From: Sulfurimonadaceae bacterium
GTDB lineage: Bacteria; Campylobacterota; Campylobacteria; Campylobacterales; Sulfurimonadaceae
DNA: 64,000 nt
Direction: 5' to 3'
Assembly (NCBI GenBank): GCA_028683835.1
Contig: JAQUHB010000005.1
Span: 1 to 64,000, forward strand
This document shows, in pieces, positions 1-64,000 of the stretch (position 1 is the stretch's first letter; every line of letters starts with the position of its first letter). The translations under genes and the position numbers were made by a program. The notes below the pieces were generated by a model that saw only the letters and a program-made list of their open reading frames with translations, searched no databases and was not told where the DNA came from.

Positions 1-1
1 A

Positions 2-58
2 AAAGGGATCGTCAGAGTAATCTGTAAAGACCCAAAACATAAACAAAGACAAGGATAA
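2..58 (+). CDS. rpmJ: 50S ribosomal protein L36, C-terminal part (truncated by window start)
   Basis: Frame 2 reads [18 protein letters not shown], the L36 C-terminus, directly upstream of rpsM. Confidence 0.9.
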
Positions 59-60
59 GA

Positions 61-423
61 ATGGCACGTATCGCAGGTGTGGACTTACCTAAGAAAAAAC
101 GCGTAGAGTACGGACTAACATACATTTATGGTATTGGTCTATTTCAATCACGTAAAATTTTAGAAGCGACAGGTATTAATCCTGATAAACGCGTTCATGA
201 ATTAGACGCAGAGGATGTAGCAGCTATTACTAAAGAGCTTCGTGAAGCTCACGTTGTAGAAGGTGATCTTCGTAAACAAGTTGCTATGGATATTAAAGCA
301 TTGATGGAACTCGGTTCTTACCGTGGTCTACGTCACCGTCGTGGTCTTCCATGTCGTGGACAAAAAACTAAGACAAACGCGCGTACTCGTAAGGGTAAAC
401 GTAGAACTGTCGGCGCAGCGTAA
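61..423 (+). CDS. rpsM: 30S ribosomal protein S13
   Basis: [26 protein letters not shown]...[24 protein letters not shown]. Confidence 0.99.
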
Positions 424-434
424 GGGATTAGAGA

Positions 435-827
435 ATGGCAAAAAGAAAAGCTGTACGTAAAAAAGTAATAAAAAAGAATATTGCACGTGGTGTTATTCAC
501 ATCTCTGCGTCATTTAACAATACACTTGTAACTATTACTGATGAAATGGGCAATATGATTGCTTGGAGTTCTGCTGGTAGCCTTGGTTTCAAAGGTTCTA
601 AAAAATCTACTCCGTTTGCAGCTCAGCAAGCAGTAGAATCAGTAGTTGAAAAAGCGAAGATTCATGGAATTAAAGAACTTGGTATTAGAGTTCAAGGTCC
701 TGGTTCAGGTCGTGAAACGGCTGTTAAAGCTGTAGGTGCTATCGAAGGTATTCGTGTTACATTCATGAAAGATGTTACACCATTACCACACAACGGTTGT
801 CGCGCACCAAAACGTCGTAGAGTTTAA
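435..827 (+). CDS. rpsK: 30S ribosomal protein S11
   Basis: [15 protein letters not shown]...[17 protein letters not shown]. Confidence 0.99.
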
Positions 828-838
828 GGAGATTACTG

Positions 839-1465
839 ATGGCAAGATATAGAGGTCCAGTAGAAAAAATCGAGCGTAGATTCGGTGTAAGTTTGGCACT
901 TAAAGGTGAGCGTCGTTTGGCTGGTAAATCAGCATTAGAAAAACGTCCTTACGGTCCAGGACAACATGGTCAACGTCGTAAAAAAGTATCTGAGTATGGT
1001 TTACAACTAAACGAAAAACAAAAAGCAAAATTCATGTATGGTGTTTCTGAAAAACAATTCCGTGCATTATTTCAAGAAGCTAACCGTCGTACTGGTAATA
1101 CTGGTTCGATCTTAGTAACACTTTTAGAAACTCGTCTTGACAATGTTCTTTACCGTATGGGTTTTGCAACGACTCGTCGTTTTGCACGCCAATTGGTAAA
1201 CCATGGTCACGTTCTTGTTGATGGAAAACGTGTTGATATCCCTTCATATGCTGTTAAACCAGGTCAAAAAGTTGAAATCCGTGAAAAAAGCAAGAAAAAC
1301 CCACAGGTTGTTCGCGCAATCGAGTTAACGAACCAAACTGGTTTAGCTCCATGGGTTGATATTGATGCTGATAAAGTATTTGGAATCTTTACTCGTTTAC
1401 CAGAACGTGAAGAGGTTATAATTCCGGTAGAAGAACGTTTAATCGTTGAGCTTTACTCGAAATAA
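839..1465 (+). CDS. rpsD: 30S ribosomal protein S4
   Basis: [16 protein letters not shown]...S4 RNA-binding domain. Confidence 0.99.
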
Positions 1466-1490
1466 TAATATATAAAAAAGGCGTTTAAGA

Positions 1491-2483
1491 ATGAACAAGA
1501 TAAAAACTACTCCGCTTCTTCCACAAGAGTTTGTGGTTGAGCAGATCAGTGATAACGAAGCGAATATTATCGCTTATCCATTCGAGACGGGTTATGCTGT
1601 ATCTTTAGCTCACCCGCTTCGCCGTTTCCTATTAAGCAGCTCTGTTGGATATGCTCCGATAGCTATCAAAATCGAAGGCGCTAAGCACGAGTTTGACTCT
1701 GTGCGCGGTATGCTCGAAGATATTTCTGATTTTATCATCAACATGAAAGGGATCCGTTTTAAATTAAAAAATGGTGCTACTTCAGTTGAAGCGAACTACA
1801 GTTTTGTTGGTCCGTGTGAGATAAAAGGGTGCGATCTTAACAGTGATGAAGTAGAAGTTGTTACACCTGACGCATTCTTAGCAACGTTAAATGAAGATGC
1901 GACTTTAAACTTTAGCATCATCGTCAAACAAGGCATTGGTTATGTTCCAAGTGAAGATATCAGAGATGAACTCAAAGAGGGTTATATCGCTCTTGATGCA
2001 TTCTTTACACCGGTTCGTAGAGCGACTTACAAAATAGAAAATGTTTTGGTAGAAGACAATCCAAACTTTGAAAAAGTTGTACTTAATATCATTACTGACG
2101 GTCAAATAACTCCAGTGGATGCATTTCGCAACTCTTTAGAGGTTATGTATGCGCAACTTGCTGTATTTAACAGTGAGATCAGTATTAAAACTCCAGTTTC
2201 TATAGAAAGAGCTGAAGAAAGTGCTGAACTGAAAAAATTGACTTCACGTATCGAAGAACTTGGTCTAAGTGCTAGAAGTTTTAACTGTTTAGATCGTTCA
2301 AACATTAAAATGATCGGTGAGATCGTATTGATGAGCGAAAATGATCTTAAAAATGTTAAGAATTTAGGAAAAAAATCGTTTGAAGAGATATTAGAAAAAG
2401 TGCAAGAGTTCGGTTTTGCAGTTGGAACAGATCTTTCTGATGATTTAGTAAGTTCATTAAAAAAGAAAATAGAAGCTGAATAA
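1491..2483 (+). CDS. rpoA: DNA-directed RNA polymerase subunit alpha
   Basis: Alpha NTD and CTD motifs; position between rpsD and rplQ. Confidence 0.98.
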
Positions 2484-2501
2484 GCTTAAAGAGGATTTTA
2501 G

Positions 2502-2852
2502 ATGAGACATCGTCATGGATACCGCAAGCTTGGTCGTACAAGTGCTCACCGTGCAGCACTTCTTACGAATTTAAGTATTGCATTAATTGAAAATGGTAAG
2601 ATAGAAACTACTGTACCAAAAGCTAAAGAGCTTCGTTCATTTGTTGAAAAATTGATCACAACTGCTGGTAAAGGTGATGCTAACGCTCACCGTGCTGTAT
2701 TTGCTGCTCTACAAAACAAAGAAGCTACTAAGAAATTGGTAAACGAAATAGCTCCTGGTTACGTTGAACGTGCTGGTGGATATACTCGTATAGTAAGAAC
2801 TCGTATTCGTCGTGGTGATGCTACATCTATGGCGTTTATTGAATTAGTATAA
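2502..2852 (+). CDS. rplQ: 50S ribosomal protein L17
   Basis: [24 protein letters not shown]. Confidence 0.99.
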
Positions 2853-2871
2853 TCTATTAATTCAATCCTTC

Positions 2872-2886
2872 TCGGGCTTTGCCCGA
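2872..2886 (+). terminator. Hairpin terminator after rplQ
   Basis: TCGGGC-TTT-GCCCGA followed by AAAAA; end of ribosomal operon. Confidence 0.7.
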
Positions 2887-2977
2887 AAAACTCTACATCT
2901 ACAAAAAAATTAAATTAATTGAAATCTATACATAAAGTAGTTATTTAGATATTTCAATTATCTATAAAGAGAATTTC

Positions 2978-4210
2978 ATGGCACATTTTGGATTTGGTAC
3001 ATATAGAATCAGCGAGTATAACCCTAAACATATAGCGGCACTTCATGAAGCAATTAATAGTGGAATTACTCTTATAGATACTTCGACGAATTATATGGAT
3101 GGTGAAGCACAACGAGCCATAGCACTAGTGATGAAACTCTTAAGTGATGAAGAGATAAGCGATGTTGAAATAATTTCAAAAGTGGGATATATCCAGGGTT
3201 CCACATTGGCCCGTCATCGAGAGAGTGCTTTTGAAGAAGTCGTAGAATATAGTGAAAACTGTTACCATTCTATCTCTCAAAATTTTATAAAAGATCAGAT
3301 AAGTGTATCGCTTCAAAGACTTGAGGTTGAAAGTATTAATTGTTTGCTTTTACACAATCCAGAGTATTATATGCTTGATGGCATCAATCGAGGTATGAGT
3401 AAAGAGGATAGACTCGATGGAATGTATCAGCGTATTTTTGATGCATTTTTGGCTTTAGAAGAGGAAGTTAGAGCAGGAAGGATTAGAAGTTATGGAATTA
3501 GTTCAAACAGTTTTTCAAAACATCCAAATGATGAAGAATTTTTACCTTATGAAGATCTGTTAAGCTTGGCTTCTGATGCAGCAAAAGAGCTGAAAAATAA
3601 TAAACACAGTTTTACAACGATAGAACTTCCTATAAACTTGCTAGAAACTGAGGGTTTAAAATGCGCAGCATGGGCGAAAAAAAACAAGCTTCGTGTTTTG
3701 GTAAATCGTCCTTTGAATGCTCAAAAAGGGATGAAAATGTATAGGTTGGCTGATTATGAAGAGCCAAGAGAATACTATTATTATCTTAATGAACTTCTGG
3801 AACTTACTGATAATAAAGTTTTAAAACCTTTGTTTAATCTCATCTCGCAACTTGATGAAAGCAAACATAAATACGGCTGGATTGGTGAGTATGATGTCTT
3901 TTTGTTTTCTCAGATAGTGCCACATGTAAGGGAATTTATTGCCCCCTTAGATGATGAAAATAAAGCCACATTAATAGATATAATAGATCTATTCTTACAA
4001 GAATATGGGAAAATGGTTGCATATGAATGTTCTAGAAATACAAGAGTGCAACTTCAAGATGAACTTGATGATTGTGATATATCTTTACAAAATTATGCAC
4101 TAAAGTTTTTACTTGAAAATGAAGATATAGATTATGTGCTTGTTGGGGCTAGAAAGTCATCTTATGTAGCAGATATCATCTCTATCGGCTCAGAACTGCT
4201 TAAAGATTAA
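2978..4210 (+). CDS. Aldo/keto reductase family protein
   Basis: FGFGTYRIS, INSGITLIDTSTNYMDGEAQ, IISKVGY, LLLHNPEYY, IRSYGISSNSF. Confidence 0.8.
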   Translation: MAHFGFGTYRISEYNPKHIAALHEAINSGITLIDTSTNYMDGEAQRAIALVMKLLSDEEISDVEIISKVGYIQGSTLARHRESAFEEVVEYSENCYHSISQNFIKDQISVSLQRLEVESINCLLLHNPEYYMLDGINRGMSKEDRLDGMYQRIFDAFLALEEEVRAGRIRSYGISSNSFSKHPNDEEFLPYEDLLSLASDAAKELKNNKHSFTTIELPINLLETEGLKCAAWAKKNKLRVLVNRPLNAQKGMKMYRLADYEEPREYYYYLNELLELTDNKVLKPLFNLISQLDESKHKYGWIGEYDVFLFSQIVPHVREFIAPLDDENKATLIDIIDLFLQEYGKMVAYECSRNTRVQLQDELDDCDISLQNYALKFLLENEDIDYVLVGARKSSYVADIISIGSELLKD

Positions 4211-4211
4211 T

Positions 4212-4236
4212 ACAAGTAATATCTTTTATTACTTGT
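4212..4236 (+). terminator. Inverted repeat, possible terminator
   Basis: ACAAGTAAT-atctttt-ATTACTTGT immediately after the stop codon. Confidence 0.45.
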
Positions 4237-4288
4237 TAAGCAATATTTTCATATTTTATGTATTACATACAATATTATAAGGTTTAAA

Positions 4289-4564
4289 ATGATCCCTTTT
4301 ACAGATGAAGAACTTATGGTTCCAGTTAAGAATGTTATAGATAAAGTTCGCCCTTCGCTTGCACTTGATGGTGGAGATATAGCTTTTTTAACAGTGAAGA
4401 ATTCTGCAGTTTATGTACAGCTTCGTGGGGCATGTGTAGGGTGTGGAAGTAGTGGTAGTACGCTAAAATACGGCGTAGAAAGACAGCTTCGAATGGATAT
4501 CCATCCAGAGATCACTGTTATAAACGTACCTATTGGTATGGAAAACGATATAGATAATTTATAA
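4289..4564 (+). CDS. NifU-like C-terminal domain Fe-S scaffold protein
   Basis: VIDKVRPSLALDGGDI...LRGACVGCGSSGSTLKYGVER. Confidence 0.93.
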   Translation: MIPFTDEELMVPVKNVIDKVRPSLALDGGDIAFLTVKNSAVYVQLRGACVGCGSSGSTLKYGVERQLRMDIHPEITVINVPIGMENDIDNL

Positions 4565-4580
4565 GATTAGGAATAATGCA

Positions 4581-5183
4581 TTGAGTAAAATAAGTAAATA
4601 TAAAACTCTTTCTCTTGCAAATGAAAGCTTTCTTAAGTCCGAATATGACGCTGCGCTAAGACACTTTGCCGAGGTCTTACATGACTATCCAGACTCTAAA
4701 GAAGCATATAATGGCGCGATTTTAGCTGAAATGGCTATGAGTGGTGAAGATGGAGCAGAAGCACTGTTTGACTATTATACAGTGCTAAAGAATGAGAATA
4801 AAGAGGAAGCAGATGTTGTACTCTCTGAGATCCTTGAATCGATTGATGGTACTCTTGATCAGCTCAAAACTATTTTTTCACAGCCTATAAAAGAGAGATT
4901 AGAGCAAGAGAATGGTATCCTCTATGGAGATTTTATCTCTTTAGTCAAAGAAGATGGTGACTTTAAAGAGGTCTTTGAAAATATCATGTTTTCAACAAAG
5001 GTTATCATCTCGGAAAAAGAGGATTTTGTTGATTTTTTAGAGAGATTGATGAATCACGGTTTTAAGGAGATGGCACTTACCTATTTAGAGGGTGCGTTAT
5101 CAGTGTATCCAAATGACAGTGAACTAAGAAAGCTGTTAAAACGTTTAGCTAAAGCGAGTAGTATTGAAAATAGAGCTTCCTAA
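4581..5183 (+). CDS. TPR-like protein
   Basis: TTG start; repeat-like helical pattern (YDAALRHFAEVLHDYPDSKEAYNGAILAEMAM); overlaps murE start. Confidence 0.7.
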   Translation: MSKISKYKTLSLANESFLKSEYDAALRHFAEVLHDYPDSKEAYNGAILAEMAMSGEDGAEALFDYYTVLKNENKEEADVVLSEILESIDGTLDQLKTIFSQPIKERLEQENGILYGDFISLVKEDGDFKEVFENIMFSTKVIISEKEDFVDFLERLMNHGFKEMALTYLEGALSVYPNDSELRKLLKRLAKASSIENRAS

Positions 5184-6459
5184 CCAACCCTATAAATATG
5201 TCACAGAAAATTCTGTTGAGTGTGATGCACAGACTGCTTTTGTAAAGACTTCACAAAATGAGAAGTATGTTCAAAGTGCGATTGATCATGGCGCACACTC
5301 GATAATAGAAGTAGCAGATATTGCTCATCTTTTTGGACTGGACCGTATCAAGATTATAGGTATAACGGGTACAAACGGTAAGACAACAACTGCAAGTGCG
5401 ATATATTCAATTTTACTTGATTTAGGTTACAAAGCCGCTATGCAAGGAACTCGTGGATTTTTTCTTAATGATCATACCGGTGAAGGAAAGACGCTTACAA
5501 CTCCAAGTGTTTTAAATACCTATCGTCACATCTATCAGGCTGTGCGCGAGGGATGTGAATATTTTGTAATGGAAGTAAGCTCGCATGCGATCGTGCAAAA
5601 ACGTGTCGAAGGTATAAAGTTTGCACTTAAAATTCTTACAAATATTACTCAGGATCATCTTGACTTTCATAAGAGTTTAGCTGAATACACGATGGTAAAA
5701 AATAGTTTTTTTGCTGATGAGAGTAAAAAGCTGATAAATAAAGATGAGCCAAAGGCTTCTTTTAATATCAAAAATACTTACACTTATGGGATAGAAAATT
5801 CGGCAAGTTATAAACTTATGGCATATTCATTAAATAACGGATCAAGCGGGATCATCCAAAATTTTGAAAATATTGTTCCGTTTCAGGCATCACTACATGG
5901 TTTTTTCAATCTTTACAATCTTCTTGCGGCGATGGCAGCTGTTGATCTTGTGTGTGATAAAACTCTTGAAGAGATTGCAGATGTAGTTGAAAATTTTGCA
6001 GGGGTGAGCGGAAGGATGGAACAGGTAAGTGAAGTTCCTAATGTCATCGTGGATTTTGCTCATACACCTGATGGAATGGCTCAGGTTCTCAATGCTCTAA
6101 AAGAGAAAGAGCTTCTGGTTGTCTTTGGAGCTGGTGGTGACAGAGATCCGATTAAACGTCCGCTTATGGGAAAAATAGCTTCAAGTTTAGCTAAAAAGAT
6201 CTATATTACGAGTGATAATCCTCGTCATGAAGATCCAGATACAATCATCGAAGAGATTCTCTCGGGTATTGAAGATAAAAGCAATGTCGTAGTAGAACCA
6301 AATCGTAGACGTGCTATCGAGATGGCTTTAGCTGCACAGGGGGAGGATGAGGTTGTTGTTATTCTTGGAAAAGGTGATGAAGCTTATCAAATTATCTATG
6401 ATGAGTATCTCCCTTTTGATGACAGAGAAGTGGTGCGAGAGTTGCTGCGTTTAAAATAG
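5164..6459 (+). CDS. murE: UDP-N-acetylmuramoyl-L-alanyl-D-glutamate ligase
   Basis: Mur ligase P-loop GITGTNGKTTTAS; EVSSHAIVQKRVEG; TSDNPRHEDPDTII (meso-DAP type DNPR motif). Confidence 0.95.
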   Translation: MKIELPNQPYKYVTENSVECDAQTAFVKTSQNEKYVQSAIDHGAHSIIEVADIAHLFGLDRIKIIGITGTNGKTTTASAIYSILLDLGYKAAMQGTRGFFLNDHTGEGKTLTTPSVLNTYRHIYQAVREGCEYFVMEVSSHAIVQKRVEGIKFALKILTNITQDHLDFHKSLAEYTMVKNSFFADESKKLINKDEPKASFNIKNTYTYGIENSASYKLMAYSLNNGSSGIIQNFENIVPFQASLHGFFNLYNLLAAMAAVDLVCDKTLEEIADVVENFAGVSGRMEQVSEVPNVIVDFAHTPDGMAQVLNALKEKELLVVFGAGGDRDPIKRPLMGKIASSLAKKIYITSDNPRHEDPDTIIEEILSGIEDKSNVVVEPNRRRAIEMALAAQGEDEVVVILGKGDEAYQIIYDEYLPFDDREVVRELLRLK

Positions 6460-6565
6460 TATTTCTCTAGTAAAAGAATGTTGAATTATTGCTTACATGT
6501 AAGCTTTAAATCATTAAAAGTAAAGATAATCTTACTTATTTTGATATAATTCGCAAAATAAAAGA

Positions 6566-6955
6566 ATGGAGAATATGAACATGGGAATTCCTCAACCGGC
6601 TTTTTATATCTTTAAGTGCGAGCAAGCAGCACCTCCTGGGATGCCAAAGCCATCATGCGTCAATCCTCAAACCCAAGACCTTTTTCAGTTTTTAGCGCAG
6701 ACTTTGATGCAAAAAGGTATAATGGGAACAGTTCAACCTATTCGTACTTCTTGTATGAATCGTTGTAATGCAGGTCCGATTATGTTGGTTGAACCAGATC
6801 ATACAATGTATGTAGGCTTAGATAAAGCGAAGATCGAGCGTATCATTGATGAGCACATCATCGGCGGAAATGTTGTAGAGGAGTATCTGATTTCACAAGA
6901 GTTATGGGATGCTCCAATCACTCCAGCTGACATGAAAGCTCAAATGGGACGCTAA
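6566..6955 (+). CDS. 2Fe-2S ferredoxin-like (thioredoxin-like fold) protein
   Basis: FKCEQAAPPGMPKPSC...TSCMNRCNAGPIMLVEPDHTMYVGL. Confidence 0.85.
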   Translation: MENMNMGIPQPAFYIFKCEQAAPPGMPKPSCVNPQTQDLFQFLAQTLMQKGIMGTVQPIRTSCMNRCNAGPIMLVEPDHTMYVGLDKAKIERIIDEHIIGGNVVEEYLISQELWDAPITPADMKAQMGR

Positions 6956-6973
6956 TTTTTTTAAGGTAAAAAA

Positions 6974-7339
6974 ATGACAATTGAAATGTTGTATAGTAAA
7001 ATTCATCGCGCAACTGTAACAGATGCCAATTTGAATTATGTTGGTTCTATTACTGTGGATGAGGAGCTTTTAGAAGCTTCAAAGATGCGTGTGGGACAAA
7101 AAGTCGAGATCCTAAATATCAATAACGGTGAAAGATTTTCGACTTATATCATCTTGGGCGAACGCGGGAAACGTGATATCTGTCTCAATGGTGCCGCTGC
7201 ACGTAAAGTACACAAAGGTGACAAAGTTATCATCGTTGCATATGCGACTTATGATGAAAAAGAACTTGACACGTATAAGCCTCGAGTTGTTATCGTCGAT
7301 GAAGATAACAATATAGAACATATCTCTGAGAGCATCTAA
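6974..7339 (+). CDS. panD: Aspartate 1-decarboxylase
   Basis: [35 protein letters not shown]-type self-processing site context. Confidence 0.96.
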
Positions 7340-7348
7340 CCAGATGCT
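7331..7348 (+). terminator. Short inverted repeat over the panD stop codon
   Basis: AGCATCT-aacc-AGATGCT, T-rich downstream. Confidence 0.4.
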
Positions 7349-7444
7349 TTAATGAGAAATTCTTTTTTGTATTTTTCTCTTTCTTTTCTCTTTTTAAAAT
7401 CTCTATTTCAGTTTTTTGTGCGTATAAATTAGTTAAAATTCCAA

Positions 7445-8293
7445 ATGCAAAAATTTGAAAATTTCTTATTAGAACATCTTCCAAAAGTACCGAGTATTCA
7501 TCCTCATTATGAAGATGCGATCAATGATATGCTTCGCGCCGGCGGTAAACGTTTTAGACCCGCGCTCTTGCTCGGCGTTGTCCGCGCATATAACTCACTA
7601 TTGCTAGAGAGTGCGCGTCATGCAGCTCTTGGTGTCGAAATGCTTCATACCTATTCACTCATTCATGACGACCTTCCTGCTATGGATAATGCTTCTTTGC
7701 GTCGCGGACATCCGACCTTACATGTAAGCTATGATGAGGTAACGGCTATCCTTGTCGGAGATGCACTCAATACTTACGCTTTTGAGGTCCTTAGCAATGC
7801 CCCGTTTAGCGATGCCACGCGTGTAAAACTGATACGTGAATTGGCAGTAAACGGTGGTCTTAGCGGTATGGTTTTAGGCCAGGCAATAGACTGTTATTTT
7901 GAGAACAAACCTCTTGGCTTAGAAGATATGAAACTCTTACATGGTAATAAAACTGCCAAACTAATAGCAGCATCTCTAAAAATGGGTGCGATAATCGCAG
8001 GCGAGGAAAAACTTGAAGATGAGATCTATGAGTTTGGGCTGAAACTCGGACTTTTATTTCAAATTCAAGATGATATATTAGATGTGACACAAACTGATTA
8101 TGAGGCAGGAAAAACTACAAACAACGACGATAATAAAAACAGTTTTGTAACGATACTTGGGCTAGATGAGGCAATAAAAGAGGCTAATACTCTGGCAGAT
8201 GAATTAACGCAGATGATGGATAGTTTCGATGAGAGACTCTATAAAGAACTTTCCCCACTTTTAACAAACTACATAAACAGACACAAAGGATAA
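7445..8293 (+). CDS. ispA: Polyprenyl (farnesyl/geranylgeranyl) diphosphate synthase
   Basis: LIHDDLPAMDNASLRRGHPT and FQIQDDILD aspartate-rich motifs. Confidence 0.93.
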   Translation: MQKFENFLLEHLPKVPSIHPHYEDAINDMLRAGGKRFRPALLLGVVRAYNSLLLESARHAALGVEMLHTYSLIHDDLPAMDNASLRRGHPTLHVSYDEVTAILVGDALNTYAFEVLSNAPFSDATRVKLIRELAVNGGLSGMVLGQAIDCYFENKPLGLEDMKLLHGNKTAKLIAASLKMGAIIAGEEKLEDEIYEFGLKLGLLFQIQDDILDVTQTDYEAGKTTNNDDNKNSFVTILGLDEAIKEANTLADELTQMMDSFDERLYKELSPLLTNYINRHKG

Positions 8294-8296
8294 AAT

Positions 8297-10213
8297 ATGG
8301 TAAATCAGATGCGCCAAAAGATGGCAGACAGTATAAGGTTTTTAGCAGCAGATATGGTTCAAAGCGCAAATTCAGGACATCCCGGCGCACCGATGGGTCT
8401 AGCTGATGTGGCAGTTGTTTTAAGCGAGCACTTTCGTCATAATCCAAAAAATCCTTCATGGTTGAATCGCGATAGATTAGTTTTTTCAGGCGGACATGCG
8501 ACAGGGCTTATCTATTCACTCTATTATCTTTGGGGATACGGCTTAGAGGTAGAAGATCTTAAAAACTTCCGCCAATTAGACTCTAAAACTCCTGGTCATC
8601 CAGAATATGGACATACTGCAGGTATCGAGATCACAACGGGTCCTCTTGGGCAAGGTGTAGCAAATGCTGTCGGTTTTTCTATGGCTAGCAAATTTATGGG
8701 TGCACAGTTAAACTCTGATACAGCCAACTTAATCGATCATAATGTCTACTGTTTATGTGGTGATGGAGATTTGGAAGAGGGGATTAGCTATGAAGCTTGT
8801 TCGATTGCAGGACATAATAAACTAGATAACCTTATCTTGATCTATGATTCAAACTGTATTACTATTGAAGGTTCAACGAGTTTAAGTATCAGTGAAAATA
8901 TCCGTGGCAGATTTGTTGCTCAAGAGTGGGATGTTTTTGAATGTGACGGTCATAACTTTGATGAGATCAACGGTGCTATAGAGAGTGCAAAAGCAAGCTC
9001 TAAACCCGCTCTTATCATCGCACATACTACAATCGCAAAAGGTGCTTGTGAGCTAGAGGGTTCACACCACTCTCATGGCGCACCGCTTGGTGAAGCTGTT
9101 ATAAAAGAAGCGAAAGAAAAAGCGGGTTTTGATCCGGAGAAAAAATTCTTTGTCTCTGAAGATGTGATGGCAAGGTTTAGATGTGCCATAGAAAAGGGTG
9201 ATCTCTTAGAGCGTGAATGGATTCACAGCCAAAAAACATTGCCATTAATGGAACAAAATGCAGCACTTGAAGCGCTTCAAAATCCAGATTTTTCACGTAT
9301 CCAATGGCCGGAGTTTGATAAAGCCGATGCAACTCGTAATACAAACGGCAAGATCATGAACGCTATCGCTCGTGCAATTCCAAGTTTCTTGGGTGGTTCA
9401 GCGGATCTTGGTCCATCGAACAAAACGACACTCAACGATATGGGTGCATTTCCAAAGGGAAGAAATATCTACTTTGGAATCCGTGAGCATGCGATGGCAT
9501 CAATAGTAAATGCGATGGCGTTGTATGGTCCGTTGATGCCTTTTTCATCGACGTTCTTTGTGTTCTCTGATTATATGAAACCATCGGCTCGAATCGCGGC
9601 ACTTGCGGGGATTCAACAATTTTTTATCTGGACACATGACAGTATCGGTGTCGGCGAAGATGGTCCGACACACCAACCTATCGAGCATTTAAGCCAGTTT
9701 CGCGCACTTCCAAACTTCTACGTTTGGCGTCCAGCGGATGGAGCGGAAAATATCGTGGCTTGGCAAGTGGCGTTAGAGATGAAAAAATCTCCATCTGCTT
9801 TTATATGTTCTCGTCAAAACCTTCCTGTTTTACCTGTTTGTGTAAAAGGTGAGATTGCAAAAGGCGGTTATCTTTTAAGTGCTGATGAAGATGCAACAAT
9901 TACACTTATGGCTTCAGGTTCTGAAGTGGGTCTTGCACTTGAAACAAAAGAGCTTTTAAATACGCAAGGTGTAAAAGTAAATGTCGTCAGTGTTCCATGT
10001 TTTGACCTTTTACTTGAACAAGATAAGTCATATATTGATGGGATCATAGTTCCTAATACGAAAAAAGTAGCTATCGAAGCAGCGCGTGGTTTAGAGTGGT
10101 ACAGATTTGCAGATGAACTCATAGCGATGGATAGTTTTGGAGCTTCTGCACCAGCTGAAAAGCTTTTTGAGAAGTTTGGATTTACAGCAAAAAAAATAGT
10201 GGAAAAGATATAG
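8297..10213 (+). CDS. tkt: Transketolase
   Basis: SGHPGAPMGLAD, CGDGDLEEGISYEA, THDSIGVGEDGPTHQPIE. Confidence 0.97.
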   Translation: MVNQMRQKMADSIRFLAADMVQSANSGHPGAPMGLADVAVVLSEHFRHNPKNPSWLNRDRLVFSGGHATGLIYSLYYLWGYGLEVEDLKNFRQLDSKTPGHPEYGHTAGIEITTGPLGQGVANAVGFSMASKFMGAQLNSDTANLIDHNVYCLCGDGDLEEGISYEACSIAGHNKLDNLILIYDSNCITIEGSTSLSISENIRGRFVAQEWDVFECDGHNFDEINGAIESAKASSKPALIIAHTTIAKGACELEGSHHSHGAPLGEAVIKEAKEKAGFDPEKKFFVSEDVMARFRCAIEKGDLLEREWIHSQKTLPLMEQNAALEALQNPDFSRIQWPEFDKADATRNTNGKIMNAIARAIPSFLGGSADLGPSNKTTLNDMGAFPKGRNIYFGIREHAMASIVNAMALYGPLMPFSSTFFVFSDYMKPSARIAALAGIQQFFIWTHDSIGVGEDGPTHQPIEHLSQFRALPNFYVWRPADGAENIVAWQVALEMKKSPSAFICSRQNLPVLPVCVKGEIAKGGYLLSADEDATITLMASGSEVGLALETKELLNTQGVKVNVVSVPCFDLLLEQDKSYIDGIIVPNTKKVAIEAARGLEWYRFADELIAMDSFGASAPAEKLFEKFGFTAKKIVEKI

Positions 10214-10276
10214 TTTTCTATGGAAAAATCTTTTTTATGTTAAGATGGTTAACATTAAATAATTTAGGGAGTGGAT

Positions 10277-11353
10277 ATGTTCGGATGTAGTTCAAAATTG
10301 GCGGAATTAGAAAGAAAACATCAAGCACAGATAGCTGCGCTAGAATCTAAAAATGATGATTTAAGTCGTGAAATCTCTCTTTTGCAAAATGAAATAAACA
10401 AACCTAAAGAGATTGATAATTTACCAGAACTTTTACATATAGTTGTTGATAGCTATGAAGATGGTAGCTCTTTCTTACAAAAAATTATAGAAGATAATGT
10501 CGTAAAACTTGTTGCTATTAATGATTTGAATGATAAAACAGTTACGAGAATGGAAAATATTGAAAATGAAACAGATACGATAGCAAAATCTGTAGATAGT
10601 ATCCAGCAGTATTCAAACCAGCTTGGGGATGATTCAAATTCATTAAATAACAGTGTTATGTCTATTGCTGAGATCATAAATTTGATCAAAGATATTTCAG
10701 ATCAAACAAATCTTTTGGCTTTGAATGCGGCTATCGAAGCTGCACGTGCGGGTGAGCATGGACGTGGATTTGCCGTAGTTGCCGATGAGGTAAGAAAGCT
10801 TGCAGAACGTACGCAGAAGGCAACTCAAGAGGTCGAGATTAACATCAATGGCTTAAAACAAAACTCTAATTCTATGATGGAAATTAGCTCTACATTTATG
10901 AAAGAAACAAGTAACGTTATGGACGTTTTAGAGGGCTTTAGAGAAAATGTTGGTTTGGTGAGGGGCAACTCTACAGATATCCAAGAAAAAACAGAAGCAC
11001 TTACAAATGAGTTACATGTAAGTAATGGAAAAATAGACCATATCGGGTTAAAACTTCAAGGTTATAAAGCGATGATGTCTAAAAAAACAATTAGTATAGT
11101 GGATGAACATAGTTGCAGATTTGGAAAATGGTTTAGCAGTGCATCTGGAACTTTATTGAAAAACTACAGTAAAGATGTCTCTACCATCAATAAAGAACAT
11201 ACAAATGTTCATCAAGGTATTAAAGAAGAGATAGAACTTTGGATTTCTGGTAAAGAAAAAGAGGCACTTACACGTATGAAAGATGTTGAAAAATCTAGTA
11301 GTGAAGCATTTGAACTTCTTTTATCTACAGTCAGAGATTCTTCAAAACATTAA
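10277..11353 (+). CDS. Soluble methyl-accepting chemotaxis protein with C-terminal CZB-like zinc-binding domain
   Basis: Signalling tip [41 protein letters not shown]-terminal CRFGKWF...HTNVHQ; track start GTG 10271, ATG 10277 better placed after TAGGGAG. Confidence 0.9.
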
Positions 11354-11893
11354 ATAAGGCTTGATCACTTCGGTGGTCAGTCCCATCGCAGTACTTTGGT
11401 ATCCTCGAACCTCTTTTATATAATTTTTACAAAATCCCTCAACCATACATGCCCCAGCTTTTCCTCTCCAATCCCCACTTTGAAGATAATTTTCTAAATC
11501 CTCTTCATTGAACTTCTCAAAAAGATAATCTGTAGAAGAGATATTGATAACTTTAACGTGTTTAGAATGAAATATTTGACAAGTGATGATGGAAGTGATA
11601 TTGCCGCTTTGTGTTAAAAGAATATTGCGAGCTTCACTTTCACAACGAGCTTTTCTAAGAATATTTCCACCTGTTGAGATAACGGTATCTGCAACTAGAA
11701 GGGGATAATCTTCTATGCCAAAATGTTTGAAGTTTGTTTCATATTTGCCAAGAGTAGCGAGGTAGACAAAGTTTTTGGCATCATGAGCGACTACAGAATC
11801 CTCATCGAACTCAACACTCATTTGAACAAACTCAATGCCAGCCTTAGTTAAAAGTTCGGCACGAGTTTGTGAAGAAGAACAAAGCCTAACCAT
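11342..11893 (-). CDS. maf: Maf-like nucleotide pyrophosphatase / septum formation inhibitor
   Basis: [37 protein letters not shown]. Confidence 0.88.
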
Positions 11894-12419
11894 TTCTAAG
11901 AACTACTCCTAGATAGATAGCACAAAGCCCGAGAAAGATATTGAGAGGTACCATATATTTTCCGATAAGTTTCAAAGCAGCCCCGGCACCGATAAGATCA
12001 CCATTTTTGATGAGGTTTACCGCTTGATTGCGTCTGATGACCATCGCGATGAAGTTAAGAGTCATGACGAGCCAGATAGCTTCTTTTACATGTACAAGAT
12101 TATAAATATGCATCGCGTAAGTATCAATGACATTTCCATTAGCATCTAATGCTGCAGTTCTGAAGCCATATCCAACAGCCATGATAACTGCTGTGATGAT
12201 GAGAATAACAACAAATGGCGCGACTATTGTAAAAAGGCGCTTGAGTGCCTGCGCGGTACGCTCTATTTTCACGTGAGTATTGTCAATCATTTGAATCGAT
12301 TGATGTGCAGCAAAACGCATAGCGATCATTCCACCAACCCAAACAACAGCACTGATGACATGTAAAAATACAATTTGGTTTCTAAAATCTCCAAAAATAG
12401 TGTAGATAAGTTCTTTCAT
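11886..12419 (-). CDS. CopD-like integral membrane protein
   Basis: Multiple TM segments with FLHVISAVVWVGGMIAMRF. Confidence 0.7.
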   Translation of the reverse strand: MKELIYTIFGDFRNQIVFLHVISAVVWVGGMIAMRFAAHQSIQMIDNTHVKIERTAQALKRLFTIVAPFVVILIITAVIMAVGYGFRTAALDANGNVIDTYAMHIYNLVHVKEAIWLVMTLNFIAMVIRRNQAVNLIKNGDLIGAGAALKLIGKYMVPLNIFLGLCAIYLGVVLRNG

Positions 12420-14983
12420 TACGATAAAGCCTTTATTATAAAATCCTCTGCAACTGTTTTTGCCTCAGGAAGTTTTGTGAAATCTTTTCCGCCTGCCTGC
12501 GCGAAGTCAGCTCTTCCACCGCCGCCGCCGCCAAGTACAGGAGCTACAATCTTGATCCAGTCGCCCGCTTTTACGCTAGAGTTTTTAATCCCTGCTGCGA
12601 TGAGAACTTTATCATCTTTAACTTGGAATAACATAGCACAAATAGATTCGTGTTGATTCTTAAGCTCATCTATACGTTCTTTGATATCGCCTGCTGTGAT
12701 CTCTTCGATAACATAGGCTGTTGTGCCGATCATTTGAACATCTATCTTCTCTTTAGAAGCATTTTGAGTTTGAGCAAGCTCAAGTTTGAGTGTTGAAACC
12801 TGTTCTTTGAGTCTTTCGATTCCAGCTTGAAGGTCTTGGTTCTTTACACTCTCACGCGCTACGTGCAAAGTGTGTCTTTGTGCTTTTACGTAGTTATATG
12901 CTGCGTTTCCACAAACTGCTTCGATACGTCTTACGCCAGCACTGACACCGCTCTCTTTTGTGATGATGAAAGTCCCGATCTCAGCTGTATTTTTGACGTG
13001 TGTTCCACCACAAAATTCTACTGATGCTTCGCCAAAACTGACAACTCTTACTTTATCGCCATACTTTTCACCAAATTGTGCTTTTGCACCGCTTTTTTTT
13101 GCCTCTTCAATATTCATCTCTTTTGTGATGCCTGAAAATGCATGCATAATATAGTAGTTTACTCTCTCTTCAACCTCTGCGATCTCTTCTATGTTCATCG
13201 CTTTTGGATGTGAGAAGTCAAATCTTAAACGAGTTGCTTCTACTAATGAACCCGCCTGAGCGATATGAGAACCAAGAGTCTCAAAAAGTGAGGCATGAAG
13301 CAAGTGAGTTGCCGAGTGATGCTTTTGTATCTCATTTCTTGACAAATCTACAACCGCTTCGACCGTATCGTTTAGATGTAGGGTTTCTTTTGTTTCAATA
13401 TGGCTAAGGATAAGTCCATGAAATTTTTTCGTATCAAGAACATTTGCAATATTTGTAAGTATTCCGATATCTCCTGCTTGTCCGCCGCTTTGAGCGTAAA
13501 AAGGTGTGTTGTCTAAAAGAACCCAACCGATCTGTTTTGCATGAAGCGTGTCAATATGGCTGAAATCTTCGCTCAGAAGCGCCAATACTTTTGATGTATA
13601 GGTCGTGTTGTCATAACCCACAAAACTGTTTTCGCCGAATTTTTCAAGAAGCGATTTAAAATCTCCGCTTGTAGCTTCATCTCCGCTTCCCTTCCAAGCT
13701 GCTTTTGCACGAGTTCTTTGCTCATCCATCAATATGTCAAAAGTCGCAGTGTCAAGAGAAAGCTCTTTTTCTTTGAGCATATCCTCTGTAAGATCGAGTG
13801 GAAAACCGAAAGTGTCGTAAAGTTTGAAAGCAACTTCTCCGCTAAATACCTCTTTTGTATTTTCAAGTTCCGCATTAAAAAGCTCGATACCCGATGCGAT
13901 TGTTTTGAAAAATCTTGCTTCTTCAAGCTCGATCTGCTCTTTGACGGCTTCTGCTTTTCCTGCAAGATACTCATACTCTTTGCCCATAATAGAGATTAAA
14001 GTATCAACGAGTTTGTACATAAACGGTTTGTCAAATCCTAGAAGATACCCATGACGTACCCCACGGCGAAGTATACGGCGAAGAACGTAACCACGCCCTT
14101 CATTTGAGAAGTTTGTCCCTTGCGCTAGTAAAAAAGTGGCTGTTCTAATATGGTCTGCGATAACGCGAAATGATGCGCCGCTTTCGTATATGTAAGGCTT
14201 ACCAATCATGTGAGATACTTGGTTGATGAGTGGCATAAAAAGTGATGAGCCGTAGTTGCTAGTCATTCCCTCTTTGATGGCTACAACACGTTCCAAGCCC
14301 ATACCTGTATCGATAGAAGGTTTTGGAAGAGGGATAAGTTCTCCGTCTTTGACCTTTTTCTCATATTGCATGAAAACAAGATTCCAGATCTCTAAAAATC
14401 TGTCGCCGTCTCCGCCCATGTAGTCTTCCGGACCGTTGAAGTTCTCTTCGCCTTGATCGTAAAAAATCTCGCTGCATGGACCACAAGGACCGGTATCGCC
14501 CATTTGCCAGAAGTTGTCATCATCTCCAAGACGCATAATACGCTCTTTAGAGATATGTTTTTGCCATAGAAGTTCAGCCTCATCATCACTCTCATGAACA
14601 GTAACCCAAAGTCTGCTTTTGTCTAGTTTGATAACTTCGGTGATAAACTCCCAAGCATAAGCGATCGCGTCCTCTTTGAAGTAGTCACCAAAGCTGAAGT
14701 TTCCAAGCATCTCAAAAAATGTATGGTGGCGCGCTGTATGGCCTACATTTTCAAGGTCATTATGCTTTCCTCCAGCACGTAAACATGTCTGGCATGATGT
14801 TGCACGAGGATTTGCAGGAGCTGGAACTTCCCCTGTAAAGATTGATTTAAAAGGTACCATTCCCGCATTATTGAAAAGCAGGGTTGCATCTTCTGGAACA
14901 AGAGGCGCACTTGCGACTCTAGCGTGGTTTTTTGATTCGAAAAATCTTAAAAACTCTTCTCTGATATCCATAATATTTCTCAC
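12419..14983 (-). CDS. alaS: Alanine--tRNA ligase
   Basis: [71 protein letters not shown]. Confidence 0.99.
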
Positions 14984-15000
14984 ATGTAAAGTTGCGCGAT

Positions 15001-15031
15001 TATAGCTGATTTGAAATTAATGTTTAATATA
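15001..15031. repeat. Direct repeat copy 1 (alaS promoter region)
   Basis: TATAGCTGATTTGAAATTAATGTTTAATATA; 28/31 identical to 16747-16777. Confidence 0.75.
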
Positions 15032-15152
15032 GATTTGTCTTTCTCTAAGATTCTTCAATATTTGAAGAGGATGAGGATACTCTTGACAAAGATGGAAAAT
15101 ATAAGGGGGAATAATAAAAATATCTTCCCGCCTTCTTGGATAGAAGATATGA

Positions 15153-16718
15153 CTATGCATGAAATTGTTGTAATTTTAAATTTAGACTATCGGCTAATGT
15201 ATACAAATGTTCTGCTGCACCCGCAATCTCTTCTACACTTCGAGCATTACTTGATGTTAATTCATTGATTTTAGAAATTGAGTTAACTATTTTTACAGAA
15301 TCATCTGCGATTTTAGAAGAGTTATTCGCATTTATAGTAACATTCTCTTTGGATTTTTGCATCGACGATACTGTTTCTTCAACAACATTTTCTACCTTTT
15401 CAGAGATATCTACAAGCCTTTCAATATTTTTTGCGTTAGCATTCATATGTTCGGAAGCATCCACGATAGATTGAACAATGACATTGATAGTCGCATTGAT
15501 CTCCGTAAGACTTTTTTGTGTGCGCTCTGCAAGTTTTCTGACCTCATCGGCTACAACGGCGAACCCTCTTCCATGCTCACCTGCACGTGCGGCTTCGATT
15601 GCAGCATTTAATGCCAGAAGATTTGTTTGGTCTGCTATGTCACTGATAACGACAAGTATTTGTTTTACCTGTGCTGCTTCGCTACTCATCTGTTCCAATT
15701 TAGCTGCAAGAGAGGACTCAAGTTCACTTGCGTCGCTGATATCTGATTTTAGTCTATTCATATCTATAAGTACGTTATGAAGTTTTGTGCTTGAAAACTC
15801 AATACTTTCTTTCGTTTTTTCTGAAAGTGAAACGCTTGATTCGATACAATTTTTAATCTCAGTAATTTCAGAAATAGTATTTTGAACGATTAGTATACTC
15901 TTTTCCGCGTTATGACCAATTTGTGTGCTTGTAACATGGAGTTCACTAGAAACGGAAGCATTTTCATGGGCTGAGCTTTTTGCTTCTTGTATCGTATGGT
16001 AGAGAGTTTCTAGAAGAGTATTAAAGCTTTCTATAATTAATTTAATTTCATCATTTCGATCATAACTAAGACGGATAGTTAAATCTTTTGTATCGACAAA
16101 ATTTTTGATTTTTGATTGTAAAAGATGAATCGACCCGGTAATCTCTTTTGTAACAAGGAAATTGATAATAAATACAACCAATAGAGCAAAAACAAAACAA
16201 ATAATAAGGATTTTATAGACCGTATTTAATGAACTTGTACTAAGTTCTAAAGCATTTTTTGCAACCTCTTCAAGGTTTGTTTGTAATTCTCCGCCGATTT
16301 TGATAAATTTACTTAAATCAATATCATTTCGAGTTGCGGTGTCGGAGATCATTATCTCTTTTGCTTTGATATCAAATTCTCTTTGATACTGATGAATGTT
16401 TTCGATCACAGTATCACATTTATCTTTATTAGCTTGTAGAGAGAGTTTTTCTTTTAATGTCGATATTGTCTTTAAGTTTTTATCAAGGTCACTATTTACT
16501 TTTGTAAGAGTCTCTTGAGAAGGTTTTCTTAAAAATTGATAGACGTTTATACGAGTACTTAAAAACTCATTGATGGCATCTTTGGATTCTGTGGAGCGTT
16601 GGATGGCAGCTTCGGCGACAGAGTGTTTATTTGTGTAGACAATGGATGTGATGATAAAGACACATAAGAGTGCGATTGGAACCAGATAAAGCTTTGCTTT
16701 GATTGTAATGTTTTTCAT
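15153..16718 (-). CDS. Methyl-accepting chemotaxis protein (transmembrane)
   Basis: N-terminal TM, HAMP-like region, conserved signalling tip [39 protein letters not shown]. Confidence 0.95.
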
Positions 16719-16746
16719 AAATTAATTACCTCCTTGGATATCTCAC

Positions 16747-16777
16747 TATAGCTAATTTGAAATTAATCTTTTATATA
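16747..16777. repeat. Direct repeat copy 2 (promoter region of the MCP)
   Basis: TATAGCTAATTTGAAATTAATCTTTTATATA; 28/31 identical to 15001-15031. Confidence 0.75.
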
Positions 16778-16833
16778 ATGAGGGTTATGAATTTAAATCA
16801 CGATATTTGACTCAATAATGTAAGGATGAAAAG

Positions 16834-18075
16834 GTGAGTAATATATTTTTAGCAAGACAACCGATAGTTGATAAAGATGAGAATACATGTGCATATGAGA
16901 TTTTGTATAGAGATAAAACTCAGCGTAGCAATATAGACAACGACAGACATGCAAGCGCTTCTGTGATCAATGATGTACTTAATACTTTTGGTACAAAAGA
17001 ACTGCTTGGGAAATATAAAGCCTTTGTTAACATTGATGAAAAATTTTTGATGAATGACATTATCTTTACTATTCCAAATGAGTTTTTTATCTTTTCTCTC
17101 TTTGACAATATCCCTATGATAGATAAAACAATAGAGAGAATACAGCAACTCAAGCAAAAAGGTTATCAGCTTTGCGTGAATGAGTTGACGCCAGAGAATG
17201 TGGAAAAATATGTTCCCGTGCTTAAAGAGATTACTTATGTGAAAATCGATTTTGAAAAAGGTACATTTGAGGGTATCAAAAATCTGATTGCACAACTTAA
17301 ACACTCTGGGATTACTGTTATTGGGACAAAATTGGAGAATAGGGAAAACTACCAATTGGCAAAAGAGAATGGTTGTGATTGGTTTGAAGGATATTTTTTT
17401 GCAGCTCCTAAAATCGTCGAAAAAAATGGATATGAACCTTCTCAAATGCATATTTTGAAGCTTTATAAACTCTTGATGCAAGATACAAGCATCGATGAGA
17501 TAACTAAGGAGTTTGAGACTAATCATGAGCTCACTGTTCATCTACTTCAATTTATCAATTCTGGATACTTCAGCTTTAAAAATAGAATCTCAACGATTCA
17601 TCATGTTTTGGTTCTTGTTGGACGGGTTCCTTTATCTCAATGGCTTATGCTCTTGATCTATTCTAAGTCGGTTTCAAAAGATGATTCGTCTAAATCTCCT
17701 TTGATGCTAATGGTAAAATCTCGTACTGAACTTATGCAAAAAGTACTCAAAGTAATTATGTCAGATGTGAAAAGTAATATGCTTGGAGAAGCTTACTTTG
17801 TGGGTGTTTTATCACTTATGAACATTATTTTCAGTGTGGACCTTGAAAAGATTTTAGATGATTTGAATGTTTCGCTTGAGGTCAAGAACGCTATTTTACA
17901 TGATGAGGGGATGTTGGGGGAGATCTTTGAACTTGTTCGAGGGATAGAGGCTTTTGATACAAATGTGATCTCAGAATTTGAAGAATTTTACGAATTAGAG
18001 GATAATATTATTAAAAATATTGTTTTACAAACTATTCAGGAAGTCAATAGTTTTGAATATTCAGCTTCTGTCTAA
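16834..18075 (+). CDS. EAL-HDOD domain signalling protein (YuxH-like)
   Basis: IFLARQPIVDKDENTCAYEILYRD; C-terminal HDOD-like helical region. Confidence 0.9.
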   Translation: MSNIFLARQPIVDKDENTCAYEILYRDKTQRSNIDNDRHASASVINDVLNTFGTKELLGKYKAFVNIDEKFLMNDIIFTIPNEFFIFSLFDNIPMIDKTIERIQQLKQKGYQLCVNELTPENVEKYVPVLKEITYVKIDFEKGTFEGIKNLIAQLKHSGITVIGTKLENRENYQLAKENGCDWFEGYFFAAPKIVEKNGYEPSQMHILKLYKLLMQDTSIDEITKEFETNHELTVHLLQFINSGYFSFKNRISTIHHVLVLVGRVPLSQWLMLLIYSKSVSKDDSSKSPLMLMVKSRTELMQKVLKVIMSDVKSNMLGEAYFVGVLSLMNIIFSVDLEKILDDLNVSLEVKNAILHDEGMLGEIFELVRGIEAFDTNVISEFEEFYELEDNIIKNIVLQTIQEVNSFEYSASV

Positions 18076-18506
18076 AAATAAGTTTCATCTTTGATCTGTA
18101 AGTGTGAATAGTTTTCTTTAAACAAAGCCGCTGATATACCATCGCCTAAGGTAATGATCTCTCTTTTTTCATTTAAAATTGGGGTTGTTCCAAGTCCACA
18201 GCTCGGACTTTTTGACTTTAAAACTATCATATTCAAATCAGGATGGGCTGAGATGAATTTTTTTGTTTCATCTATTAGAAGTTTGGTGACATTTTTATTC
18301 GTTTCATCTGTGATGATTTCGTTACGACTGCTTACATGGAAGATGCTGATACGTTCTCTTGGAGTCCCAAACAAAGGTGCTTCAGGACAAAATGGGATGA
18401 TCTCCCAACCTTCAAACGCTGTTATAACACTGTTATGAATTTTAGTTTTACCATCATAGCGGCAAAATTCGCCTAAAAGGCAGGCACTAATGGCAACTTT
18501 TTTCAT
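18072..18506 (-). CDS. DUF523 family protein
   Basis: AISACLLGEFCRYDGKTK; PFCPE; LKSKSPSCGLG. Confidence 0.9.
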   Translation of the reverse strand: MKKVAISACLLGEFCRYDGKTKIHNSVITAFEGWEIIPFCPEAPLFGTPRERISIFHVSSRNEIITDETNKNVTKLLIDETKKFISAHPDLNMIVLKSKSPSCGLGTTPILNEKREIITLGDGISAALFKENYSHLQIKDETYF

Positions 18507-19921
18507 TAATTAATGATCACCGATTTTATCTCTGTCATCTCTTCGATGGCAAAACGTGGTCCTTCTCGTCCCACACCGCTGAGTTTGATACCGCCATAAG
18601 GTTGGATATCAAATCTTAGGGTTGGCATATCATTGATGACGATACCACCAGCATTAAGCTCATCAATTGAGCGTCTTACAAGTGAGAGATCATTTGTAAA
18701 GACTGAAAACTGTAAGCCGTAAGGAGAATCGTTCATCTTCTCGCGTGCTGTAGTAAAATCATCTACTTTTATCAGTGAAACGATAGGTGCAAATACCTCT
18801 TCACAGATGATCTTCATCTCATCGGTCACATCTGCCATAACACATGGATGAAAGAGTTTACCATCACTTTGAACCTTAAGTAAAGGTCTTGCTCCTTCAT
18901 CAATTGCATTTTGCACCCAAGAAGTAGCTCTCAAAACAGCGTCTTCATCGATAAGTGGCCCCATAAAAGTATCATCGTCATAAGGGGAACCAACGATGAG
19001 TTTTGTTGTCGCTTCTGCCATTTTTTTGGCGAAAGTATCATAGATTTCGCTGTTTACATAGATGCGTTGCAGAGAGATACATACTTGTCCAGAGTTAACA
19101 AAAGCACCAATGGCACACTTTGTTGCTGCATGGTCAAGGTCAGCAGTTTTATCGATATAGGTCGCGGCATTACCTCCGAGTTCTAAACTCACTTTTTTGA
19201 TACCCGCATTTTTTGTGATGATATTGCCCACTGGAACGCTTCCTGTAAAGCTGATAACGCGAGGAATATCACTTGTGATAAGAGCGCTTCCCACTTCTGC
19301 ATCGCCGTAAACAACACTGAGTGCATCTTTAATAGCAAATTCACTTTCGATGAAAAGTTTTGCAAATTTATATGCTGTAAGAGGTGCTTCTGGCGTGGGT
19401 TTAAGCACGACGCAGTTTCCTGCTACAAGAGCGGGTGCGAGTTTGTGTGCGACAAGATTGAGTGGAAAGTTAAAAGGGGTGATCGCCACGACGACGCCAG
19501 CTGGTTCTCTTGTAAAGTAAGCTATTGCTTTTCTTCCGCTTGGCATTGCATCTGTATTGATAGTTTCGCCGTGCATCGTACGCATCGTCTCAGCACTTAG
19601 GGTTACTGTTTCGATGGCACGTTCGACTTCAATACGTGAGAATGTAATAGGTTTTCCTACTTCATCAGTTATGGTTTGGGCTATATCTTCTTTATTTTCA
19701 CGCAATTTTTGAGCAACATCTAAAAGCCAAGCACATCTTTGGACAAGTGTGGATCGTTTCGCCTCTTTTGTCGCACTTTGTGCAATGCTAAGAGCTTGAA
19801 GTGCATCTTGCGCAGTACAGATTGGAGCTTGACTTACCACTGCGCCATTGAATGGACTGAGTCTTTGTGTAAGAGACTCTTTTGTAGCTTCACTTGAACC
19901 GAAGTAGATTTTTGCTTGCAT
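18506..19921 (-). CDS. Aldehyde dehydrogenase family protein
   Basis: ITPFNFPLNLVAHKLAPALVAGNCVVLKPTPEAP; LELGGNAA; NSGQVCIS. Confidence 0.95.
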   Translation of the reverse strand: MQAKIYFGSSEATKESLTQRLSPFNGAVVSQAPICTAQDALQALSIAQSATKEAKRSTLVQRCAWLLDVAQKLRENKEDIAQTITDEVGKPITFSRIEVERAIETVTLSAETMRTMHGETINTDAMPSGRKAIAYFTREPAGVVVAITPFNFPLNLVAHKLAPALVAGNCVVLKPTPEAPLTAYKFAKLFIESEFAIKDALSVVYGDAEVGSALITSDIPRVISFTGSVPVGNIITKNAGIKKVSLELGGNAATYIDKTADLDHAATKCAIGAFVNSGQVCISLQRIYVNSEIYDTFAKKMAEATTKLIVGSPYDDDTFMGPLIDEDAVLRATSWVQNAIDEGARPLLKVQSDGKLFHPCVMADVTDEMKIICEEVFAPIVSLIKVDDFTTAREKMNDSPYGLQFSVFTNDLSLVRRSIDELNAGGIVINDMPTLRFDIQPYGGIKLSGVGREGPRFAIEEMTEIKSVIIN

Positions 19922-19929
19922 GAAAGCTC

Positions 19930-20676
19930 CTAAAATTTGTAAACTAAACTTGTGACTTGTGAAAAATCTGTTTGCTTAATACTGACTGCCGGATTTGTGT
20001 CCGTAGCGTAAGATACTTTCAAAGAAAGATAAAGTTTAAGATAAATATAGACTTGCAATTCCAAAGCATGGGAGAGAAGATAATCATGAATCTCATTAAG
20101 TTTTGGTTGATAATAGCCGGTGTATGAGATCGCAGAGTCTTTTCCAAAATCTTTTTTGTATGCAAGATAAAAGTTACCGCGAATATTGTTTTCCCTTGGA
20201 TCAATCGACGTCGAGTAGTCTATATGCTCATAAAATGCGCCAGCACCAAGATAGAATTTTCCTAAATCATCATCTTTTACATTAAAACGATATCCGCCTC
20301 CGGTGATAAGCCTCTCATTAACGTTTGTAAACTGGTTAGTTTCAGACTGAATGAAAGCTTCCCAGTTGATGTTCTTTATATCATCATAAGTATGGATATA
20401 TCGAATATGCATAAAAGTATCAGAAGCACTTTTTATTCCTGAAGATTCAGCATAGTTAAAAGAAAATTCAGCCCATGTGACATAACTTGCATTATCATCG
20501 TATTGAAGTTTTGCTCCGCCGCTGTAAGCGTCTGCGTCAGTATTACCTCTTTGAGTAGAAAAAGACCCGTTTATCTGTCCGCTGGTACCGGGAGTTTTAC
20601 CAATTTCAACCGGTGCGATAGAAACTACAGCGAAGGCAAAGTTGAAAAGTGCGAAGAGAAGAAGTAGATAACGCAT
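19930..20676 (-). CDS. Outer-membrane beta-barrel-like protein, unknown function
   Basis: Signal peptide; alternating beta pattern; terminal aromatic F. Confidence 0.65.
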   Translation of the reverse strand: MRYLLLLFALFNFAFAVVSIAPVEIGKTPGTSGQINGSFSTQRGNTDADAYSGGAKLQYDDNASYVTWAEFSFNYAESSGIKSASDTFMHIRYIHTYDDIKNINWEAFIQSETNQFTNVNERLITGGGYRFNVKDDDLGKFYLGAGAFYEHIDYSTSIDPRENNIRGNFYLAYKKDFGKDSAISYTGYYQPKLNEIHDYLLSHALELQVYIYLKLYLSLKVSYATDTNPAVSIKQTDFSQVTSLVYKF

Positions 20677-20773
20677 GGTTGTCCTTGTTTGATTTGCAGA
20701 ATTCTACTAGATGAAAGGTTTAAATTAGATAAGAGAAGATTGAGTATAATCTTAAAAAAATTTAGAAGAGATT

Positions 20774-21343
20774 ATGCCAAGAGTTGAAAACGAGACATTT
20801 TATAACGCCGCCCTCCAAAAATATGGTCTTACATGTAAGGCACTTCACTGGAATAGTGAGCAAAGTCAAAAGCTGAGATTTAAGATTTTGCTTTCCTTTT
20901 TGAGTGAAGAGATTTCTACATGTAAAGTCGTTGATGTAGGATGTGGCTTTGGAGATTTGTACCATTTCATGAAGTGCAAACCTTTACAATACATTGGTAT
21001 TGATGTGATGGATGAGATGGTTGAAGAGGCAAAAAAAAGAACGGGCTGTGAGATCTTAAAGCTTGATGCGCTTGATGATGCACTTCCAATTGCTGATTAT
21101 TATTTTTGTAGCGGAGCGATGAATATCTTGCAAAAATTTGAGACTCATCTTTTTATTCAAAACTGTTATAGAGCTTCTAAAAAAGGGTTTATTTTCAATA
21201 TCTTAGAGGGTGATGATGAATCGCTTGTGTATAACTATTTTAAGGAGCATGAGATCAGAGCTTTGGCAAAACAACTCGGTGCAAAGTGCGAGATAAAAAG
21301 GGGTTATATGTATAAAGATATCAGCGTAGGACTTTTTAAATAG
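20774..21343 (+). CDS. Class I SAM-dependent methyltransferase
   Basis: VVDVGCGFGDLYHFM...YIGIDVMDEMVEEAKKR. Confidence 0.88.
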   Translation: MPRVENETFYNAALQKYGLTCKALHWNSEQSQKLRFKILLSFLSEEISTCKVVDVGCGFGDLYHFMKCKPLQYIGIDVMDEMVEEAKKRTGCEILKLDALDDALPIADYYFCSGAMNILQKFETHLFIQNCYRASKKGFIFNILEGDDESLVYNYFKEHEIRALAKQLGAKCEIKRGYMYKDISVGLFK

Positions 21344-23142
21344 TGTGTGCAGTTTTTGGAATACTTGGTGAATATGATGAGAGTCAAGCGAAATATGCAC
21401 TCTCCCTTATGCATCATCGCGGACCCGATTTTTGTGGCGTTGTACAAAGTGAACGGCTGTTCTTTGCACATAATCTTCTTAGTATTATGGACATATCAAC
21501 AAAGGCTCGCCAACCACTTGCTCATAAAGAGATACTGCTTAGTTTCAACGGGGAAATATACAATTTTCTAGAGTTAAAAAATGAACTGGAGTTTGAATAT
21601 AAGAGTGGCGGCGAGAGCGAAGTACTCATTGCGGCATATCTCAAATGGGGTGTGGATTTCGTGCAGCATCTTCGAGGGATGTTTGCTATCGCTTTGAAAG
21701 ATGGTGATACACTTTATCTTTTTCGTGACCGTTTAGGTAAAAAACCTCTTTTTTATTATCGAGGGAAAAGTTTTGTTTTTGCTTCCGAGATCAAAGCGAT
21801 TGTTCCTTTTTTAAAGCAAAAAAAACTGAGTAATGATGCCTTACTTTCTTACCTCTCTTTTTTAGCGCCTACGCCGCCGTACACTTTTTATGACGGTCTT
21901 TACAAGCTTGCTGCCGGTGAATATCTTATCTATAGGGATAATAAAGTTGAGGTTAAACGCTATTATGATCTATTAGATGTAAGCCCTTCGAGCATAAAAG
22001 ATGAGAGTAGCGCGTTGAAGTTTTTGGAAGAAAATATTTTGGACTCCATCTCAACTCGTTTAAATTCCTCAGTTTCTATGGCTTCGCTTCTCTCAGGCGG
22101 AATTGACAGCGCTTTGATCGCGGCTATCTCAAAAAAAATGGGGCATAATCTTCATACTTTTACACTTGGTTATGACGAGTACCAAAACTATGATGAGCGA
22201 AAAAACGCTCGTGCGACGGCCGAGTTTTTAGGTGTAAAATACAGCGTTGTCGAAATAGATCAAAAAAGATTTATAGATGCAAGTGAAAATGTCTTTGAAA
22301 CTCTTGATGAACCGCTGAACGATCCCGCGGCGATTCCGCTATATCTGCTTTTTGAAGAGATAAGTAAAGAGGGTTACCGCGTTGTCATGAGCGGCGAGGG
22401 AAGCGATGAACTATTTTTGGGTTATAGACAATATTTTGAGTACCTAGATGTAGAAAAAGCCACGGCTTTGATGCACAAAAACTGGCTGAAAAAGTATTTT
22501 CGCTCGAATTTTTCGATGAATCGAGAGTGGGAATGGTATAAACGTATGTGGGACGAGACACTTTTGTTTCGCACCTCGGGCGAGAAGTTTACAGATCTGC
22601 AAAAAAATGAGCTGATGCGTCAAAATATCAGAGACGGTGAATCGCTGAAATATCTCAAACCCTACAGAGATAGGTTTGAAAACTCTCATCATAATAGCAA
22701 TGCGTCGTGGTATAGCTATATTGATTTGAACATCTTTCAGGCGGAGCATTTTCTGCGTAAACTCGATCATATAAGTATGGCGCACTCCATCGAGTCTCGT
22801 ACACCATTTTTAGATCATCATCTGGCAGAAACTGTTTTTCAGCTCTCACCTGAGTTACGATACCAAGAAGGCAAGACAAAAGCACTTCTCAAAAAGATTG
22901 CTGCACCATATTTGAATGAAGAGATTTTAAAACGCAAAAAGAAGGGCTTTTCAAATCCTTATATGGAGTGGCTCATCGCTTCTGGAAAAATCGATCTTAT
23001 ATTGGAAGTGAATGAGCAAACGGGAATGTTCAGACGAGAGCTTTTAGAAAGATATATCGAGTTGGCAAAGAGGGGGAAATTTAAACAGCATGTCTGGGGA
23101 CTTTATGTTTTAAGTCACTGGATAAAAAAGCAGCTTCTTTAA
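21343..23142 (+). CDS. asnB: Asparagine synthase (glutamine-hydrolysing)
   Basis: CAVFGILGEYDESQAKYALSLMHHRGPDFCG (GTG start, Cys nucleophile); SLLSGGIDSALIAAI. Confidence 0.95.
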   Translation: MCAVFGILGEYDESQAKYALSLMHHRGPDFCGVVQSERLFFAHNLLSIMDISTKARQPLAHKEILLSFNGEIYNFLELKNELEFEYKSGGESEVLIAAYLKWGVDFVQHLRGMFAIALKDGDTLYLFRDRLGKKPLFYYRGKSFVFASEIKAIVPFLKQKKLSNDALLSYLSFLAPTPPYTFYDGLYKLAAGEYLIYRDNKVEVKRYYDLLDVSPSSIKDESSALKFLEENILDSISTRLNSSVSMASLLSGGIDSALIAAISKKMGHNLHTFTLGYDEYQNYDERKNARATAEFLGVKYSVVEIDQKRFIDASENVFETLDEPLNDPAAIPLYLLFEEISKEGYRVVMSGEGSDELFLGYRQYFEYLDVEKATALMHKNWLKKYFRSNFSMNREWEWYKRMWDETLLFRTSGEKFTDLQKNELMRQNIRDGESLKYLKPYRDRFENSHHNSNASWYSYIDLNIFQAEHFLRKLDHISMAHSIESRTPFLDHHLAETVFQLSPELRYQEGKTKALLKKIAAPYLNEEILKRKKKGFSNPYMEWLIASGKIDLILEVNEQTGMFRRELLERYIELAKRGKFKQHVWGLYVLSHWIKKQLL

Positions 23143-23636
23143 AGCTGCGTGTTTTTTTCCTGTATCAAGGCAAGTTCAAGAGTCCCGCTGACATAATTTG
23201 CGAAAAAGTTTAAAACCTTCATATCCTCTTCGTCGAAATCACCCTCTACTTTATTTAAAAGCTGGATAATTCCGATAACTTCACGGTTAGAATCAAAAAT
23301 AAGCGTTGTTATAATATTTTTTGTTGTAAATCCACTCTTTTTATCGATATTTGGCATAAAAAACTGATTGTCGTAAGGATTATTGACTATTTGAGGCGAT
23401 CTTGTCTTAAATGTATATCCGACGATTCCGGCATCTGTAGAGATAGCAATTCTTCCAATGCCATCACTATGTTTTGTCCATAACATTTGGGATTCATAAT
23501 CGATAAGAAAGATAGAACATCTTTCACACTTTAGAAGTTTTTTAGCTTCAATAGCAATGAGATCAAGAGCATTTTCTATCGCTTGCGTCTCTACAAGTTC
23601 TTTACCAAATTTGGCGATTTCTGCGAATTTATTCAT
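23139..23636 (-). CDS. GAF domain protein
   Basis: LIAIEAKKLLKCERCSIFLIDYESQMLWTKHSDGIGRIAISTDAGIVGYTFKT. Confidence 0.9.
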   Translation of the reverse strand: MNKFAEIAKFGKELVETQAIENALDLIAIEAKKLLKCERCSIFLIDYESQMLWTKHSDGIGRIAISTDAGIVGYTFKTRSPQIVNNPYDNQFFMPNIDKKSGFTTKNIITTLIFDSNREVIGIIQLLNKVEGDFDEEDMKVLNFFANYVSGTLELALIQEKNTQL

Positions 23637-24141
23637 TATCGTCTCCGAGCAAAGATGCGAGTTCTAGGTAGCTGCTAATGTAGTGTGCGAAAAATATCAT
23701 AAACTTTGTATCCTCGTCGTTAAAGCCATCCTCTTTGTTTAAAAGCTGTAATACACCGATAATCTTTCTACTAGAGCTAAAGACCGGAGCAGTTGCTATA
23801 TTTTTTGTTACATAACCTGTTTTATGATCGATCTCTTTGAAAAATGTTGGATCAGAATAGGGATCATTACTGATGATGGGCTTTTTTTCTTTTAAAGTGT
23901 GACCAGCTACACCTTCAGCAGCTGATATTTGTATCTTTTGGATCCCATCAGAGACGACTGTCCATAGCTGATTATTAGTTGTATCATAAATATAAATGGA
24001 GCATCTTTGTGCGCATAAGAGATCTTTGGCTGTATCGGATATTAAGACAAGGCCTTCACTCAAAGAGGGCTTATTTAAAAGTTTTTTGCCAAACTCTGTT
24101 AGTTTTGCATATCTGGAACTATTGTCCATTTGGTTCTCCAA
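23629..24141 (-). CDS. GAF domain protein (tandem paralogue)
   Basis: LISDTAKDLLCAQRCSIYIYDTTNNQLWTVVSDGIQKIQISAAEGVAGHTLKE. Confidence 0.9.
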   Translation of the reverse strand: MENQMDNSSRYAKLTEFGKKLLNKPSLSEGLVLISDTAKDLLCAQRCSIYIYDTTNNQLWTVVSDGIQKIQISAAEGVAGHTLKEKKPIISNDPYSDPTFFKEIDHKTGYVTKNIATAPVFSSSRKIIGVLQLLNKEDGFNDEDTKFMIFFAHYISSYLELASLLGDDNE

Positions 24142-24347
24142 TTGAGTTGATTGAAAAGATGGTATAAAAAAGTTGTTTAATCGCTGATTAAAAACAGAAT
24201 AGATCTATATTATAGGTGTTTGTAAAAAAAGTGCTCCTTTAGTTTTGTGTCAGAACAGGACGACTGTAGTAGTATCCTTAAATATTCTCGCATCCATATA
24301 AAACACATAGCTGTTTTTTTCCTTTTCTTTAGCTTTATATATGGCCT

Positions 24348-24434
24348 ATCTGCAAACTTGATAATGTCGTTTCCAAAGCTTGGTCTTCACATCTTTAAAA
24401 CAGTCAAATCTTTCCTATAGGATAGTTTGCAGAC
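24348..24434. repeat. Inverted repeat in non-coding DNA
   Basis: CTGCAAACT (24350-24358) and AGTTTGCAG (24424-24432), about 65 nt spacer. Confidence 0.35.
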
Positions 24435-24522
24435 ATAACGATCTATAGCTTGGATTTACAATTATGAGATAAACATCACTTCTATGTTACAATCCGAGTT
24501 ACTCAAACTTTAGGACAATGAG

Positions 24523-27500
24523 ATGTTTTTTTTGCGCTACAAAGCCTCTTTATTTGTAAAAAACCTTTTGCAAACCGCTGTTGTATTTGTTTTATTCTCT
24601 ATTTCATTCGTTATTTATGTTTATGCAGAAAAACGGATTGATCTAGCAAATGAATCGCGTTTAAAGTCATATAAATTAGCGGATGAACTGCGCCAATCAT
24701 CTGACGATTTGACAAGGATGGTGCGTACCTATATTGTTACGGGTGATGTTATATATAAAAAACATTATCAAGAAATCCTCGACATCCGAAACGGCATAAA
24801 GCCGCGCCCTTTTGACTACCAAAATATTTATTGGGACTTGGTTAGTTTAAATGATAAACGCCCACGTCCTTTAAGCAATAAAACTATTCCATTGATAGAT
24901 ATGATTCGTGAAGCTGGTTTTACTTCTAAAGAATTTCAAAAGTTACAAGAAGCTAAAAATAATTCTGACACTTTGACAAAAACAGAATTCGAAGCAATAA
25001 AACTTATTGAAGCTCAAGGTTCAAATGAACAAAAAGTAAAAAATAAAGAAAAAGCAATTAAAATCCTTCATGATGAGACATATCACAATGCAAAAGCATC
25101 TATCATGCGCCCCCTGGAAGAGTTTGCTCAATTGATGGAACAAAGAACTGACGCCGCTGTAAATCAAACTGTTATGATTGCGCTTATTTTGCGGATACTC
25201 TTTATCATGATGGGTGCTTTCTTTTTTATTATGCTTTGGCGTTTATATCAAACTATACATAAGATACTTGGAAGTTCTGTAGAAAATCTACATACGCAGA
25301 TCATACGTATCGGTAAGGGAGATTTTTCAGTGCCGATTCAAGTTGATGCAAAGATGAACAATAGTGTTTTGGCTTGGCTGGGTGGAATGCAAGTGACGCT
25401 AATGGATCTTATGGCACATAATGAACGGCTGAGAAATCTGTATGCAGCGCTGAGCCAATGTAATCAGGCAATTGTCCGCTCAAAAAATGAAGAGGAACTG
25501 TTTCCTATCCTTTGTCGCGATGCCATTGAATTTGGCGGTATGAAAATGGCATGGATCGGTATGGCTGATGAATCTAACAACCATCTTAACGTTGTAAGTT
25601 TTTATGGTGATGGCAGTGACTACCTTAAAGGGATTTTGATATCAATAGATCCATCGGATATTACGAGTCATGGACCTACTGGCCGTGCATTTTTAAATGA
25701 TACACCTTTTTGGTGTCAAGACTTTCAGCATAATCCAAAGACAGCTCTTTGGCATGAAAGAGGAAAAAGATATGGATGGGGTTCATCAGCTGCATTACCT
25801 TTACATCGTAATGGAAAAGTTGTTGGCGTATTTACACTCTACTCTCAAGATGTGAATGCATTTGATGAACCTGCTCAAAAACTCCTCGAAGAGATGACTA
25901 TGGATATTAGTTATGCTCTTGATAGTTTTGAGCGGGAGAGGATGCGTGAAAAAGCTGAATCAGCTTTGAAAATTAGCCAAGAATATTTGCAATCAATCAT
26001 TGCAAATGAGCCGGAATGTGTCAAATTAGTCGGGCTAAATGGCAGATTGATTGATATAAATCCTGCTGGTTTGGCAATGCTGGAAGTGGAAACACTTCAA
26101 GAAGCTCAAAATTATAGTTTAACGAGTTTTGTACTTCCCCAGTGGCGTGCTGCATTTAATGAAGTACTCCAAAGCGTTATGAGGGGAGAAACTGCAATAT
26201 TGGAGTTTGAGATGCAAGGGATTATGGGAACCCATCGCTGGGTAGAGAGCAATGCGGTTCCTATGCATGATAGTGATGGAAATATTACTATGATCCTAGG
26301 TATTACCCGTGATGTAACTGAGCGTAAAGAAAATGAAAAACGAATCCATTATCTTGCAAATTTTGATGCTTTAACTGGCTTAGCAAATCGAACACAGTTT
26401 GATATCCATATCAAAGATCTCCTTAGCACTGCTCGGCGGCATAAGCAAGAATTTTCGATTATGTTTCTTGACCTTGACCATTTTAAAGATATTAATGACA
26501 CGTTGGGCCACAGAATTGGAGATGAATTACTCATTCATGCTTCTCATCGACTTAAGACAATTTTACGAGAAGAAGATATTTTAGCAAGATTTGGAGGGGA
26601 TGAATTTATTATTTTACTTCCAAATATTGACATGAATGGAGTTTCACAAGTAGCTCAAAAACTTTTGGATACATTTAAAAAATCTTTTGATATTGATGGC
26701 AATGAACTCAGTATCAGTGTTTCCATAGGTATTGCACTGTATCCAAATGATGGAGTAGATTTTGACACACTCTACAAAAATGCAGATACGGCCATGTATC
26801 GCGCAAAAAAAGAGGGACGCAACGGCTTTTATTTCTTCACAGATGAGATGCAAAAAAACTCTATACGACATCTTGAACTAAGCAATGCACTTCGTCACGC
26901 ACTTGAACGAAATCAATTTCAGCTTCATTACCAGCCTCAATTTTCTACCGAAAAAAGAACTATCATTGGTGCTGAAGTGTTATTGCGTTGGAATCATCCT
27001 GAACTTGGAAATATTTCTCCTGCTGAGTTTATCCCAATGGCGGAAGAAAATGGAACAATTTTATCCATAGGTGAATGGGTTCTGCGCACAGCAGTAAAAT
27101 CTGCAAAACGGTGGATGAATGGGGGAATGGAACCTATTATAATGGCAGTAAATCTCTCAGCTATACAATTTAGAACACGCAATTTGCCGGACTTGGTCGC
27201 AAATATTCTCAAAGAGACTGGTTTGCCGCCAGAATATTTGGAACTTGAATTGACAGAAGGTGTTGCGATGCAAGATCCGCAAAGAGCGATCAGTATGATG
27301 AATGAGATACATTCTAAAGGAGTGAGAATGTCAATCGATGATTTTGGTACCGGCTATTCATCGTTGAGTTATCTCAAAAAGTTCAATATCTACAAACTCA
27401 AAATTGATCAATCATTTATACGAGATATTAATGTTGACCCCGAAGATAAAGCGATCGTTGCTGCGATTATCAGTATGGCTAAAAGTTTGGGATTGCAAAC

Positions 27501-27642
27501 AATCGCAGAAGGAGTAGAAACTATTGGCCAGCTGGAGTATCTCTATGAGCAAGGATGTGACGAGATACAAGGGTACTATTTTTCAAAGCCATTGCCAATT
27601 GAAGAGTTTGAGCTTTTGAGATTGAAAATAAGCAATATCTAA
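24523..27642 (+). CDS. Membrane sensor GAF-PAS-GGDEF-EAL protein
   Basis: N-terminal TM; RNGIKPRP..IYWDL sensor region; GAF; PAS; ARFGGDEF; EVLLRW (EAL); TIAEGVET. Confidence 0.96.
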   Translation: MFFLRYKASLFVKNLLQTAVVFVLFSISFVIYVYAEKRIDLANESRLKSYKLADELRQSSDDLTRMVRTYIVTGDVIYKKHYQEILDIRNGIKPRPFDYQNIYWDLVSLNDKRPRPLSNKTIPLIDMIREAGFTSKEFQKLQEAKNNSDTLTKTEFEAIKLIEAQGSNEQKVKNKEKAIKILHDETYHNAKASIMRPLEEFAQLMEQRTDAAVNQTVMIALILRILFIMMGAFFFIMLWRLYQTIHKILGSSVENLHTQIIRIGKGDFSVPIQVDAKMNNSVLAWLGGMQVTLMDLMAHNERLRNLYAALSQCNQAIVRSKNEEELFPILCRDAIEFGGMKMAWIGMADESNNHLNVVSFYGDGSDYLKGILISIDPSDITSHGPTGRAFLNDTPFWCQDFQHNPKTALWHERGKRYGWGSSAALPLHRNGKVVGVFTLYSQDVNAFDEPAQKLLEEMTMDISYALDSFERERMREKAESALKISQEYLQSIIANEPECVKLVGLNGRLIDINPAGLAMLEVETLQEAQNYSLTSFVLPQWRAAFNEVLQSVMRGETAILEFEMQGIMGTHRWVESNAVPMHDSDGNITMILGITRDVTERKENEKRIHYLANFDALTGLANRTQFDIHIKDLLSTARRHKQEFSIMFLDLDHFKDINDTLGHRIGDELLIHASHRLKTILREEDILARFGGDEFIILLPNIDMNGVSQVAQKLLDTFKKSFDIDGNELSISVSIGIALYPNDGVDFDTLYKNADTAMYRAKKEGRNGFYFFTDEMQKNSIRHLELSNALRHALERNQFQLHYQPQFSTEKRTIIGAEVLLRWNHPELGNISPAEFIPMAEENGTILSIGEWVLRTAVKSAKRWMNGGMEPIIMAVNLSAIQFRTRNLPDLVANILKETGLPPEYLELELTEGVAMQDPQRAISMMNEIHSKGVRMSIDDFGTGYSSLSYLKKFNIYKLKIDQSFIRDINVDPEDKAIVAAIISMAKSLGLQTIAEGVETIGQLEYLYEQGCDEIQGYYFSKPLPIEEFELLRLKISNI

Positions 27643-27643
27643 T

Positions 27644-28393
27644 TTATCTAATATCTGCACTCTGACTAATGGCTACTTTCTGCCAATATAAAAAGAGAAT
27701 CGTAGATATGCCTGCACTGCCAAGGACCATGGCCATCACCACTATCTGATATCGTGCCGCAATAAGTGGGCTGATACCTGAGAGTATCTGCCCTGTCATC
27801 ATCCCAGGAAGAGAAACAAGACCTACGGCTAAGAGGGTATTGACTTGAGGAATCATTGCGGCTTTGAAGGCTAAAAATCTAGATTGAATGTAGTCATTTA
27901 ATTGAATCTCATAATCAAATCTTTCCACAGCAATAGCCACTGCATTCATAGCATTGGCATAGATCATTCCAGCAAGTGGTATCATTACCATTGGGGTGTA
28001 AAGAGATTTGAGATCTAACACGGCAATTAAGACGATGAGCAGATTAAAACTGCCGCCAATTGCAATAGCAGCGAAGATGTGCGTATATTTTTGAAAGCTT
28101 TTTTGTCTGCAACTGCGAAGCGCGATCATACTTGAGACGGCTATCATAAAAAGAACTATGGCAACTCCGATGATGGGCGAATCATCTTTAAATAAAAACT
28201 CTAAAACATATCCTATAAGCAAAAGCTGAGAGCTCATCCTAAGTGTAGCATAAGCGATCTCTTTTACGTTACCAAGCCATTTATAATAAAAGCATCCTAC
28301 AATAGTAACAGGAAGTAGCATAAAAAGAAGGTTTTGAAGTGGTATAGTATGCAATAATATCCTTTGAACTAGAGAGATATGTTCAGTGAACAA
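27644..28393 (-). CDS. ABC transporter permease, FetB/UPF0014 family
   Basis: Multiple TMs; PLAGMIYANAMNAVAIAVERF; SLPGMMTGQILSG. Confidence 0.9.
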   Translation of the reverse strand: MFTEHISLVQRILLHTIPLQNLLFMLLPVTIVGCFYYKWLGNVKEIAYATLRMSSQLLLIGYVLEFLFKDDSPIIGVAIVLFMIAVSSMIALRSCRQKSFQKYTHIFAAIAIGGSFNLLIVLIAVLDLKSLYTPMVMIPLAGMIYANAMNAVAIAVERFDYEIQLNDYIQSRFLAFKAAMIPQVNTLLAVGLVSLPGMMTGQILSGISPLIAARYQIVVMAMVLGSAGISTILFLYWQKVAISQSADIR

Positions 28394-28530
28394 CCACTAC
28401 TTGTTAAGATTTTAATTATACCTTTTTTCAAATTCATTTTCTGAAATTTTTTAAGGGTAATATATCTGATTTAAGCTCTTTTAGATAGGATTCTGCTGAT
28501 AAAATATTTTACTAATTGATGAGGTTATAT

Positions 28531-28995
28531 ATGTTTGGCACAGGTTTTTTAGGAACTTCCGCACCATTTTATATGGATTTTATTACAGTGTATTTTGCAC
28601 TTCTGCCTGTTTTGATGTTCTTTTCAATTCTCTTGGCCGTTCAAAAACAATACGAAAAGCATTTGCTTTCTCAGCTGATTTTATTTGCCGTAACTTTGGT
28701 TGTAGTTGTTGTTTTTGAAGTAGGTGTAAGAGTTTCTGATGGTTTTATAGAGTTTATGCAAAATGCACATGTCTCATACGGCTTTATGATTACATACTTA
28801 GTCGTGCATGTCAGTATAGCACTTGTTAGTGTTATCCTTTGGTCTGCACTTTTATATGGTGCTATTAAAAGTTACAAATTAGAAAACAAAGGTGTATCTA
28901 CTTCTCATAAAAAAGTAGGAAAGTTGGTATTTTTAGGGATGAGTGTCGCTTCATATATGGGAGTTGGAGTTTATTACTTTTTATTTTTGTATTAA
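28531..28995 (+). CDS. DUF420-like integral membrane protein
   Basis: MFGTGFLGTSAPFYMDFITVYFALLPVLMF; four TM segments; start set at ATG after GATGAGG. Confidence 0.65.
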   Translation: MFGTGFLGTSAPFYMDFITVYFALLPVLMFFSILLAVQKQYEKHLLSQLILFAVTLVVVVVFEVGVRVSDGFIEFMQNAHVSYGFMITYLVVHVSIALVSVILWSALLYGAIKSYKLENKGVSTSHKKVGKLVFLGMSVASYMGVGVYYFLFLY

Positions 28996-29004
28996 ATCTT
29001 TAGA

Positions 29005-29043
29005 AATACTCTTTACATGTAAGCACTACATGTAAAGAGTATT
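29005..29043. terminator. Bidirectional terminator-like inverted repeat between convergent genes
   Basis: AATACTCTTTACATGT-AAGCACT-ACATGTAAAGAGTATT, 16-bp perfect arms. Confidence 0.75.
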
Positions 29044-29065
29044 GAGTGAACTCTTTAGTTATGCA

Positions 29066-29803
29066 TTAGTTCTCATCATTAAACTCTTTGTCCGCTTCTT
29101 TTTGAAATTCATCATCTTTTTCTTTTTGTAGTTGCGCTTTAGTTAAAACTGCTTCATGAAGAAACTCACCGAAGAATGTTTTAGGTTGTTCATACGCTAA
29201 AAATAGATATGTTCCACTAAAAAGCCCAATCATAGCTAAAGCCACAATTACTTTTTGGATTGGATTGAAAGTTTGTATAGGCTCTTTTGTACGTATTTCA
29301 CAGATGCCTCCAGGACAATATTGTGCATTTTTTCTTGTAATAAGTTTATAGATCATACAGCCAATACATATGGAAAACGCACTTTCTAAAAACATTAAGC
29401 TGGCACATAGCACACAAATTAAAACTTTGTAAAAAGTTATATCCCAGTTTAGGACAAACCAATAAACCATAGGTAAAGAGATAAGCCATCCTATCGTCCA
29501 AGCAAAACGTTTTTGCAACCCACCTACATATTCTGGTTTTTGGTTTTGAACTACAAATTTTCCTAAAAGTAGAGATGGAGCATATTTTGGACTTATCATT
29601 CTTAACGTAAAATCAACCCATAAAAATGCCAAATAGACTCGTGCCGCTATAATGTGGTTAAATCCTATACCGACAAAGATTATGATTGTCCCAATCATTC
29701 CAAGTATTCCTGCGGCAGCTCTTGCTTCTCTTTCGTTAACAACTGTGACTTCATACCCAGGGACTTTTTCCCCATATTCCCATAAAAAACTATGTAAGTT
29801 CAA
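29066..29803 (-). CDS. DUF4395 family membrane protein
   Basis: VNEREARAAAGILGMIGTIIIFVG; CxGC; TTG start at 29803 after AAAGGATATTTT preferred over the track start. Confidence 0.75.
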   Translation of the reverse strand: MNLHSFLWEYGEKVPGYEVTVVNEREARAAAGILGMIGTIIIFVGIGFNHIIAARVYLAFLWVDFTLRMISPKYAPSLLLGKFVVQNQKPEYVGGLQKRFAWTIGWLISLPMVYWFVLNWDITFYKVLICVLCASLMFLESAFSICIGCMIYKLITRKNAQYCPGGICEIRTKEPIQTFNPIQKVIVALAMIGLFSGTYLFLAYEQPKTFFGEFLHEAVLTKAQLQKEKDDEFQKEADKEFNDEN

Positions 29804-29834
29804 AAAATATCCTTTTGTTATTTTATTCTTGTAT

Positions 29835-30272
29835 TTACAATGTGATAATATCACCTTTTTTAATAACGCCACTTTCAAGCGCTTTTACAAAAATCCCACG
29901 ATCATCTTTGAGCAGTTTAGGTAGTTTGGAATCTATTTTAGAGAGACCCTGACAAAGAGTACAGTTTTGAGCGAGTTCGAATGTAACTTCTCCAATTTTG
30001 AACCTGTCTCCTAGATGTAAGCTGCTTATACTCCCTTCAATGAGAATATTTTCACCAAGGATTCCCTCTTGCAAATCTATATCTATTTGTTTTGCCATAT
30101 TATAGGCATCTATAGAACTAATTAAGACGGCACGCAAAGGATCTTTTCCATAAAACTTATCTTCTTTCACACCTTCTTGGTCTATGTAAAGTTCATTTTT
30201 TGTCAGTCTATGTGGCTCTTCTTTTATTGATATATAGAGCTCTTTTACTGTTGCTAAGATATTTCTTGACAT
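29835..30272 (-). CDS. MOSC-domain-like protein
   Basis: IDQEGVKEDKFYGK; ILGENILIEGSISSLHLGDRFKIGEVTFELAQNCTLC. Confidence 0.8.
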   Translation of the reverse strand: MSRNILATVKELYISIKEEPHRLTKNELYIDQEGVKEDKFYGKDPLRAVLISSIDAYNMAKQIDIDLQEGILGENILIEGSISSLHLGDRFKIGEVTFELAQNCTLCQGLSKIDSKLPKLLKDDRGIFVKALESGVIKKGDIITL

Positions 30273-30752
30273 CTATTTCTTCTTTTTAAAACCGATTTTT
30301 TTCTCATAATCATCTAGCTCCATCTTTTTGTAGCTGTTTGATTTAATATATTCAAGAACAACAGCAAACTCATCTTCATTATAGATGCCTGGAAATAATC
30401 CTGCTACTGATTTGTCTTTATCATAAAACAGTGAGACCGGAAAACCAAATCCTATATACTTTGTAAACTCTTTCGCCGTTCCTTTAAAATCCTTATAAAT
30501 AACCGTGTCATTTTTTGAAGTTTCAATATCTGCATAAACAAAATCGCTTTTGATTCTTTTTTTAATATTATCTGTATCGAGTGTAAACATTTGCATCTCT
30601 TGGCAATATACACAATCTTTCCAATGTAAATATACAAAAAGATGTTTATGTTGCTTTGTTGCTGTGTCTATAAGTTTATCGATATTTATCTCTGCAGAAA
30701 ATGATAGGGAATATAAGGATAGGAGGAGAAAGAGAGACTTTATTATTTTCAT
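30273..30752 (-). CDS. Periplasmic thioredoxin-like protein (SoxW-like)
   Basis: Signal peptide; LFVYLHWKDCVYCQEMQ (CxxC); adjacent to soxZ. Confidence 0.8.
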   Translation of the reverse strand: MKIIKSLFLLLSLYSLSFSAEINIDKLIDTATKQHKHLFVYLHWKDCVYCQEMQMFTLDTDNIKKRIKSDFVYADIETSKNDTVIYKDFKGTAKEFTKYIGFGFPVSLFYDKDKSVAGLFPGIYNEDEFAVVLEYIKSNSYKKMELDDYEKKIGFKKKK

Positions 30753-30806
30753 AAACTATCCTCTTCCTTTGCATTTCAGATTAATGAGGACTAAGCCCTC
30801 ACTAAA

Positions 30807-31109
30807 TTATCTGATTTCTGATGTTTCAGAATCTTTGTTACCTTTAAGGTCAATAGTATTAACAACTAATTTGTCTCCAGCTTTTGCGCCTTTGAAGCTA
30901 AAACCAACGATTGGGTTTTTAGATAGAAACTGACTTGTAGAAGCGTCAAAAACTGGTTTGCCATTTACTGATGCATCAATATGTACAATAAAGTTAGCGT
31001 CTTCTTTATGACCAGTTTTTGCTTTTGCTTGATCGTAAGTTAGCATGTCATGTTTGATCATAACTTTAGCTTCAACAACATCGCCTTTTAATTTTGCTTT
31101 GATTTTCAT
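30807..31109 (-). CDS. soxZ: Sulfur-oxidation protein SoxZ
   Basis: KIKAKLKGDVVEAKVMIKHDM...FKGAKAGDKL. Confidence 0.93.
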   Translation of the reverse strand: MKIKAKLKGDVVEAKVMIKHDMLTYDQAKAKTGHKEDANFIVHIDASVNGKPVFDASTSQFLSKNPIVGFSFKGAKAGDKLVVNTIDLKGNKDSETSEIR

Positions 31110-31162
31110 AAATATCCTTTAATTATTTTCTATTTTTTATTTTCTATTTTGCGAGGGCTAGA

Positions 31163-31615
31163 TCAGCCTTCACAACCACCTAATGCAACGTCAAGAGATT
31201 TGTTGATTGAGTAAAGTTTTCCATCTGTACCTTCAACAACAACTGTCATACTTCCACTTTTTTTCATTTTGATTTTTAATGAATAATCAACAACACTGCC
31301 AGGAACAACGTTCCATACCATGATAGCTGCTTCTGGATTCGCATCTTGAAACAATGCTACAGTTTTTGCAGCAATATCAGTTGAAATATCAACTGGGATT
31401 TGGCCGCCATTACTAGCAACTTTTGGGATATTAAGCTTAATAGCATCACTAGGAGTTGGTACTTTTCCAAATAATTTTGCGATACCATCATTTACTGTCT
31501 TAGCTGTCCATACATCTGGTTTTGTTGCTCTGAAATCTAGAGCACTTAAACTTGCTGGAACCATTGTAGCTACTGCTGCTAGTGCACCTAAACTTAAAAA
31601 TTTTCTTCTTTGCAT
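31163..31615 (-). CDS. soxY: Sulfur carrier protein SoxY
   Basis: Twin-arginine leader MQRRKFLSLGAL; C-terminal Cys arm GGCEG. Confidence 0.93.
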   Translation of the reverse strand: MQRRKFLSLGALAAVATMVPASLSALDFRATKPDVWTAKTVNDGIAKLFGKVPTPSDAIKLNIPKVASNGGQIPVDISTDIAAKTVALFQDANPEAAIMVWNVVPGSVVDYSLKIKMKKSGSMTVVVEGTDGKLYSINKSLDVALGGCEG

Positions 31616-31636
31616 TCTATTTCCTTTTTATTTAAA

Positions 31637-32824
31637 TTACTTGCTCATGCTGATCATATAATCAACAACCGCTTTAAGATCTGAATCTGCTAAATCTGTT
31701 CCGCCTTTTGGAGGCATACCATTAAGACCGTTTATTGCGTGATCATACACTTTATCTATACCCTGACTTGTTACTTTAGCCCATGCTTTTTTGTTTCCAA
31801 CTACAGGAGCACCCATGCCATCAGCACCGTGACACATCTTACAAGTTCCCTCATATGACGCTTTAGCCGCATCATTTGAACCCGCTTTTTTCTCTACTAC
31901 TGGTAAATCTCTTACTGTAGATAAAGGCGGTAAGAAATCTTTCGTTTCAACTTTAATACGAGTTACCTTATTTTCTCCTTTAATACAGTCTGTCATACAA
32001 CGTTCGCTAACAGTTTTTGCACCAATATTTTTTGGATCATTAAAGTATGCACGTGCATTGTCTTGACCTTGTGGGCCATCAATTTTAGGTACAAAACCAT
32101 CTTTATTTGGCATAACAATCTTCAAGAATTTCGCTCTATCTAAATCATAATCATCTCCAACTAACTCACCATCAATCTTCATTTCATTGATATTAAGTAT
32201 GTAGGCAACTAATGCATAAACATCATTATCACTTAAGCTTTTTGGAGCTGGATGAGGCATTCCCTCTTTGATGTACCACCAGAGAGTACTTGCTTGTGGC
32301 CAGTACGTTCCAAACACACGATTTGGACCTTCTTCAGTAACCCCTCTTTGGTTAGTCAATGATTTCTGACCAACGTAAGCATTGCCTTTTGCTAAAGATG
32401 GATATCCACCACCACCTGAACCAAAATCACCGTGACACATACCACATTTAGCATCATAAAGATCGCCACCGTCTTTAACATTTCCATGTCCTTCTGGCGG
32501 TGGAGCATATGGTGTTACAGATGTAGCCCATGCATCTAACTCATTTTTTGTTGGTGTACGTCCGTAAGAATATCCACCATTTTGTGTATCAGAATTTACA
32601 TAATAGATACCAGACTTATTGTTGTTTACAGGATATGTAACACCACCATCAACAACAAGTTTTCCTGCATCTGGACCAGTTGAATATGAATGAGAAGCGC
32701 CCGTTGAAGAAACAGCACCGATTCCATCTGGAGAAGCATCACCACCAACACATGCAGTTAGTCCAATAGACACTGCTGTAATTAATGAAATTGATATCAG
32801 TGATTTACGATCTAATTTGAACAT
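31637..32824 (-). CDS. soxD: Di-haem cytochrome c, SoxD-like sulfur dehydrogenase subunit
   Basis: Lipobox-like LTAC; haem motifs CGMCH and CKMCH; next to soxC. Confidence 0.88.
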   Translation of the reverse strand: MFKLDRKSLISISLITAVSIGLTACVGGDASPDGIGAVSSTGASHSYSTGPDAGKLVVDGGVTYPVNNNKSGIYYVNSDTQNGGYSYGRTPTKNELDAWATSVTPYAPPPEGHGNVKDGGDLYDAKCGMCHGDFGSGGGGYPSLAKGNAYVGQKSLTNQRGVTEEGPNRVFGTYWPQASTLWWYIKEGMPHPAPKSLSDNDVYALVAYILNINEMKIDGELVGDDYDLDRAKFLKIVMPNKDGFVPKIDGPQGQDNARAYFNDPKNIGAKTVSERCMTDCIKGENKVTRIKVETKDFLPPLSTVRDLPVVEKKAGSNDAAKASYEGTCKMCHGADGMGAPVVGNKKAWAKVTSQGIDKVYDHAINGLNGMPPKGGTDLADSDLKAVVDYMISMSK

Positions 32825-34133
32825 TGTTAACCTCCCCTTTTTCTGTTACTTCCCATGTAGCAATACCATTTCTATGATAGACTGACTCTACACCCATAAC
32901 AGAAACTTCTTCTTCGATTGTTGGTTGCATACGTCCAGCATCATCCATCGCACGACTTCCTATAATGAGAGGTTTACCTTCATATTTGTACATAAAACTA
33001 AATCTTGTCCAAGCTTTTGGAAGAACAAGACCTTTAAGTTTTGTAGGTACCCAGTTTTTACAGCCATCAAATGTAATATCAACACCTGTGATAGTGCCAT
33101 ATCCACTCCAAGCAAGACCTTCGATCTCAACCATATCACCTTTTTTAAGGTCAGTCCATGGTTTTTCAGGACATGGAGAAGTGATAATAGAGTTAACTTC
33201 GTTTGCATAAAAATGTTGCACTGCTTTACCATCTGGTTTAAGAGCAGTATATTTTGCAGTTTCTTCTTTTGCATAAAAAGGCTCATCTGAAAATTCTAGA
33301 CGCTTAAGCCATTTAACACATAAGTTTCCTTCCCAACCTGGAAGTAAAAGACGAACAGGATATCCTTGTTCTGGGCGAAGAGCTTCCCCGTTTTGTCCCC
33401 AAACAATCATTGCATCATCGAGCACTTTGTCTATTGGTACAGTTCTGCCCATCTCTGAGTTGTCCGAGCCCTCTGCAAGCATCCATTTAGCAGTTGGTTT
33501 AAGACCTAAATCTTTAAGAATAGTTTTAATATAAACACCTGTCCATTGTGCGCAACTCATCATCCCTTTAGCAAACTGAACAGAGTTGAATTGTGGTCCT
33601 CTCCACTCTGGTCCACCGTTTGCAGGACATTCGATAAAGTGAATGCGGCTAACGCTTGGATAACGTTTAAGTTGATCAAGAGTAAGAACTAATGGTTTAT
33701 CTATAAGACCGTGAATCATTAAACGGTACTCATTTGGGTTGACTTGGGCAATACCACCGTGAGCTCTTGAGAAAAATAAACCGTTTGGTGTAATTATCCC
33801 CTCTGATTCTTGAATAGGACACATCGCAATTGATGCATACCAGTTACCAGAAGAGAGCAATTGTGCATTTCTTCTTGTATTGTTATGCTCATATTCCGAT
33901 GGCATACCATAAAGATTTTTTGTAACAGGGTCACCAAATTTGATTCCCCATGGCACATGGTTTATGATAGCTGGATCGTCAGCCATTGCCTTTGTGCCAG
34001 CAAAAAGACTTGTACCAGCTAAAGCAGTAGCAGACAAAGCTGCAGATTTTCTAAAAAAATCTCTTCTTGCTAATGTGTTGTGTGTGTCATTAGACGAAGA
34101 TTCTAGATTTTTTTGAGAATTATTATCGTTCAT
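32805..34133 (-). CDS. soxC: Molybdopterin-containing sulfur dehydrogenase SoxC
   Basis: TAT signal ARRDFFRKSAALSATALAG; oxidoreductase molybdopterin motifs FIECPANGG, GCKNWVPTKL. Confidence 0.93.
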   Translation of the reverse strand: MNDNNSQKNLESSSNDTHNTLARRDFFRKSAALSATALAGTSLFAGTKAMADDPAIINHVPWGIKFGDPVTKNLYGMPSEYEHNNTRRNAQLLSSGNWYASIAMCPIQESEGIITPNGLFFSRAHGGIAQVNPNEYRLMIHGLIDKPLVLTLDQLKRYPSVSRIHFIECPANGGPEWRGPQFNSVQFAKGMMSCAQWTGVYIKTILKDLGLKPTAKWMLAEGSDNSEMGRTVPIDKVLDDAMIVWGQNGEALRPEQGYPVRLLLPGWEGNLCVKWLKRLEFSDEPFYAKEETAKYTALKPDGKAVQHFYANEVNSIITSPCPEKPWTDLKKGDMVEIEGLAWSGYGTITGVDITFDGCKNWVPTKLKGLVLPKAWTRFSFMYKYEGKPLIIGSRAMDDAGRMQPTIEEEVSVMGVESVYHRNGIATWEVTEKGEVNNVQIRS

Positions 34134-34178
34134 TTTTCTTCCTTTATAAGCTTTCTAGTGTAACCAATATATATTTAG

Positions 34179-34190
34179 TAGTGATCACTA
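34179..34190. promoter_or_regulatory. Palindrome upstream of soxC
   Basis: TAGTGATCACTA, perfect 12-bp palindrome 46 bp upstream of the soxC start. Confidence 0.4.
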
Positions 34191-34389
34191 AATCAGCTAA
34201 GCCATAGATTGATGCAATACTATTGCACGCTTAGGTAACTGTTTTGTAAATATCACAAATATATCACAAGAAATGATACAACAATTTGAAGATTAATACG
34301 ATTAATTTTATAATATAGAGTCTATTTTGTTACAAAACAACACAAATAAAAGTCTATTTTTAAGTAGAGGCACGAATCTTAATTTTTTT

Positions 34390-34674
34390 TCATAAATTAT
34401 GATTCGTATTAGTTATGATTCCTAGAACTACATAAGTATCTTTAATAATATCATGATAAAAAGGTATTGTAAAACCTTGGTGTTCAATATCTTTAATATT
34501 TTCATCATCAAAATATAGTGACTTCTTATATTTTGCTACTTTTGTTGGCATATTTAAGATTATTGTATCAAGGTAGAGTTTAAAACTCTTTGCGCTTTTT
34601 TTATCATTATTAAAAAAAGAGTCAAGTATTGACTTGAGTTGTTGCTCATAAAGTTTAGAATTTACTATTTTCAT
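34390..34674 (-). CDS. RelE/ParE-superfamily-like toxin
   Basis: YEQQLKSILDSFF...YKKSLYFDDENIKDIEHQGFTIPFYHDIIKDTYVVLGI; ATGA overlap with upstream small ORF. Confidence 0.7.
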   Translation of the reverse strand: MKIVNSKLYEQQLKSILDSFFNNDKKSAKSFKLYLDTIILNMPTKVAKYKKSLYFDDENIKDIEHQGFTIPFYHDIIKDTYVVLGIITNTNHNL

Positions 34675-34835
34675 TTTTCTTCACCTTTTTCTAACCAATG
34701 ATCTATTTTTCCCATGGTTTCCAAGTAGCTTGAAAAACTTGCTGGATCTTGGATGTACTTGTCGAGTTCTTTTTGGAGAATTTCTTGCATTTGAGTGGAG
34801 ACATTTTTTTTATTTTCTAATTTTGTGTTTTCCAT
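34671..34835 (-). CDS. Small putative antitoxin ORF (54 aa), below the ORF-track length cutoff
   Basis: Reverse strand reads MENTKLENKKNVSTQMQEILQKELDKYIQDPASFSSYLETMGKIDHWLEKGEEK*, overlaps the toxin start by ATGA. Confidence 0.75.
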   Translation of the reverse strand: MENTKLENKKNVSTQMQEILQKELDKYIQDPASFSSYLETMGKIDHWLEKGEEK

Positions 34836-34856
34836 GTTTACCTTTCCGATACTATT

Positions 34857-34888
34857 AAAAAGATAGTGAATTTATTCACTATCTTTTT
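34857..34888 (-). terminator. Hairpin terminator at the end of the 34872-35453 gene
   Basis: AAAAAGATAGTGAA-ttta-TTCACTATCTTTTT. Confidence 0.75.
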
Positions 34889-35453
34889 TAACTGTTTGTG
34901 CTTTTTGAATTTTTACAGGTGTTGTCTCAGCGATAGTCGAGACCTGCTTTTTCACAAGAGCCACTGCTGCATCTGCTGTATCTGCCATTTGTAGATCATC
35001 GTTATTATCTAAATAGGTCGCGAGTTGTTGCATTTGAAAAGGCTGTCCGTATGTATATACAATTTCTCCTCCATCTTTCCCTTGAAGAAACATGGCTCCA
35101 GTTGCGCCCAATAGTAAGATAACAGCAAGAGCTTCAAGCATAAATTTTTTGGTTTTACATCCGATGAGTTTTATTAAAGCAATAATTCCCATTGTTATTG
35201 CTAAATATGTTCCTAACTGTTTATGTTCTTTGAGCTCACTCTGACCAGCCGGACTGAGATAGTCATATATAAGTGGACCTGCATGTGTACCTGTATACCA
35301 TACACCAATAACAGCAATCGCAGCGATAAGTGTGGCACGAGATGAGATTTTTGACATCCCCTCTGTTCTAGTGAAAAGATACACAACACCAAAAACTGAG
35401 GCAACTAGTGGAAGAACCATTGCAAAATGAACGGTAGCTGGGTGTAACATCAT
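34872..35453 (-). CDS. DUF2231-like membrane protein
   Basis: MLHPATVHFAMVLPLVASVFGVVYLFTR, four TMs. Confidence 0.75.
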   Translation of the reverse strand: MMLHPATVHFAMVLPLVASVFGVVYLFTRTEGMSKISSRATLIAAIAVIGVWYTGTHAGPLIYDYLSPAGQSELKEHKQLGTYLAITMGIIALIKLIGCKTKKFMLEALAVILLLGATGAMFLQGKDGGEIVYTYGQPFQMQQLATYLDNNDDLQMADTADAAVALVKKQVSTIAETTPVKIQKAQTVKKDSE

Positions 35454-35520
35454 AGAATACTCCTTTTAAATCTTAAATCGGAGCACATTATAGGAAAAAA
35501 AGATATAAAATAACTTAATC

Positions 35521-36588
35521 TTATTTTTCATCTTTTTTATCCATTGCGCTTTTTGCTGATTTAATGGCGTTCTCAAGGGCTGTTCTTGCTATGCCCCAAG
35601 CTTCTTTTCCCATACGTTTCGCTTCTTGGGCTTTCTCTGATTTTAGTACTTTTGTTCCCCTTTGAAGGGCATCTTTTTTGACAGATTGATATTTGTCTTT
35701 CATGAGATTCACAGTTTCTTTTGAAATATGGACAAGTTCTTCTAAGTCATATTTCATATTATTTGAAATGTCATCAAGTATTTGTTTCGTCTGTACAGAG
35801 TTCGCATGTCCAATATTGTTTACTACTTGGGTAAAAATCATATCTGTATGAATTAGTTCATCAAAAGTGTGATCATAATCACTAAGCAAGATAGCCTTTA
35901 TTTCATCAGGCATATAAAGAAGTTGTTGTTGAAATTTGGATATTGATTTGACTAGACCAGTTTTCGTACCTCGCATTGTTGATTTGAGGATAGAATTTGC
36001 CTGATTGGGAGTTGCTTCTGAAACATTTACTGCCGTTTGGAGAATACTTGAGAGAATTTTTCGAATCCTGATACTGTTGAGTGCTCCCTCATTGATAGTT
36101 TCATAAGTAAGCTCTTTTATGACCTCTTCAACAGTTTCATCTATATCTTGATTATTTTTTTCTAAGGCTGTAATGATGGCTGATTCAACCATTTCATTCA
36201 ACATATCAAAAAGATCAACAGATTGAAGTTTTATCTGATGGAGCTTAGATATTGTTTGTTCTGGAGCTTCGCAAAGAGATTCTTCGATCTTATCAAAAAG
36301 AATATATTTTGCATTTTGAAGTTCATGTGATGTTTTGTCTATGCGTCTGTTTAACTGTTCTTTTTTTGCAAGCAGTTCTTCAACTTCATCGTGAAGAGTC
36401 AATGTTTCACTGTCGATAATTGTTGCACTTAGAATTTTGAGTTCATGTAATGTCAATTTATTTGGATCTATAGTCCATTCATCCTCAATATGCACAAGAA
36501 GTTTTTTAATCTTTTCCTCAATTGAAGATGCTTCAATACTTTTGTAACTGTTTTTTAAGTCTCGTTCAAATTCCTCTATATTCATCAT
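35521..36588 (-). CDS. Hypothetical helical/coiled-coil protein
   Basis: Long ORF, helical composition; no family recognised. Confidence 0.75.
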   Translation of the reverse strand: MMNIEEFERDLKNSYKSIEASSIEEKIKKLLVHIEDEWTIDPNKLTLHELKILSATIIDSETLTLHDEVEELLAKKEQLNRRIDKTSHELQNAKYILFDKIEESLCEAPEQTISKLHQIKLQSVDLFDMLNEMVESAIITALEKNNQDIDETVEEVIKELTYETINEGALNSIRIRKILSSILQTAVNVSEATPNQANSILKSTMRGTKTGLVKSISKFQQQLLYMPDEIKAILLSDYDHTFDELIHTDMIFTQVVNNIGHANSVQTKQILDDISNNMKYDLEELVHISKETVNLMKDKYQSVKKDALQRGTKVLKSEKAQEAKRMGKEAWGIARTALENAIKSAKSAMDKKDEK

Positions 36589-36595
36589 ATCTCCT

Positions 36596-36865
36596 TTATA
36601 AAACCATTTTTATATTTTGATGATTTTTTAGTGCTTCATATATAAATGTTCTTTCATCTTCATTGGTAATGATAAGATCAAGATTCATACTCACGTACTT
36701 TCCGGTTTTACTTTCATTGGAAAGCTTTAGAGTGTGTGGTTTTTCCAAAATCACCTCTTTTACAGCAAGATGAATCTCATCTTTATGGTTTCCAATAACT
36801 TTATAACACCAGCTGCAAGGGTATTCCAAAACCAATTTCTCTTTAGTTTCGTTTATAATTTCCAC
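36596..36865 (-). CDS. DUF493 (YbeD-like) protein
   Basis: [13 protein letters not shown]...[25 protein letters not shown]. Confidence 0.85.
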
Positions 36866-37316
36866 TTTTTCCTCCTTCTTTGGATTCTAACTGAACAGTT
36901 TTAATGATCATCCCTTTGTCTATGGCTTTGACCATATCATATATGGTTAAAAGTCCGATACTGACACCTGTAAGTGCTTCCATTTCAACGCCTGTTTGCC
37001 CTGTAAGTTTTGCTGTGAGTATTAGTTTGAATCCTGGGAGTTCTGGCAGTTCTTCAACATCACAGTTGATACCGCTAAGATTTAAGGGATGACACATCGG
37101 GATAAGCTCACTTGTTTTTTTTGTTCCCATTATTGCGGCAATAACAGCTGTTTGGAGAACTGGACCTTTTTTTGTCCTTTCACTTACTATTGCATTGAAA
37201 GCATCTTGGCTCATCTGTATAACTCCGCTTGCTACAGCGACTCTTGTAGTTTGGCTTTTTTCTGACACATCCACCATCTTTGGACGATCTTTTTCATCTA
37301 AGTGCGTTAAGTTCAT
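36843..37316 (-). CDS. moaC: Cyclic pyranopterin monophosphate synthase
   Basis: [55 protein letters not shown]. Confidence 0.97.
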
Positions 37317-37378
37317 GCAACTCTCTTTTTTAGTATAAAGGTAAATAATATACTTTGATTATACCAAACAATGATAGA

Positions 37379-37990
37379 TTATTTACTAATATCGTGTTCT
37401 TGATGAAATCTTAGAATTGCTTCTTGATACTCGGTAGGATTGTTAAGATTTAAAAAATTAGTTTCATTTTCAAATTCCACAAAAAGAGTATTAGACGTTT
37501 GGAGTAGTTTTATAAGTTTATGTTGATTGGTTTGAAGCATATTTTGAAAAACTACATGTAAGCTTCTGTTATAAAGTCCGCACATTGGATGGAGACCATG
37601 GGGTGTTTTTGCGATGATGGTATCAAAGCCCTGATCTTTGTGCTCTAAGATTTTACCTATTTCTGCTTCGCCTATAAAAGGAGTATCAACACTCAAAACA
37701 AATATCTCGTTTACATTTAAGTGGTTAAAGATAGTTACAAAGCCTGTTGTAGGAGCATAGATATCTTCTGTATCTATATCTTCTATCAAAACTGCATTTT
37801 TATTTTCAGTGAGAAAATCAAATTTATTTGCATCTTTACAGGAAATATATACATTTTGAAATAATTTTTTTAAGCGTTCATACTGGTATTGAGTAAGAGT
37901 AGGTTCGCCTGCGAAGGGTAAAAGTGCTTTATCTTCGCCCATTCGGGAGCTTTTCCCGCCGGCAAAGATAACGCATGGAGTTTGGAACAT
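37379..37990 (-). CDS. mobA: Molybdenum cofactor guanylyltransferase
   Basis: VIFAGGKSSRMGEDKALLPF; SVDTPFI; HPMCGLY. Confidence 0.93.
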   Translation of the reverse strand: MFQTPCVIFAGGKSSRMGEDKALLPFAGEPTLTQYQYERLKKLFQNVYISCKDANKFDFLTENKNAVLIEDIDTEDIYAPTTGFVTIFNHLNVNEIFVLSVDTPFIGEAEIGKILEHKDQGFDTIIAKTPHGLHPMCGLYNRSLHVVFQNMLQTNQHKLIKLLQTSNTLFVEFENETNFLNLNNPTEYQEAILRFHQEHDISK

Positions 37991-39060
37991 TATTTAGTTA
38001 AAGTAGCTTCTATACGTCTGTTTGCCGCACGACCTTCAACAGTTTTATTTGATGCAACTGGGTTAGCTTCACCTTTTCCTGATGCTGTGATTCTTTTAGC
38101 GTCTACACCTTTTTTCTCAAGGTCAGCTTTTACAGCTTTTGCACGCGCTTCAGAAAGTTTTTGGTTGTGTGCTGCTTTACCAGTGTTACTAGTATAACCA
38201 GTGATTTCTACATTATATGCAGGGTATAGTTTCATGAAATCTGCAAATTCTGTAATACGTGAGTCTGCTTCACGCCCAATTTTAGCTGAGTCTATTTTGA
38301 AGTTTACGTGTAAGTTTACAAGAACGGGACAACCATCTTGGTCAACTTTTGCGCCAGCTGGAGTATTTGGACATTTATCGATAGAATTTTTAACACCATC
38401 ATGATCATCATCGCCATCAACTACAACAGCAGCAACCTCTGCTACAACAGGTTTTTCTTCAACAACAGGCGCAGGGGCTGGAGTCACAACTGGTGTTTCG
38501 ACAACTGGTGCTGGAGCTGCAATTGGTTGAGCGTGTTCTCCAAAAGCGATATTGATACCACCAAGCAATGCTAAGTTATTATCCCATCTTGTATCATTGG
38601 GTTTTAACATATAAATTGCTTCAAGTTTAAGAGCGATATTTTTTGTGATTGGCATTTTAGCACCAACGCCTGCATCAAAGAAAGCAGAATCAACATTACC
38701 AGTTCTTCCTTCTTGGTGCTCGCTCATAGTCTCGTAACCAAGACCAGCTTTTGCAAATGGAGTTAAAAATCCAACTTTTCCATACTCATATACACCGTTT
38801 AAAGCGATACGGTAAATATTTGTACTACCAAAGCGACTTGGTTCAAAATCAACATTTGAGTAAAGAATTGATAACTCAGGACTTACTGGCATTCCAAGAT
38901 TATTGAGTTGGAATTCACCACCATAGATACCTGCATTTGAAAGATTAAGATTTCCTTCTGTTATGTTATAGCCAGCAACCGGAGTAAACTCATAGTTGTA
39001 ATCTTGTGCTAAAAGCAAAGAAGATGCTAAAAGTGCTGGAACTAGTAGTAATTTTTTCAT
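37990..39060 (-). CDS. OmpA family outer-membrane protein
   Basis: Beta-barrel N-terminus; DDDHDGVKNSIDKCPNTPAGAKVDQDGCP; OmpA domain VEITGYTSNTGKAAHNQKLSEARAKAV. Confidence 0.95.
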   Translation of the reverse strand: MKKLLLVPALLASSLLLAQDYNYEFTPVAGYNITEGNLNLSNAGIYGGEFQLNNLGMPVSPELSILYSNVDFEPSRFGSTNIYRIALNGVYEYGKVGFLTPFAKAGLGYETMSEHQEGRTGNVDSAFFDAGVGAKMPITKNIALKLEAIYMLKPNDTRWDNNLALLGGINIAFGEHAQPIAAPAPVVETPVVTPAPAPVVEEKPVVAEVAAVVVDGDDDHDGVKNSIDKCPNTPAGAKVDQDGCPVLVNLHVNFKIDSAKIGREADSRITEFADFMKLYPAYNVEITGYTSNTGKAAHNQKLSEARAKAVKADLEKKGVDAKRITASGKGEANPVASNKTVEGRAANRRIEATLTK

Positions 39061-39157
39061 GTGTATCCTTTTTGTCCAAGGTAACTTGGGAGTAATTATT
39101 TCGTGATTCTAGCTTATTTTTATTAAAAATGTATTTAATAAAAATAATTAGTTTGTG

Positions 39158-40417
39158 TTATCTGGGATCTGTGATATATCCAGTGATTGCCGACGCTGCT
39201 GCAACTGCTGAGTTAGCTAAATAAACTTTAGAGCTTCTGCTTCCCATACGACCGACAAAGTTACGGTTTGTTGTAGAAACTGCAACTTCGTTATCCCCTA
39301 AAATCCCCATATATCCGCCAAGACAAGCGCCACATGTCGGGTTGCTGACAACACCGCCTGCATCGATAAGAATATCTATATATCCAAGTTTCGTAGCTTC
39401 GCGAAGGATCTTTTGTGTACCCGGAGTGATGATAAGACGAACATCTTGGTGAACTTTCTTACCCTCTAATATTTCAGCTGCTACTTTAAGGTCGCTGAGT
39501 CTTCCATTTGTACAACTTCCAATAAACGCTTGATCTATTTTGATATGATCATTTTGCGCTTGAACGACACTGTGTCCATTTGATGGTAAAAATGGATATG
39601 CGATCACTGGATCAAGTGCCGCAACATCTATTTCCAAAATTTGTGAATAGACAGCATCAGCATCAGAATAGAAGATTTTTGGTTCACGAGCTAGAGGTTT
39701 ATCTACTAAAAATTCTTTTGTGATCTCATCATATGCGACGATTCCACTTTTTGCACCAGCTTCGATAGCCATATTACACATAGAAAATCTATCGTCCATG
39801 CTTAAATGCTCGATTGTACTTCCAGTAAACTCTAAAGTCTGATAAAGTGCCCCATCAACGCCGATCATGCGGATGATTTCGAGGATAATATCTTTTCCAG
39901 TCGTATATTTCCCAGGTTTTCCGTTTAATACTACTTTGATCGACTCTGGCACTTTAAACCAGTTTCCGCCTGTTACCATGGCAAACGCTAAGTCAGTTGA
40001 ACCCATTCCCGTCGAGAAAGCACCAAGTGCACCGTGTGTACAAGTATGTGAATCTGCACCGATGATAACATCACCCGGAACGACTAAACCTTTTTCAGGT
40101 AAAAGTGCGTGCTCGATTCCCATATCTTTTTCATCAAAAAAGTTTTTCATCTCATATTTTTTTGCAAAGTCGCGGCTTATACGAGCTTGATTTGCACTTG
40201 CAATATCTTTTGCAGGGATAAAGTGATCAAGAACAATAGAAAATCCATCTGGATTAGCAAGTTTTGTCGCGCCAATATCTTCAAATGCTTTGATAGAAAT
40301 AGGTGTAGTAATATCGTTTCCGATAACCATATCGATGTTACAGCGGATGATTTCGCCTGCAAATACTGGGTGACCGACATGATCGGAAAATATTTTTTCA
40401 GTAATGGTTTGCTTCAT
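39158..40417 (-). CDS. leuC: 3-isopropylmalate dehydratase large subunit (aconitase family)
   Basis: SCTNGRLSDL; GADSHTCTHGALGAFSTGMGSTD; NPTCGACLGGYMGIL. Confidence 0.93.
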   Translation of the reverse strand: MKQTITEKIFSDHVGHPVFAGEIIRCNIDMVIGNDITTPISIKAFEDIGATKLANPDGFSIVLDHFIPAKDIASANQARISRDFAKKYEMKNFFDEKDMGIEHALLPEKGLVVPGDVIIGADSHTCTHGALGAFSTGMGSTDLAFAMVTGGNWFKVPESIKVVLNGKPGKYTTGKDIILEIIRMIGVDGALYQTLEFTGSTIEHLSMDDRFSMCNMAIEAGAKSGIVAYDEITKEFLVDKPLAREPKIFYSDADAVYSQILEIDVAALDPVIAYPFLPSNGHSVVQAQNDHIKIDQAFIGSCTNGRLSDLKVAAEILEGKKVHQDVRLIITPGTQKILREATKLGYIDILIDAGGVVSNPTCGACLGGYMGILGDNEVAVSTTNRNFVGRMGSRSSKVYLANSAVAAASAITGYITDPR

Positions 40418-40547
40418 GTGGAATCCTTACATGTAAAGTGTATTTATAAAAGTGGGCGAATTATACCCTTTTAGAGTTGATGACATTTTGAAATATTTTT
40501 GCAATTTTAAAATATCAGATGCTAATATAAACAAAAAAAGGATTTTC

Positions 40548-40901
40548 GTGTCGAAGTTGCTTGGAAAATGTCCTTATTGTGAAAATGGAAAGATTGAAAT
40601 AAGGGCGATCGCCGTTGATGGCAAACCTCTAAAACTTTATGCTTGCTCAAATGCACATTGGTATTTTGAAGGCGATTTTGCTGAACTCACACCTGAGTCT
40701 ACATGTAACTTTCGAATATTTCAAAATCAGCTCAGACGTTGGAATAAAAAAGCGATAGGGAAAAATGAAATACGAACACTTTTAAAAGAGCAACAGGTAC
40801 AAGTAAGACTTTACAGTGCAAATGCGAAAAAAGAGTATTTTAAGTGGGTGATTCTGGATAAAGAGTATGGAATAAGCGTTTTGTGGGAGGAGGATGCATA
40901 G
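40548..40901 (+). CDS. Small protein with N-terminal zinc-ribbon-like motif, unknown function
   Basis: GTG start after AAAAAGGATTTTC; KCPYCENG...LYACSNAHW. Confidence 0.6.
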   Translation: MSKLLGKCPYCENGKIEIRAIAVDGKPLKLYACSNAHWYFEGDFAELTPESTCNFRIFQNQLRRWNKKAIGKNEIRTLLKEQQVQVRLYSANAKKEYFKWVILDKEYGISVLWEEDA

Positions 40902-40924
40902 GTATAAAAACCTATGCATAAAAA

Positions 40925-41143
40925 TTACATTGCTGTAACGTTTTCCGCTTGAGGACCTTTTTGACCTTCGCCTACTTCAAAAGTAACCGCTTGGCCTTCT
41001 GCTAAAGAAACACGACCAGGACCTGTTCTGTTTACTTGACGGAAGTGAACAAATAAATCTGCACCACCGTTGTTTTGTTGGATAAATCCATAACCTTTTT
41101 CTTCATTGAACCATTTAACAGTTCCGTTTAGCAATTCTGCCAT
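40925..41143 (-). CDS. Cold-shock domain protein
   Basis: [34 protein letters not shown]; start set at MAELL. Confidence 0.96.
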
Positions 41144-41373
41144 CTTTGTACCTCTAGTGGGAAAAATACATTTCATAATAGTATATTACTAAATTGAAAA
41201 GGAGTCTAAGTCGAGGAAAGGTTTTCGTTTTTAGCAGATTATATATAATGTAACACACTAAAGATGAATTCGAACCTCATCTTTCATCGCAAGTATTGTA
41301 TCATTTTATTTATTACATTGCAAACGTATTTTATTATTTAACTGTATACTTGCACAAAAAAGGGTCATAATAG

Positions 41374-42996
41374 ATGAATTTACTTTCAAAAACTGCACCA
41401 TTAGAAGAATCGATACAAAAAATGAGAGCTGTTCTTATCGATGTCGGATGTGAAGTTGTGTTTCAAGAGCAGTTGCATCCTCTTACTCATTGTTATTCAG
41501 TAAATCTGAGTTCCACGGAAGCACCTCGCCATATCTATGCTAATGGCAAAGGTATGGAGGTGGATGCTTCTGTAGCAAGTGCTTTGGGTGAGTACATAGA
41601 GAGACTTCAGACAAATAATTTTTTTATAGATTTTTATCTTCCAAATAGAACACAGTATCCTGATGAAGTTGCGTATGAATTTTGGGAGGATTATATAGAC
41701 GAAGCATTTTTGGAGCTTTATGATCCAAATGGGGAACTTAGCGGTGAAGATTTAGTTGATTTTAACAGTGACTACACAGATAAAATCCTTTGTCTCCCTT
41801 TTATAAAAAATTCTACTCAAGAAAAAGTTTATATTCCGCAAAATATTTTGAGCAATCTTTATGTAAGCAATGGTTTAGCAACAGGAAATAGTCCAAAAGA
41901 GGCGCAAGTTCAAGCTTTTAGTGAGATTTATGAGCGTTATGCAAAGCTAGATATCATAAAAAATGGCTATGCACTTCCAAGTTTTCCCGATGAGTTAATT
42001 CAAAGTTTTGAAAAACTTCAGAGTGATGTCCAAGCACTTCGTGATCTTGGTTATATAGTAGAAGTTTTAGATGCCTCGATGGGCGGAAAATTTCCTGTAA
42101 CGGCTATCTCTCTAATAAATCCAAAAAACTCTTCGCTGTTTGTCTCTTTTGGCGCACATCCTATTTTGCAAGTCTCACTAGAGAGAACGATGACAGAACT
42201 GATGCAAGGACGAACTTTAGATAATCTGGATAGTTTTGAGACACCGACTTTTGATATGAGTAGAGTTGAGAGCAGTTTTAATCTTGAATCGCATTTTGTA
42301 GATTCAAATGGAAAACTTGGATTTGGATTTTTGAGTTCTAAAAAAAGTTTTGAGTATGCCACTTGGAGATATAAAGGCGAGGGATGTGAGGATGAATATA
42401 ACTTTCTTTTAAGTATCTTAGAAGATATGGATAAAGAGCTTTATATCAGAGAGTACGATTATCTTGGATTTTACTCTTGTCAGATGGTTATTCCAGGAGT
42501 TTCAGAAGTGTACCCGATGGAAGATCTCATCTACAACAACAAAAACAGCGGAAAACTTATACGTCATATGGTTTTGGATATGAATGTGAATGATGCAGAA
42601 GATATCCTTGATGCAGTAGAATCACTGGATGATTCTTTACACGTAGACAAATATATAGGTGTTATTTTCGAAAATAGTTTTACAATGGCCGAGCTCAAAG
42701 CGCAGATGCATTTGACACTTGGCAATACTCAAGAAGCGTTAGAGATTTTAGAGTACAGTGAAAACAAAATTGGACAAATTCTTGTGGAACTTATCACGAT
42801 GGAAAACGAAGGGCATAATTACGAAGATTATGAAGAAGCATTAGAGAATGTTTTTGGGAAAGATAATCTAAAAAAAGCCTTACTTGTAAGAGAGGGTAAA
42901 GAGTTATTTATAGACACGACTCTGCATGATGAGTATAAAAAAATGTTAAAGTTATATGACAAACTCGAGATTAAAAAGCAAAATATTACACTTTAA
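41374..42996 (+). CDS. ycaO: YcaO-domain protein (E. coli YcaO-like)
   Basis: LSSTEAPRHIYANGKGMEVDASVASALGEYIERLQTNNFF; NGLATGNSPKEAQVQAFSEIYERY. Confidence 0.92.
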   Translation: MNLLSKTAPLEESIQKMRAVLIDVGCEVVFQEQLHPLTHCYSVNLSSTEAPRHIYANGKGMEVDASVASALGEYIERLQTNNFFIDFYLPNRTQYPDEVAYEFWEDYIDEAFLELYDPNGELSGEDLVDFNSDYTDKILCLPFIKNSTQEKVYIPQNILSNLYVSNGLATGNSPKEAQVQAFSEIYERYAKLDIIKNGYALPSFPDELIQSFEKLQSDVQALRDLGYIVEVLDASMGGKFPVTAISLINPKNSSLFVSFGAHPILQVSLERTMTELMQGRTLDNLDSFETPTFDMSRVESSFNLESHFVDSNGKLGFGFLSSKKSFEYATWRYKGEGCEDEYNFLLSILEDMDKELYIREYDYLGFYSCQMVIPGVSEVYPMEDLIYNNKNSGKLIRHMVLDMNVNDAEDILDAVESLDDSLHVDKYIGVIFENSFTMAELKAQMHLTLGNTQEALEILEYSENKIGQILVELITMENEGHNYEDYEEALENVFGKDNLKKALLVREGKELFIDTTLHDEYKKMLKLYDKLEIKKQNITL

Positions 42997-43102
42997 GCGA
43001 TCAATCATGATTAGATGAACAAATATTCTGCTTTAAATTCTTTGATATGTTATCGCTAAAAGTTGCCATAAGATCACCAAATGCATGTCCAATATCACGT
43101 AT

Positions 43103-43280
43103 AGATTCAGCCTTAATTATACTGATGATAAAGTAGTATTTATTGATCATGAATATACATATTTGTCCATAAACCAAGCGTATAGCGTATTTGGAGATAT
43201 TGCAAAAATTAAAAGATGAAATTGTAGGTTAAAAATATGCAAGACGCTTGGTGAAGAAGGATTCCAGACAAAAAAAATGC
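43103..43280 (+). pseudogene. Decayed PAS-domain fragment with frameshifts and stops
   Basis: Pieces TDDKVVFIDHEYTYLSINQAYSVFGDIAKIK* / KLKDEIVG* / CKTLGEEGFQTKKMHQY* in successive frames. Confidence 0.6.
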
Positions 43281-43358
43281 ATCAGTATTGATGGTATATG
43301 CTACACTATTGCTTTGTTTCATGGATACAATATTTTAAAATCAACATAAGGAAAAAAG

Positions 43359-43697
43359 ATGCTCATTGATATATTCACAGATTATATTCGTAATCGCAAA
43401 GATTTACGAAAATACGTAGTAGAACGAAAAACAATACAAGAACGTGGTGAGTTTAACGATGCAACTTTGATTCAGGTGCAGGAAAACCTTGAGAGATTAA
43501 AAGTTGAAAATCCTGATATTTATGAAAAAATGTATGAAGTATTGGAAACTGTCTTTGAAAATGATGCTGGACAGATAGTAGATTATTCTCTTAATTTTGC
43601 CCGTCAAATGTCTAAAATGTTTAAAAATAGAACACCTGAAGATATTTATAAGGAATACAAGGCTGTGTTGAAGCATAAATATCAAACACTAGGTTAG
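43359..43697 (+). CDS. Hypothetical protein (112 aa)
   Basis: Upstream AAGGAAAAAAG; no recognised family. Confidence 0.65.
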   Translation: MLIDIFTDYIRNRKDLRKYVVERKTIQERGEFNDATLIQVQENLERLKVENPDIYEKMYEVLETVFENDAGQIVDYSLNFARQMSKMFKNRTPEDIYKEYKAVLKHKYQTLG

Positions 43698-43767
43698 GAA
43701 TAAAAGCTTGTATTGTTGATTTTGTTGTACCATATCCTTTATAAATAACTTTACAAAAGGATATAAA

Positions 43768-44322
43768 ATGATCAAAAAAATCGTAACAATAAGCGCATTT
43801 AGTGTGATTCTTGGAACAACACTTTTAGCAGACGGAGTGCAAGTATTGCCGGTCATCAATAGTTCATATACACCTTCATTCGCTGTTGCAGCTCTTGGCG
43901 GTTACCAAAAAACAGATGCCGTGGATGGAACGGGTGCATACGGTGTTGAAGTTTCTTTAACATGTCCACTTTTACAGATTCCAAATTATCCAATCAGACA
44001 ACAAGTAAGTCTTGTTCGTACAAATTCAAATGGTTTGACGACTACTGATTTTGAATTAAATCCACATGTTTTATTTGATGTAGCACCAAAATTACACGTT
44101 GGTGTAGGACCAAGTCTTGGTTTTGTTTATGCTTCTGGAGCAGGGGATCATGATTATTCATTTGGCATTGGTGCGGGTGCATCTGTGACTTATGATATTG
44201 ATTCAAAATATTTTGTAGGCGCTGAGAGTAGATACCAATGGGTAAACCAAGCAGATCTTAGTGGTTCAAAAGTTGATTTAGATAATATGCGCACACTTTT
44301 AAAAGTTGGTGTACATTTTTAA
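43768..44322 (+). CDS. Outer-membrane beta-barrel protein
   Basis: Signal peptide; beta-strand alternation; terminal GVHF. Confidence 0.75.
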   Translation: MIKKIVTISAFSVILGTTLLADGVQVLPVINSSYTPSFAVAALGGYQKTDAVDGTGAYGVEVSLTCPLLQIPNYPIRQQVSLVRTNSNGLTTTDFELNPHVLFDVAPKLHVGVGPSLGFVYASGAGDHDYSFGIGAGASVTYDIDSKYFVGAESRYQWVNQADLSGSKVDLDNMRTLLKVGVHF

Positions 44323-44353
44323 ACATTGATTGAGTATGCGAGTGCGTAGATGG

Positions 44354-44438
44354 TGGACAATGTGAGATTCGAACTCACGGTAGGTTGCCCTACGGCCGCG
44401 TTCCAGGCGACTGGATTCAACCACTCTCCCAATTGTCC
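44354..44438 (-). tRNA. tRNA-Ser (GGA), CCA encoded (44351-44353)
   Basis: Reverse strand GGACAATTGGGAGAGTGGTTGAATCC...CTGGAAC anticodon loop...long variable arm...GAGTTCGAATCTCATTGTCCACCA-like end; acceptor GGACAAT/ATTGTCC. Confidence 0.93.
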
Positions 44439-44471
44439 ACGGTTTGGAGAGTGGCATTATAGCAAAGTTTT

Positions 44472-44831
44472 TTATAAAACTTTTATGCAATCTTCTTGTT
44501 TTGGAACAAGACATAAAAAACTGTATGTCACATCACCTAATGTTTCGTAAGCATGAGGTACATTCGCAGGGATAAGCAGCACATCTCCCGCACCCGCTTC
44601 AAACTTTTCATCACCTATCGTCACAAGCGCACGTCCGGCTAAAACATACTGTTCATGTTCTATGATATTTGTATGAAGTGGCATATGCCCGCCAGCTTCA
44701 ATCGTGAAGTTTCTCATAGCAAAATTTGGCGATTCCTCCGGTGAGAGAAGCATCTTCATCCCCACACCTTTGCCCGCTTTTTGCGGTATGTTTTCTATCT
44801 CATTTATTTTCTTATGCAGATACATTTTCAT
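44472..44831 (-). CDS. Cupin domain protein
   Basis: HMPLHTNIIEHEQYVLAGRALVTIGDEKFEAGAGDVLLIPANVPHAYE. Confidence 0.93.
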   Translation of the reverse strand: MKMYLHKKINEIENIPQKAGKGVGMKMLLSPEESPNFAMRNFTIEAGGHMPLHTNIIEHEQYVLAGRALVTIGDEKFEAGAGDVLLIPANVPHAYETLGDVTYSFLCLVPKQEDCIKVL

Positions 44832-44931
44832 CCTTCCATGTAAAGTTTTTAAAAGGATAACATAAATATTTTCTAAAATAAGAAAATTTAATATACATAA
44901 CTGTTTTATTTGAGTTAGAATATAGCGGTAG

Positions 44932-44949
44932 AAAAAAAAAGGGGGGGGG
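44932..44949 (+). repeat. A9-G9 homopolymer tract at the ribosome-binding position
   Basis: gAAAAAAAAAGGGGGGGGGtaactATG directly upstream of the 44955 porin ORF. Confidence 0.9.
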
Positions 44950-44954
44950 TAACT

Positions 44955-46208
44955 ATGTTAAAGAAAATGGTATATTTTTTGCCCTTCTTCTGTTTATCTC
45001 GTATAAGTGCTGAAGAATCTTTAAATTTACGCGATTTTTATGCAAAAGCGGGTGTTAGCGGAGAGTTGAGAGCACTCTATCAATATAACTCTCAGTATGA
45101 ATATTTAGATGGCAAAAGCGGTACGAGCAATACGGGAGTATTGGGTGGTAAAGTAAGCCTCACATCGGGGAATGTGTATGGTTTTGATGCAGTGTTAAGC
45201 GGATATGGGGCATTTAGAGGATTTGAAGATAAAAATAAAGTTGAAGTCGATTATCTCAATAATGGCAGAGGAAATGCCGATTACTCGTTACTTGGAGAGT
45301 CTTTTGTCAGATACACAAAAGATAGCGATTTTATTCAAATAGGACGTTTTGGGCTTGATACTCCACTTTTAAATTCTGATGATGTGCGTATGACACCCGA
45401 TTTTTTTGAGGGTGTTCATGCTTCTGTAAAGATGTTGGACGCCTTTATATTGGATGGTGGATATATCGATGCAATTGCAGGATGGGAAAATCTTGGAGAT
45501 AATGCAAAGTTTGAAAACATAGGGGATGCTATAGATCTTTCCGGCAATTTTTCAGGCGGTTATCATGTAGGAAAATCTTCTATCATCTTTGCCGGAGTTA
45601 CTTTTGCAGATGAAAAAAATCTTTTTAATTTCCGTGTATATGATTATTTGACGCAGAAAGTGATGAATCAGTTATATATGGAGAGTTCTTTTAAAGCTGA
45701 TATTTATGAGCTAGGTGCTCAATATTTGAGAAGTGTATCTGATAGTAGACTTGAAAATTTCGGCGGAAACGACATTATCGATTCTACTGCTTATGGCCTG
45801 CGCGGATGTGTCAATCTTAACAAAGTGGGGTTTACTTTGGCTTATGACGAGGTCTTAAAAAGAAAAAATACTCTTTTTGATGGTGGAACTCCTGATTTTT
45901 TTGGAGGGGCTAACGATCCATTTTTTACTTCTATGGACTTGCTTGTTCCAAATCAGCTCGGCGGAGTTAAGGTTTATAAAGGAGAGATTTCTTATACTCC
46001 AACGGATGATTTTTCTCTTAGTGTGGCGCATGCTTTGTTTCACAAAGGGGATGGATATGATCAAAGTGAGAGCGATCTTACGCTCAAAGCTACTTTGTAT
46101 AAAAATATAGAAGCGGATATGAAGTTATCTAGTCTCAATGAAACAGATAGTATAGGTAATGTCACAACAAATAATCGTGTTCGTGCATTACTAAAAATGA
46201 AATTTTAA
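44955..46208 (+). CDS. OprD-like outer-membrane porin
   Basis: Signal peptide; LRDFYAKAGVSGELRALYQYNS; strands throughout; terminal LLKMKF. Confidence 0.8.
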   Translation: MLKKMVYFLPFFCLSRISAEESLNLRDFYAKAGVSGELRALYQYNSQYEYLDGKSGTSNTGVLGGKVSLTSGNVYGFDAVLSGYGAFRGFEDKNKVEVDYLNNGRGNADYSLLGESFVRYTKDSDFIQIGRFGLDTPLLNSDDVRMTPDFFEGVHASVKMLDAFILDGGYIDAIAGWENLGDNAKFENIGDAIDLSGNFSGGYHVGKSSIIFAGVTFADEKNLFNFRVYDYLTQKVMNQLYMESSFKADIYELGAQYLRSVSDSRLENFGGNDIIDSTAYGLRGCVNLNKVGFTLAYDEVLKRKNTLFDGGTPDFFGGANDPFFTSMDLLVPNQLGGVKVYKGEISYTPTDDFSLSVAHALFHKGDGYDQSESDLTLKATLYKNIEADMKLSSLNETDSIGNVTTNNRVRALLKMKF

Positions 46209-46220
46209 ATGGAGGCAGGA

Positions 46221-47825
46221 ATGAGTATAAAACAAAAATTGATATTAGGTCTTACGCTGATATTTGTGGGAGTTATAGTAAATATTTTAGTGGGCAGTGT
46301 GACTATTTCCAATGTATACAAACTAAGTGAATCAGCAGCACATGAATCGATTCCTCGTGCGCTTGACGCTACAGATGCCAAGTATCAGGTCTCACAAGTC
46401 CAGCAGTTTTTGACAGATGCATCTTTGACACAAAATCAGGATTCCGTAAAAGAGGCACAAGAAGCCAATGATGCTTTTATGAAAGATATGGGTAGATTTG
46501 AAGCGATGTTTCAAAAAGAGAATAACAACAAAAGCCTCTCTATGGTGAGAGTTTCAAAAAATGACATGCAAGAACTTTTTATAGTGGGCAAAAAGATGAT
46601 GGCAAGTTATGGTGTGAGCAAAGCTGATGGCGACAAAGTGATGGAAGATTTTGATGCGGCGAGTGCAAAACTGATGTCAAAGGTCGACGAGATCAAAAAA
46701 GCACAGGTTGCTGAAGCGATAAGCAATTCAGAGCAGACAATGGAAAAAGCAAATTTTACAAAATATTTTTCACTTATGATCGGAATAGCTACGATTATGA
46801 TGGGGCTTTTGGTGGGCTATTTGCTTTCCAATAATATTTTGATGTCGATTAAAAAACTTGGTGATGTTATTGAAGTCGTAGCTCAAAACCATGATTTTAC
46901 TCAAAATGTTAAATTTGAAGGGAATGATGAGCTTTCTCAGATGGGAGAAAAGATCAATCACCTAGTTACTGTATTACGTGAATCATTTTGTGAGATTGGA
47001 AGTACATCTCATGAAAACCTTTCTGTAGCTACACAACTTTCAGCTACAACCCATTCAATAGGAAAAGCAGCGGAACATGAAGCGCAGATAGTCTCAGAGA
47101 CAACAAGCGAATCGCTTTTGACAAAAGATGCGATTATTGCCTCAGCGTCTAAGGCACAGAATGTAAAAATAAAAGCATTACAAGCCAGAGAGAGCCTTCA
47201 AGAAGCGCAAAATACTCTTAGTGAAACAAATTCTGAGTTGATACTTACTGTAGAGATGGAATCTGAGATGAATGCAAAGCTTCATTCTCTTTCGCAAGAA
47301 GCATCACAAGTAAAACAGGTCTTGACTGTTATCTCGGATATTGCAGATCAAACAAATCTTCTAGCGCTCAATGCAGCCATAGAAGCGGCGCGTGCAGGAG
47401 AACATGGACGCGGATTTGCCGTGGTCGCCGATGAGGTAAGAAAGCTTGCTGAGCGTACACAAAAAAGTCTTGTAGAGACAAATGCAACAGTCAATGTCAT
47501 AGTGCAGTCGATCATGGAAATCACAGAACAGATCACTACCAATACGCAGCGTATCGAAAATCTCGCCGAAGCATCTGAGCAGGCTGGGCATAATACACAA
47601 ATGGCCGTAAGTTCACTTTCTCAAGCGGTTGAAAATATTGAGGAGCTTGCCACGGATTCTCAGATGAATGCTTCTGCAATAGAAAAAATCATTATGAAGA
47701 TAGAAAATATTCGTACATACAGCACATCTAATGCAAAAAATGTTGAAGAGATAGCTGGCGCTGCAGAACATCTCCATATGATGACACAAAACTTGAGTAC
47801 AAAAATCAGTATTTATCGCACATAA
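46221..47825 (+). CDS. Methyl-accepting chemotaxis protein (transmembrane)
   Basis: Two TMs; signalling tip [42 protein letters not shown] 46221 after GGAGGCAGGA. Confidence 0.95.
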
Positions 47826-47828
47826 ACT

Positions 47829-47912
47829 ATAGTTATTTTTATCATATTCATGTAGAAATTACAAAAACTGCGGGTTTGCCTGCAGCTTTTGTCTGCCAAA
47901 ACTTCAGCCGTA
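47829..47912 (+). pseudogene. 5' remnant of a radical-SAM gene homologous to the gene at 48513
   Basis: About 80% identity by hand alignment with 48513-48596; start codon lost and one-base indel. Confidence 0.8.
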
Positions 47913-47948
47913 CGCGGTATAATTCGCCAATTTTTTTCAGGATATTTC

Positions 47949-48509
47949 ATGAGCGAAACTCTTCTCATCCTTGCCATTGCCCTTGCCATGGACTCTGTCG
48001 CGGTTTCTATTGCGATTGGCTCAAAATACCGTGATCTTCTTCTTTGGCGTACCCTCTTTGTTGCCGGAGTTTTTGGTTTTTTCCAAGGAGTGATGCCGAT
48101 TGCCGGTTATTTCATAGGAATCAGTTTTGCTGATTATGTTCAAGCGTACGATCACTGGATCGCTTTTGTATTATTGGTAGGATTAGGCGGTAAAATGCTC
48201 TATGAAGCCTACCAAAATGAGTTTGACGAAGAGGTTACGGATCTGTCGAATAAAACACTTATCACCTTGGGGATTGCAACAAGTATCGATGCCATGGCAA
48301 TCGGGGTGACATTTGCTTTTTTACAAACCGATATTTTCACTGCGTCATCTATTATTGCCCTTGTGACTTTTGTTCTTTGTATCGCGGCAGTGTATGTCGG
48401 GAAAAAATTGGGTTCACTGCTTGAGAGCAAAGCGGAGATGCTTGGAGGGATCATCCTCATCGGTCTTGGCTGTAAGATCTTAGCGGAGCATACAGGATTG
48501 ATAGGTTAA
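47949..48509 (+). CDS. mntP: Manganese efflux pump MntP
   Basis: ILAIALAMDSVAVSIAIGSKY...GIATSIDAMAIGVTFAF; ATG 47949 preferred since the track start lies in the remnant. Confidence 0.9.
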   Translation: MSETLLILAIALAMDSVAVSIAIGSKYRDLLLWRTLFVAGVFGFFQGVMPIAGYFIGISFADYVQAYDHWIAFVLLVGLGGKMLYEAYQNEFDEEVTDLSNKTLITLGIATSIDAMAIGVTFAFLQTDIFTASSIIALVTFVLCIAAVYVGKKLGSLLESKAEMLGGIILIGLGCKILAEHTGLIG

Positions 48510-48512
48510 ACA

Positions 48513-49391
48513 ATGAGTTATTTTCATCGTGTTCATGTAGAGATCACAAATATCTGCGGTCTTGCATGCAGCTTTTGTCCCCCAAAACTCCAACCCACAA
48601 AAACAATGACTTTGGAGTTTTTTGAAAAAATCTTAGCAGAGTTGAAGCCCTATACAAAGAGTTTAGCTTTCCATGTAATGGGTGATCCTCTCACTCTTTC
48701 AAATCTCGATAAGTATCTTGATCTGGCTTTGCAATATGCTTTTGAAGTAGAGCTCACGACAAGCGGATATTATCTCAAAAAAAATCCTATTTCGACACTT
48801 TTTCATCCCGCTGTAAGACAGCTCAATATCTCGCTCAACGCTTATAATAAAAATGATTCAAATCTCAGTTTTGAAACATATATGCAGGGTGTTTTGGAAG
48901 TATGCGATGCAAAACTTCAAAACTTTCCAAAACCTTTTATAAATCTGCGTGTCTGGAATCTTGATGAAGCGTGTTCGGAACTCTCATTTAATGAACAGCT
49001 TTTTATAGTTTTAAGAGAGCATTTTGAACAGAAACTGCAGATGGATGAGATTGTCAAAAACAAGATAAAATCTTTTCGACTCGCTTCGAAAATACTCCTC
49101 AATTTTGACAGCTATTTTGAATGGCCGTCCTTGAACTCTTCTCATGAAAGCCACGCAACATGTTATGGTTTAAAATCACATATTGGCATATTGGCAAATG
49201 GAGTTGTCGTACCATGTTGCCTTGATGGCGAGGGTGTTATAAACCTTGGAGACTTATATGAAAGCTCGCTTGAAGAGATACTTTCTTCAAAGCGTGCACA
49301 AGATATGATCAAAGGTTTTGAAAAGGGGAAGGCAGTCGAAGAACTGTGTTTGAAATGTAGCTATAAAGACAGATTTCAAGAATCTTTTTAA
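48513..49391 (+). CDS. Radical SAM/SPASM domain protein
   Basis: HVEITNICGLACSFCPPK (CxxxCxxC); C-terminal VVPCCLDGEG and CLKC. Confidence 0.93.
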   Translation: MSYFHRVHVEITNICGLACSFCPPKLQPTKTMTLEFFEKILAELKPYTKSLAFHVMGDPLTLSNLDKYLDLALQYAFEVELTTSGYYLKKNPISTLFHPAVRQLNISLNAYNKNDSNLSFETYMQGVLEVCDAKLQNFPKPFINLRVWNLDEACSELSFNEQLFIVLREHFEQKLQMDEIVKNKIKSFRLASKILLNFDSYFEWPSLNSSHESHATCYGLKSHIGILANGVVVPCCLDGEGVINLGDLYESSLEEILSSKRAQDMIKGFEKGKAVEELCLKCSYKDRFQESF

Positions 49392-50776
49392 CCTTTTAGC
49401 AGTGCTTTGTAGATGAAATCGACATCTACATTTTCCTCTACATGTAAAGCAAATTCTAGGGTAGAACGTTTCTTATACTCTTGAAAATTGTAGCCTCGAT
49501 AGTCTGCATTGATTTTGGAAAAGAGTTTGAAGCGTATCTCGTCACTCTCAAAAAACCCGTGTACAAAAGTGCCGTAAAGATTTTTATGTTTTTTTGAACC
49601 CTTTTTTGCCACGGCATTGTGGATTTCATAGCCTGCAACATTGCAGTCAAAGATCTCGTAGTTCTCTTTTTTGAGCACTTTTTTCTCTTTAAAAATAACA
49701 TCGCCATCAAACCTTGCAAAACCTTTTATCTCTTCAATCTGGGATTCTACATGCAAGGGATCGAGGATGCGTTCAAACATCATCTCATAACCGCCACATA
49801 TGGCAACGATGGTTTTCTTTTTATTTTTTAAAATCTCTTCAAAACCTATTTCTCGAAGCCATTGCAGATCTTCAACAACACGTTTACTCCCTGGAAGAAT
49901 AAGAAGGTCTACATGAGAAGCTTCACTCGGATTTGTGATGAAACTTAGCTCCACCTGCGCATCTGCAACAAGAGGCTCAAAGTCGGTAAAATTACTGATA
50001 TGCGGAAGCTTGATAACAGCGGCTTTAATGATGGTTTTTGAGTGGTCTTGTGTATAACCCATCAGAGACTGCGCATCTTCAAAACCAAGGTTGAAAGGTT
50101 TGTATGGAACGACGCCGAGTACTTTAATACCAAAGCGTTCTTCTAAAATCATGATCCCATCATCAAAAAGGGCGATATCTCCGCGAAATTTGTTGATGAT
50201 AACACCGATAATATTTTTTTTCAAAGCTTTTGGAAGAAGAGCAATAACACCAACGATGGAGGCAAAAACACCGCCTCGTTCAATGTCTGCTACAAGTACG
50301 ATTTTTGTCTTAAACTCTTCGGCTATGTAAATATTGGAAAGGTCTTTATCCATAAGGTTAAGCTCAACTGGACTTCCTGCGCCTTCAGCGACGATACACT
50401 CATATTCCTTAGAAAGTTTTTTAAATGCTTTTTTGACATGGGGTTTGAGAGAGTTGATGTTTTTATAGTATTCATGCACCTCTACATCTTTGACAGCCTC
50501 GCCGTTGATGATGAGATAGGCGCTGTTGTTTGAGCCTGATTTTATGAGAATAGGATTCATGAAGTGAGATGTTGGGATACTGATGGCTTCAGCGGCAAAG
50601 TGTTGAGGTATAGCGATCTCTCCGCCATCATCGCAAACTTTAGAGTTGTTTGAAACATTTTGCGCTTTAAAGGGAGCAACCTTCACTCCGCGTTTATGTA
50701 GAAGATAGGTCAGCGCAAAAGAGAGCGTTGACTTTCCCGCATCACTACTTGTACCAAATATACTCAAAGATTTCAT
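49388..50776 (-). CDS. cobQ: Cobyric acid synthase
   Basis: SIFGTSSDAGKSTLSFALTYLL; PFKAQNVSNNS; AEGAGSPVELNL; GATase region AICGGYEMMF. Confidence 0.95.
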   Translation of the reverse strand: MKSLSIFGTSSDAGKSTLSFALTYLLHKRGVKVAPFKAQNVSNNSKVCDDGGEIAIPQHFAAEAISIPTSHFMNPILIKSGSNNSAYLIINGEAVKDVEVHEYYKNINSLKPHVKKAFKKLSKEYECIVAEGAGSPVELNLMDKDLSNIYIAEEFKTKIVLVADIERGGVFASIVGVIALLPKALKKNIIGVIINKFRGDIALFDDGIMILEERFGIKVLGVVPYKPFNLGFEDAQSLMGYTQDHSKTIIKAAVIKLPHISNFTDFEPLVADAQVELSFITNPSEASHVDLLILPGSKRVVEDLQWLREIGFEEILKNKKKTIVAICGGYEMMFERILDPLHVESQIEEIKGFARFDGDVIFKEKKVLKKENYEIFDCNVAGYEIHNAVAKKGSKKHKNLYGTFVHGFFESDEIRFKLFSKINADYRGYNFQEYKKRSTLEFALHVEENVDVDFIYKALLKG

Positions 50777-51201
50777 AATCTACACTCTTTCATTATATTT
50801 TTCCAGTTTAAATCAAAATTTTTTTCGACGTATTGTTTGGTATGTGGAATAATACAACGTGAGCAGTCTTGATGAATCGCATCGCCGTAAGCCACTAAAG
50901 TTCCAGCTTTTGCACCAATAGCACAAAAGCTGTATTTAGTTTTTTCTTCGATTTTTTTTATTCCATCTTCTTTAAATCGAAAGTGGGGACAAGCACAAAA
51001 ATAGCAGTTAAGATAAGGGATATCGTGGCATTTTTTTTGTGTTTCATACAAAAGACAAAACTCTTTTTCATGTTTGAGCATATTCGAAAATTCGAAATAC
51101 TCGATAATCTGCTCCTGTGTGAAGTTTTGAGAGAGCAGTTTATCTATGATATTTTTATGCTTTTGTGCATGTGAGTCAAACCATTCAGAGTAAGTCATCA
51201 A
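50773..51201 (-). CDS. Cysteine-rich small-domain protein
   Basis: CHDIPYLNCYFCACPHF...DCSRCIIPH; adjacent to cobQ. Confidence 0.8.
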   Translation of the reverse strand: MMTYSEWFDSHAQKHKNIIDKLLSQNFTQEQIIEYFEFSNMLKHEKEFCLLYETQKKCHDIPYLNCYFCACPHFRFKEDGIKKIEEKTKYSFCAIGAKAGTLVAYGDAIHQDCSRCIIPHTKQYVEKNFDLNWKNIMKECRL

Positions 51202-51767
51202 TCTCTTTTTCGTTGAAATGATCGTAATAAATATATAATGATAGCAAGTTCAACAAAAAAAAGAAGTAAATTCATATCATACACTTGGAGGTTTTTATCG
51301 CTTGTATGTAAGGCTTTTTCGAGGAGTTTGTAAAAGAGATAAGAGAGTAGCATTCCTGCGAGATAGCCCTTTTGTTTTATAACATCCACAAGTGTGAGTA
51401 AATTCGCTTTTTTTAAAAAAAGCGTCTCAGCGCGTACAAGATAAGAGCCAAAAGTAAAAGTCGCCTGATAGCTGATGTAGTAGACAAGCGCGGTTGTGTA
51501 ATTTTGTCCAAAGAGTAAAAAATAGCCCATAGCAAAAAGGAGGATTAGCTCTACGAACAAAGAGATCCTATAAAAATACTCTATATGTAAGATTTTATAA
51601 TAGAGTTTGGCGATGGTGAGCATAGAAAAAGCCAAGATAATTCCGCCCGCAGAGTAGACGGAGGGAGAGAGCGGAGTATAGATAATAAATATACCCCCGA
51701 TGCTCAATCCCATAAACAAAGAGTTTAGAAACTTATATTTTAAAAACTCCCTGAATATTATTTTCAT
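51198..51767 (-). CDS. Integral membrane protein, unknown function, in cobalamin cluster
   Basis: Several TM segments; overlaps neighbour; no recognised family. Confidence 0.7.
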   Translation of the reverse strand: MKIIFREFLKYKFLNSLFMGLSIGGIFIIYTPLSPSVYSAGGIILAFSMLTIAKLYYKILHIEYFYRISLFVELILLFAMGYFLLFGQNYTTALVYYISYQATFTFGSYLVRAETLFLKKANLLTLVDVIKQKGYLAGMLLSYLFYKLLEKALHTSDKNLQVYDMNLLLFFVELAIIIYLLRSFQRKRD

Positions 51768-51775
51768 TTTTTACC

Positions 51776-53704
51776 TTAAAATTTAAGTTTGAGTCCTGCA
51801 ATCGCAGTTGTCGTATAGTTTACAGGATAGATAGCATTATCGCTGACCCATAAACCATTTTTCTGATTGAATAAGTTGTTTATTTTAGCGAAAATCTCCC
51901 AAGTTTTCTTTGCATATGTAGCAGAGATATCCGTGCTTACATAAGCATCCTGTTTTTGGCTTGCGTTGTTTGCAAAATCATCCGCCGCGTAAGATTGGCT
52001 TCTGTAAACCTCTGTGAGAGCGAATGTCGTCGCTTCGTTTGGAAGATAGCTCAGTGCCGCTTTGACATTGTGATTACTTACTCCCGGGAGTTTATTTCCT
52101 GCATAATCATTGACTCCATTTTTTTCTTTATCGATGATGGCTTGAACGTAGTTGTAGTTCAATACTACATTAAACTTCTCATTGATTATGTATTTGTCAG
52201 AGAGGTCAAAACCATATTTGTGGGACTTATCTATGTTTGTGTTTTTAGAACTAGTCGGTCCCGAATAATCCGCATAATAAAAGATCTCATCTTTGAGGTC
52301 AATGTAATAGAGAGAGAGCTTAAATTTGTTCTCTTTTTGGATGTTGTTGTATCCAAGCGTATAGTTATTTGCCTCCATTGGTTTTATTGCTCCACTGAAA
52401 TAGGTTTGCCATGTCGAGGAGTTGAAACCGAAAAATCTGTCGATGTCAGGTGCTTGGTAGGAGTGGGCATAGTTTGCAAAAACTGAACTCTCTTTGTCCA
52501 GTACATAGTTATATCCAAGCTCTACGCCGTGTAGATTTTTGCTTGTATTGAGACCCTGATCCGCAAAAGAGTAGTCCACTCTTTCAAATCTGTACCCAAG
52601 TTTGAATGTCGAGTCGCCGAGATGTAAGGCACTCATGATAAAACCTGCATTGTTGTTTTTGTTAAATGTATTATCTGCTTGCTCTCTTTTACCGAAAAAA
52701 CCCTCATATCCAAGTGCAAGGGAAAGTGTGTCGGTTGTATAATCCAAAGAGATCTTGCCTGTATTGTAGGTGTAAAGAGATGGACCTGAATATGATGGAA
52801 CATAGTCGGATTTTTTCCTTTCATTCCCTGCATCTATGTGTAAAGAGAGGGAAGGACTCAGAGCATAACTTGCACCTGCATTGAGTGAATCTGTATCGTA
52901 AAGCTGGTGAGATGTATAGCCAGCGAATTGTGCCGGATTGCTTGTATACTGATCTTTTGTCATGCTTCCGCCATAGATGACATCCGTTCTTGCAAAGTTC
53001 GCACCTAAGCGAAGCTCCAGCTTTTCTGTAGGGAAATAGGAGAGATTAAACGTGCCTGTAGAGAGTCTGTTTTCGTCTTTGCCTCCATTTGCATCGGTCG
53101 TACGGATACCAGCAGATTTTTGCGCTTCACCGCTTGCCGAGAGCGAGAATTTTTCATCGCTGTGTCCAAAGTAAAAAGAGCCGTCTGCCACACCGTAGGT
53201 TCCACCGTAAAATGAAACCTCTTTGTCATTGTTTTGTTTAGTCGTTATGTTGATGACACCTGCATTCGCACCATCACCCGCTGTGACGATCCCACCGGAC
53301 TTTATGATCTCAATACGTTCTATGGAAGCAGGTGAGATACTGCTCAACAGAGGAGCAACGGTATCGATATTGTTTATTTTTCTGCCGTTAAGAGTCACGA
53401 CTATGTTTTGATATCCATCAGTGATACCATATCCGTGAATATCTAATTTCTGTGTAAACGGATTTCCAAAAGTAGGCATTGTGACGACAGATGTCTGCTC
53501 ATTTAAAAACTCATATATATTTTGTACATGCGCTTTTTGGATATCTTGTGCTGTGTAAACTTCAACAGCATCAGTTGATTTGAGCTCATCTGTTTTGATG
53601 GCTGTGGAATTTACTGTTAAAGGTTCAAGTGTAACCTTGTCTTGCGCACAAAGCGAACTTATTAATGATGCTAAAACTAGTGATATTTTTATAGAATTGT
53701 TCAT
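51776..53704 (-). CDS. TonB-dependent receptor (BtuB-like)
   Basis: Plug domain IVVTLNGRKINNIDT...IERIEIIKSGG; beta-barrel; terminal LKLKF; cobQ in same cluster. Confidence 0.9.
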   Translation of the reverse strand: MNNSIKISLVLASLISSLCAQDKVTLEPLTVNSTAIKTDELKSTDAVEVYTAQDIQKAHVQNIYEFLNEQTSVVTMPTFGNPFTQKLDIHGYGITDGYQNIVVTLNGRKINNIDTVAPLLSSISPASIERIEIIKSGGIVTAGDGANAGVINITTKQNNDKEVSFYGGTYGVADGSFYFGHSDEKFSLSASGEAQKSAGIRTTDANGGKDENRLSTGTFNLSYFPTEKLELRLGANFARTDVIYGGSMTKDQYTSNPAQFAGYTSHQLYDTDSLNAGASYALSPSLSLHIDAGNERKKSDYVPSYSGPSLYTYNTGKISLDYTTDTLSLALGYEGFFGKREQADNTFNKNNNAGFIMSALHLGDSTFKLGYRFERVDYSFADQGLNTSKNLHGVELGYNYVLDKESSVFANYAHSYQAPDIDRFFGFNSSTWQTYFSGAIKPMEANNYTLGYNNIQKENKFKLSLYYIDLKDEIFYYADYSGPTSSKNTNIDKSHKYGFDLSDKYIINEKFNVVLNYNYVQAIIDKEKNGVNDYAGNKLPGVSNHNVKAALSYLPNEATTFALTEVYRSQSYAADDFANNASQKQDAYVSTDISATYAKKTWEIFAKINNLFNQKNGLWVSDNAIYPVNYTTTAIAGLKLKF

Positions 53705-53759
53705 TTGTTTCCTTGAGTTATTTGATATTTTTTTGTTTATATGTAAGAGATAAAGAGTC

Positions 53760-54083
53760 TCAAGGCGGTGAAATAGAGGTATTTAGCGTGACAAAGATCT
53801 GAGGTCGTGATTTTTGGAGTGCGTGGAGTTTGAGGGTTTTACGGGTGCGCTTTTTGTAAAAACAGTTACACGAGCAAGGCTTTGAAGAGAGTTCGAGAAC
53901 GCTTGATGTGGCGGCAAGTTCCTCCTCTTCGGTCTCTACCTCTTCATCTAAAAAATTTACCATATAAAAACTTTGCACTCTTGAGCACTGTGCATGAAGC
54001 GTGACTTGATTGACAGTAGCGGTAATAGCGCGGAGGGTAAAATAGTTTTTACCAAATCCCTTAGGCAGTTTCATGATTCTCAT
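53760..54083 (-). CDS. Hypothetical Cys-containing small protein (uncertain)
   Basis: ORF with CSCNC near C-terminal half, upstream of TonB receptor. Confidence 0.4.
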   Translation of the reverse strand: MRIMKLPKGFGKNYFTLRAITATVNQVTLHAQCSRVQSFYMVNFLDEEVETEEEELAATSSVLELSSKPCSCNCFYKKRTRKTLKLHALQKSRPQIFVTLNTSISPP

Positions 54084-54134
54084 TTGGGGTGATTTTTTTT
54101 GGAATTGTACATAAATGTAGGCTAGAATACAACT

Positions 54135-55463
54135 ATGAAACTATCTCACTTAAAACAACTCATAGATTATTTTAAAAAATTTCAAAAGGTTAGCGCCATA
54201 TACAGAGTCTCAGACACCATTATCAAAGTGGCATTTGACAGAGATGATGAGATCTATTTTGATATGCAACGCTCCAATTCGGCAATATTTAAATGCAAGA
54301 GTTATACCCGCTCAAAGGTCTACAATGCCCCTTTTGATGTCGTACTTTCAAAGCGTTTTAGTCGCTGTGAAGTGGAAGATGTTTTTCTCGTCGGTGATGA
54401 CAAAATCCTCCGTTTTACAACCGTACAAAAAGGTGCTTATAAAGAGATAAGAACCTATTTACAGTTTGAGTTTACAGGAAAATATACCAATATTATCATT
54501 TTAGATGAGGATGAGGTCGTTCTTGAAGCTTTACGCCATATCGATCTTTTTTCCTCATTTCGTGAAGTGCGCGTGGGACAAAAACTGCTTCCTCCACCAA
54601 CTGCGCCATTTGTGGCAAAAGAATATCCACTTGAGGATCTAAAAAGGTTCCTTGAAGAGACGTATCAAGAAAGAATGAACTCAAGACTCAAAGTGTTAAA
54701 AGAGCAAAAATCTGCACTTTTAGAAAAGAAATTGACACGTCTAAGAAAATTGTATGGTGCACTTGATGATGAAAAAATCTTAAAAAAAGAGGCAGAAAAA
54801 AATGAGTATTTAGGCAATCTCATTTTGGCAAATTTGCATCTTATCAAACCCTATGAAAAGCACTTACATGTAAAGGACTTTGAAGGTAACGACGTAGAGA
54901 TAAAGATCGATTCTCTTTTTGGTGTACCAGCGGATATTGCCAAATATTTTTTTAAAACCTCTAAAAAACTTAAACAAAAATCGAAAAATCTTCATATAGA
55001 ACGTGCTTCACTGCTTGAAAAAATGGAGTTTTTAAAACACTTTATTCAGACTGTGCAAAATGCAACTGATATCTCAAAAATAGAGCTTCTTTTTCCTGCA
55101 AAAAAACAGGAGAAAAAAGTAAAACAGAGCGAATCTATAGAACAGTTTTTCATTGATGGCTATAAAGTAATGATAGGGAAGAGTGAAAAAGGAAATATTG
55201 AACTTCTGCAAAAAGCTAAAGCAAAAGATACATGGTTGCATCTCAAAGATCGTCCATCAGCGCATGTGATTATCGTCTCAGATAAACAGTCGCTTCCTCA
55301 TCATATAATCTATGAAGCCGCAAAACTCTGTGTGGATTTTTCCGTATTTGAAAAAGGACGTTATTTGGTCGATTTTACTCCAAGACGTGAGGTAAAGATG
55401 CAAGAGGGCGCAAATGTCCTTTACAATAAATATAACACAATAGAGGTAGATAACACTCTTTAG
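54135..55463 (+). CDS. NFACT family protein (RqcH/fibronectin-binding-like)
   Basis: C-terminal NFACT-R region TWLHLKDRPSAHVIIVSDKQSLPHHIIYEAAKLCVDFS; N-terminal NFACT-N. Confidence 0.88.
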   Translation: MKLSHLKQLIDYFKKFQKVSAIYRVSDTIIKVAFDRDDEIYFDMQRSNSAIFKCKSYTRSKVYNAPFDVVLSKRFSRCEVEDVFLVGDDKILRFTTVQKGAYKEIRTYLQFEFTGKYTNIIILDEDEVVLEALRHIDLFSSFREVRVGQKLLPPPTAPFVAKEYPLEDLKRFLEETYQERMNSRLKVLKEQKSALLEKKLTRLRKLYGALDDEKILKKEAEKNEYLGNLILANLHLIKPYEKHLHVKDFEGNDVEIKIDSLFGVPADIAKYFFKTSKKLKQKSKNLHIERASLLEKMEFLKHFIQTVQNATDISKIELLFPAKKQEKKVKQSESIEQFFIDGYKVMIGKSEKGNIELLQKAKAKDTWLHLKDRPSAHVIIVSDKQSLPHHIIYEAAKLCVDFSVFEKGRYLVDFTPRREVKMQEGANVLYNKYNTIEVDNTL

Positions 55464-55472
55464 GAGGTTACT

Positions 55473-55775
55473 GTGGCACTAGATGCAGTCGGAAGTACAA
55501 TTTATGTTAATCAGCAAATGGCAAGTGTTTCAAGTGAACATACTGCGAGGATGAATCGTATCGAGATGCAAAATGTAACAGCAGCCATTGCTGTAAATAC
55601 AGAAGAAAAAGAGGTCATTGAAGTTCGTCCAACAGAGGCAAATCACTCTATTGATGAAGATCGTGAGCATGAGAGACAAGAGCACAATGAAGAGCAAAAA
55701 AGATCTCCAAAAAAGAACCATGAAGATGAAAAAAAGGATGATTCTCCACTCTACCATTTAGATATTAAAGTCTAA
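55473..55775 (+). CDS. Small hydrophilic protein, unknown function
   Basis: ORF close behind the NFACT gene with AGGAGG RBS; E/K/H-rich C-terminus. Confidence 0.65.
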   Translation: MALDAVGSTIYVNQQMASVSSEHTARMNRIEMQNVTAAIAVNTEEKEVIEVRPTEANHSIDEDREHERQEHNEEQKRSPKKNHEDEKKDDSPLYHLDIKV

Positions 55776-55819
55776 GTTAGATATAATCGAAGTATAAATT
55801 TTTAAAAATGGAATTCCTT

Positions 55820-56584
55820 ATGAGTATATTAAAAACGGATGCTTCTTTGAAAGATAGAATCCTAACAGGTGTCGCACTTATCGCAGGTGTTGCGGGAGTT
55901 GGGTATGTAGACAACTTTTATTTGACTTGGCTTGTTCTTGGTGTTGTCTATCTCTTTGCATTTTATGAAGCAAATGCGCTCTTTGGTTTAGAAAAAAATT
56001 CACTTTTCTTTTATGCGGCACTTTTATGGGTTGCGGCTCTTTTTTACCCTTATGGTGATGACCTTTTAGTTATCTCCGGTGTTATCTTTTTCGGTGCTGT
56101 TGCGTACACTCAAAATATCCCGTGGAAAAACTTTTTACCGTTTTTATATCCAACGGCTGGGATGCTTTATATCTGGACACTGTATCAAGAATATGCGATG
56201 ATCTCACTTTTATGGCTTGTTGTTGCAGTTGCAGCTACAGATATTGGCGCTTTTGCCGTTGGTAAAACGATAGGAAGAACACCATTTTCTCCTACAAGCC
56301 CAAAGAAAACAATCGAGGGAGTTGTGGGTGGAGTTCTCATCGGTACGGGTGCGAGTTTTTATTTTGGTGTTGCAATAGTTGGAACACCTTTGGCGGTTAT
56401 TATCTCTTTTCTTGTTGCTTTTTCATCTATCTTTGGTGATCTTTTTGAAAGTTATCTCAAACGCCGAGCCGGTGTGAAAGACAGTGGACATATCTTGCCC
56501 GGTCATGGCGGCATACTCGATAGAATAGATGGTTATCTTTTTGCATCGGTGGTTATGATTGTTATGCTTCGCGGTCTGGTTTAA
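55820..56584 (+). CDS. cdsA: Phosphatidate cytidylyltransferase
   Basis: TDIGAFAVGKTIGRTPFSPTSPKKTIEG; SILGD-like SIFGDLFESYLKRRAGVKDSGHILPGHGGILDRIDG. Confidence 0.97.
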   Translation: MSILKTDASLKDRILTGVALIAGVAGVGYVDNFYLTWLVLGVVYLFAFYEANALFGLEKNSLFFYAALLWVAALFYPYGDDLLVISGVIFFGAVAYTQNIPWKNFLPFLYPTAGMLYIWTLYQEYAMISLLWLVVAVAATDIGAFAVGKTIGRTPFSPTSPKKTIEGVVGGVLIGTGASFYFGVAIVGTPLAVIISFLVAFSSIFGDLFESYLKRRAGVKDSGHILPGHGGILDRIDGYLFASVVMIVMLRGLV

Positions 56585-56587
56585 CAC

Positions 56588-57658
56588 TTGATCCTTCTTG
56601 GAAGTACCGGTTCCATTGGAGTCAATACGCTTGCTATTGCCGAGCGATTTAATCTCTGTATAGATGTTTTAGTTGCTGGAAAAAACATCACTCTTTTAAA
56701 TGAACAGATAAAAATTCATAAACCTCGTGTTGTTGTTGTTTCTGATATAGAAGATTGTAAAAATGTCCAACATGAGAATGTTTTATGTGGCGAAGAGGCT
56801 ATTTTAGAGGCGATAGAAAATTCTCAAAGTACTTTGGTCGTTAATGCTTTAGTAGGCTTTTTGGGACTTCGTCCAACACTTAAAGCCATAGAATGCGGTA
56901 AACGTGTGGCTTTGGCAAACAAAGAGAGTTTGGTCGCCGCAGGTGCTTTTATAGACACTTCGAAGATTCAACCCATAGACAGCGAGCATTTCGGACTTTG
57001 GTATCTTCTGCAAAATAGAGCTATTGAGAGTATGACTATCACCGCAAGCGGTGGGGCATTTCGAGATTGGGATCTGCGAGATTTACCAAACGCGACTTTA
57101 TCTGACACTCAAAAACACCCAAACTGGTCGATGGGACAAAAGATCACCATAGACTCTGCGACAATGGTCAATAAGATGTTTGAACTTTTAGAAGCAAGAT
57201 GGCTTTTTGGCGAGGGCAGATATGATGCTATCATCGAGACGAAATCACTTATTCATGCGCTTATCAACTTCAAAGACGGTTCTACTACGGCGCATATCGC
57301 TAACGCTTCGATGCAGCTTCCTATCTCTTATGCGATCATGAGCAGAGTTGATGAGCAGATTTTAGAGCCTGTGGATCTCGTAAAAGCCGGAAGTTTGGAA
57401 TTTCGGGAGATAGATGTCAGACGTTATCCGATCTGGCAGATCAAAGAGGAGCTTTTAAAAAATCCTAAACGCGGCGTAGTCGTCAATGCCGCGAATGAAG
57501 CGGCGATTGCGAACTTCATCGCAGGAAAAAAAGGGTTTATGGATATCTCAAAAGATATCATCACAGCGTATGAGAAGTTTGATCATGAGCCAAAAAACGT
57601 AGAAGAGGTATTTGCCATTGACAAAGAAGTACGTAAATTTGTGGAGATGCTTGGATGA
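56588..57658 (+). CDS. dxr: 1-deoxy-D-xylulose 5-phosphate reductoisomerase
   Basis: LLGSTGSIGVNTL; ANKESLVAAG; DSEHFGLW; SGGAFRD; TTG start. Confidence 0.97.
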   Translation: MILLGSTGSIGVNTLAIAERFNLCIDVLVAGKNITLLNEQIKIHKPRVVVVSDIEDCKNVQHENVLCGEEAILEAIENSQSTLVVNALVGFLGLRPTLKAIECGKRVALANKESLVAAGAFIDTSKIQPIDSEHFGLWYLLQNRAIESMTITASGGAFRDWDLRDLPNATLSDTQKHPNWSMGQKITIDSATMVNKMFELLEARWLFGEGRYDAIIETKSLIHALINFKDGSTTAHIANASMQLPISYAIMSRVDEQILEPVDLVKAGSLEFREIDVRRYPIWQIKEELLKNPKRGVVVNAANEAAIANFIAGKKGFMDISKDIITAYEKFDHEPKNVEEVFAIDKEVRKFVEMLG

Positions 57659-58188
57659 AAACTCTTATCTTGCATGGTTGGGGCGGAAGTGATTTTCCTC
57701 ACTGGCAAAGCTATCTTGCAAGTGAACTGGCTAAAGATTACGGCACGGTGAGTTTTCCTCTTTTAAAAGATAAAGATACTCCGCAAAAAGATGTTTGGAT
57801 GGCGCAAGTTCAAGAAATCTTAGAGGATTTTAAACCTGATATCGTCGTGTGTCACTCTTTGGCAAATATTCTCTGGTTTCATCTTTGCAATGAAAAAAAG
57901 ATAAATACGCAAATCAAAAAACTCTTTTTAGTCGCACCCCCAAGTCTTACATGTAAGCTCGAAGAACTTTCCACTTTTTTTCCAGTTGCAATTCCAAAAG
58001 AGCTATATGCAAAAAATGTCACGCTTATCACTTCCACAAATGATCCATATTTAAATCAAGAAGAGGCTTTATCTTTAGCAAAAGCATTAGAGGTCAATCA
58101 TACTGTTTTAACAGATGCCGGACATATTAACGCGGCAAGCGGTTATGGTGCATGGGAAGAAATTATTTCGTTGGTTCAATCAGTTTAA
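57655..58188 (+). CDS. RBBP9/YdeN-like alpha/beta hydrolase
   Basis: LHGWGGSDFPHWQSYLASEL; VVCHSLANILWFH; DAGHINAASGYGAW. Confidence 0.88.
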   Translation: MKTLILHGWGGSDFPHWQSYLASELAKDYGTVSFPLLKDKDTPQKDVWMAQVQEILEDFKPDIVVCHSLANILWFHLCNEKKINTQIKKLFLVAPPSLTCKLEELSTFFPVAIPKELYAKNVTLITSTNDPYLNQEEALSLAKALEVNHTVLTDAGHINAASGYGAWEEIISLVQSV

Positions 58189-58251
58189 AGATTTGAAGTT
58201 TTATTGCAGTAAAATCATCACTGGGCTTCTCTATATTAAAAGGAATATAGC

Positions 58252-60276
58252 ATGTTAGTAAACTTACAAAGAGCAATACAAAGTATTACTGAAAAAATTG
58301 GTTTTTTTCAACCTTTATATGAAGCGATTATAAACTCTTTTCAAGCAAATGCAAACAATATAGAGATTTCTTTTATTAAAGATGAACATGAAAATATTTT
58401 AGGCTATAAAATAAAAGATGATGGAGATGGTTTTACAGATGAAAATATAAAATCATATTTAACACTTTGGAGTGATTATAAAATAAAACTAGGTGCTCTT
58501 GGTAGTGGTAGAATTATGTGTTTAAAAGTATTTGATGATATTTTAGTTGAAAGTCAGACTAAAAATACGAAAAACTTAAATGGACAAAAAGTCAAATTTG
58601 ACTTTAATAAAAATTTTACAGCTAATTCAATAGAGGAAATAGACAAAGTAGAAAATGCTTCAACTACGAGTTATACATATACTACATTTCAAAATATAAA
58701 TGAAGAATATATAAAACAAAACGGACACGAAAAATACGATATAGAAAAAATAAAAAATGATTTATTTATTAAGTTATTACCTATGTTTATTCGATTTAAA
58801 AATGAAGAAAAAATATTTTCAATAAGTATTGAAAAAGAAAAATGGTTAAATGAAAAAAATTTAAAAGAAAGATTTGATGAGCATAACTTTTTAAATAAAG
58901 ATTTTTGTATTACTGTGGATTTATCTAAGTTTGATAAAGAAAACAATGATATAAAAAATGAAAAAACATATACATTCGATTTACTTTATAGAGTTCAAAA
59001 AGATGATAAAAATACTTTAGAACAGTTCTATGGTGCTTCAGATAGGTATATAAAGGAATTTGCCAAAGGTGTAAGGTTAGAAAAACTAGACTCAGGATAC
59101 AGTGGAATCTTTTGTTTAACATCAGACTATTTTGAGGAGAATCGAGTAAAAGATTCAAGGAATGAGTTTGTTATTGGTTTTGGAGAAAGCAATCCAACGA
59201 AAGAAAATCCAATTACATTTCCAGAAATTAATGAATTACTGAGAAAGAAATTAGATGAAATATTAAAAGAAACATTTCCTCAAGTAGAAGAAAATTTAGA
59301 AAAAAGAAAGCAGAAAATAATAGAACAATTTCCACATTTAACACGGTATGTAAATAAAATTGAGAATTTGACTATTTCAGAATCTAATATCTTAAAAAAG
59401 GCAGAAAAAGAATTTTTTGAAGAGACAAAAAAAGTCAGAAAAGAAGTTAAAAAGTTTACGGATGCACTTAAAAAAGATAAAACTAATTTCAGTGAAAAAA
59501 AATTTAAAGAGATAACGAGTCATTTTACTGAAGTAGGAAGAGAACAGCTTGCTGATTATATTGGATATAGACAAACTATTATTGATATGTTAATTGAAAT
59601 TTATGATGAAACATCAAAAAACAAATCTGCTTTCAAAGAAAAGGATATTCATAATTTATTTATGCCAAAAGGTAACACAAGTCAAGACTTATTTACTTAT
59701 GCCAATAATGTTTGGATTTTTGATGATAAATTTATGTCCTATAACTATTGTGCAAGTGATAAAACTATTGCCAAAATAGTAAGCGATGTTACAGGAAAAA
59801 CAGTAGATGAAGTTATTAAACATCACAGAAATCAAGAACCTGATTTGGTTATGTTTTATTCTAATCAGGATAGCGAGTATAAAGATGTTTTATTGATAGA
59901 ATTTAAACGCTTAAATAATGAATTGTCAGAAAAGAAAAAAGCAATTATGCAACTTCAAGATTATCCAATGTACATTAGAAAAAATATAGAGAATGTTAGA
60001 AGCATATTTTCTTATACAATTATTGATATTGATGAACCCTTTAGAGAATGGTTAACTGATTCACAAACTTTTGATGAATATTCTTTTGGGGATAGTACAA
60101 ATAAAATCAGTTCATTCTATAAATATATTAGTGGCAAAGATGGGGCTATTAATGCACATTTAAATGTTATAGAATTTTTTCAAGTTTTACAAGATGCAAA
60201 TAAAAGAAATCAAGTATTTTTAGATATTTTAAAACAGACTTTTAACGTAAATAATAATGGTGAAAAAGAGCAGTAG
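58252..60276 (+). CDS. GHKL-type ATPase with C-terminal PD-(D/E)XK-like nuclease motif (putative defence effector)
   Basis: N box EAIINSFQANA; G1 IKDDGDGF; G2-like LGALGSGR; C-terminal EPDLVMFYSNQDSEYKDVLLIEFKR. Confidence 0.8.
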   Translation: MLVNLQRAIQSITEKIGFFQPLYEAIINSFQANANNIEISFIKDEHENILGYKIKDDGDGFTDENIKSYLTLWSDYKIKLGALGSGRIMCLKVFDDILVESQTKNTKNLNGQKVKFDFNKNFTANSIEEIDKVENASTTSYTYTTFQNINEEYIKQNGHEKYDIEKIKNDLFIKLLPMFIRFKNEEKIFSISIEKEKWLNEKNLKERFDEHNFLNKDFCITVDLSKFDKENNDIKNEKTYTFDLLYRVQKDDKNTLEQFYGASDRYIKEFAKGVRLEKLDSGYSGIFCLTSDYFEENRVKDSRNEFVIGFGESNPTKENPITFPEINELLRKKLDEILKETFPQVEENLEKRKQKIIEQFPHLTRYVNKIENLTISESNILKKAEKEFFEETKKVRKEVKKFTDALKKDKTNFSEKKFKEITSHFTEVGREQLADYIGYRQTIIDMLIEIYDETSKNKSAFKEKDIHNLFMPKGNTSQDLFTYANNVWIFDDKFMSYNYCASDKTIAKIVSDVTGKTVDEVIKHHRNQEPDLVMFYSNQDSEYKDVLLIEFKRLNNELSEKKKAIMQLQDYPMYIRKNIENVRSIFSYTIIDIDEPFREWLTDSQTFDEYSFGDSTNKISSFYKYISGKDGAINAHLNVIEFFQVLQDANKRNQVFLDILKQTFNVNNNGEKEQ

Positions 60277-61287
60277 ATGAATTATATAGGCTCAAAATTA
60301 AAATTATCAAGTTTTTTAAAAGATGAAATCCTACGAGTGCTAGATGGAGAGTTGTCTGATAAGATCTTTTGCGACATCTTTGCAGGAACGGGAATAGTTG
60401 GTAGGACGTTTAAAAAAGATGTGAAAAGTGTTATCAGTAATGATTTGGAGCATTATAGTTTTGTTTTAAATAAAAACTATATAGAAAACTCCAACGTGTT
60501 GGATAATAAAGAGGATTATATTGAGAGGCTTAACAGCCTACCACTCATGGAAGATGGATTTATTTATCAAAATTATTGCATGGGAAGCGGAAGCGGTCGG
60601 CAGTATTTTAGTGATCTAAACGGGCAAAAGATAGATACGATTAGAATCAAGATACAAGAGCTTCATGAGTCTAAAGAGATAGATGATGCGATGTTTTATT
60701 TTTTACTTGCTTCTCTGATAGAGAGTGCAGATAAAGTTGCGAACACTGCTTCGGTTTATGGGGCGTTTTTAAAACATATTAAAAAATCTGCTGCAAAAGA
60801 GTTGGTACTTGAAGCAGCAGATTTTAAGATAGATGAATCCGAACATAAAGTTTATAATGAGGATGCAAACGAACTTACAAATAAAATAGAAGGTGACATC
60901 CTATATCTTGATCCTCCGTACAACGAAAGACAATACAGCGCAAATTATCATATCTTAAATACGATTTCACTCTACGATAAGTTTATTCCAAAAGGAAAGA
61001 CAGGGCTGAGAGAGTATAATCGCTCTGATTATTGTAAAAAGAAAACAGTTCATGAAAGTTTTGAGGAGCTCATAAAAGACGCAAAATTCAAATACATTTT
61101 TTTGAGTTATAACAATGAGGGAATCATGAGTGAGGAAGAGGTTAAAAATATTATGATGAAGTACGGTAAGTATGAGCTTGCGACAAAAGAGTACCAAAGA
61201 TTTAAAGCAGATAAAACAGAAAATAGAAATCACACAGCAACTTCTACCTATGAATATTTACATATATTAATAAAGGATGCGTATTGA
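60277..61287 (+). CDS. D12-class DNA N6-adenine methyltransferase
   Basis: [43 protein letters not shown]. Confidence 0.9.
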
Positions 61288-62261
61288 TTCTTTCCATAGA
61301 AAGCTCATGTGACGACAGCGCGATAGCGATTACCGAGATCGCTACATATAAGCTTCTTTTTCACAAGAAGATATCTCAAGAATTAGAACATTCAGTTTAT
61401 GGCGGTGTCGTTCCTGAATTGGCTTCTCGTCTTCATGCCGAGGCTTTACCGCGTATATTAGAGCTTTGTAAACCATACTTTTCAGAGCTTAAAGCTGTAG
61501 CAGTAACGACGACTCCGGGACTTGCCGTAACACTTGTGGAAGGTGTGACAATGGCAAAGGCGATAAGCATCGCTTTGAAAATTCCTATTATCGGCGTGAA
61601 TCACCTCAAAGGGCATATCTACTCGCTTTTTATCGAAAAAGAGACCGCTTTTCCTTTGACAGTATTACTTGTCTCTGGCGGACATACACAGGTGATCGAA
61701 GCAAAGAGTTTTGAAGATATGAAAGTCATTGCAACGACGACGGATGACAGCTTCGGCGAGAGTTTTGACAAGGTGGCAAAGATGATGGAGCTAGGTTATC
61801 CCGGAGGACCACTGATCGAGAAACTGGCTTTAGGCGGAGATAGAAAAAGATACGCTTTTACAGTTCCTCTGCATCAATCTCCGCTTATCGCTTTTAGCTA
61901 CTCGGGGCTTAAAAACGCTGTACGGCTTGCTGTTTTAGAAGGAACAAAAGAGGATTATAAAGATATCGCCGCGTCGTTTGAATATATTGCAGTTGCGCAT
62001 TTGATTCAAAAACTCAAAAAATATTTCAAGACGAATCCTCCTAAAAAGTTTGCAATTGTCGGCGGTGCAAGTGCGAATCTTTATCTTCGTAAACAGATTG
62101 AAACATTATTAGCACCTTATAGTGCTACGCTTTTACTCTCTGAACTCAAATATTGTTCTGATAATGCGGCAATGATCGGAAGAGTAGCTATAGATATGTA
62201 TAATAAAGAGATGTTTACATCGCATAATGAGTTACATGTAAGTTCGAGAAGCGTACTGTAG
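61284..62261 (+). CDS. tsaD: tRNA threonylcarbamoyladenosine biosynthesis protein TsaD
   Basis: TTG start; [38 protein letters not shown]. Confidence 0.97.
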
Positions 62262-62370
62262 TCTTAAATGAAGCTTATGCCAAAAGTGATATAAGCTAAT
62301 TAAGACAAAAATTATCCGATTTAAGTAAACTGTCGCTATAAAAAATCAAAATCAAATACAAGGAGCCAAA

Positions 62371-62874
62371 ATGGCAACTACAAAATTCAAAGGTACAGAC
62401 GTAGAATTATTAGGAAATGAAGTAAATGTTGGTGATAAAGCACCAGAAGTTACAGTTGTAAACTCAGACGGTTTAGGTGACGTTGTAGTTGGTGGAGCTC
62501 AAGGGCACAAACAACTTATTATTGTTGTTCCTTCATTAGACACAGGTGTATGTGCTGCTGAAACTCGTAATTTCAACGCAAAAGCTGCTGGTTTAGAAGG
62601 TGTTAAACCAACTATCGTTTCTTTAGACTTACCATTTGCTGCTGGTCGTTTTTGTCAAGCAGAAGGTATCTCAAATCTAACTGTTACTTCAGATTTCCGT
62701 AATAAAGATTTCGCAAACGCATACGGTGTACTTCTTGGTGGTTCTGTACTTGCTGGTGTTACATGTAGAGCAATCTTCGCTGTAAACGAAGAAGGTATCG
62801 TAACTTACAAAGAGATCGTTCCTGAAATTACTGAAGAGCCAAACTACGAAGCAGCTCTTAACGCTGTTAAATAA
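62371..62874 (+). CDS. tpx: Thiol peroxidase
   Basis: VVPSLDTGVCAAETRNFN; DLPFAAGRFCQAEG. Confidence 0.96.
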   Translation: MATTKFKGTDVELLGNEVNVGDKAPEVTVVNSDGLGDVVVGGAQGHKQLIIVVPSLDTGVCAAETRNFNAKAAGLEGVKPTIVSLDLPFAAGRFCQAEGISNLTVTSDFRNKDFANAYGVLLGGSVLAGVTCRAIFAVNEEGIVTYKEIVPEITEEPNYEAALNAVK

Positions 62875-62909
62875 TTTTAACTAAAAAAACTAAACTACTC
62901 CTCCTACTT

Positions 62910-62940
62910 GCTCAGAGCATTGCCTGCTCTGAGCTTTTTT
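62910..62940 (+). terminator. Rho-independent terminator after tpx
   Basis: GCTCAGAGCA-ttgcc-TGCTCTGAGC-TTTTTT. Confidence 0.92.
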
Positions 62941-62990
62941 AAACATTTCTACGATAAACTTGCTTTTTTAAATATTTCAGAGGCTTTCTT

Positions 62991-63722
62991 ATGAAAAAGA
63001 TATTGTCTATTTTAACTCTTACCGTTTTTATGAGTGCAAACTCTTATGCTGATATCACAAAAGTCGAGATGGGCGCAGGTATTTGGATGCAGACTCCAAG
63101 TGGATCTGTAAATTATAATGGCGGTGCAAACGGTTTCAATGTGATGAACGAAACACAAGATAGTTCTGGGTATATTTGGGCACTTGTAAAACATCCGCTT
63201 TCTACTATCCCTAATTTTCGTGTAGAGTATGTAAAGATCTCTTCAGATGGTACTGCAAATGGAAGTTGGGGATCAACACCGATAGTGTCGAGCAAAAGTA
63301 CTCTCGATATACGACAGATTGATCTGATCCCTTATTATAATATTTTAGATAATACTTTTTGGACAACGTTAGATCTTGGAATCGATATAAAAGTTGTGGA
63401 TTTAGCTTATAAGATTGCATCAGCTTCTTATGAATATAAAAAAACAGTGCCCCTTCCAATGGCTTATGCAAGAGTAAGAGTAGAAGTTCCAAGAAGTAAT
63501 CTCGGCGGGGAAGCAGATATAAAATATATAACAGACGGTAGTTCGATTATCTCTGATGCAAGGGTGAAATTTGACTATACTTTTAGATCCTTTCTTGTGC
63601 TTCAACCTGCATTAGAGGTCGGTTATAGAGTACAAAAAATAAGAATTGATGAATCAGGTGAGGATATTAAAACAAATATAGATTTTGCTGGATTTTATAC
63701 CGGTTTGATGTTGAGATTTTAA
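62991..63722 (+). CDS. Outer-membrane beta-barrel protein (TIGR04219-like)
   Basis: Signal peptide; GAGIWMQTPSGSVNY...; terminal GLMLRF. Confidence 0.75.
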   Translation: MKKILSILTLTVFMSANSYADITKVEMGAGIWMQTPSGSVNYNGGANGFNVMNETQDSSGYIWALVKHPLSTIPNFRVEYVKISSDGTANGSWGSTPIVSSKSTLDIRQIDLIPYYNILDNTFWTTLDLGIDIKVVDLAYKIASASYEYKKTVPLPMAYARVRVEVPRSNLGGEADIKYITDGSSIISDARVKFDYTFRSFLVLQPALEVGYRVQKIRIDESGEDIKTNIDFAGFYTGLMLRF

Positions 63723-63725
63723 GAA

Positions 63726-64000
63726 TGAAGTTTTTTTTATTGAGTTTTATAGCCATATTTTCTAGTTTGACTGCTTTTGCTGATGTCATTACAACTTTTG
63801 ATCCGCACGGAAAGAAAGAGATAGCTTTGACTTTTGATGCTTGTGAAACAAAAACTCCTTCTTATTTTGATCCTGTGATTTTGGAATATCTTATCGCACA
63901 TAAAATTGCTGCGACTTTTTTTGTGAGTGCAAAATTTGCACTAAGAAATTCTGAGATTTTAAGTGAAATCACTCAAAAATATCCATTTTTAGAGATAGAA
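63726..64000 (+). CDS. Polysaccharide deacetylase family protein, N-terminal part (truncated by window end)
   Basis: MKFFLLSFIAIFSSLTAFADVITTFDPHGKKEIALTFDACETKTPSYFDPVIL; NodB-type LTFDAC. Confidence 0.8.

What the first reader, a model, noticed from the sequence alone, without database searches (positions are those of the whole stretch)
44932..44957. A9-G9 tract at the Shine-Dalgarno position of a porin gene: candidate phase-variable porin (and chemoreceptor)
The tract gAAAAAAAAAGGGGGGGGG lies 5 nt before the ATG at 44955, so the poly-G is itself the ribosome-binding element. A -10-like TAGAAT/TATAG lies just upstream, so the tract is in a very short leader. Poly-G tracts mediate slipped-strand phase variation in Campylobacterota (established for Campylobacter and Helicobacter). 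Here slippage would change RBS strength/spacing or promoter geometry rather than reading frame. The MCP at 46221 begins just after the porin stop and could be co-regulated.
Basis: partly seen in the sequence, partly recalled or inferred. Interest (0 to 1): 0.65.

Follow-up and report, generated by a model that had tools for sequence, protein, structure and literature searches.

The report
Slippable poly-G ribosome-binding site, porin–chemoreceptor operon
In an uncultured sulfur-type bacterium, the ribosome-binding site of a porin gene that lies directly before a chemotaxis-receptor gene is a run of nine As and nine Gs of the kind that changes length by slippage, and related bacteria carry similar runs at their own porin–receptor gene pairs, so the run may tune how much porin and receptor are made.

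Summary
Observation confirmed: A9 (44932-44940), G9 (44941-44949), TAACT, ATG 44955. The G9 is one of only two in the 2.51-Mb genome, where all other G/C runs of 6 or more appear to be exactly 6. It precedes an OprD-family porin; an MCP follows 12 nt after the porin stop, with no terminator found between them.

The Shine-Dalgarno (SD) reading is supported. In Sulfurimonadaceae, intergenic G>=9 runs lie 3-12 nt before an ATG in 9/76 cases on the G strand and 0/76 on the C strand; for A>=7G>=8 runs, 12/42 and 0/42. Three other OprD-porin/MCP operons carry a G9-G10 run at a member's SD, at different genes. A composite tract at two near-identical loci elsewhere differs in both parts (A8G8, A10G9).

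Phase variation itself is not shown: no reads, no sister strain, no sequence ortholog of this porin. A thermodynamic model says SD strength saturates at about G5, so slippage around G9 should be a graded tuner at most (G-run pairing with early codons, or an unknown sRNA), not an ON/OFF switch. Neutral expansion of an ordinary SD remains a serious rival.

In passing: A7G8 occurs in 164 of 397 class genomes, its mirror G8A7 in 4.

The parts
44892..44921 (+). promoter-like site TATACA-18-TAGAAT; implied start of transcription just before the tract
   Evidence: 9 of 12 matches; number of such sites is at chance level, so tentative
44932..44940 (+). A9 tract, 5' part of the composite tract
   Evidence: A>=7 directly 5' of G>=9 recurs in relatives, none of 5 or more on the 3' side
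44941..44949 (+). G9 tract serving as Shine-Dalgarno element (AAAGGGGG/GGGGG against CCUCC, 5 nt before ATG)
44955..46208 (+). OprD-family outer-membrane porin, 417 aa with signal peptide-like N-terminus
   Evidence: PF03573 E=4.4e-9
46221..47825 (+). methyl-accepting chemotaxis protein (MCPsignal, HAMP-like segment), 12 nt after porin stop
47868..47885 (+). terminator-like hairpin after the MCP; the only + strand one found between 44800 and 48000
44979..44991 (+). C/U-rich stretch in codons 9-13, predicted to pair with the G tract
   Evidence: fold not better than shuffles, z=-0.63

Best explanation
The A9G9 run is an expanded Shine-Dalgarno sequence in the short leader of a porin-MCP operon. 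Being a G9 run it should be prone to slipped-strand changes, and it works as a length-dependent tuner of translation of the porin, possibly with knock-on effects on the co-transcribed chemoreceptor. Length does not act by frameshift. Short runs (below about G5) would weaken the SD; longer runs keep the SD but are increasingly hidden by pairing with C/U-rich RNA, either the porin's own codons 9-13 or a trans-acting RNA. Shown: sequence, position, SD complementarity, recurrence at start codons and at other porin-MCP operons, length variation of such composite tracts at another locus. Inferred: slippage rate here, co-transcription, any effect on expression, any benefit.
For: G9 at the exact SD position, one of two in the genome. 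Strand-specific enrichment: intergenic G>=9 runs 3-12 nt before the ATG of an ORF >=100 aa in 9/76 on the G strand against 0/76 on the C strand (null 1.6%, p=3e-6); A>=7G>=8 runs 12/42 against 0/42 (null 2.0%, p=2e-11). Porin-MCP operons with an SD G-run: Sulfurimonas Kmv11 MCP-[A7G10]-porin, Sulfurimonas clean459 [A8G10]-MCP-porin, WHONDRS MAG [G9]-MCP-porin. The MCPs of the first two are 73% identical and syntenic, yet the run sits at a different gene in each, so it arose more than once. In the WHONDRS MAG the porin SD is an unexpanded AAAAAAAGGGGAAGAG-ATG, showing the likely seed. Two near-identical loci (99.7% over 292 nt) carry A8G8 and A10G9. Other SD-run genes include an NIT-domain receptor, three response regulators, a LuxR regulator, a DNA methylase, a mannose-1-P guanylyltransferase-like NTP transferase and SulP. 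Published slippage frequencies for C. jejuni G8 and G11 tracts are 0.004 and 0.02 (PMC4965091).
Against: No length variation could be seen at this locus. The genome is a draft of 88 contigs with no 16S found, so a consensus tract may hide or misstate length. The model gives flat SD strength for G5-G14. The fold that hides the SD is no better than shuffled sequence. No sequence ortholog of the porin in the 7 other genomes of the genus (best partial matches 26-34%) or beyond (best 32-35%), so no conservation test. The porin-MCP association is small and partly ascertained: of the three tract-bearing pairs, two were found through their tracts.
Confidence: 0.45

Rival explanations
1. Neutral expansion: ordinary A-rich SD sequences (AAAGG) are natural seeds for G-run growth, and because any run of five or more Gs is still a good SD, growth is tolerated. 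The tract varies but has no regulatory role.
For: SD strength predicted flat from G5 on, near-constant rates at other loci; an A7G4 SD in an orthologous operon looks like the seed; SD-run genes include metabolic ones such as rhodanese, PNPOx and an NAD(P)H oxidoreductase.
Against: Repeated occurrence at porin-MCP operons and a good number of surface, sensory and regulatory genes among the 23 others looked at; G runs of 7-8 are absent from the genome while 9 occurs, an odd pattern for drift.
Confidence: 0.32
2. RepG-like control: a small RNA with a C/U-rich loop pairs with the G run, and the run length sets whether and how strongly it represses, as for tlpB-hp0102 in Helicobacter pylori.
For: Closest published precedent: leader G-repeat of a bicistronic mRNA that includes a chemoreceptor, gradual control by length (PMC8295292). 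Same phylum.
Against: Here the run is the SD itself, so pairing would simply block ribosomes.
Confidence: 0.12
3. The tract acts at transcription: the A9 lies within the first transcribed bases and RNA polymerase slips there, making leaders of mixed length or aborting.
For: If TAGAAT is the -10, A9 begins about 3-5 nt into the transcript.
Against: Promoter match at chance level; tract is downstream of -10 so promoter spacing is unaffected.
Confidence: 0.06
4. Assembly or sequencing artefact (A-then-G runs resemble two-colour Illumina read-through).
For: Draft genome, homopolymer, A-then-G polarity; some A7G8 sites in relatives lie near contig ends.
Against: A7G8 sites also occur deep inside the megabase contigs of G035, G087, G091, G098, G100 and G200 and one locus is shared by two near-identical records; here the 106-kb contig runs on normally on both sides. 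The exact count of 9 could still be off.
Confidence: 0.05

Closest known systems
tlpB-hp0102 leader G-repeat and RepG sRNA, Helicobacter pylori (PMC8295292)
   Same: Variable-type G run in the 5' leader of a bicistronic mRNA that includes a chemoreceptor; [quoted passage not shown]
   Different: There the repeat is shown apart from the RBS and a sRNA reads it; here the run is itself the SD, the first gene is a porin, and no sRNA is known
Poly-G contingency loci of Campylobacter (PMC6321876, PMC4965091)
   Same: G8-G11 runs, same class of bacteria, surface genes
   Different: 77% of Campylobacter poly-G/C tracts lie in reading frames and switch by frameshift; this one cannot. A 2026 C. jejuni study excludes promoter or SD tracts because they are expected to act quantitatively (PMC13317227)
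espR 5'UTR 7G tract, Mycobacterium tuberculosis (PMC11898584)
   Same: One-base change in a leader G run alters translation, by a model of changed mRNA folding
   Different: Tract lies 144 nt upstream of the start at the transcript's 5' end, not at the SD
OprD porin / MCP gene pairs of Sulfurimonas (L342, L343, L409 here)
   Same: Adjacent, same-strand OprD-like porin and MCP; three carry an SD G9-G10 run
   Different: Those of G121 and G188 sit next to feoB and all three porins are only about 25% identical to this one; gene order differs

Membership tests
Simple-sequence contingency (phase-variable) locus | Homopolymer of a length known to slip (G>=8) | tested here: met
   G9 and A9; published G8-G11 slippage in C. 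jejuni
Simple-sequence contingency (phase-variable) locus | Tract length varies between cells or isolates | not testable with these tools
   No reads, no sister strain, no sequence ortholog; another composite tract does differ between two genomes (A8G8/A10G9)
Simple-sequence contingency (phase-variable) locus | Length change alters expression | tested here: inconclusive
   Model only: SD energy flat G5-G14; graded fall for this gene, about flat for three others
Frameshift-type contingency gene | Tract inside the reading frame or between alternative starts | tested here: not met
   In-frame TAG 44916, no start reads through the tract
RepG-type G-repeat leader | G-repeat in the mRNA leader of a chemoreceptor operon | tested here: inconclusive
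   G9 just before the porin ATG, MCP 12 nt after porin stop, terminator-like site only after the MCP; co-transcription and leader not measured
RepG-type G-repeat leader | Repeat separate from the RBS | tested here: not met
   Here the run is the SD itself
RepG-type G-repeat leader | C/U-rich-loop sRNA that reads the repeat | not tested
   No genome-wide sRNA search was made; only the window was scanned with Rfam
OprD porin family (PF03573) | Profile match above curated cut-off | tested here: met
   36.3 bits against cut-off 25
Methyl-accepting chemotaxis proteins | MCPsignal domain | tested here: met
   PF00015 E=7e-35; HAMP PF00672 24.9 bits, just below cut-off 25

The most novel reading that the evidence does not exclude
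Free-living Campylobacterota have a class of contingency loci in which the hypermutable A(n)G(n) run is the ribosome-binding site, used as a translation rheostat, and it settles repeatedly on paired porin-chemoreceptor operons so that nutrient entry and taxis vary together between cells.
Probability: 0.25. Interest if true: 0.7.

Novelty: new variant of a known kind. Interest (0 to 1): 0.5.

Why it matters
Phase variation is mostly studied in pathogens and mostly as frameshift switching. An SD-embedded slippery run would give graded, heritable differences in translation in environmental chemolithotrophs, and a porin-receptor pair is a natural target. The set of loci listed here makes it directly testable. 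SD-context tracts have been set aside as quantitative or lumped with promoters in the catalogues read here (PMC6321876, PMC13317227).

Tried and rejected
Sister-locus comparison: no sequence ortholog of the porin in the genus, family (best 35%), plasmids or the 85k-species collection. Leader similarity to the MCP leaders of relatives: none. Repeat of the leader elsewhere in the genome: none meaningful. Terminator reading of the run on the C strand (C9T9): rejected here, no hairpin uses the Cs (L239), although it fits some other A(n)G(n) sites. Rfam on the window: nothing. 16S for the anti-SD: not found in the draft, so the standard tail was assumed. Literature for SD-slippage phase variation: searches gave no direct precedent, only the remark in PMC13317227. 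Metagenome-collection scans were capped at zero and not attempted.

Full report
Observation. The tract is as described: A9 at 44932-44940, G9 at 44941-44949, TAACT, ATG at 44955. The gene is a 417-aa OprD-family porin (PF03573, E=4.4e-9). An MCP with a HAMP-like segment (24.9 bits, just under its cut-off) and an MCPsignal domain (E=7e-35) starts at 46221 with its own GGAGG SD, 12 nt after the porin stop; a terminator-like hairpin is found only after the MCP (47868-47885). Only two G9 runs exist in it; every other G/C run of six or more gives a single 6-mer place, so is exactly six. A Markov estimate gives about 0.4 such runs per strand per genome, so a G9 somewhere is not astonishing by itself; its place is what needs explaining.

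Is the place meaningful? I took every G>=9 run in 8 genomes of the genus and 41 of Sulfurimonas and classified their surroundings. Of 76 intergenic runs, 9 have the ATG of an ORF of at least 100 aa 3-12 nt downstream on the G strand and none on the C strand; the expectation for intergenic positions of the same loci is 1.6% (p=3e-6). For A>=7G>=8 runs across 228 genomes of the family the figures are 12/42 and 0/42 (p=2e-11). The strand asymmetry is what an SD role predicts. It does not separate selection from neutral growth of an SD seed. The window's run is part of both sets.

What genes carry such SD runs? Besides this porin: an OprD-like porin, an NIT-domain receptor, MCPs, response regulators (L150, L265, L272), a LuxR-type regulator, a C5 DNA methylase, an NTP transferase of the mannose-1-phosphate guanylyltransferase kind, SulP, a secreted Lcl-domain protein, but also rhodanese, PNPOx, an NAD(P)H oxidoreductase, a RimK-like ligase and others. 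The set leans to surface and sensing but I did not test it against a proper background.

The porin-MCP link. In Sulfurimonas Kmv11 (G121, L342/L420) the order is MCP, A7G10-ATAGAT-ATG porin, feoB. In Sulfurimonas clean459 (G188, L343/L410) it is A8G10-AAAGACA-GTG MCP, porin, feoB. In a WHONDRS MAG (L409) it is G9-TAATC-TTG MCP, porin. The first two MCPs are 73% identical and the loci syntenic, but the run is at the MCP in one and the porin in the other, so runs came and went. In L409 the porin's SD is AAAAAAAGGGGAAGAG, an unexpanded form. Among 80 OprD loci from a collection scan 13 had an MCP next to the porin; the three loci with a G run of six or more at a porin or MCP start are all such pairs. 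Nominal Fisher p for 3/13 against 0/67 is 0.0035 (my arithmetic), but two of the three porins were in the query alignment because of their tracts, and without them (1/11 against 0/67) it is not significant. The window's own porin is distant from these (about 25%) and has no close relative: in three genomes of the genus the MCP has orthologs (61-64%) followed by the same radical-SAM gene, and in two of them, where the upstream side is on the contig, there is no porin before it. So the porin-MCP arrangement here is separate.

Does such a run vary? At this locus I cannot tell. At another, two records with 99.7% identical flanks over 292 nt have A8G8 and A10G9, so both parts of such a composite tract can change. 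Published slippage frequencies for G8 and G11 in C. jejuni are 0.004 and 0.02 (PMC4965091).

What would a change do? With the standard 16S tail (assumed) the anti-SD pairing energy is about -10 to -11 kcal/mol from G5 to G14 with a good register always available; it collapses only below G5. A simple initiation model gives nearly constant rates for the G188 and L409 MCPs, within about twofold for the G121 porin, and for this porin a decline with length (relative to G9: G7-G8 about 7, G11-G12 about 0.5, G13 0.14) because the run pairs with C/U-rich codons 9-13. That fold is not better than in shuffled sequence (z=-0.63) and the values jump between lengths, so this is a hint only. So I reject a clean switch and prefer a graded tuner, or no effect. 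The published precedent for graded reading of a leader G-repeat is RepG on tlpB-hp0102 (PMC8295292); a 2026 C. jejuni study states that SD-context tracts should act quantitatively (PMC13317227).

Membership. It meets the sequence criterion of a contingency locus; the defining variability and effect are untested. It is not a frameshift-type locus. It resembles the RepG/tlpB arrangement in plan but differs in that the repeat is the SD, and no sRNA is known. New variant of a known kind, if functional.

A side result. A7G8 occurs 45 times in 228 family genomes and its mirror G8A7 once; across 397 genomes of the class 164 have A7G8 and 4 have the mirror. The 5' A-run of G>=9 tracts has a second hump at 8-9+ while no 3' A-run exceeds 4. 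SD seeds explain 16 of 74 examined and a terminator reading on the other strand perhaps some more; most are unexplained.

Noticed in passing
class-wide; loci L237-L311: Strong polarity of composite homopolymers: A7G8 in 164 of 397 Campylobacterota genomes, mirror G8A7 in 4; the A part clusters at 8-10. SD seeds and terminators explain only part.
   Followed up: partly
L306 and L307 (G357, G341): Near-identical loci (99.7% over 292 nt) with A8G8 versus A10G9: both parts of a composite tract vary.
   Followed up: yes
L242 about 1500: A10G9 facing a C10 run 13 nt away, 46 nt before a 484-codon frame: a G9/C10 hairpin leader or opposite-strand terminator.
   Followed up: partly
L178, L233, L256, L276: G9-G10 tracts abut a shared sequence (about CAACGGCATTAAGTTAAGC) that looks like a mobile-element end.
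   Followed up: no
L140, L146, L212 (G005, G006, G151): G10 tracts inside or at the junction of long open frames, candidates for ordinary frameshift-type phase-variable genes in Sulfurimonadaceae.
   Followed up: no
L342, L343, L409: Fur-box-like sequences (GATA..TATCATTAT) near the porin or feoB side of the MCP-porin-feoB loci, suggesting an iron link.
   Followed up: no
window 46221-49391: The MCP has orthologs followed by the same radical-SAM gene in three genus relatives; the window has an added porin before it and an MntP-type manganese exporter after it, and relatives have a second MCP copy nearby.
   Followed up: partly
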